32,097 nt of DNA from Alphaproteobacteria bacterium (GTDB taxonomy: Bacteria; Pseudomonadota; Alphaproteobacteria; SP197): contig JANQGO010000230.1 of NCBI GenBank assembly GCA_028277285.1, positions 1 to 32,097 on the forward strand, in the 5' to 3' direction. The notes under the pieces were generated by a model, which ran no database searches, had not been told where the DNA came from, and saw only the letters and a list, made by a program, of their open reading frames with translations. Both the position numbers and the translations under genes were made by a program. Positions 1-32,097 of the stretch are shown here, piece after piece (the stretch's first letter is position 1; every line of letters starts with the position of its first letter).

Positions 1-191
1 AGTCGTCGTTGCGCTCGAAGATATAGGTCGAACCGGCCTTGAACTCCTTGACCTTGTAAGGCCCGATACCCGCGTTCACATCGTCCAGGACGGCTGGACC
101 GACTTCTCGACCAACACGTCGGGTACCGGGCCTTACAAGGTCAAGGAGTTCAAGGCCGGTTCGACCTATATCTTCGAGCGCAACGACGACT
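1..191. repeat. Fold-back inverted repeat at the window edge, probable assembly artefact
   Basis: Bases 1-72 are the reverse complement of bases 120-191, with a single mismatch (66 against 126), around a 47-base spacer. The right arm is good coding sequence of the binding-protein gene (reading GTGPYKVKEFKAG...), so the left arm is that same coding sequence turned round. A 72-bp near-perfect copy inside one gene, lying exactly at a contig end, is typical of a chimeric or folded-back read end. It should not be read as a biological hairpin unless reads span it. Confidence 0.85.
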
Positions 192-1108
192 ATTGGGGCG
201 ATGACGGGCCGTTTGTCGACGAGATCGAGACCGTGGGCATCGGCGACCCGACGGCGCGAACCAACGCGCTTTTGTCGGACGACATCAACGTGTTGCTCTA
301 TCTCGACCCCAAGGCCGTCGACCTGATCGATCAGCGCGACGACGTCAACGTCTTGAACGCGCGAAGCGCGTCGTTCCTGAACGTCGCCATGATGCTGGAC
401 CGTGAGCCGACAAACAATCCCGACTTCCGCATGGCGATGAAGTACGCCATCGACCGCGATGCGATCGTCGACAACGTGATGAAAGGTTTCGGCCATATCG
501 GCAACGATCACCCGATCTCGCCGATCGACCCCTATTACTGCAGCGACATCGAGCAGCGCGCCTATGATCCCGACAAAGCAAAGTTCCATTTCGAGAAGAC
601 GGGCTTGTCCGGCACGCCGATCGATTTCTACGCCTCCGATGTGCCGGGCCAGGGTGGCTTGGCCAGCGCCCAGGTGTTCCAGGAATCCGCACGCGCGGCC
701 GGTATCGACCTCAATATCGTTCAGCCGCCGGCCGATACCTATTGGCAGACGGCGTGGATGGCGAAACCGGCCTGTGTGTCCGGCTGGGACGCCCGTCCGG
801 TGCCCGATCTCATCCTGTCGATCGCGTTTGCCGGCGGTGCCTCGTACAACGAGACCGCGTGGAACAACGAGGACTTCGACAAGATCATGGTCGAAGCCCG
901 TGGTGTCACCGACTTCGAGAAGCGCAAGGAGATGTATTGCCAGCTCCAGCGCATGATCCAGGACGATGGCGGTCACATCACCATGGCCTTCATCGATTAT
1001 CTGGACGCCGGCCGTTCCGAGGTTCAGGGCATCACGCCCCATCCTTCCGGTCCGCTCGGTTTCTATCAGTTCGCGCGCACCGCGTGGATCGAGGGCGCCC
1101 AGAGCTAA
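73..1108 (+). CDS. ABC transporter substrate-binding protein, SBP_bac_5 family (5' partial)
   Basis: This is the C-terminal two thirds or so of a periplasmic binding protein of the oligopeptide/nickel/opine importer class (SBP family 5). The frame can be followed upstream of the GTG at 233 to about base 74. It reads VQDGWTDFSTNTSGTGPY, then YIFERNDDYW and DPTARTNALL, all characteristic of the family; the typical C-terminal region runs to TAA at 1108. The frame is also open across bases 2-72, but those bases are an inverted copy of 120-191 and are not trusted as coding. The true start and signal peptide lie outside the window. It is the first visible gene of an importer operon with two permeases and a fused ATPase. 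The ligand cannot be told; peptides, opines or other amines are all possible for this family. Confidence 0.9.
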
Positions 1109-1138
1109 AGGCACGGGACCTGGACCTTGAACGCCATG

Positions 1139-1166
1139 CCGCCGCGGGAGGTGACTCTCGCGGCGG
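1139..1166 (+). other. Intercistronic GC hairpin after the binding-protein gene
   Basis: A 12-bp stem (1139-1150 with 1155-1166, one G-U pair) closes on a four-base GTGA loop, which is of the GNRA type. It lies 30 bases after the binding-protein stop and 54 bases before the first permease. No T-run follows, so it is not a canonical intrinsic terminator. In binding-protein-dependent importers such hairpins commonly protect the upstream message or reduce read-through, giving more binding protein than permease. That role is inferred here. Confidence 0.7.
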
Positions 1167-1220
1167 TCCGTTCATGGTGTTCGTTGGTGCCATGCTATTG
1201 ATGACCGCAGGCCGCATCCC

Positions 1221-2174
1221 ATGACCATCCTGGGCGTCGTGCTTCAACGCCTGGGCCTGGGCGTGTTGACCGTGCTGATCGTCTCGATCCTGGTCTTTGC
1301 CGGCACCGAGATCCTGCCCGGCGACGTCGCCTACGCGATCCTGGGCCAGGGCGCGACGCCGGAACTGGTCGCCAACATCCGCGAACGGCTCGGCCTCGAT
1401 GAACCGGCCTATCTGCGTTACCTCGCCTGGCTGGGCGACCTGCTGCGCGGCGACCTCGGCACGTCGCTGGCCAACGGCGCCAACCTGAACGAGGTGATCG
1501 GCGAGCGCATCGGCAACACGGTTCTCTTGGCGGCGGTCACGGCGGCGATCGCCGTGCCGCTCTCCATCGTCCTTGGCCTGATCGCCTCGACCCGGCCAAA
1601 CGGCACGATCGACCGCCTGATTTCGACATCGACCCTGGCGCTTATCTCCGTGCCGGACTTCCTGATCGCCGTCCTGCTGGTCTCGCTCTTCGCGGTGCAG
1701 CTCGGCTGGCTGCCGGCTATCGCCAACCTGAACCGGGTCGACGGTTTCATGGAGTATGCCCGCGTCCTGGCGCTTCCGGTCACCGCGCTTTCCTTCACCG
1801 TCATGGCGCATATGGCGCGCATGACGAGGAGCGCCGTTTTGAACGTTCTGACATCATCGCCGATCGAGATGGCGATCCTGAAAGGCGTGCCGAAATGGCG
1901 GATCATTGTGGTCCACGCCCTGCCCAACGCGATCGCGCCGATCGTCAACGTGGTCGCGCTCAACCTCGCCTATCTGATCAGCGGCATCGTGGTGATCGAG
2001 ACCATGTTCAACTTCCCCGGCGTCGGCAAGCTGATGGTCGAGGGCGTGACGACACGCGATATTCCGCTGGTGCAGGCCGCGGCGATGATCTTCTGCACGA
2101 CCTATGTCGTGCTCAACATGGCGGCTGACATCGTGTCGTTGATTGCCAGCCCGCGCATCCGGCATCCGAAGTAG
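1221..2174 (+). CDS. ABC transporter permease, DppB/OppB type
   Basis: This 317-residue inner-membrane permease belongs to the peptide/opine/nickel importer class. The N-terminus has the usual first membrane helix (VLQRLGLGVLTVLIVSILVF) followed by the periplasmic LPGD...LGLDEPAYLRYLAWLGDLLRGDLG region of DppB proteins. The cytoplasmic EAA loop, which docks on the ATPase, lies around residues 213-240 (EMAILKGVPKWRIIVVHALPNAIAP). Several further hydrophobic segments follow, and the length is normal. The ATG at 1221 is chosen because the family N-terminus begins there; no strong ribosome site precedes it. The stop at 2172-2174 directly abuts the ATG of the partner permease, so the two are translationally linked. 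Confidence 0.93.
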   Translation: MTILGVVLQRLGLGVLTVLIVSILVFAGTEILPGDVAYAILGQGATPELVANIRERLGLDEPAYLRYLAWLGDLLRGDLGTSLANGANLNEVIGERIGNTVLLAAVTAAIAVPLSIVLGLIASTRPNGTIDRLISTSTLALISVPDFLIAVLLVSLFAVQLGWLPAIANLNRVDGFMEYARVLALPVTALSFTVMAHMARMTRSAVLNVLTSSPIEMAILKGVPKWRIIVVHALPNAIAPIVNVVALNLAYLISGIVVIETMFNFPGVGKLMVEGVTTRDIPLVQAAAMIFCTTYVVLNMAADIVSLIASPRIRHPK

Positions 2175-3029
2175 ATGGCGACGCGCGCGGCCATAGCCAT
2201 CCGTGAGTTCAGGCGTGACCTGACGCCGACCGCGGCCATCTGCCTGCTGGTGATCCTGCTGATCCTGCTGGTGGCCCTTCTCGCGCCGTGGCTGGCGCCA
2301 TACCGGGAAGGCGAGATCCTGACCAACAGCAGCTTCGCGTCGCCCGGCGACGGTTTGCTGCTGGGCAGCGACTATCTGGGCCGCGACCTCTTCTCGCGTC
2401 TCTTCTATGGCCTCAGGCTGACCGTGATCGTCTCGCTGGCGATCGCGTTTCTGGCGTTCTTCGTCGGCTGCAGTCTGGGTTTCCTGGCCGCCGTCTTCGG
2501 CGGACGCTTCGACATGCTGATCAGCCGCCTGGTCGACGCGCTCATCGCTTTCCCCTCGATCATGCTGGCGTTGATTGTCCTCACCGCGCTGGGTCCGTCG
2601 ATCCCGGTGCTTATCATCACCATCGCTTTCATCGACTCGACGCGCGTGTTTCGCGTCGCCCGCGCGCTCGGCGTCGAGATCGTGGTCCAGGACTATATCG
2701 AAGCGGCGACCGTGCGCGGCGAGAAGTTCGGCTGGTTGATGTGGCACGAAATCCTGCCCAACGCGCTGGTGCCCCTGGCGGCCGAGTTCGGCATCCGCTT
2801 CACCTACGCTATCCTGTTCATCTCGGCACTCAGTTTCCTGGGTCTGGGCGTCCAGCCGCCGCAAGCCGACCTCGGCGTCCTGATCCGCGAGAACATGCAG
2901 GGCCTGCTCTACGGCACCTTCGCGCCGATCTACCCGGCGCTCTGCATCGCCGCCATCACCATCAGCATCAACCTGCTGGTCGACTGGTATCTCCGGCGCA
3001 ACGACGCCAGCCTGCCGCACGATCTTTGA
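2175..3029 (+). CDS. ABC transporter permease, DppC/OppC type
   Basis: This is the second membrane subunit of the importer, 284 residues. The N-terminal cytoplasmic tail (REFRRDLTPTAAICLLVILL) leads into the first helix. The family motif around LLGSDYLGRDLFSRLFYGLRLT comes next, and the EAA loop is at about residues 174-200 (YIEAATVRGEKFGWLMWHEILPNALVP). The C-terminus has the conserved LSFLGLGVQPPQADLGVLI block of DppC proteins. Its ATG follows the preceding stop with no gap, and the ATPase gene starts two bases after its own stop. It would form the transmembrane heterodimer with the upstream permease. Confidence 0.93.
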   Translation: MATRAAIAIREFRRDLTPTAAICLLVILLILLVALLAPWLAPYREGEILTNSSFASPGDGLLLGSDYLGRDLFSRLFYGLRLTVIVSLAIAFLAFFVGCSLGFLAAVFGGRFDMLISRLVDALIAFPSIMLALIVLTALGPSIPVLIITIAFIDSTRVFRVARALGVEIVVQDYIEAATVRGEKFGWLMWHEILPNALVPLAAEFGIRFTYAILFISALSFLGLGVQPPQADLGVLIRENMQGLLYGTFAPIYPALCIAAITISINLLVDWYLRRNDASLPHDL

Positions 3030-3031
3030 TC

Positions 3032-4681
3032 ATGACCGGCAACGTCATCGATATCCGCAGCCTTTCGGTCGACGCCGTCGCCCGCCGCGGCGAACGCACC
3101 CCCATCGTCGAAGACATCTCGTTCTCCGTCGCGCCCGGCAAGGTGGTCGCGCTGATCGGCGAGTCCGGTTCCGGCAAGACGACGATCTCGCTCGGCTGTC
3201 TCGGCTACACCCGCCCGGGCTGCGCCTTCAAGGGCGGTGAAATTCTGCTCGACGGCAAGGATATCCTGCAGCTCGACCTTGTCGGGCGCCAGCATATGCG
3301 CGGCGTCGACATCTCCTATGTCGCCCAGAGTGCCGCGGCATCGTTCAACGGCGCGCTGTCGATCAACCGGCAGGTCACCGAGATCCCGCTGATCCGCGGC
3401 CTGATGAGCCGCGAGGACGCGACCAAGAAAGCCGCCGTGCTCTACGGCGAACTGGACCTACCGTCGCCGGAGACGATCGGCCAGCGCTATCCCCATCAGG
3501 TCAGCGGCGGTCAGCTGCAGCGCCTGATGGCGGCGATGGCGATGATGTGCAGCCCGCGCCTCCTGATCCTCGACGAACCGACCACGGCGCTCGACGTCAC
3601 GACCCAGATCGAGGTGCTGCAGGCGTTCAAGAACCTGGTCCACGAGAACCAGACCTCGGCGATCTATGTCAGTCACGATCTTGCCGTCGTCGCCCAGATC
3701 GCCGACGAGATCCTGGTCCTGAAGGACGGCCGCATGGTCGAATACGGTCCGACCGACGTCATCATCGGCAGTCCCCGGGAGGCCTACACCAAGGAACTGA
3801 TCGCCGCCGCCCATGTCATGCCGTCGGAGGTGACGCAACGCACCTCCCAGGCAGGCGCGCCCCTGCTCACGGTCACCAACGTCTGGGCGGGTTACGGCGC
3901 GCAGCGCGAGGTGCCCGCGTTGAAGGATGTATCCCTCGATGTCCACGCGTCGGAGACGGTCGGCGTAATCGGCGAGTCCGGTTCCGGCAAGTCGACGCTC
4001 GGACGGGTTATCAGCGGCCTGATGACGCCGTGGGAAGGCGAGGTTGTTCTGGACGGCCGTCCCCTGGCCGGCTCCCTGAAGCAACGTACGCGCGACGAGT
4101 TGCGCGAGGTGCAGATCGTCTTCCAGATGGCCGACGTCGCGCTCAATCCGCGTCATACCATCGCGAAGATCCTGGGCCGCCCGCTCGCGTTCTATTTCGG
4201 CGCGGACCGCAAGACAGCCCTTCAACGTGTCGAGGAACTCCTGGAGGTCGTCGGCCTCGACCCCTCCTTCGCAAGGCGTTTTCCGCGCGAACTCTCCGGC
4301 GGCCAAAAGCAGCGCGTCAATCTGGCCCGCGCGCTCGCCGCCGATCCGAAACTCATCATATGCGACGAGATTACCTCGGCCCTCGACACGGTTGTCGCCG
4401 AAGCGATCCTGGAGCTGCTCGACGAATTGCAGGAGCGCCTCGGCGTTGCCTATGTCTTCATTTCCCACGACATCTCGACCATTGCGCGCATCGCCGACAA
4501 GGTCGCGGTCATGCGCTATGGCGAAGTGGTCGAGGCGGGTCCGACCGCCGAGGTGCTGCGCCCGCCCCATCACGCGTATACTGATCTGCTGTTGAGTTCC
4601 GTCCCTGATCTCAGGGTCGGCTGGCTGGAAGAAGTCATGGAACACCGGCGTCAAACCGGCCAACGGTCGGCGGACAACTGA
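3032..4681 (+). CDS. Fused double ABC ATPase (DppD-DppF type)
   Basis: A 549-residue cytoplasmic protein carries both nucleotide-binding domains of the importer on one chain. Domain 1 has Walker A at about 43-51 (GESGSGKTT), the signature at 157-161 (VSGGQ) and Walker B at 177-182 (LLILDEP). Domain 2 has Walker A at 314-322 (GESGSGKST), the signature at 421-425 (LSGGQ) and Walker B at 441-446, which reads IICDEI where most relatives have DEP; the catalytic Glu is kept. The frame stays open far upstream inside the permease gene, but homology begins at MTGNVIDIRSLSV, so ATG 3032 is chosen. The last base of its TGA is the first base of the next gene's ATG. Fused ATPases are common in this importer class. 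Confidence 0.93.
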   Translation: MTGNVIDIRSLSVDAVARRGERTPIVEDISFSVAPGKVVALIGESGSGKTTISLGCLGYTRPGCAFKGGEILLDGKDILQLDLVGRQHMRGVDISYVAQSAAASFNGALSINRQVTEIPLIRGLMSREDATKKAAVLYGELDLPSPETIGQRYPHQVSGGQLQRLMAAMAMMCSPRLLILDEPTTALDVTTQIEVLQAFKNLVHENQTSAIYVSHDLAVVAQIADEILVLKDGRMVEYGPTDVIIGSPREAYTKELIAAAHVMPSEVTQRTSQAGAPLLTVTNVWAGYGAQREVPALKDVSLDVHASETVGVIGESGSGKSTLGRVISGLMTPWEGEVVLDGRPLAGSLKQRTRDELREVQIVFQMADVALNPRHTIAKILGRPLAFYFGADRKTALQRVEELLEVVGLDPSFARRFPRELSGGQKQRVNLARALAADPKLIICDEITSALDTVVAEAILELLDELQERLGVAYVFISHDISTIARIADKVAVMRYGEVVEAGPTAEVLRPPHHAYTDLLLSSVPDLRVGWLEEVMEHRRQTGQRSADN

Positions 4682-5352
4682 TGGCGCGAACCGAAACCCT
4701 GCGATCGATGCGTGGCGAACCGCCGCTGAGCGAACAGATCTACCAGCAGCTCAAATGGTCGCTGATCGTCGGCGAGCATGGACCCGACAGCGCGCTTTCG
4801 ATCCGCACCGTCGCCGAAAAGATGGGCACCAGCATGATGCCGGTGCGCGAGGCCCTGAAGCGCCTGGCCTCCGAACGCGCCCTCGTCTCATCCGCCAACC
4901 GGTCGTTCCGCGTGCCGAAACTGGACCCGAAGCGCGTCTCCGATCTCTTTTTCCTGCGCGCCAATCTTGAAGGCGCCGCGACCGAACTGGCGACGCCGCG
5001 CATGACGGCGGGCCAGATCGATCAGCTCGAACGTCTGGCCCAGAAGACCAACGAGGATATCGAAAGCGGCGTCCGGCAGGACTATCTCGCCAACAACTAC
5101 AGCTTCCACTTCACCATCTATACCGGCGCCGGCAACCCGGAGATGACCTCGATCATCGAGGGATTGTGGGCACAGTCCGGGCCCTACCTGGCCGATGTCG
5201 TCCGCGTCATGGAAACGACCGAGGACTGGCGCCTCCTGCACGCCCGCATCGCCGAGGCGATCCGTGTGCGCGACGCCAAGCTGGCGCGCGAGCTGGTCGA
5301 ACAGGACATCGGTTGGGGCACCAAGGTCTACGACCAATTGGCTGATAGCTGA
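4681..5352 (+). CDS. GntR-family transcriptional regulator, FCD (FadR C-terminal) subgroup
   Basis: A 223-residue DNA-binding regulator. The N-terminal winged helix covers about residues 13-80 (PPLSEQIYQQLKWSLIVGEH, then SIRTVAEKMGTSMMPVREALKRL). The all-helical FCD effector domain follows. Two of the usual metal-binding histidines are visible, H143 (NYSFHF) and H187 (LLHARI). The third, expected in the last helix, reads VEQDI, so metal binding may be altered. It overlaps the ATPase gene by one base, so it is translated with the importer and probably controls it. It is also a candidate reader of the palindromes at 10072-10087 and 11194-11207, since FCD regulators bind short palindromes; that link is conjecture. 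Confidence 0.9.
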   Translation: MARTETLRSMRGEPPLSEQIYQQLKWSLIVGEHGPDSALSIRTVAEKMGTSMMPVREALKRLASERALVSSANRSFRVPKLDPKRVSDLFFLRANLEGAATELATPRMTAGQIDQLERLAQKTNEDIESGVRQDYLANNYSFHFTIYTGAGNPEMTSIIEGLWAQSGPYLADVVRVMETTEDWRLLHARIAEAIRVRDAKLARELVEQDIGWGTKVYDQLADS

Positions 5353-5370
5353 TACCTTACCTCCTCGCGC

Positions 5371-5414
5371 ACCGGGCTTGACCCCCTTGCCCATGAACAC
5401 GGGGGCCGCCCGGT
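5371..5414. other. Compound inverted repeat between convergent genes
   Basis: An outer stem (ACCGGGC at 5371-5377 with GCCCGGT at 5408-5414) encloses an inner one (CCCCC 5382-5386 with GGGGG 5401-5405). It lies in the 184-bp gap between the GntR stop and the soxA stop and could end transcription from both sides. It also resembles the GGGCTTGACCC-type palindromic intergenic repeats that are scattered in many alphaproteobacterial genomes. No other copy is in this window. The rest of 5353-5536 shows no gene. Confidence 0.45.
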
Positions 5415-5536
5415 ATGCCAGGTCAGGTGTTCTTGGATGTCGGATCTGCGCTGCGCTTGTCCGGCATGCGAGGGCTGGATAGGGGCGAGACGGTTTCCAC
5501 GTAACTCGGGACTGCGCTAGACGGCCGACGTCCCCA

Positions 5537-8506
5537 TCAGGCGCGCATCTTTTCGCCTGCGGGGTCATAGAACGGAAGGTCGCCACGCACAACAGCGACA
5601 CGGTCTCCCGCTGTTGGCGAGACGACACAAAGCTTCGACGCTGCGTCCATACATGATCGCGCGAGCATGGCGAGCGCGATTGGCCGGTCGAGTGTCGGAC
5701 TCAGGACTGCCGCCGTCACGTGGCCGACGGCCCGGTCGGGCGCCGACTCCGTGACGAGCAATCCGCCGCGCGGTATCGGCGTTTCGTCGTCGGCCGACAG
5801 CAGACCGACCACCGCCGGCCGGTCAGGATCCGCGTGCGCCGGCCGGCCCGCCAGGGCGCTGCCCAGAAACGCCGTGTCACGCTTCACCATGCGGCCGAGG
5901 CCCAGATCGTCCGTCGTCGCGTGGCCGTCGATTTCGCTGCCGGCCACATGGCCCTTCTCGATACGCATCACATCGAGCGCCTCGACGCCATAGGGTGCGA
6001 TGCCGTAAGGCCGTCCGGCATGAACGACGGCATCCCACAACATGCCCGCGTGTTCGGCGCCGACATAGATTTCATAGGCGAGTTCGCCGGAATAGCTGAT
6101 GCGAAAGATCCGCACCGCGCGGCCACCGATCTCGGCCTCTCGGAACCCCAGAAACGGCAGCCCTTCGGTGGACACATCGAGCTCGGGCAGAAGCGACGTC
6201 AACACGTCGCGCGCCTTGGGCCCGGCCAACGCGAGACCGGCCCATTGCTCGCTGACATCGATCAGGCAGACATCCAGCTCCGGCCAGGCAACCTGTTGCA
6301 GGCGCGTCAGATGCCGCCACACACCCCGGGCATGGGCGGTCGAGGCCGTGATGTGCCAGCGCTCCGCCGCCATGCGCGTGACCGTGCCGTCGTCATAGAC
6401 GATGCCGTCCTCGCGCAACATCAGCGCGTAGCGGCAGCGCCCTTCCGGCAGCGACGAAATCCGGTTGGCGTAGACACGATCGAGGAACACGGCGGCATCG
6501 GGCCCGATCACCTCGACCTTGCCGAGCGTCGACATGTCGACAAAGCCGACAGCACGGCGCACCGTGCGCACCTCGCGCGCGATCGCTGCCTCCACGTTTT
6601 CGTCATCGTGTAGGTAGCACTTGGGATAGTCCCATTCGCCCGAGAGCTCCATCAACGCGCCGAAGCCGAGATGGCGGTCATGAAACGGCGTCCGGCGTGT
6701 CGGGACAAGATGGTCGTCCTTGGCGGCGCCGGCCAACGCGCCAAGGGTGACCGGCGTGTACGGCGGCCGGAAGGTGGTGTGCCCGATCGCCTCGGCGGGC
6801 CGGCCGGTCCGCGCCGCGACAAGGCTGATCGCGAGCACATTGCCCAGCTTGCCCTGATCCGTGCCCATGCCCGTCGTCGTGTAGCGTTTCAGATGCTCGA
6901 TGGCGCCGTAACCTTCGTCGATGGCAAGGTCCAGATCCGCGGCCGTGACGTCGTTCTGCAAGTCGACGAACGCCTTGCCCCGCCCCTTGTGTTCCGAGGT
7001 AACACGCCCGGTATCACCCAATTGACCCGCCGGAAGATCGGTGTCGTACTCGGTAACGGGGATAGCGCCGTCGCATGCCGCCCGCCCCATGGACGACAGG
7101 ATCGCGCTAGCCGCCCTGATGCCATCCGCCAAACATGCGCCAAGCCCGGACACACCGCCCGCCGCGCCCGCGACAATCACGTTGTTACCCGGCGCGTCGG
7201 CCTGATAAGCGCCGGTGGCCGCGTCGAAGCGTAGCGAACCGCCGAGATGACCCAGCAAATGCAGGGTCGGCGACCAGCCGCCGGCAACGCAAAGCAGGTC
7301 GGCGTCAAGCCGTTGTTGCGTCGCACTGCCACGCGCAGCGATACAAACCCCCTGCGGCCGATGACGGCCCTCGGTTGAGACGATGTCGTGGCCGGCGAGC
7401 AGCGCGACATCGCCGGCACGCGCCAAAGCGTTGGCGCCGATCGTCTCTTGCGGTCGGCCGTCGACGATGGCCGCAACGTCGATCCCGGCGCGGACGAGAT
7501 CCACGAGGCGCCCATAGGCAGAGTCGTTGTTCGTGTAGACGATTGCCCGGCTGCCCGGCCTGACGCCATAGCGGTTGATGTAGGCGCTCGCCGCCGAGGC
7601 CAACATGATGCCGGGCCGGTCGTTGCCGGGAAAACACAGCGGCCGTTCGATGGCGCCGGTCGCCAGCACGATGTGGCGCGCGCGCACCAGCCAGAGCCGC
7701 TCGGCAACACCGCCCTGCACGCGCTCGCTCAACGTGACAAGACCGTGGTCGCCGCGCCACACGGCGGTTGTCTGGTGCAAGACCAGCGCGTCAGTCGAGG
7801 CGGCGATCTCGTCGGCCGCGCGGCTAGCCCAGGTCGCGCCCAACTCGCCATCGATCGTCGCGATGCCCGCCGTCAGCGCGCCGCCCGGGGACGATCGTTC
7901 GTTGCAGAGAATGACACGCACGCCTGCGCGCGCCAGTGTCCGAGCTGCGCTGAGCCCCGCCGGACCGGCACCGATGACCAGCACATCGCAATGGGCATGC
8001 CGGTGCTCGTAGCGGTCGGGATCGTTGCCTTGGGGCGCTCGGCCCAGTCCGGCGGCGCGCCGGATCAGCTTTTCGTACAGCCTGGGCCACGCGCCATCGG
8101 GCGCCATGAAGGTCTTGTAGTAGAACCCGGCGTGCAGGAGCGGGGCGGCAAGACCGGCGAGCGCGCCGAGATCGCGATCGACCGAGGGCCAGCAGTTCTG
8201 CGAGCGGGCGACCAGCCCATCGACCAGCGGGACCTCCGTTGCCTTCAGATTGGGCGTGTGGGACGGGCCGTCGCCGATACCGACGATGGCGTTGGGTTCT
8301 TCCGGCCCGTCGGTCATGATGCCGCGCGGACGGTGATACTTGAAGCTGCGGGCGACGACATCGACGCCGTTCGCAAGCAAGGCCGACGCAAGCGTGTCGC
8401 CGGCGAAGCCGGTCATCGGCGTCCCGCTGAAGGTAAACGCGAGCGGCCGCCCGCGATCGATCAGGCCGCCGTCGGGCAGACGCCGAGTTTGACTCCGGTC
8501 TGTCAT
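5537..8506 (-). CDS. soxA: Heterotetrameric sarcosine oxidase, alpha subunit
   Basis: The large subunit, 989 residues, of cytoplasmic sarcosine oxidase, which oxidises N-methylglycine to glycine and passes the methyl carbon to tetrahydrofolate. The N-terminal ferredoxin-like segment has the family landmark FKYHRPRGIM (about 55-64). A Rossmann dinucleotide motif lies at 174-187 (DVLVIGAGPAGLSA), followed by the pyridine-nucleotide/FAD region. The last 370 residues or so form the GcvT-like folate-binding domain (e.g. GFVDMSTLGKVEVIGPDAAVFLDR and the C-terminal FYDPAGEKMRA). Length matches the family. Its ATG overlaps the soxD stop by four bases (ATGA). The gamma-subunit gene that normally follows is absent. 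Confidence 0.96.
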   Translation of the reverse strand: MTDRSQTRRLPDGGLIDRGRPLAFTFSGTPMTGFAGDTLASALLANGVDVVARSFKYHRPRGIMTDGPEEPNAIVGIGDGPSHTPNLKATEVPLVDGLVARSQNCWPSVDRDLGALAGLAAPLLHAGFYYKTFMAPDGAWPRLYEKLIRRAAGLGRAPQGNDPDRYEHRHAHCDVLVIGAGPAGLSAARTLARAGVRVILCNERSSPGGALTAGIATIDGELGATWASRAADEIAASTDALVLHQTTAVWRGDHGLVTLSERVQGGVAERLWLVRARHIVLATGAIERPLCFPGNDRPGIMLASAASAYINRYGVRPGSRAIVYTNNDSAYGRLVDLVRAGIDVAAIVDGRPQETIGANALARAGDVALLAGHDIVSTEGRHRPQGVCIAARGSATQQRLDADLLCVAGGWSPTLHLLGHLGGSLRFDAATGAYQADAPGNNVIVAGAAGGVSGLGACLADGIRAASAILSSMGRAACDGAIPVTEYDTDLPAGQLGDTGRVTSEHKGRGKAFVDLQNDVTAADLDLAIDEGYGAIEHLKRYTTTGMGTDQGKLGNVLAISLVAARTGRPAEAIGHTTFRPPYTPVTLGALAGAAKDDHLVPTRRTPFHDRHLGFGALMELSGEWDYPKCYLHDDENVEAAIAREVRTVRRAVGFVDMSTLGKVEVIGPDAAVFLDRVYANRISSLPEGRCRYALMLREDGIVYDDGTVTRMAAERWHITASTAHARGVWRHLTRLQQVAWPELDVCLIDVSEQWAGLALAGPKARDVLTSLLPELDVSTEGLPFLGFREAEIGGRAVRIFRISYSGELAYEIYVGAEHAGMLWDAVVHAGRPYGIAPYGVEALDVMRIEKGHVAGSEIDGHATTDDLGLGRMVKRDTAFLGSALAGRPAHADPDRPAVVGLLSADDETPIPRGGLLVTESAPDRAVGHVTAAVLSPTLDRPIALAMLARSCMDAASKLCVVSPTAGDRVAVVRGDLPFYDPAGEKMRA

Positions 8507-8766
8507 GGCGCGCCATCATCGGCTGCTGCGTCGGGTTCACCGATCTCCTGCGTCACCGTATGACGGCGCAACGCAAACCACCGCTGGCAGCCGAAGCCGT
8601 GGAACCAAAGGTCGTCGTGCCAGCCCTTCGGATTGTCGTGGACGTAGAGAACGCGCTCCCATTCGGCGGGGTCAGCATCGAGCGGCGGCAACGAGCGCGC
8701 CGTGCCGCCATAGCTGAACTCGCTTTCGTCACGCTCGCCGCACCATGGGCAGGGGATGAGCAACAT
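8503..8766 (-). CDS. soxD: Sarcosine oxidase, delta subunit
   Basis: An 87-residue zinc-binding delta subunit of heterotetrameric sarcosine oxidase. The family landmark CPWCG at residues 6-10 supplies Cys6 and Cys9. His56 and Cys60 (HGFGC) complete the four zinc ligands with the same four-residue spacing as known delta subunits. The interior also fits (YVHDNPKGWHDDLWFHGFGCQRWF). It starts nine bases after the soxB stop and overlaps soxA by four bases, so soxB-D-A is one translational unit. A GAGG ribosome site precedes the ATG. Confidence 0.96.
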   Translation of the reverse strand: MLLIPCPWCGERDESEFSYGGTARSLPPLDADPAEWERVLYVHDNPKGWHDDLWFHGFGCQRWFALRRHTVTQEIGEPDAAADDGAP

Positions 8767-8775
8767 GGCGCGGCC

Positions 8776-10035
8776 TCAGTGCAGCCAGGTGTAGGGGCCG
8801 GTGCCGCCCTCATCAAGCAGGGCACCGGAAACAAACCGGTCGAGCGCGAACGGCTCGATCAGCGGATGGGGTTTGCCCGTCGCCACCGTGTGGGCCATGC
8901 ACCAGCCCGCCGCCGGCGTCGCCTTGAACCCCGAGTAACCCCAGCCTGCGTTGAGATAGAAGCCGCCGACGGGCGTCGGACCGACGATGGCGCTGCCGTC
9001 CGCGGCGATATCGGCGATCCCGCCCCAGGCGCGCATCATGCGCACCCGGCTCAGGAACGGCAGGATGTGCACCAGTTTTGAGGCGACCTCGCCGATTCTG
9101 ACGACACTGCCCCGCTGGGCGTAACTCGCCAGCGGTTCCAGGTTGCCGCCCATGACAATCTCGCCCTTGTCGGTCTGGCTGGCATAGGCGAAGCCAATGT
9201 TCATATTGGTCACACGATGCAGGATCGGCTTGAGCGGTTCGGAGACGAAGGCCTGAACCGCGTAGGTCTCGATCGGCAGGCTGAGACCGGCCATCGCCGC
9301 GAGGACGCTGGAGTGACCGGCCGTGGAGACGACGACGGTATCGGTCTCGATCACGCCATGGCTTGTCTCGACGCCCGCGATCCGGTTGCCGCCAAGCTTG
9401 AAGCCCGTGACCTCGCAGTTCTGCACGATGTCGACACCCAACCGGTGCGCCGCACGCGCGTAACCCCAGGCCACGGCGTCGTGGCGCGCGGTGCCGGCGC
9501 CGTCCTGCACCAGGCCGCCCAGCACCGGGACGGGCGGTTCGGCACCGATGGCAAGCGCCGGCTCCAGGCGGCGCAAGGTCTCGATGTCGACGACACGCGC
9601 CTCGATTCCCCGAAGTTTCAAACCGTTGGCCCGGCGGATAAAGTGATCGAGCTGGCCGTCACTATGGGCGAGATCCAGATAACCCCTGGGGCTGAACATG
9701 ACGTTGAAATTGAGCTCGCGCGAGAGACCGGACCACATGGTGAGCGCATGACCGAAGAAGTCCCGATTGCCCGGCAACAGATAATCGGCCCGCACGATGG
9801 TCGTGTTGCGCCCGGTATTGCCGCCGCCCAGCCATCCCTTCTCCAGCACGGCGACGTCCGTGACGCCGTGCTCCTTGGCCAGGTAGTAGGCGGTCGCGAG
9901 CCCATGGCCGCCGCCGCCCACAACGACGACGTCATAGCGCGGTTTGGCGCGCGCAACGCCGAACACAGGTTCCGTGGCACCGCCCCAGCCCAACGCCTGG
10001 GCCGCCAGATGGAAGAAAGAGTAGCCGGTCGTCAT
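8776..10035 (-). CDS. soxB: Sarcosine oxidase, beta subunit
   Basis: The catalytic beta subunit, 419 residues, binds FAD and covalent FMN in the sarcosine oxidase heterotetramer. The FAD-binding motif is at about 34-52 (YDVVVVGGGGHGLATAYYLA) and is followed by AVLEKGWLGGGNTGRNTT. The His of GTARHDAVAWGYARAAH (about 185) matches the family position that carries the covalent FMN. The C-terminal part (GWGYSGFKATPAAGW) is typical. ATG 10035 is used; a GTG one codon upstream is possible. A TTGACA box at 10067-10072 on this strand would put transcription start almost at the start codon, so the message may be leaderless or the real -10 lies elsewhere. The gene diverges from the M29-like gene. Confidence 0.95.
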   Translation of the reverse strand: MTTGYSFFHLAAQALGWGGATEPVFGVARAKPRYDVVVVGGGGHGLATAYYLAKEHGVTDVAVLEKGWLGGGNTGRNTTIVRADYLLPGNRDFFGHALTMWSGLSRELNFNVMFSPRGYLDLAHSDGQLDHFIRRANGLKLRGIEARVVDIETLRRLEPALAIGAEPPVPVLGGLVQDGAGTARHDAVAWGYARAAHRLGVDIVQNCEVTGFKLGGNRIAGVETSHGVIETDTVVVSTAGHSSVLAAMAGLSLPIETYAVQAFVSEPLKPILHRVTNMNIGFAYASQTDKGEIVMGGNLEPLASYAQRGSVVRIGEVASKLVHILPFLSRVRMMRAWGGIADIAADGSAIVGPTPVGGFYLNAGWGYSGFKATPAAGWCMAHTVATGKPHPLIEPFALDRFVSGALLDEGGTGPYTWLH

Positions 10036-10043
10036 CACCTGCC

Positions 10044-10072
10044 ATTTGCCCAGCCGGAGGTCTTCATGTCAA
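10044..10072 (-). promoter_or_regulatory. Putative promoter of soxBDA
   Basis: On the minus strand a perfect TTGACA (-35; 10072 down to 10067) is followed after 17 bases by GCAAAT (-10; 10049-10044), a weak match. The -35 box touches the palindrome at 10072-10087. The predicted start of transcription falls at about 10037, very close to the start codon, which is a reason for caution. Confidence 0.5.
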
Positions 10073-10087
10073 TCTGTGATCACAGAT
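10072..10087. promoter_or_regulatory. Palindromic operator 1 (ATCTGTGATCACAGAT)
   Basis: A perfect 16-bp palindrome sits in the 79-bp gap between the divergent soxB and M29-like genes. Its 12-bp core CTGTGATCACAG recurs at 11195-11206. On the minus strand the core lies one base upstream of the TTGACA -35 box of soxB. The half sites TGTGA and TCACA are joined without the six-base spacer of a CRP site, so a different regulator is likely. Confidence 0.7.
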
Positions 10088-10114
10088 ACTCAGACGATCG
10101 GGAAACCAAGTGTC

Positions 10115-11185
10115 ATGACTGATCATGCGATGGCCGAAGCCGGCGCCCGCAACCTGCTGGAGGCCTGTATCGGGGCCCATGCCGGCGACCGCGTGCTGGT
10201 GGTGAAGAGCGACGGCGCCGACGACTACGACCCGGCGGTCGCCGACTTCGTCAGCAGTATCGCCGCCGATATGGGCTGCGAGGCCCAGACCTTGATGGCG
10301 CCCGCTCTGGACAGTCCCCAGCACTTTCCCGATGAGGTCGCAAACGCCATGCAGGCGGTCGACCACACCGTGTTCTTTGCCCGCATCGGCGATCAGTTCC
10401 GGTTCTGCGAAACGCCCGGCCATTGCAGCAAGACCATGACCTACGCCCTCAATCTGGACCTGTTGGGATCCGACTTCTGCCGGGTGCCCCACAGTCTGAT
10501 GGTCGATGTGTTGGACCGCCTGAACACGCGCATCGCCAAGGGCGGCTCGTGGCGCATCACATGCCCCATGGGCACCGATCTTGAGGCCACGTCGGCACCG
10601 TTCGAGCCGGAAAGCCAGGAAGGCGATTTCACCGTAGACCTGTTCCCCATTGGGGTTTTCCGCCCGCTCGGCGCCGGCGACATGGCCGGGCGCCTGGCGA
10701 CGCGCTGGATCAGCCCAACGCTGAACCGGGTCTATGAACCCGCCGGTTTCGTGGTTGACGAGCCGGTGGTTCTGGCGATCGATGGCGGCCGCATCGCCGG
10801 TTTCGAAGGCCCCGACGCCAGGCGGGTCGAGGCGCACTACGACTATGTCGCCGGCCTGTTCGATATCGACGGCCGGAACGTCCATTCCTGGCATGCCGGC
10901 ATTCATCCGAAGACCTGGTACGACCGGCGCGTCGCCGACTCGCTCATCCGCTGGGGCACGGTCGCCTTCAACAGCCCGCGTTACACCCATTTCCACACCT
11001 GCGGCGACTACCCGCCGGGCGAAATCTCGCCGGTGCTGATCGACGCCACGATCACCTTCGACGGCGAGACCCTGTGGCAGGACGGCCGCTTCGCGTTTCT
11101 CGACCGCGACGACATGGTCGCCCTGCGCGACAGCCATGCCGGGGCCGCGGGCGCCTACGAGCCCTGCTGGGAAATCGGCCTCTAA
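10115..11185 (+). CDS. M29/NicX-like putative metal-dependent hydrolase or dioxygenase
   Basis: A 356-residue protein that I match only loosely to the M29 aminopeptidase-like group, which also contains NicX (dihydroxypyridine dioxygenase). Supporting features are the Rossmann-like N-terminal half (GDRVLVVKSDGADD), a C-terminal His-rich block at about 258-266 (SWHAGIHPKT), HFHTCGDYPPGE at about 291-302, and an ending of the type DGETLWQDGRFAFLDRDD. These histidines and acids are plausible metal ligands. ATG 10115 is chosen because the family-like sequence starts soon after it and the operator lies just upstream; a longer in-frame start at 10046 would place the operator inside the gene. It stands alone between two copies of the palindrome. 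The reaction is unknown. Confidence 0.7.
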   Translation: MTDHAMAEAGARNLLEACIGAHAGDRVLVVKSDGADDYDPAVADFVSSIAADMGCEAQTLMAPALDSPQHFPDEVANAMQAVDHTVFFARIGDQFRFCETPGHCSKTMTYALNLDLLGSDFCRVPHSLMVDVLDRLNTRIAKGGSWRITCPMGTDLEATSAPFEPESQEGDFTVDLFPIGVFRPLGAGDMAGRLATRWISPTLNRVYEPAGFVVDEPVVLAIDGGRIAGFEGPDARRVEAHYDYVAGLFDIDGRNVHSWHAGIHPKTWYDRRVADSLIRWGTVAFNSPRYTHFHTCGDYPPGEISPVLIDATITFDGETLWQDGRFAFLDRDDMVALRDSHAGAAGAYEPCWEIGL

Positions 11186-11193
11186 TCCGCAAA

Positions 11194-11207
11194 ACTGTGA
11201 TCACAGT
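11194..11207. promoter_or_regulatory. Palindromic operator 2 (ACTGTGATCACAGT)
   Basis: A perfect 14-bp palindrome with the same 12-bp core, CTGTGATCACAG, as the soxB/M29-like intergenic site. It ends one base before a TTGACG -35 box. The same order and spacing (core, one or two bases, TTGACR) is seen in front of soxB, which suggests one regulator for both operons. Confidence 0.7.
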
Positions 11208-11208
11208 C

Positions 11209-11238
11209 TTGACGGGTGACCGGCTCGCTTCTTAGGCT
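11209..11238 (+). promoter_or_regulatory. Putative sigma-70-type promoter of the CMD-mttB-decarboxylase operon
   Basis: TTGACG (11209-11214) and TAGGCT (11233-11238) are separated by 18 bases. Transcription would begin near 11245, leaving a leader of about 50 bases before the ATG at 11295. The palindromic operator abuts the -35 box. Confidence 0.55.
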
Positions 11239-11294
11239 GGCCACGAGAGCCTGCCGGCCAGGGCGCCAAGGCGGGCCGCCGGGGGGTGCGTGCC

Positions 11295-11894
11295 ATGACC
11301 GAGACGATCTGCTGGCTCGACGTCATAGAACCGGAGGATGCCAAGGGCACCCTTGCCGAGACCTATGATGCCATCCGCCGCGCCGACGGCTCCGTGCATA
11401 ATCTCTACAAGGCGATGTCGCTGCGGCCCGAGCCCATTCGCGCCGCCGACGACCACTACCGCGCCATCCTGCACAATCCCGATAGCGCCCTGCCCGACTG
11501 GTTCCTGGAACTGGTCGGCACCATGGTCGCGCGCCTCTGTGATTGCACCTATGCGACCACGCACCATGGCGCCAATCTGCGCGATCTCGTTGGCGACGTG
11601 GCCAAGGCGGACGCCATGCTGGACGCCGCCGTAGAAGGCCGGGAAACCGCGGTCTTGGAGACCAAGCTTGCCGCCCTGGTGACCTATGCGCGCAAGTTGA
11701 GCGAACATCCGGGCGATATGACCGAGCAGGATATCGCCGCGGCCCGCGCCGCCGGCGCCAGCGACGTCGAAATTTTGGAGACCGCCCAGGCCGCCGCCTG
11801 CTTTGCCTATTGGGCGCGCATCATCAACGCGATCGGCATTCAGATCGGCGACGAGACCGTCGGGCGTTACGGCGGCGGGACGTCTTCTTCATGA
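11295..11894 (+). CDS. Carboxymuconolactone-decarboxylase/AhpD-like protein
   Basis: A 199-residue all-helical protein of the CMD/AhpD superfamily, whose members often act as thiol-dependent peroxidases. The fold landmark is VARLCDCTYATTHHGANL (residues 78-95). In relatives this block reads C-x-Y-C-x-x-H-H. Here Cys84 and His90-His91 are kept, but the second Cys is Ala87, with an extra Cys at 82. The usual CxxC redox pair is therefore absent and a peroxidase role is doubtful. ATG 11295 is preceded by GGGGGG at a workable distance; a GTG at 11286 is the alternative. The stop overlaps the next ATG by four bases. Confidence 0.8.
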   Translation: MTETICWLDVIEPEDAKGTLAETYDAIRRADGSVHNLYKAMSLRPEPIRAADDHYRAILHNPDSALPDWFLELVGTMVARLCDCTYATTHHGANLRDLVGDVAKADAMLDAAVEGRETAVLETKLAALVTYARKLSEHPGDMTEQDIAAARAAGASDVEILETAQAAACFAYWARIINAIGIQIGDETVGRYGGGTSSS

Positions 11895-13339
11895 CCGTCC
11901 AGCAGAGAGACATCGACCAGACGGCCGCGCCGCGGCGCCGGCGCCGCAAGAAAGAGACGCCGCCGCCCCGGCGGTTTGCCACGACACTTCGCGTCAACCT
12001 CTTCAGCCAGTCCGACCTCGACCTGCTGCGCGCCGCCACCCTGCGTATCCTGGAGACGGTCGGCGTTGTCGTTGAGGACGAGCCAACGCGGTCGGCGTTG
12101 CTGGCCCGTCCCGGCTGCCGCGAGGGCGACGCGGGCCGGGTGATGATGATGCCGGATATCGTCGAACAGGCGCTCGAAACCGCACCGTCGGAGGTGCGGC
12201 TCTTTAACCGCAACGGCGATCTGGCCATGGACACGTCCGACGACGTGCCACGCTTCGCCCCGGGCGTCAACTGCATCAAGACACTGGATTACCGCACGGG
12301 CGAGCACCGGCCTTGCGTGCTCGCCGACATCGCCGCGACGGGCAAGGTCTGCGAGGCGCTGGGCAACCTGGACGTCGCGGCGTCACTGGGATTCCCCAGC
12401 GACGTACCGCCGGAGGACGAAGCGGTCTTGACCGTGCGGACACTGGTCGAGAACACGATCAAACCGGTCGCCTTTACCGGCCACGACGAAGAAGTCACAC
12501 GCCGCATCTGGCGGCATCTAAGCGAGGTCGCCGGCGGCGACGACGCGTTGGCGGACAAACCAACCGGCATCGATCTGGTCGGGCCGGTGTCGCCGCTCAA
12601 GCTGGGCAGCGAGACCTGCCGCCGTTTGCGCGACGCCGCGCGCATGGCGGTGCCGATCGTGTGTTATCCCGCGCTCTTCCCCGGCATGTCCGGCCCGATC
12701 ACGCTGGCCGGCTCGATCGCGCAATCGACCGCCGAGACGTTGGCCGGGCTCGTCATCCATCAGGCCGAGCGGCCGGGTGCGCCGCTGATGTCCGGCACCG
12801 CGATCCTGCCCATGGACATGCGCCGCGCCGATCTCGCCTATGGGTCGCCCGAGTACAGCCAGGCGGGTCTGGGGGCGGCGGAATTCTTCACCTATCTGGG
12901 CCTGCCGAGTTGGGTCGCGGCCGGTTGCAGCGATGCCCATGTGGTCGATCAGCAGGCCGCCGCGGAGGCCGCTTCCAACATGACCACGGCGGTCCTGTCG
13001 GGCACGTCCTTCGTGCACAACCTGGGCTACCTCTCGGCCGGACGAACCGGCTCGCTGGAGATGCTGGTCCTGGCCGACGAACTGGCCGGCATGGCGAGCC
13101 GCTTCGCCGCCGGTATTCAGGTCGACGAGGCAAGCCTGGCGGTCGACGTCGTTGCCCGCGCCGCCGGGGACAACAGCTTCCTGACCGACGAGCACACCCA
13201 TGGACGCTATCTGAACGAAATGTGGTTGCCGTCGCTGTTTGGCCGCTCCGATGTCGACATGTGGCATGAGGCGGGCGCCGAAACCCTGCAGGACCGCCTG
13301 CGGGCGCGCCTAGACGATATCCTGGGCTCGCCGCCATGA
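11891..13339 (+). CDS. MttB-family (trimethylamine/glycine-betaine-type) methyltransferase, no pyrrolysine
   Basis: A 482-residue protein of the MttB superfamily. Characterised members move a methyl group from a quaternary or tertiary amine to a corrinoid protein. After a basic N-terminal tail (PRRRRRKKETPPPRR, about 15-28) the TIM-barrel-type sequence runs from LFSQSDLDLLRAATLRILETVGV to the end. Recognisable blocks are PGVNCIKTLDY, TGIDLVGPVSPLKLG, SGPITLAGSIAQSTAETLAG and NLGYLSAGRTGSLEMLVLADELAGM. No in-frame TAG interrupts it, so it is the Pyl-free type related to glycine betaine methyltransferase. No corrinoid protein or reactivase is nearby. It overlaps both neighbours by four bases. 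The substrate is unknown. Confidence 0.88.
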   Translation: MTVQQRDIDQTAAPRRRRRKKETPPPRRFATTLRVNLFSQSDLDLLRAATLRILETVGVVVEDEPTRSALLARPGCREGDAGRVMMMPDIVEQALETAPSEVRLFNRNGDLAMDTSDDVPRFAPGVNCIKTLDYRTGEHRPCVLADIAATGKVCEALGNLDVAASLGFPSDVPPEDEAVLTVRTLVENTIKPVAFTGHDEEVTRRIWRHLSEVAGGDDALADKPTGIDLVGPVSPLKLGSETCRRLRDAARMAVPIVCYPALFPGMSGPITLAGSIAQSTAETLAGLVIHQAERPGAPLMSGTAILPMDMRRADLAYGSPEYSQAGLGAAEFFTYLGLPSWVAAGCSDAHVVDQQAAAEAASNMTTAVLSGTSFVHNLGYLSAGRTGSLEMLVLADELAGMASRFAAGIQVDEASLAVDVVARAAGDNSFLTDEHTHGRYLNEMWLPSLFGRSDVDMWHEAGAETLQDRLRARLDDILGSPP

Positions 13340-14817
13340 ACGACCGGGCCGGACAATCGCCGCCGCCGGACGGCCATCGCCTTGAACGCGATGCCGAGCG
13401 GATGCGCGCCGATGGTTACGCGGCGATCGATCTGCTCGTCGACCATCTGGCAACCTTGGCCGACCGGCCCGTCGGCAAGATCGCCGACGTTGACGAACTG
13501 ACCGGCCTCTTCAGCGGTGCGCCGCCGCGCCACGGCCGCCCGTTCGCCGAGGTTCTGGAGCGGGTCGATCGCGACATCTTCGCCAACAGCCTCTTGTGCA
13601 ACCACCCCCGATACTTCGCCTTCGTTCCCGGCCCCAGCAACTTTTATGGCATGCTGGCCGACGCCTTGGCCGCGGGCTTCAATGTCTTCACCGGAACCTG
13701 GCTCGAGAGTTCCGGCCCGGCGGCCCTAGAACTCTCGATGATCGACTGGCTGTGCGGCACGGCGGGGCTGCCGGATGAGGCCGGCGGTCTGTTCGTCAGC
13801 GGCGGATCGGTCGCCAACCTCACCGGCCTTGCCGTCGCGCGTCACGTGAAGCTTGACGACCGGACCGACAACGCCGTCATCTATTGCTCCGATCAGGTTC
13901 ACGCCTCCGTCGACAAGGCGCTCTTCCTGCTCGGCTTCCGGCGCGAGCAACTCCGTCGCCTGCCCTGCGATGAAAACTTCCGCCTCGATCCCGGTACCCT
14001 GCGGGACGCCGTATCCAGCGACCGCCAGGCCGGCAAGCGGCCGTTCTGCGTCGTCGGCAATGCCGGGACCACCAATACCGGGGCCGTCGATCCGCTGAAC
14101 GACCTCGCCGATCTCTGCGGCCAGGAAGGGATGTGGTTCCATATCGACGGCGCCTATGGGGCAAGCGCGGTGCTGGGCAAGCTGGGCCGCGACATGCTGA
14201 CCGGTCTGGGCCGCGCGGATTCGCTGGTGCTGGACCCCCACAAATGGCTGTTTCAGCCGTTCGAGATCGGCGCTGTTCTCGTGCGTAACCGAGCACTTCT
14301 GTCAGAGACCTTCCGGGTCTCCGCCGACTATATGCAGGATACAGAAGCCGAAGGCCTGGAGACCAACTTCTGCGACTACGGCATTCAGCTTAGCCGCGGC
14401 TTCCGCGCCCTGAAGCTGTGGATGAGCCTTGAATGCTTTGGTCTGGACGCCATGACGCAGGCCATCGACCACGGCATCGAGCTTGCCGAGGTGGCGGAGG
14501 CCGCAGTCGCGAGCGACCCCCGGTTCGAACTGACATCGCCGGCCTGCCTGGGCGTGGTCACGTTTCGTTACCACGGCAGCCCGCCCATGAACGAAGAAAC
14601 CTGCGACAGCATCAACCGTCTGATATCGCGCGACGTCATGGCATCGGGTGATGCCGTGGTGACGTCGACGATGTTGCGCGGCCGGACGGTCTTGCGGCTG
14701 TGCACGATCAACCCGCGCACGACCCACGACGACATTCGCAACACGGTCGGTCTTCTGGCGGAGGTCGGTGACCGCGTGGCTGGCTCGACCGCGGCCCGGC
14801 AGGCTTCATCAACCTAG
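13336..14817 (+). CDS. PLP-dependent decarboxylase, group II (aromatic-amino-acid/glutamate decarboxylase family)
   Basis: A 493-residue pyridoxal-phosphate enzyme. The PLP lysine is K303 in LDPHKWLFQP. H189 (SDQVHASVDKA) is the ring-stacking position and D271 (WFHIDGAYGAS) the pyridine-nitrogen partner. The N-terminal dimer region contains CNHPRYFAFVPGPSNFYGMLAD, as in aromatic-L-amino-acid decarboxylases. Members turn amino acids into amines, and some relatives act as aldehyde synthases. Its ATG overlaps the mttB-like stop by four bases, so it is co-translated with the methyltransferase, perhaps acting on a (methylated) amino acid. The convergent minus-strand gene ends 29 bases away. Confidence 0.9.
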   Translation: MNDRAGQSPPPDGHRLERDAERMRADGYAAIDLLVDHLATLADRPVGKIADVDELTGLFSGAPPRHGRPFAEVLERVDRDIFANSLLCNHPRYFAFVPGPSNFYGMLADALAAGFNVFTGTWLESSGPAALELSMIDWLCGTAGLPDEAGGLFVSGGSVANLTGLAVARHVKLDDRTDNAVIYCSDQVHASVDKALFLLGFRREQLRRLPCDENFRLDPGTLRDAVSSDRQAGKRPFCVVGNAGTTNTGAVDPLNDLADLCGQEGMWFHIDGAYGASAVLGKLGRDMLTGLGRADSLVLDPHKWLFQPFEIGAVLVRNRALLSETFRVSADYMQDTEAEGLETNFCDYGIQLSRGFRALKLWMSLECFGLDAMTQAIDHGIELAEVAEAAVASDPRFELTSPACLGVVTFRYHGSPPMNEETCDSINRLISRDVMASGDAVVTSTMLRGRTVLRLCTINPRTTHDDIRNTVGLLAEVGDRVAGSTAARQASST

Positions 14818-14846
14818 CAACCCGACACAGTTCTGCGCGTTGATCC

Positions 14847-16919
14847 TCAAACGGCGTCGGCCAGAGCGATGTACTCGCGACGAAACGGCAGGTCCGGATC
14901 CGCGGGCGGCGAGTCCATCTCACGTGCCGCGCGATGACCATCATGGACCGCAACCGCGATGATCGACGGTACGGCGCAGTCGCCAATTGCCTGAACGGAC
15001 TTGATGCCGGCCGCTTCGAGCTTGTCGTTGTCATCGGCCAAGACCCGGTAGAGCGAATCGTTGGGCTGGCGCGACGTCACCATGACAACAGACCGAGCTT
15101 TCAACGCGCGGACCCGCTCGGAATAGACACACGCGCCGTCCACGTCACCATCGCCAATCGCCTTCAGGTTATGGCTGACGACGATCTCGACACCGCATTC
15201 AAGCAATCTCTCTTGGATGCGGTGCTGCTCCAGCGTGTTTTCCGTCCACGCCGAGGCACAGGTCCCGGTCGTGACGAGGGTCACGTCGTGACCGTCATTG
15301 CGCAGCTTCTCGGCCACCACGCCGCCCATGTAGAAGTTGTCGTCGTCGAACACGATAACCGGCCCGGTGATGCCGGTTCCCGCAGCGACATCTTCGGGCG
15401 TAAAGACGTTATCGCCATCCGCGCCGGGGATTGTCGCGGCGTTGGTGATACCCACCCCGTCCTTACGCCACGCGGCGCCAGTCGCGACAAGGACGTGTTC
15501 GAAGCCGAACTCCAGGACGTTCTCGGGCGTCAGGTGGCTGTCCCGATAGACCTCGACGTTGGCCATGTCCTGAATGCGCCCGACACGCCAATCGCGCACC
15601 CGCGCCCAGGCCGACAGGCCCGGAAGGCTGCTCTCCCATGTCACCCGGCCACCAAGTTCCGTCGTGGCCTCGGCCAGGGCAACCCGATAACCGCGCTGAC
15701 CGAGCGCGCGCGCTGCTTCCAGACCGGCCGGGCCGGCACCGACGACCAGGATGCCGTCATCGGAACCTTTGGCCGCGATGGTCTCGGGGTGCCAGCCGCG
15801 TGACCACTCATCGCCCATGGTCGGGTTCTGGGTACAGCGCATGGGTGTGGACGTGTGTTGGCCGGAGACGCAGATGTTGCAGCCGATGCACTCGCGGATC
15901 TCCTCGACGCGACCCTCCTCGATCTTCTTCGGCAGGAACGGATCGGCAATGGACGGCCGCGCGGCGCCGATCATGTCGACGACACCGCGCTTGATCTGAC
16001 TGACCATCGTATCGGGCGAGGTGAACCAGCCGACACCGACAACGGGTTTTGTCGTCACCGATTTGACGAAGGCGATGTGGGACTCCTGGATGCCCTCCTC
16101 GCCAAACCGCGAGGTCACGGAGTCGTTGGCCCAATCCGCAACATTGACGTCCCAGAGATCCGGCAGTTCGGCCAACATTTCGACGATCTCCCGGCCTTCG
16201 CCGTCGCTGGTGATGCCGTCGTCGCCCAGCAGTTCGTCGACGGCGAGGCGGATGGCGATTCCGCAGCGGTCGCCGACCGCCTCCTTGGTGTCTTCCAGGA
16301 TCTCGCGCGTCAGGCGGACCCGGTTCTCAAGGCTGCCGCCATACTCATCGGTCCGGTGGTTGCGGCGTGCCTGCATGAAATGCATCAGCACCGTTGAGTC
16401 ATGGCCAGCATAGACATAGACGATATCGGTGTCGGCCTCTTTGGCGCGAAGCGCGGCGTTGCGATGCCAACGACGCATCTCGCGAATGTCCGCCTTGTCC
16501 ATCGCCCGGGTCTGTGTCGGGACGCCAATAACGCCTGCGCGGTTCGAGGGGCCGAGCGGCTTCATGCGCGTCCACAGGTTCTGGGTGCCCACGCCGTTAT
16601 GCGCCAGTTCGACACCGGCAAGCGCGCCGTGACGATGCACGGCGTCGTTCATGAGGGCCAGGCACTTGACGTCGTAGGCGTCCCAGAGCCGCGCCTGCGG
16701 CTCCGGCGAGTAGTCGGACGTCGGATGGATCATACACTCCTCGGTGCAGACGACCGCCCAGCCACCCTCGGCCTTCACCTCGCGCATCTTGGCGTGGGTC
16801 TGCGGCCAGTTGAAACCCATGCCGCAACAGTGCGGCACCTGATAGAAACGGTTCTTGGCCGTCACCGGGCCGATCGTCACCGGCTCGAACAGGATGTCGT
16901 ATCGGGCATCGCGGGTCAT
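14847..16919 (-). CDS. Trimethylamine-dehydrogenase-family flavoprotein, paralogue A
   Basis: A 690-residue iron-sulfur flavoprotein of the TMADH/histamine dehydrogenase family, which includes enzymes for N-demethylation of dimethylglycine and N-methylproline. An FMN-binding TIM barrel has the cysteinyl-FMN residue C31 (RFYQVPHC). The catalytic pair Y170 and H173 (VYVYAGH), W263 and D266 are kept. The 4Fe-4S cluster is C344, C347, C350 and C362. A C-terminal dinucleotide domain begins at 394 (GAGPAG). Of the aromatic cage that holds trimethylamine, Tyr60 has become E61 and Trp355 is missing (VSGQHT), so the substrate differs. ATG 16919 follows a clear AGAGGAAG ribosome site. It is last in the minus-strand operon. 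Confidence 0.9.
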   Translation of the reverse strand: MTRDARYDILFEPVTIGPVTAKNRFYQVPHCCGMGFNWPQTHAKMREVKAEGGWAVVCTEECMIHPTSDYSPEPQARLWDAYDVKCLALMNDAVHRHGALAGVELAHNGVGTQNLWTRMKPLGPSNRAGVIGVPTQTRAMDKADIREMRRWHRNAALRAKEADTDIVYVYAGHDSTVLMHFMQARRNHRTDEYGGSLENRVRLTREILEDTKEAVGDRCGIAIRLAVDELLGDDGITSDGEGREIVEMLAELPDLWDVNVADWANDSVTSRFGEEGIQESHIAFVKSVTTKPVVGVGWFTSPDTMVSQIKRGVVDMIGAARPSIADPFLPKKIEEGRVEEIRECIGCNICVSGQHTSTPMRCTQNPTMGDEWSRGWHPETIAAKGSDDGILVVGAGPAGLEAARALGQRGYRVALAEATTELGGRVTWESSLPGLSAWARVRDWRVGRIQDMANVEVYRDSHLTPENVLEFGFEHVLVATGAAWRKDGVGITNAATIPGADGDNVFTPEDVAAGTGITGPVIVFDDDNFYMGGVVAEKLRNDGHDVTLVTTGTCASAWTENTLEQHRIQERLLECGVEIVVSHNLKAIGDGDVDGACVYSERVRALKARSVVMVTSRQPNDSLYRVLADDNDKLEAAGIKSVQAIGDCAVPSIIAVAVHDGHRAAREMDSPPADPDLPFRREYIALADAV

Positions 16920-16977
16920 GGGTCGTTCTTCCTCTGGTCGATATGGTCTTGTGGCAGCACCGCGCTTTGGAACGCGG

Positions 16978-19059
16978 TCACGATGTCGCGGGTTCGATGA
17001 CGTGCCGCTCCCGCTGGAACGGGACGATGACAGGATCGACTTCGGCGCCGAGTTCCCGGGCATAACGATGGCCCTCGTAGTTCGCCGTCGCAATGATACC
17101 GGGCGCCTGGCAGTCGCCGACCCGGCGCAACGTGCGCATACCGGCGTCGGGCGCGTTGTCGAGCGCCTGGAGGACGTCATGATAGAGGCCGTCCTCGGGC
17201 ATACGCGATGTCACCATGACGACGCCGTCGGCCAGCCGCTCGACCTCGCGCCGCCGCAGCGAGTCGGCGAGCAGGACCCTGCCGGTCTCGACGGCCAGCA
17301 GCGTCGTGTTCGGCAACAGATCGACCCCGGCATCGAGGAGCCGCTCCTGGTTGGCGCCCTGTTCCAGCGTGTGTTTCATCCATTCGGCGATCGTTGCCTG
17401 CGGTGTTGCCAGGCTCACCTCATAGCCTTCCGTGCTCAGCAGCTCGGCGATGATGCTGGCCATGTAGTAGTGGTCGTCGTCGAACAGGAGAACCTTCGTT
17501 CCGGGTGGACGGCGACCGGCCATGATGTCGTCGGGTGTGAGGACATGCGCCTGATCCGTTCCCGGCACCGGCGAGGTCAGGTGGCGGCCGTAGCCGTCGC
17601 GCCGCCAGGTGGCGCCCGTCGCTATCGCCACGTGATCGGCCCCGAGCTCCAGAACCTGGTCGGCCGTGAGCCGGCTTTCCCGATAGACCTCAACATTGGC
17701 CATGCGCTGGATTTGGCCGACGCGGTAGTCGCGCACGCGGGCCCAGGCCGCCAGGCCCGGCAGCTTGCTCTCGCGGGTGACGCGGCCGCCCAGTTCCTCG
17801 TCGGCCTCGGCCAGCGTGACGCGGAAACCGCGCAGCCCGGCCGCCCGCGCCGCCTCCAGACCCGCGGGCCCGGCGCCGACGATCAGGACATGATCGTCGG
17901 TCTGTGCGGGCGGCAGGTTCTCCGGATGCCAGCCCTTGCGCCATTCCTCGCTGAAGGTCGGGTTCTGGGTGCAGCGCGCCGGCGCCGTCATCTGGGTCCA
18001 GCCGACGCAGACATTGCAGCCGATGCACTCGCGGATGTCGTCCAGACGGCCTTCCTCGACCTTCTTGGGCAGGAAGGGATCGGCGATCGACGGCCGGGCC
18101 GCCCCGATCAGATCGACGATGCCGCGGCGGATCGCCGAGACCATGGCGTCGGGCGAGGTATAGCGCCCGACAGTCGAGACCGGCTTGCTGGTCACCTGCT
18201 TCACGAAGGCGACGTATTCTTCCTGGTACCCTTCCGGCGCGAACCGCGACGTCTTCGAATCGTTGTCCCAGTCGCTGACATTGACGTCCCACAGATCAGG
18301 AATCTCGGCCAGCATCTCGACCGCCTCGCGGCCCTCGCCGTGCCACTCCAGCCCGTCCGGTCCCATCATCTCGTCAACGGCAAAGCGCACGACCACAGCG
18401 GTATCGCCGCCGACCGCTTCCTTGGTTTCCTCCAGCAGTTCGCGGTAGAGGCGCAAGCGGTTTTCCAGACTGCCGCCGTACTCATCGGTCCGCTGGTTGT
18501 GGCGCTTGGCGAGGAAGTGGCTGGGCACCGTGCCATCGTGACCGGCATAGACGATGACAATGTCGAAGCCGATGTCGCGTGCTCTGATCGCGGCTGCTTT
18601 GTGGGCGCGGCGATAGTCGCGGACGTCAGCCTTGTCCATGGCGCGCGCCTGGATCGGAGCCAAGCTCCAGTTCATGGGGCGATGCATCGGGCCGATCGGG
18701 ATCTCGCGGCTGTAGAGGTTGGGGGTGTCATGGCCGTTATGGACAAGCTCGATGCCGGCGAGGCTACCGTAACGGTGCACCTCCTCGACCATGCGGCCCA
18801 GGTAGATCTCGTCGCCGGTGTCCCACATGTTGGTTTCGGCGTAGGGGGAGGCATCGCCGCTGGCCAGAAAATCGCACTGCTCGGTGCAGACGATACCCCA
18901 GCCGCCCTCCGCCTTGGTGCCGCGCATGCCGATCATGGCGTTGGGATAGACCCGGCCCATGCCGTTGCAATGGGGCACCTGGTAGAACCTGTTGGGTGCG
19001 GTGACGGGACCGATCTTCAGCGGCTCAAACAGAATGTCGTAACGGGGATCGCGGCTCAC
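16978..19059 (-). CDS. Trimethylamine-dehydrogenase-family flavoprotein, paralogue B
   Basis: A 693-residue tandem paralogue of the next gene, with the same architecture. C31 for covalent FMN (RFYQVPHC), Y171 and H174 (IVYAGH), W264 and D267, cluster cysteines 345, 348, 351 and 363, then GAGPAG of the second dinucleotide domain. Tyr60 of TMADH is replaced by Q61, as reported for histamine and dimethylamine dehydrogenases, and a Trp (W354) lies near the Trp355 position. The start is a GTG at 19059: it follows AAGGAAG at good spacing and aligns exactly with the start of TMADH (SRDPRYDILFEP). The gap to paralogue A is 58 bases. The substrate is not known. Confidence 0.9.
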   Translation of the reverse strand: MSRDPRYDILFEPLKIGPVTAPNRFYQVPHCNGMGRVYPNAMIGMRGTKAEGGWGIVCTEQCDFLASGDASPYAETNMWDTGDEIYLGRMVEEVHRYGSLAGIELVHNGHDTPNLYSREIPIGPMHRPMNWSLAPIQARAMDKADVRDYRRAHKAAAIRARDIGFDIVIVYAGHDGTVPSHFLAKRHNQRTDEYGGSLENRLRLYRELLEETKEAVGGDTAVVVRFAVDEMMGPDGLEWHGEGREAVEMLAEIPDLWDVNVSDWDNDSKTSRFAPEGYQEEYVAFVKQVTSKPVSTVGRYTSPDAMVSAIRRGIVDLIGAARPSIADPFLPKKVEEGRLDDIRECIGCNVCVGWTQMTAPARCTQNPTFSEEWRKGWHPENLPPAQTDDHVLIVGAGPAGLEAARAAGLRGFRVTLAEADEELGGRVTRESKLPGLAAWARVRDYRVGQIQRMANVEVYRESRLTADQVLELGADHVAIATGATWRRDGYGRHLTSPVPGTDQAHVLTPDDIMAGRRPPGTKVLLFDDDHYYMASIIAELLSTEGYEVSLATPQATIAEWMKHTLEQGANQERLLDAGVDLLPNTTLLAVETGRVLLADSLRRREVERLADGVVMVTSRMPEDGLYHDVLQALDNAPDAGMRTLRRVGDCQAPGIIATANYEGHRYARELGAEVDPVIVPFQRERHVIEPATS

Positions 19060-19132
19060 GGGACTTCCTTTTGACGATGATTCGGGGATAGAGACAGCGT
19101 TTGACCGGAAGGCGCGAACGCCGATGGCCGGC

Positions 19133-19924
19133 TTACCAGCCAGGGCGCTGGCCGCGCAGGTGATGGGGGCAATGCTCACCGGACTCCAGGACCTGCACCA
19201 TCGCTTCCCAGATCTCGGCCATATGGCTGACGGTCTCCGCGCCGTGCTTGCGCTCAAGATCGGCACGGGATCCGCCGGTCAGGAAGTCCAGCTCCCGCCG
19301 GGCCTCCACCGCATACCAGCGATTGCGATTGACCAGACCGACATTCACGAACCCCGCGTCCTTAAGGGCCGCGTCGTAGCGGTCCGGCGACGCCATGGCG
19401 AAATCCAGCCCTTCGAGTTCAATGTAGCGCGCCATCTCTGGACTTGGTGTGCCGTCGTGGGCGATCAGCCAATCGGAGGCAGCGAACCAGCCGCCGGGTT
19501 TCAAGACCCGCAACACCTCCGCAAAGAGGGCGGTCTTGTCGGCGATATGGATCATCGCATCCTTGGAGAAGACGACGTCGAACTGCTGGTCGGCGAAATC
19601 GAGCGGACCGGGTTCGATCTGCCGGATCGTGATGCGATCGGCGGCACCTTCGGCCTTCGCTCTCTTGCGCGCGGCCTCGCAGACCGGCGCTTCGACATCA
19701 ATGCCGGTGACGTGCGCCGCGCCGTGATCAAGCGCGAGCGAGAGTGTGATAGCGCCCGATCCGCAGCCGATATCGAGCACGCGGGCGCCGTCCAAGTTGA
19801 GTCCCTCGACAATGCGGCCAACCTCTTCGGGACCACCTGGCGACAGATAACCGTCGCCCCACACGTCCCAGAGAAAGGCGGTGTAGCCGTCGTTGTAAAG
19901 GTCCTCGTCTGCGTTGTTTTCCAT
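19133..19924 (-). CDS. SAM-dependent methyltransferase, small-molecule N-methyltransferase type
   Basis: A 263-residue class I methyltransferase. Motif I is at about 49-57 (VLDIGCGSG), the acidic end of strand 2 is D75 (TGIDVEAP), and the [12 protein letters not shown] and [16 protein letters not shown] blocks follow. The N-terminal [17 protein letters not shown] is similar to phosphoethanolamine and sarcosine/dimethylglycine N-methyltransferases, so an N-methyl acceptor is likely. It sits inside an operon that otherwise looks degradative, between an orphan binding protein and two demethylase-type flavoproteins. That is unusual: it may make the substrate or a compatible solute, or reverse a step. 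No strong ribosome site is seen before ATG 19924. Confidence 0.82.
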
Positions 19925-19951
19925 CAGTCCAGAGCGGGGCGATTACCGCGG

Positions 19952-19996
19952 CCGGTGGCCCGCGGTGGTCAAGAGCGACCACCGCGAAGCCACCGG
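19952..19996 (-). other. Strong intercistronic hairpin after the orphan binding-protein gene
   Basis: Two stacked perfect stems, 10 bp (19961-19970 with 19977-19986) and 8 bp (19952-19959 with 19989-19996), are joined by a small asymmetric bulge and closed by a six-base loop. It lies between the binding-protein stop (20036) and the methyltransferase start (19924). No T-run follows on the minus strand, so it more likely stabilises the upstream message or lowers downstream expression than acts as a full terminator. Confidence 0.7.
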
Positions 19997-20035
19997 TGCG
20001 AGCCTTGTTGTTACCAAGTCGGCTGAAGCCGAAGC

Positions 20036-21208
20036 TCAGAACCCTGCCTTCAATTCCTCCCAACGAAGCGCGAGCACATCCGGCTCGTTCATGGTCTGCT
20101 GGAATTGGGCGTTGGCGAGGAACTCCTCGACGTGGCTGGTCTGACCGATCGACTGGAGGAACTCCTCAGAAAGCCCGTCATAGGACTTGATGTTGGAGTG
20201 TCCGTAGTACCAGTTGGTGATCTCGTAGTGACCAGCCTCTGGCGAGATGAAGGAGTCGATGATGTCGTGCGCCATCTCGTAAAAGCCGTCCTCAAACGCG
20301 GCGGGATGGATGGAGAGGCCACAGTGCCACGTGATCGCGCCTTCCTTAGGCCGGGCCCACGTGATCTCCATATCGGTGCCTTCTGATTCGGCATGCTCCG
20401 CAAGTCCCGCAACGATACCGTTGTCGGACGCGGTGATGACGAGTTCGCCCGAGGCCATCGCCTGCACAGTCTCCGTGAACGAGGCCTGGAGCAAGCGGTT
20501 GAGCGGGATCTGTTCGCGCAGTAGCTCCTCACATCTGATGCGTTCTTCCTCGTTCATGTTCCAAGGGACGATCCCCAGCACCAGGGCCGCGATGGCGAAG
20601 GCTTCGTAGGAGACGTTGGAGATCGCAAGGCGGCCCGAATACTTCTCGTCCCACAACGCTTTCCAGGTCTGGTTCTCAGGATCGGCGTACTCCGGCGCGA
20701 GGTCGGTGCGGATGGCCATCGAGGTCTGGCCCCAGTCTTCGGGCACATAGACCCGCTCGCCGTCCACCGTTGAACCTGGCACATCCTTGAAAACCTGCAT
20801 GACGTTGGGCCAGTTCGATAACCGTTCGGTCTCGATTGGCGCCAGGAAGCCCGCGTCGTACCAGCGTGTGAGCGAGGGACCGCAGGGGAAGGTCACATGC
20901 GGGTTGAAACCACTCCTCATCTTGGCGAAAGCGTTATCTTCGTCGTCGAAGAAGGCGTAGTTCGGTTCACGACCGTACTTCGCGGTGTAATGGACCATGA
21001 ACTCCGGTTCATCATAACCGCCCCAGGTGAAGAAAATCGGGTGGTCCTCGTCGGCATCCTGGGCAAGCGCGCTCCCTGCCATGGTGTGCATGGTCAACGA
21101 GGCGACGCCGAACGAGGCCATGACGCGCTTGGCGTCGCGCCTGGTCAGCTTGCCCTCGCACAACAGGTCATGAAAACGGGCCGTCTCCATCAGTGGCTTA
21201 AGTGACAT
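20036..21208 (-). CDS. PotD-like ABC substrate-binding protein, orphan, Tat-type signal
   Basis: A 390-residue periplasmic binding protein related to spermidine/putrescine-type (PotD) receptors. The N-terminus has twin arginines at 23-24 (LTRRDAKRVMASFGVA) and a hydrophobic stretch ending at ALAQ (about 50), a Tat-like signal. The mature part begins FFTWGGYDEPEF. It shares DWGQTS and GHSNIKS with the protein at 25647-26777, so the two are paralogues. ATG 21208 follows a near-perfect AAGGAGGT. No permease or ATPase gene is near, so it must use transport subunits coded elsewhere or act as a sensor. Its neighbours suggest an amine or N-methylated ligand; the ligand itself is unknown. Confidence 0.88.
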   Translation of the reverse strand: MSLKPLMETARFHDLLCEGKLTRRDAKRVMASFGVASLTMHTMAGSALAQDADEDHPIFFTWGGYDEPEFMVHYTAKYGREPNYAFFDDEDNAFAKMRSGFNPHVTFPCGPSLTRWYDAGFLAPIETERLSNWPNVMQVFKDVPGSTVDGERVYVPEDWGQTSMAIRTDLAPEYADPENQTWKALWDEKYSGRLAISNVSYEAFAIAALVLGIVPWNMNEEERIRCEELLREQIPLNRLLQASFTETVQAMASGELVITASDNGIVAGLAEHAESEGTDMEITWARPKEGAITWHCGLSIHPAAFEDGFYEMAHDIIDSFISPEAGHYEITNWYYGHSNIKSYDGLSEEFLQSIGQTSHVEEFLANAQFQQTMNEPDVLALRWEELKAGF

Positions 21209-21272
21209 TTCAACCTCCTTGGTTTGTTGTTGGCCTAGAACAGGCACTTGGAATTCTGTGTCATCGTTTGGG

Positions 21273-22151
21273 TCAGCCGCCGCCTTGCGCTTTTGCGTGT
21301 TCCGGGCGGGCGGTATGGCCGCGCACGGCCCGCCAAGACGGGCGCGGTGACGACTCCACCCATGCCTCGCATGGACCGCTATAGCTGCCGCAAAGGTCAT
21401 CGCTCGCCCCGTGCGGCATGTAGCCTAGCAGGGCGCGGATGGTCGGACTGAAACGCGCCGCCTCCTCCGGAGGCATGCCGAGGTACTGGTTGGATTCTGG
21501 CCGCAACCAGCCCAGGCAGTACGTGTTGACAAGTCCGAGGCGCGGCCCGTTGCTGCGGTTCTCGCCGCCGCCGTGCCAGGTCGAGCCCAGATAGAACACC
21601 GCCGAACCCTTCGGCATCACGGTATTCTCCCAGGCGTCCATGTCGGGAAGGTGCCACGCGCGGAGATATCGGTGGCTGCCCGGGATCAACCGTGTCCCGC
21701 CGTTCTCCTCCGTGAAGTCGCCCAGCGCCCACATCACGCCCACCGTCAGTTCCATGCCGGCGATGTCGATCGGATAAACCGTGTCGTCGCGATGCAAAGC
21801 TTGGTGTTTCTCCCCCGGCAGGACCTCGATCGCAGAGAGACTGCTTATCCGGTAGGTCGACGCGAAGGGCAGCAGCGCCTCGTCGAGCACGTCGAGCACC
21901 AGCTCGTGCTCGACCAGTTCAGCCGCGCTCGGCGCCGTTAGCAGCACCTTGCCGCACCGGTTCGTGAGTTCGTTGTTGAAAATCCCAGCTGACTCGAGAC
22001 CAACGGCATCGAGCCGAGGCCTCAGTTCCGCTGCCACGGCGTCGGCCACCTCAGGTTCGACAAGATCAGTGACCGCAACCGCCCCTTCGCGATGCAAGAC
22101 GCCAGAAATCGTTTGGGCGTCTGCAGTCCGATCAAGATAGGTCAACGGCAT
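21273..22151 (-). CDS. PhyH-family Fe(II)/2-oxoglutarate dioxygenase, paralogue 2
   Basis: A 292-residue non-heme iron oxygenase of the phytanoyl-CoA dioxygenase/ectoine hydroxylase family. The iron triad is H120 and D122 (ALHRDD) with H193 (TWHGGG); R204 (NGPRLG) is the likely 2-oxoglutarate anchor. The segment ENGGTRLIPGSHR is typical. Such enzymes hydroxylate a carbon, and hydroxylation of an N-methyl group releases formaldehyde. It is the same length as the gene before it and can be aligned without gaps over the first 210 residues, so they are tandem duplicates that have since diverged. It starts after an AGAGGAG site, 64 bases from the first copy and 64 bases before the binding-protein gene. 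Confidence 0.9.
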   Translation of the reverse strand: MPLTYLDRTADAQTISGVLHREGAVAVTDLVEPEVADAVAAELRPRLDAVGLESAGIFNNELTNRCGKVLLTAPSAAELVEHELVLDVLDEALLPFASTYRISSLSAIEVLPGEKHQALHRDDTVYPIDIAGMELTVGVMWALGDFTEENGGTRLIPGSHRYLRAWHLPDMDAWENTVMPKGSAVFYLGSTWHGGGENRSNGPRLGLVNTYCLGWLRPESNQYLGMPPEEAARFSPTIRALLGYMPHGASDDLCGSYSGPCEAWVESSPRPSWRAVRGHTARPEHAKAQGGG

Positions 22152-22215
22152 GTAACAGTTCTCCTCTTGCAGTGTTCCGATATGTTGGATTCGACGTTCT
22201 TCATGTGTCCCACGA

Positions 22216-23094
22216 TCAAACGCCGGCTTGCGCTTCGACGTCCGCCGCCGTCGCGCCTCGACCTCGATTGTCTTGCCATGTCGGTTCCGGCGGCGTTTCG
22301 ATCCAGGCAGGACAGTCGCCGCCGAACGTGCCGAGGCGATCGTCGCCCGAGCCGTGAGGTGTGTAGCCGAGCAGCGCCTTCAGGCGAGGCCCGAACCGGG
22401 CAGCGACTTCCGGCGGATTGTAGAGGTACTGATTGTATTCCTGCCTGAGCCAGCCCAGCGAATAGGTGGTAACAAGTCCTGCGCGCGGCGCGTTGCTCAA
22501 GTTTTCGCCCGCGCCATGCCAGATCGAACCCAGGTAGAAAAGCGCCGAACCTTTGGGCATGACGGCGGCCTCCCAACCGGACAGGTCCGGCAGATGCCAG
22601 GAACGGATGAAACGGTGGCTGCCCACGACAACGCGCGTTCCGCCATTCTCCATCGAAAAGTCATCGAGCGCCCACATCACCCCGATCTGCAGTTCCATAC
22701 CGGCCATCTCGATCGGATAGGTCGTATCGTCGCGGTGCAGGGCCTGGGCCGATTGGCCGGGCAGGACCTCGATCGCGTCCGTGCTGCCGATCTGATAGGT
22801 CGCGCAGTTGGGCAAGAGGATGTCGTCGGCAACGCCGACAACCATGTCATGCTCCATCAGACGGGCCGCGCTGGGCGCAACCGTTAGAACGTTCTTGATC
22901 CGCCGTGTCCGGTCGCCGCCGAAGTCGCTCGGATTGTCGAGCCCGAACGCATCGAGCTCTGGACGCAACTCAGAGACAATCGTGTCCGCAAGCTCAGGGT
23001 CGGCAAGACTGTTCACCGCGACCGCGCCATCGCGGCGCAGCACAGCCGCGACAGTGTCGGTGTCAGCCGTCCGATCAAGATAGGTGAGCGGCAT
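22216..23094 (-). CDS. PhyH-family Fe(II)/2-oxoglutarate dioxygenase, paralogue 1
   Basis: First gene of the minus-strand operon, 292 residues, beginning MPLTYLDRTADTDTV at ATG 23094 behind an AAGGAG site. The iron ligands H120, D122 (ALHRDDTTYP) and H193 (IWHGAG) and the putative 2-oxoglutarate arginine R204 (NAPRAG) are at the same positions as in the next gene. The family block ENGGTRVVVGSHRFIRSWHLPD is intact. The substrate is unknown; the context suggests an amine, betaine or N-methylated amino acid. An in-frame upstream start would add nine residues but has no better ribosome site. The LysR gene diverges from it. Confidence 0.9.
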   Translation of the reverse strand: MPLTYLDRTADTDTVAAVLRRDGAVAVNSLADPELADTIVSELRPELDAFGLDNPSDFGGDRTRRIKNVLTVAPSAARLMEHDMVVGVADDILLPNCATYQIGSTDAIEVLPGQSAQALHRDDTTYPIEMAGMELQIGVMWALDDFSMENGGTRVVVGSHRFIRSWHLPDLSGWEAAVMPKGSALFYLGSIWHGAGENLSNAPRAGLVTTYSLGWLRQEYNQYLYNPPEVAARFGPRLKALLGYTPHGSGDDRLGTFGGDCPAWIETPPEPTWQDNRGRGATAADVEAQAGV

Positions 23095-23314
23095 GAGCGT
23101 CTCCTTCCGCATGACGGCCACAATCCGGCGGCAAACCGCGCGTTCCGGCCAGCGGTCTAGGGCAATGTTCCGACGGACGCGTCGGCGGTGACAAATGACT
23201 AATCGAGACTTCAGTTAACTCAGGATTAATCGTATGCTGTCCGCCGTAACGCATACATCGGCTTCGGAGCGCAAGGTGACGGGCCCGCGGTCCGCTTGGA
23301 CGCTGCCCATTGTC
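23095..23314. promoter_or_regulatory. Divergent control region, PhyH operon / LysR gene
   Basis: An AT-rich island at about 23190-23235 stands out in GC-rich sequence. It holds a direct repeat TAATCG (23200-23205 and 23227-23232, 27 bp apart), the 8-bp palindromes AGTTAACT (23213-23220) and GATTAATC (23224-23231), and the CTAAT core (23199-23203) known for GcvA sites. TATGCT at 23233-23238 could be the -10 of the LysR gene. This is the expected position for LysR-type autoregulation and control of the divergent operon. A small GC stem (CCGACG/CGTCGG) lies at 23170-23185. Confidence 0.5.
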
Positions 23315-24211
23315 ATGACGAGCAAAACACTCAACCTTCATGGCCTTCGTGCGTTCGAGGCGGCCGCGCGCCACGAAAGCTTCAAGGATGCGGCCGCCGA
23401 GCTTGCGGTAACGCCTGTCGCCATCACCCGCCACATCAAGCGGCTTGAAAACGAGCTGGGCGTGGAACTCTTCGAACGCCTGCACCGCAAGGTGAGACTG
23501 ACCGGCGCGGGGTGCGAACTGCGTGACGAGGTTGTAACGGCCTTCGCCGCCATGGATCGGGGCGTCGAACGCGCCCGGCGGCGATCCGGGCGCCACACGC
23601 TCCACATCGGCAGTGAGACCGCCTTCGCCAAACGATGGCTCGCGCCGCGGCTGGAGGAGTTCCACCGTCTGCATCCGGATATCCGGATCGACCTCAGGCT
23701 GCAGGACGACAGCGAAGAGCTTGACGGTCTGATCTTCTATGGCTTCAGACAGCGGTTCGGCCGCGATCGTCACCTGCTGTTCAGCGAGACCGTGTTCCCG
23801 ATGTGCGTGCCCATGCTGCTTCAAGGCCCCAAACCGCTCGCGCGGCCGAGCGATCTGGCGCGCCATTGTCTGCTGCATGATGACAGCGACGACTGGTGGC
23901 AACGCTGGTTTGACGCCGCCGGCGTTCGCGATGTCAAGGCCCGGAGTACGGAGATCTACTTCTCGCACGATCGCCTGTACGAGGCGGCGATTGCGGGCCG
24001 CGGTGTGTTGATGGGTGATGCCATGGTCTACGGCGACGACCTCGTCCACGGGCGCTTCGTGCGCCTGTTTGCCCAGACCATCGAAGGCAATCAGTTTATC
24101 TTCGCGCTGCGCCCATCGCCTCAGCAGCGCGCGCTCGACATCTTTGTCGATTGGATCATCGCCGCCTGCCAGGCGCACAAGGAACGCATGAAGCAATTGA
24201 TCGACCCGTAG
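23315..24211 (+). CDS. LysR-family transcriptional regulator, GcvA-like
   Basis: A 298-residue LysR-type regulator. The winged helix-turn-helix covers about residues 8-66 (LHGLRAFEAAARHESFKDAAAELAV, then TPVAITRHIKRLENELGVELFER), the pattern of the GcvA group. The effector-binding domain follows (LHIGSETAFAKRWLAPRLEEFHRLHPDIRIDL). ATG 23315 is taken because GcvA-type proteins begin about ten residues before the LRAFEAAARH motif; ATG 23234 would add 27 unrelated residues and lies inside a likely -10 box. Ribosome-site support is weak. It diverges from the dioxygenase/TMADH operon and is its likely regulator. GcvA itself controls glycine cleavage, which fits a pathway ending in glycine, but the effector is unknown. 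Confidence 0.88.
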   Translation: MTSKTLNLHGLRAFEAAARHESFKDAAAELAVTPVAITRHIKRLENELGVELFERLHRKVRLTGAGCELRDEVVTAFAAMDRGVERARRRSGRHTLHIGSETAFAKRWLAPRLEEFHRLHPDIRIDLRLQDDSEELDGLIFYGFRQRFGRDRHLLFSETVFPMCVPMLLQGPKPLARPSDLARHCLLHDDSDDWWQRWFDAAGVRDVKARSTEIYFSHDRLYEAAIAGRGVLMGDAMVYGDDLVHGRFVRLFAQTIEGNQFIFALRPSPQQRALDIFVDWIIAACQAHKERMKQLIDP

Positions 24212-24271
24212 ACCTTGGTCTGCCAATCGGGAGGCGTCGCCTCGGCAAACTGAAAAGGCCATCGATGACGC

Positions 24272-25531
24272 CTATTTGACGCCCAAGGTCACGGCAATCT
24301 CCTGTGCCGTTTCGACACCGGAAACGTAAGCCCCATCGCAAGTGCCTTGTCCGCCATAGACCGTCGCCTCGCCGGCGAAGAAGAGGCGATCATCGATGGC
24401 ACGCTTCAGGTTGGTGCGCTGGTGGCCGTGGCCAGGGCGCGCGCAAGCCCACGAGCCCCGGGTCCACGGCTCGCTTTCCCAGGCCGTTACGATGGAGCGG
24501 GTGACGTGTTTGCGGATGTCGTTGCCGAAAATGTCGGCGCACCTGTCGACGGCGAAGTCGTGGCCGGCCTGTTGGCCTTGCTTCTCCAGCCACACGCCGT
24601 GGCGGCCGCCGACAAAGACGGACGCGATGTTGTTGCCCATGACGCAGGCATGGATCTTCGCCATATCCCCATCGTCGTGCCAGGTCGTATAGTGGCCGCG
24701 GCCGTCCGGTCCAAACACGTCCTTGTCGAAGTGGACGCCCATCTTGTTCTCGGTCCCCATGGGCAGGTTATGGATGGCTTCCGTCTTCCAGTCCGGCAGG
24801 CCGGGCGCGAATGTTATCTCGCCCGACGCCAGGACGCCGGTCGAGACGGTGCAGAGAACGGCGCGCCCCCTGATGGTGCCCTTGGGCGTCTCCACCGTCA
24901 CACCGGGTCCCGACCAGTCGATACGTTCGGCGCGGGTGTTGAGCGAGACCGGCACATCGGCGCCCCATGCGGCGACCAGATTGCCGTAGCCGTTGAGCAC
25001 GGCATAGCCCAGCTCACCGACGGAGCTCGCGGAATCGGTGGTCGACACGAGGTCGACATCCATGCCCCACGACGTCGCCAGACCGCCCACATGGGGCGGT
25101 GCAAATTCGTGCCCGAGATCGATTACATCGGCGATCGCCACATCCCGTTTGTCTTCCGCGGCGGCAAACACCGCCTCGTCACTCACCTCGTAGTAGCGCA
25201 CGCAGGCGGCGCGTTGCTCCTCGTTCAAAGGCTCGCCGTTTCTGTAGAAACGGTGGTTCTCAAGCTCGAACATCGTGTCTTTGTCTTTGCCCAGCTCGAT
25301 CCCCAGGGCATCGGCGATCGGAACGAACGGATTGACGGCGCCGCCCACCAGCCAGGCGCATCCCAGGTCGAACCAGGCACCGGGCGCAACCTCCTCAGAG
25401 TAGGCGCGTCCACCGATACGGTGCGATCCCTCGATGACCGTATGGGTCAAACCTTGGCGTGAAAGTTCTTTGGCCGCCGCGATCCCCGCCGCGCCGGCGC
25501 CAATGACAATGACGTCGCAATCCGATGACAC
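24272..25531 (-). CDS. Flavin-containing amine oxidase
   Basis: A 419-residue FAD enzyme of the monoamine/polyamine oxidase family, oxidising an amine to an imine with release of aldehyde and ammonia or a shorter amine. The FAD motif is at 6-20 (DVIVIGAGAAGIAAA) with the GGRAYSEEV segment after it. The C-terminal FAD block (LFFAGEATVYGGQGTCDGAYVSGVETAQEIA) is intact. There is no membrane anchor or signal, so it is cytoplasmic. The start is a GTG at 25531 behind GGAGG. It follows a PotD-like binding-protein gene by 115 bases, which suggests that the imported amine is its substrate; polyamines are the obvious candidates but this is inference. It converges on the LysR gene. Confidence 0.9.
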   Translation of the reverse strand: MSSDCDVIVIGAGAAGIAAAKELSRQGLTHTVIEGSHRIGGRAYSEEVAPGAWFDLGCAWLVGGAVNPFVPIADALGIELGKDKDTMFELENHRFYRNGEPLNEEQRAACVRYYEVSDEAVFAAAEDKRDVAIADVIDLGHEFAPPHVGGLATSWGMDVDLVSTTDSASSVGELGYAVLNGYGNLVAAWGADVPVSLNTRAERIDWSGPGVTVETPKGTIRGRAVLCTVSTGVLASGEITFAPGLPDWKTEAIHNLPMGTENKMGVHFDKDVFGPDGRGHYTTWHDDGDMAKIHACVMGNNIASVFVGGRHGVWLEKQGQQAGHDFAVDRCADIFGNDIRKHVTRSIVTAWESEPWTRGSWACARPGHGHQRTNLKRAIDDRLFFAGEATVYGGQGTCDGAYVSGVETAQEIAVTLGVK

Positions 25532-25582
25532 GCCGTCCTCCTAGCAACTCAACAAAACGTCACGACTCAATAGCCACCGCAC

Positions 25583-25617
25583 CTGCCAATGGCGGATCGC
25601 GAGAACCGCATTGGCAG
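25583..25617 (-). other. Intercistronic hairpin after the second orphan binding-protein gene
   Basis: A perfect 9-bp stem (CTGCCAATG 25583-25591 with CATTGGCAG 25609-25617) is extended by three more pairs past a one-base bulge. It lies between the binding-protein stop (25647) and the amine oxidase start (25531). No T-run follows directly on the minus strand. This is the third binding-protein gene in the window with such a hairpin behind it. Confidence 0.65.
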
Positions 25618-25646
25618 ATGCGGCTGGAACTTCTTGATCTCTGCGC

Positions 25647-26777
25647 CTACCAGCCCGCCAGGATCTCCTCATAGAGTGTGGCGATCCGGCTGGTGAACTC
25701 GTCCGACGTCGGGATCTGGTACTTGCCCGCACCGAGCACGTCATCCGGATTGCGGCTCAGCCCCAGTTCGGCGAGCCGTTCCTCGCTCACCCGCTCAAAG
25801 GACTTTATGTTTGAATGGCCATAGCCATAGACATCGATCAGGAACTCGCCTGATGCCGGGCTAAGCAGGGAGTCGATCACATCATGGGCCTTGTCCACAT
25901 GGGGCGCGTTTGCGGAGATCACGGCACCGCAGACCCATGTCAAGGCTCCCTCCTTCGGTGACGCGAACTCGACAGGCACGCCTTCAGCCTTCAGCGCGAC
26001 GGCCGAGCTGTTCCAGGTCATGGCGGCAACCAGTTCGCCGGCCGCCAAGGCCTGTTCCATAGTGGTCATGTCATCGGTGTACATGCGCACCAGCGGCAAC
26101 TGCTCACGCAACAGACTGGCCACCTTCTGGATGCTCTCTTCGGTCTCGATCTCGTCGAACGGCACGCCGGCATAGATCGCCGCGCACCACCAGGTGTCGC
26201 CCTCGTTGCCGATCATGCCGATCTTGCCCGCGTAGCGTTCGTCCCACAGGACACCCCAGGTTTCCTCGCCATCGGGAAAATCCACGAGGTCGGTGCGATA
26301 GGTGACCGAGGTCTGGCCCCAGTCCATCGCGGCGAAGTAGTGCTCACCATCGACAGCGGCGATGGATTTCATCGACGGGATGACATCGTCCCAGTGTGAC
26401 AGCTTGGACGTGTCAAGCGGCTGGAGGACACCGGCATTGACCCAGTTGGGGGCATTCGCGTTGCAGGGATGCAGTACATCGACGACGAAGCCGGCTCGCA
26501 CTTTAAGCAGACCTTCGTTGCTGCTGGCGTAAGGCGCCGTGTCAGGGTACACGCCATGCTTTTCATGGTACTCGCCCAAGAGCTCGGGAATGTCGTAGCC
26601 GTTCCACGTAAAGTAGAAGGCTTGTTCCTCGTCGGCCGCCGCCGGGCGCGCGAAGGCAGGCACCGTCATGACCGACACGCCCGTAGCGGCGAGTAGTTGG
26701 CTGAACTGGCGGCGCGACAGCTTGCCCGCCGACGCCTTTTCGATCATGTCATCGATCGAATCTCTGCTATGTGACAT
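25647..26777 (-). CDS. PotD-like ABC substrate-binding protein, orphan, Tat signal
   Basis: A 376-residue binding protein paralogous to the one at 20036-21208. It has a clear twin-arginine signal at 21-46 (SRRQFSQLLAATG, cleavage near AAADEEQ). The mature part starts FYFTWNGYDIPELL and shares DWGQTS and GHSNIKS with its paralogue. The ATG at 26777 follows GGGAGG by ten bases. No permease or ATPase is nearby. It is first in a two-gene unit with the amine oxidase and diverges from the BetI-like regulator, across a BetI-type palindrome. A small-amine or polyamine ligand is likely but unproven. Confidence 0.9.
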   Translation of the reverse strand: MSHSRDSIDDMIEKASAGKLSRRQFSQLLAATGVSVMTVPAFARPAAADEEQAFYFTWNGYDIPELLGEYHEKHGVYPDTAPYASSNEGLLKVRAGFVVDVLHPCNANAPNWVNAGVLQPLDTSKLSHWDDVIPSMKSIAAVDGEHYFAAMDWGQTSVTYRTDLVDFPDGEETWGVLWDERYAGKIGMIGNEGDTWWCAAIYAGVPFDEIETEESIQKVASLLREQLPLVRMYTDDMTTMEQALAAGELVAAMTWNSSAVALKAEGVPVEFASPKEGALTWVCGAVISANAPHVDKAHDVIDSLLSPASGEFLIDVYGYGHSNIKSFERVSEERLAELGLSRNPDDVLGAGKYQIPTSDEFTSRIATLYEEILAGW

Positions 26778-26866
26778 CTGTGATGCCTCCCTGTTTTTTG
26801 CAGTTTTTGATTCAAGGAACGGATCCTGAGCCCAGGATCACTCAAATTCAGCGTCACATAATTAAT

Positions 26867-26878
26867 TTGAGCGCTCAA
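26867..26878. promoter_or_regulatory. BetI-type operator (TTGAGCGCTCAA)
   Basis: A perfect 12-bp palindrome of the pattern TTGANCGNTCAA, as in known BetI boxes (ATTGAACGTTCAAT), lies in an AT-rich gap between the divergent TetR and binding-protein genes. It overlaps the -35 box of the TetR promoter and lies within the expected promoter zone of the binding-protein gene, as expected for repression of both. Confidence 0.7.
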
Positions 26879-26894
26879 TCAAAAAAATTATACC
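26867..26894 (+). promoter_or_regulatory. Putative promoter of the BetI-like regulator gene
   Basis: TTGAGC (26867-26872), a 16-base spacer and TATACC (26889-26894). The -35 element is half of the BetI-type palindrome, which predicts autorepression. A separate stem (GATCCTG 26822-26828 with CAGGATC 26833-26839) lies in the leader of the divergent binding-protein gene. Confidence 0.5.
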
Positions 26895-26994
26895 CACAGC
26901 AAATGGGGGCTCTGGTAGTGTCTTTAGCTACAGTTTTGGTCCCAGGTGAACGACCCTCATCGCCGTTCAGTCGGCATTGGAACGAAGAGCTGCC

Positions 26995-27666
26995 ATGACA
27001 AAGTCGCGCGTCGGCAGGCCGCGAGGCGAAAACACCGAGAATGCCAATCGACGGCGTAAGCAGCTTATGGACGCCGCCATTGAGTCGATTGTCGAACATG
27101 GGCTTGCGTCCACGACCCTGGCCACGGTCGCCAAGGCATCGGGCCTGTCCCAGGGCACCGCCGTCTTCTATTTCAAGAGCAAGGACTCGTTGCTGGTCGA
27201 GACGTTTCGTTACCGCCTGGAAGAGTACAGAGATTTCTGGAAGGAAACCCTGGCCGCCGCCGGCTCCGATCCGGTTGACCGGATCATGGCGTTGGTCTTC
27301 GCTGCACTGGCGCCACACCTGATGGAACGCCAGAACCTGGTGTTCTGGAACTCGCTCTGGCACGAAGCGTCCAGAAACAGCGACCTCGCCCAAATGTCCG
27401 ACCGGTTCGATGCGGCGCGACAGAAAGTCCAGTTGTCCCTTTGCGAAGAGGCCAAGGACCTCTACGCGGGCACGCTCTGGACGCCCAAGACCGTCGCGCA
27501 CACCCTTGAGACCATGACCGACGGCATGTGGAGCCGGCTCTATTACTCCCCGGACTACATGACACCATTGGATGCCAGAATGGCGGTGGCGACCGTGTTG
27601 TCCTTGATCTTCCCGTCACGGACAGACGACATCTTGGCGCGCGCCGCCGACTTTCCGACCCGCTGA
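26995..27666 (+). CDS. TetR-family regulator, BetI-like
   Basis: A 223-residue repressor. The N-terminal helix-turn-helix covers about residues 20-65 (RRKQLMDAAIESIVEHGLAST, then TLATVAKASGLSQGTAVFYFKSKDSLL), with the arrangement seen in BetI. The C-terminal helices (FWNSLWHEASRNSDLAQM) also resemble the BetI C-terminal domain. BetI represses choline-to-glycine-betaine genes and responds to choline. Here no betA or betB is present, and the partner genes are a PotD-like binding protein and an amine oxidase. ATG 26995 is used; a TTG six codons upstream is also in frame. The BetI-type palindrome lies about 117 bases upstream of the start. Confidence 0.87.
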   Translation: MTKSRVGRPRGENTENANRRRKQLMDAAIESIVEHGLASTTLATVAKASGLSQGTAVFYFKSKDSLLVETFRYRLEEYRDFWKETLAAAGSDPVDRIMALVFAALAPHLMERQNLVFWNSLWHEASRNSDLAQMSDRFDAARQKVQLSLCEEAKDLYAGTLWTPKTVAHTLETMTDGMWSRLYYSPDYMTPLDARMAVATVLSLIFPSRTDDILARAADFPTR

Positions 27667-27717
27667 CGCGGGACGCGCGCGATATCGGAATTCTTTGTCT
27701 CCCATGCTCTTTTGCCG

Positions 27718-27746
27718 TTGCACGCCCCGCGTGTGGCACCTATCGT
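27718..27746 (+). promoter_or_regulatory. Putative promoter of the cobalamin riboswitch / btu operon
   Basis: TTGCAC (27718-27723), a 17-base spacer and TATCGT (27741-27746). Transcription would start at about 27753, at the 5' edge of the riboswitch fold, which supports the assignment. The bases from 27667 to 27717 show nothing else. Confidence 0.5.
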
Positions 27747-27750
27747 TTCG

Positions 27751-27936
27751 GCGATGTCGGTCCCCTCTTCGGAGGGGCGTGAAAGGGAACAGAGGCCGGG
27801 CGGAGAACCCGGAAGCTCTGGCTGCCCCCGCAACTGTAAGCGGAGAGTCATCGCTCCTCGTGTGCCACTGGGAAACCGGGAAGGCCGGGCGACGACGAAG
27901 ACCCGCGAGCCAGGAGACCTGCCGACGTTAGCATCG
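27751..27936 (+). ncRNA. Cobalamin (adenosylcobalamin-class) riboswitch
   Basis: The conserved elements occur in order: GGTCCCC with a GGGGCGTGAAAGGGAA core (about 27759-27789), the invariant GCTGCCCCCGCAACTGTAAG (27821-27840), CCACTGGGAAACCGGGAAGGC, and the B12 box AGCCAGGAGACCTGCC (about 27908-27923). The closing stem is formed by GATGTCGG near 27752-27760 and CCGAC...GCATC near 27922-27935. Vitamin B12 binding would reduce expression of btuBFC(D) downstream. Confidence 0.95.
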
Positions 27937-28179
27937 CCCATCCGCACGTTCGGGGTGTGACGGCGGGACGGTTCTCCGTTGCGGTGATGCGCGCAGGTCG
28001 CATTGCACGGGGGGCTCCGCCATGGGCCTTTTCTCAACTTCGTCAAACAGGACCGGCCATCTTGTGGCCGGTGACGGTTCGTCGTGTTTCGCGATCCGCG
28101 TTCCCACCGGCGTGGTCGATCGTTTTCCTCGTCGACCCCGCCATGTCAGCGAACGTTTTAGACACGGGGTACCGTCATC
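27937..28179 (+). promoter_or_regulatory. Long leader between riboswitch and btuB
   Basis: About 240 bases separate the B12 box from the btuB start. I see no convincing gene in it. An 8-bp perfect stem with a five-base loop (ACCGGCCA 28052-28059, TGGCCGGT 28065-28072) could be part of the expression platform. No T-run follows, and a sequestered btuB ribosome site is not obvious, so the switching mechanism is unclear. Confidence 0.5.
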
Positions 28180-30120
28180 ATGCGCATCACCAACACCACG
28201 TTACCGACTTCACTCATCGCCTCACTCGCTATCGCGGCCGTGACGCAAACCGTCGCCAACGCCCAACAGATCGACGACGGCACGGTCGTCACGCTGCCCG
28301 AGATCGTTGTGTCGGCAAGCCGGGTACCGCTGCTGGCCGAGCAGGTGGGCAGCGCCGTCACCGTCATTACCGAAGAGGAACTTGAGGACCGCCAGATCCG
28401 CATTGTTTCCGACGTTCTGCGCGACGTGCCGGGTCTGGCCGTCAGCCGGACCGGACCGCAAGGCGCCTTCACCCAAGTCAGGATACGCGGCGCGGAGGGC
28501 AATCAGACGCTGGTCCTGATCGACGGCATCGAGGCCAACAACCCGGCCGGCGGTTCGGAGTTCGACTTCGCCAACCTGCTGAACCTGGAGATCGAGCGCG
28601 TCGAGGTCCTGCGCGGCCCCCAAAGCGCCCTTTACGGCAGCGATGCGATCGGCGGCGTCATCAACATCATCACCAAAAAGCCCGATGATGGGCTCAGCGT
28701 CGTGACGCGCGGCGAACTCGGCTCGTTCAATACGACCAACGGTATGGTGTCGTTCAACTATGGCGCCGAACAGTTCTACGTCGGCGGCGCCTTTGAACGG
28801 CTGATGGTCGAAGACCAGTACATCGCCGACGAACGCAACGGCAATCCGGAGAAGGATCCCTATCGCAACAACACCGGCCGCTTCACGTTCGGCGTTCAGC
28901 CGACCGACAATTTCGCAATCGACGCCACCGGCTGGATCATCGACAGTTACCGCCACGGCGATGCCTCGGCGGTCGTCGTCGGCGCGGTCGACAACTTTTC
29001 GACCAGCAAATCGATCCAACGCTACGGCCGGGCCGGCGCGTCGCTCGACCTGTTCGACGGATTGTGGGGTAACGAGATCAGTATCTCGCGAACCGATGTC
29101 GACACGGATTTTCTGAACGCTGCGGGCCTGGAGACGTTCACCTCCGAAGGCACGATCAACAAGATCGATTACCAAGGCGATGTGACATTCGGCGAAGAGG
29201 GCGTCGCCGAGCACGGCCTGTCGTTCCTGGCCGAACGAACCACCGAAAGCCAGTTCACAAGCAGCGGATTCGCTGGCCCCAACGACAAGTCGATCACGAG
29301 TTACAGTTATGCGGGCGAATACCGCGGCGCCTACCAGGACCAGTTCTTCGTTTCCGCCGGTCTGCGCTATGACGACAACGACCCGTTGTTCGACAACGAG
29401 CTGACATGGCGTCTGACTGGCGCCTGGCTCAGCCCCGAATGGGGCACACGGCCCCATGCCAGCGTCGGCACCGGCGTCAAGAACCCCACCCTGTTCGAAC
29501 TGTTCGGATCGACGCCGACATTCACCGGCAATCCCAACCTGCAGCCTGAAAGCAGCATCGGCTGGGATGTCGGCATCGAGCAGCCGTTTTGGGATGACCG
29601 CGTCATCGTCGACGTCACCTATTTCAACAACCGGATCGAGGATCTGATCCAGGGGGGCGGCAATACCGCGATCAACCTGCCGGGCACCAGCAAGATCCAG
29701 GGTGTGGAGGTATCGGCGACCGCTGTTGTCATGGAGGGCCTGTCGGTGACGGGCGCCTACACCTACACCGACGGCAAAGATGCCAACGGCGCCGAGCTGG
29801 TGCGCCGACCCATGCACATCGCCAGCCTGGTCACGAACTACAACTTCGACGTGGCGGCCATGCCGGCCAATCTGAACCTGGCAATCCGCTATACCGGGGC
29901 GCAGGACGATATCGTTTTTCTGTCCTTCTTTCCCAGCGCCACGCGGATTGAGCGCCTGGACGCCTTCACCCTGGTAGATCTGGGCGGTTCGCTCGAGGTC
30001 GCCGACGGCGTTGAGATCTATGCCCGCGGCGAAAACCTGCTGGATGAACAGTACCAGGAGGTCTTCGGCTTCGGCACACCGGGCGTCGCGGGTTATGCGG
30101 GCCTGCGTCTGGCCTTCTGA
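28180..30120 (+). CDS. btuB: TonB-dependent outer-membrane receptor for cobalamin
   Basis: A 646-residue TonB-dependent transporter that would bring vitamin B12 across the outer membrane. A signal peptide ends near residue 28 (TVANA-QQ). The TonB-box region is about 37-48 (VTLPEIVVSASR). The plug domain (SDVLRDVPGLAVSRTG..., VRIRGAEGNQTLVLIDGIEANNP, LYGSDAIGGVINIITKKP) is followed by the beta barrel. The last residue is Phe (GLRLAF), as needed for barrel insertion. Size and sequence style match BtuB. The cobalamin riboswitch upstream and the btuF-btuC-btuD genes downstream support the substrate. Confidence 0.94.
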   Translation: MRITNTTLPTSLIASLAIAAVTQTVANAQQIDDGTVVTLPEIVVSASRVPLLAEQVGSAVTVITEEELEDRQIRIVSDVLRDVPGLAVSRTGPQGAFTQVRIRGAEGNQTLVLIDGIEANNPAGGSEFDFANLLNLEIERVEVLRGPQSALYGSDAIGGVINIITKKPDDGLSVVTRGELGSFNTTNGMVSFNYGAEQFYVGGAFERLMVEDQYIADERNGNPEKDPYRNNTGRFTFGVQPTDNFAIDATGWIIDSYRHGDASAVVVGAVDNFSTSKSIQRYGRAGASLDLFDGLWGNEISISRTDVDTDFLNAAGLETFTSEGTINKIDYQGDVTFGEEGVAEHGLSFLAERTTESQFTSSGFAGPNDKSITSYSYAGEYRGAYQDQFFVSAGLRYDDNDPLFDNELTWRLTGAWLSPEWGTRPHASVGTGVKNPTLFELFGSTPTFTGNPNLQPESSIGWDVGIEQPFWDDRVIVDVTYFNNRIEDLIQGGGNTAINLPGTSKIQGVEVSATAVVMEGLSVTGAYTYTDGKDANGAELVRRPMHIASLVTNYNFDVAAMPANLNLAIRYTGAQDDIVFLSFFPSATRIERLDAFTLVDLGGSLEVADGVEIYARGENLLDEQYQEVFGFGTPGVAGYAGLRLAF

Positions 30121-30122
30121 AC

Positions 30123-30995
30123 ATGTCCGAACAACGGCGACATCGCGCGGTTCGATGCAGCGGGACGGCCACCGTCCCGCTGCTGCTGTTCGCCGTCTGC
30201 ATGTGTCTGGCTAGCGGCGCTTATGCGAGCGAGGCGCCGCAGCGCATCGTCTCGATGAACGTCTGTACCGACCAGTTGGTGATGCTGCTGGCCGATCGCG
30301 ATCGGATCGCCTCGGTGAGCTATCTGGCGACCGATCCCTCGGTTTCGTCCATGGTTCGCGAAGCGGCCGGCCTGCCCCAGAACCATGGACTGGCCGAGGA
30401 GATCTTCCTGCTCGATCCCGACCTCGTCATTGCCGGCACCTTCACGACACGGCCGACGGTCGCGCTGCTGCAACGGCTGGGGCACCGCGTTCTCGACGTA
30501 CCGCCGGCCAGCAGTGTCGAGGACATCATCGCCAACATCCGCCTTATCGCGGGCGCGATCGGTGCAGACGAAAGAGGCGAGGCGCTGATCGCCGAGTTTG
30601 AGGCAGGGCTAGCGGCGCTTGGCGGCGGCCCAGGTGACGGCATGCCGGCGGTCGCCTATTGGTCGAACGGCTTCACCAGCGGCGGCGGCACGCTCGCCGC
30701 CGACATCATGACACGGGCCGGCTTGACCAACCTGGCCGCCGAACGCGGCTTGACCGGCACCGCCCAGATGCCGCTTGAGGCTCTGGTCTCCAGCGACCCG
30801 CAACTTCTCGTGCTCGGACCACGCTACAGGGGCAACGCCCTGGCCCATCAGATACTGGACCACCCGGCGCTGCAGGCCTGGGCGGACTCAAGGCACGTCG
30901 TCACCATTGAGGATGCCGCGTGGGTGTGCGGCACGCCGCTGGTGCTGAAGGCCGTCGCGCGTCTGGTCGCAGCGCGCCGCGCGACGGCTCCATGA
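30123..30995 (+). CDS. btuF: Cobalamin ABC transporter, periplasmic binding protein
   Basis: A 290-residue binding protein of the metal-chelate (BtuF/FecB) class. A signal peptide covers about residues 1-36 (VPLLLFAVCMCLASGAYAS). The mature start PQRIVSMNVCTDQLVMLLA is the class landmark, followed by GLAEEIFLLDPDLVIAG and the second lobe. The gene begins two bases after the btuB stop, and its own stop overlaps the btuC start by four bases. Iron-siderophore binding is the alternative for this family, but the riboswitch argues for cobalamin. Confidence 0.88.
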   Translation: MSEQRRHRAVRCSGTATVPLLLFAVCMCLASGAYASEAPQRIVSMNVCTDQLVMLLADRDRIASVSYLATDPSVSSMVREAAGLPQNHGLAEEIFLLDPDLVIAGTFTTRPTVALLQRLGHRVLDVPPASSVEDIIANIRLIAGAIGADERGEALIAEFEAGLAALGGGPGDGMPAVAYWSNGFTSGGGTLAADIMTRAGLTNLAAERGLTGTAQMPLEALVSSDPQLLVLGPRYRGNALAHQILDHPALQAWADSRHVVTIEDAAWVCGTPLVLKAVARLVAARRATAP

Positions 30996-31987
30996 CCGCG
31001 CGCGCCGGCCTTACCGAAGTCGCCCTGCTGATCCTGGTCGTGGCGCTTTTTGTCGTTTCTCTCTTGGTCGGTCCGGCGGCGATCGGTCTGGGCGCAACGC
31101 TCAACGCGCTGGTCGGCGGCGATGTTGAGACGACCGGGCTGATCGTCCGCGAGATCCGTCTACCGCGCGCGATCCTGGCGACCATGCTGGGGGCGACGCT
31201 GGGTCTGTCCGGCGCCGTTCTGCAGGGCTATCTGCGTAATCCGTTGGCCGAGCCAGGCGTGGTCGGCGTGACGGCCTCGGCGGCGCTCGGCGCCGTTGTC
31301 GCCTTCTACTTCGGGCTCTCGACGCTGTTCGCCCTGGCGCTGCCGCTGGGCGGCATCGCCGGCGCGCTGATCGGCGTCATCATCATCCAGGGTCTGACCG
31401 GGCGCCATGCCGGCACGCTGACGGTGATCCTGGCCGGCGTTGCCATCACCAGCCTGGCCGGCGCGCTGACCGCGCTGGCGCTCAACCTGGCGCCCAACCC
31501 CTTCGCGGCCATGGAGATCATGTTCTGGCTGATGGGTTCGCTGGCCGACCGCAGCATGGATCACGTCTGGCTTGTCCTGCCGTTCCTCGTCGTCGGCTGG
31601 ATTATGCTGCTGATCCTCGCCAGGCCGCTCGACGCGCTTACCCTGGGCGAAGAGACGGCGGCGAGCCTGGGCGTCAACCTGATCAATCTGCGCCGTCTGG
31701 CCATCGTGGGCACCGCTCTTTCGGTCGGCGCGGTCACGGCAGTCGCCGGCGCCGTCGGATTTGTCGGCCTTGTCGTGCCGCATCTTCTACGTCCGCTCGT
31801 CGGTCATCGGCCGGGCCGCCTGCTCTTGGCCAGCATGCTCGGCGGCGCGGCGCTGGTGAACGCCGCCGACATTGCGGTACGCGTGGTGGCGCCCGAACGG
31901 GACCTGAAGCTGGGCGTCGTCACGGCCCTGATCGGCGCGCCGTTCTTCTTCTGGCTGCTGCTGAAGAGCCGGCGGGCCGGCACATGA
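30992..31987 (+). CDS. btuC: Cobalamin ABC transporter, permease
   Basis: A 331-residue polytopic inner-membrane permease of the BtuC/FecCD family with about ten hydrophobic segments. Landmarks are IRLPRAILATMLGATLGLSGAVLQGYLRNPLAEPGVVGVTASAA near the N-terminus, the ATPase-docking region around LGVNLINLRRLAIVGTALSVGAV, and GFVGLVVPHLLRPLVGHRPGRLLLASMLGGA. The length is normal. ATG 30992 overlaps the btuF stop (ATGA), and its own stop overlaps the next ATG in the same way, so the btuF-C-D genes are translationally coupled. Confidence 0.92.
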   Translation: MTARAGLTEVALLILVVALFVVSLLVGPAAIGLGATLNALVGGDVETTGLIVREIRLPRAILATMLGATLGLSGAVLQGYLRNPLAEPGVVGVTASAALGAVVAFYFGLSTLFALALPLGGIAGALIGVIIIQGLTGRHAGTLTVILAGVAITSLAGALTALALNLAPNPFAAMEIMFWLMGSLADRSMDHVWLVLPFLVVGWIMLLILARPLDALTLGEETAASLGVNLINLRRLAIVGTALSVGAVTAVAGAVGFVGLVVPHLLRPLVGHRPGRLLLASMLGGAALVNAADIAVRVVAPERDLKLGVVTALIGAPFFFWLLLKSRRAGT

Positions 31988-32097
31988 CGCGGCTAACCGC
32001 CGACAAAGTCTCCATCACCCTTGGCGCACAGCTTATCGTCGACCGGGCGGATGCGGTCGTCGCGCCATCCTGTGTCACCGGCATCATCGGTCCCAAC
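31984..32097 (+). CDS. btuD: Cobalamin ABC transporter ATPase (3' partial)
   Basis: The first 38 codons of an ABC ATPase: MTRLTADKVSITLGAQLIVD and on to GIIGPN, which is the beginning of Walker A (GPNGxGK). The gene runs off the window end. Its ATG overlaps the btuC stop by four bases. Position and start pattern indicate the ATPase of the BtuCD importer; FecE/HmuV-type ATPases are close relatives. Confidence 0.85.
   Translation, partial: MTRLTADKVSITLGAQLIVDRADAVVAPSCVTGIIGPN

Follow-up and report, generated by a model that had tools for sequence, protein, structure and literature searches.

The locus raises the question of why the same palindrome stands in front of two catabolic operons, soxBDA and the CMD-mttB-decarboxylase operon, and which regulator would act through it. 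In the window (the whole 32,097-nt stretch that was analysed) there are two exact copies of CTGTGATCACAG, both intergenic, and no further copy with up to two mismatches was found in the rest of the window. The features of the locus are as follows.

53..4681, plus strand: opp/dpp-type ABC transporter operon upstream of gntR; OppA truncated by the contig start
4681..5352, plus strand: GntR/FCD regulator (PF00392 and PF07729), co-occurring with the motif
5537..8506, minus strand: soxA, sarcosine oxidase alpha family (TIGR01372, 1160 against a cut-off of 1164)
8776..10038, minus strand: soxB, sarcosine oxidase beta family (TIGR01373, above cut-off); start ATG 10035 or GTG 10038
10049-10044, minus strand: weak -10 box GCAAAT of soxB, with a near-leaderless soxB start
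10067..10072, minus strand: -35 box TTGACA of soxB, separated from operator 1 by 1 bp; layout kept in 7 genomes
10074..10085, no strand: putative operator 1, CTGTGATCACAG, in the intergenic region between the divergent soxB and M29-like genes
10115..11185, plus strand: "M29-like" conserved protein without family assignment, adjoining soxB in roseobacters too
11195..11206, no strand: putative operator 2, CTGTGATCACAG, in the interval between the M29-like gene and CMD
11209..11214, plus strand: -35 box TTGACG of the CMD operon, separated from operator 2 by 2 bp; layout kept in 4 genomes
11232-11237, plus strand: weak -10 box TTAGGC of CMD
11295..11894, plus strand: peroxidase-related, CMD-like protein (TIGR01926 above cut-off; PF02627 weak)
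11891..13339, plus strand: MttB-superfamily methyltransferase (PF06253), without in-frame TAG
13336..14817, plus strand: PLP-dependent decarboxylase (PF00282)

Palindromes, promoters and genes of the locus

The symmetry extends beyond the 12-mer, to 16 bp around operator 1 (ATCTGTGATCACAGAT, 10072-10087) and to 14 bp around operator 2 (ACTGTGATCACAGT, 11194-11207). A first-order Markov model predicts 0.0016 copies of CTGTGATCACAG per window and 0.27 per genome, against 2 and 3 observed, and the reversed pattern, used as control, has no copy in the genome (5.26 Mb, 497 contigs). The pair is not a product of chance, as the sequence-only reading had judged from two copies lying on opposite strands next to -35 boxes, a layout found as described. 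Nor is the motif scattered: its 10-bp core TGTGATCACA occurs four times in the genome, twice on the window contig (C340), twice on contig C230 and nowhere else. The third 12-mer is on C230, between mttB and TMADH-like genes pointing apart, and the opp-gntR operator is at position 484 of the same contig, outside the window. All genomic copies precede either operons of the methylamine/sarcosine type or the opp-gntR operon.

The two contigs share one split OppA gene, the start of C230 corresponding to residues 37-182 and the start of the window to residues 223-573 of a 573-residue relative. They are therefore evidently neighbours, and the four sites lie in one locus. The two OppA parts are located in window 1-1108 and C230 1-560, with a gap of approximately 120 bp.

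In the direction of soxB, the minus strand reads CTGTGATCACAG-A-TTGACA; in the direction of CMD, the plus strand reads CTGTGATCACAG-TC-TTGACG. The operator centres are at about -42.5 and -43.5, respectively, abutting -35 boxes that are good, while the -10 boxes are weak. Because a strict sigma-70 promoter scan called none at soxB or CMD, the assignment of these two promoters rests on conservation (see below). The situation at opp-gntR is different: the variant copy TGTGTGATCACAG stands directly 3' of a conserved promoter, TTGAAT-N16-TA(A/C)AAT, in five genomes, and overlaps the expected transcription start point, which is the position of a repressor. The 5' leader of soxB (10035-10050) appears to be very short or absent, and the distance between -10 box and start is likewise short in the orthologues.

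The gene between the two palindromes had been read as M29-like. The gene is present, but the protein had no match among Pfam, NCBIfam and PDB sequences, and the label of M29 peptidase for 10115-11185 was rejected for lack of such support. The protein is a candidate for a new enzyme of the pathway. Its homologue in roseobacters, also beside soxB, is annotated as hypothetical. No gamma subunit gene is evident beside soxA in the soxBDA part of the window (4681-8506); in the roseobacter loci a 183-residue hypothetical protein is encoded next to soxA, where that gene would stand.

Conservation of the palindrome and its link to one GntR lineage

Among the 16 family genomes, seven carry the exact 12-mer and one more carries the 11-mer TGTGATCACAG. 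The motif is present in all eight family genomes that have an orthologue of the window GntR (at least 67% identity) and in none of the eight that lack it, a co-occurrence that partly reflects shared ancestry. A soxB of some kind is present in all 16 genomes, whereas the site precedes only the close orthologue (73-83% identity). The region in front of soxB follows the scheme operator-A-TTGAC(A/G)-N17-18-CANAT-like in seven genomes, and in four genomes operator-TC/TG-TTGACGG-N17-(T/C)TAGGC precedes CMD, or the decarboxylase where CMD and mttB are missing. Conservation upstream of the sox and mttB orthologues, on which the earlier proposal had been made to depend, is thus observed, and it extends to two roseobacters. 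One genome (G010) has a single palindrome common to the divergent soxB and CMD promoters, and in another (G013) gntR is preceded by two copies.

The content of the predicted regulon varies between genomes. Behind the operator-promoter unit mttB is missing in G010 and G008 (L028, L029), and in L029 CMD as well; the decarboxylase follows. In G008 and G011 (L026 9158-9916, L029 9884-10654), the two operators enclose not the M29-like gene but an endonuclease/exonuclease/phosphatase-like one, recognized from its translation.

In the Rhodobacterales, too, the operator and the regulator are accompanied by a large part of the gene set. Plasmids of two cultured species, Alisedimentitalea scapharcae and Leisingera thetidis, have soxA, soxD and soxB in opposite orientation to the M29-like and peroxidase-related genes. 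Next come an ABC substrate-binding protein gene, opposite in orientation to a gntR (43-45% identity to that of the window; WP_264214452.1 in L. thetidis), and genes for permeases, an FAD oxidoreductase and a trimethylamine methyltransferase. Five palindromes of this type, mostly CTGTGATCACAG, accompany these genes: the soxB/M29-like interval holds two, the interval from the substrate-binding protein gene to gntR another two, and the fifth follows gntR; L. thetidis has a sixth.

The nearest candidate regulator named in the sequence-only reading, the FCD-GntR at 4681-5352, scores 50.6 bits with PF00392 and 79.6 bits with PF07729, both above cut-off, and by these domains belongs to the FCD (FadR/VanR) subfamily of the GntR superfamily. 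Its recognition helix reads TSMMPVREA where SRTPVREA is usual in FCD proteins, and the lineage is without the Arg after the Ser. A scan of 385 genomes of the class for WCTGTGATCACAGW gave 16 sites, whereas the reversed control gave 2. A GntR with 32-36% identity to that of the window is encoded directly downstream of the site in three other families, and one is encoded near it in a fourth (G029). When lineage members were instead collected by GntR alignment, 8 of 30 had an exact TGTGATCACA within 450 bp upstream, five of these eight having been found independently of the motif. Over whole loci, TKTGATCAMA occurs at 18 sites in 16 of the 30 lineage loci and in none of 30 control FCD loci, which were picked by the FCD profile and include one (L179) that is itself a lineage member; the reversed pattern is absent from both sets of 30 loci. 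These associations favour the proposed candidate.

Some palindromes of the class-wide scan (L087, L089, L090, L092, L093 and L094) are not close to any lineage GntR and were discounted as probably due to chance; for L095-L097 a lineage GntR is encoded elsewhere in the same genome. Upstream of other lineage members (L106, L107, L108 and L126), TTTGATCAAA is found in place of this motif and may represent a further type of operator within the same GntR family.

Comparison with described regulators

The operator type is already known. GTGATCAC has been published as the site of the Pseudomonas GntR PS417_07240 and of AkgR of Rhodobacter (PMC6365646). AkgR of Rhodobacter sphaeroides (Imam et al. 2015, cited in PMC6365646) is, like the window protein, an alphaproteobacterial regulator of the GntR family, and its sites include GTGATCAC; the likeness is one of motif, and AkgR differs in that it is described as activating genes of central carbon metabolism. 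PS417_07240 of Pseudomonas simiae is a GntR-like protein encoded first in a catabolic cluster with a conserved GTGATCAC just upstream (PMC6365646), but the cluster serves deoxyribonate catabolism and has no link to sox or mttB. Both are associated with a palindrome of this type in front of the regulator gene or of target genes, and such a palindrome is found here as well. In the searchable literature, which leaves RegPrecise and subscription papers outside, no report joining a GTGATCAC-type operator to sox or mttB genes was found. The earlier description of an undescribed regulon thus stands for the gene set, but not for the operator.

The window protein departs from other FCD regulators. The nearest NCBIfam model is PRK11414, which we take to be the McbR model; the score of 95.3 bits is below the equivalog cut-off of 225, and the protein is not assigned to McbR. 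The nearest solved structure to the lineage profile is E. coli McbR (YncC; PDB 4P9F, E 7e-42). The sites reported for McbR are AT-rich, of the ATATAT type (PMC13343897), unlike the palindrome here. AlkR of Pseudomonas is, as proposed here, an FCD dimer (VanR group) acting through a short palindrome at a catabolic promoter, but its operator ATTGTCAGACAAT has odd symmetry and covers the -10 box, and its ligand is a fatty acyl-CoA (PMC12042122). The usual, non-obligatory operator of the FadR subfamily is GT-N2/3-AC, with TKGT/ACMA boxes (PMC4494728); the operator here, GT-GATC-AC with a spacing of 4, does not follow this consensus and is atypical.

Proposed mode of regulation

Because the sites are conserved and track this GntR, the two palindromes are very probably operators of the FCD-GntR encoded at 4681-5352. 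The copies in front of opp-gntR and of the putative targets form the pattern of an autoregulated regulon. Within a single locus, a GntR dimer would have some four binding sites with the TGTGATCACA core, at TMADH/mttB2, opp-gntR, soxBDA and CMD-mttB-decarboxylase, so that one regulon would cover both the uptake of an N-methylated compound and its demethylation or oxidation, the regulator's own operon included. The gene set, the only basis for naming a substrate, makes an N-methylated amine, amino acid or betaine probable. The regulon tying sarcosine oxidation to an MttB-family methyltransferase, as originally envisaged, is well supported by the genome counts, by conservation and by the co-occurrence with GntR.

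The regulator would most likely act as a repressor that is released by a substrate or intermediate of the pathway. Transcription from the opp promoter would be blocked by a dimer over the start point; the sites against the -35 boxes of soxB and CMD would fit either blocking of sigma or activation of the class II type. From reading of the sequence, one roseobacter soxB site appears to lie partly over the -10/start region, in favour of repression; the precedent of AkgR speaks for activation. We lean slightly towards repression at soxB and CMD; the reading in which a pathway compound relieves repression is given a little better than an even chance, with dual control as the next reading.

Such dual control, in which the same GntR would be a class II-type activator at soxB and CMD (site at approximately -43) and a repressor of its own opp-gntR operon, is a serious possibility, if somewhat short of even. 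It would account for a site that is always 1-2 bp 5' of a good -35 box followed by a weak -10 box, and for the opp site at the start point, and it agrees with AkgR, called an activator with the same motif in PMC6365646. On the other hand, FCD dimers often repress, a dimer here would cover the -35 box, and the apparent location of the roseobacter soxB site is that of a repressor. Still more tentative, and rather unlikely when taken as a whole, is the combined proposal that an FCD-GntR without the usual Arg (TS-x-M-PVREA) reads GT-N4-AC as an opp autorepressor and class II-type soxB/CMD activator, governing an undescribed pathway for an N-methylated compound in which SoxBDA would be combined with an MttB methyltransferase and with the protein lacking a family assignment.

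It is improbable that the sites serve another regulator of the same region, be it the second FCD-GntR on C230, the LysR at 23234 or the TetR at 26977. The genome encodes at least seven FCD proteins, but the additional one on C230 has the standard helix SRVPVRDA, the control FCD loci lack the motif, and in other families it is directly upstream of the GntR lineage to which the window protein belongs. A CRP/FNR-type protein is a very unlikely ligand of the palindromes despite their TGTGA/TCACA half sites: the six-base spacer that it requires (TGTGA-N6-TCACA) is absent from all 18 distinct sites, where the spacing is zero, as had been noted for the window copies, and the motif follows a single GntR lineage, eight relatives being without it. 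Finally, chance, or a recent functionless duplication giving rise to operator 2 from operator 1, hardly comes into consideration: splitting of one palindrome by gene insertion is made plausible by the single shared copy of G010, but the flanks differ, both copies and their promoter spacing are kept in several genomes, and the number expected by chance is far below that observed.

The preferred assignment to the FCD-GntR provides an operator and a regulator, both open to testing, for a so far uncharacterised cluster of sox, mttB, TMADH-like, opp-type ABC transporter and M29-like genes, which is also carried on plasmids of cultured roseobacters. The GTGATCAC motif, of which there have been few reports so far, is extended to a whole lineage of alphaproteobacterial FCD-GntR proteins. 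The link between motif and lineage helps to assign regulons and, via the ligand, the substrate of the pathway.
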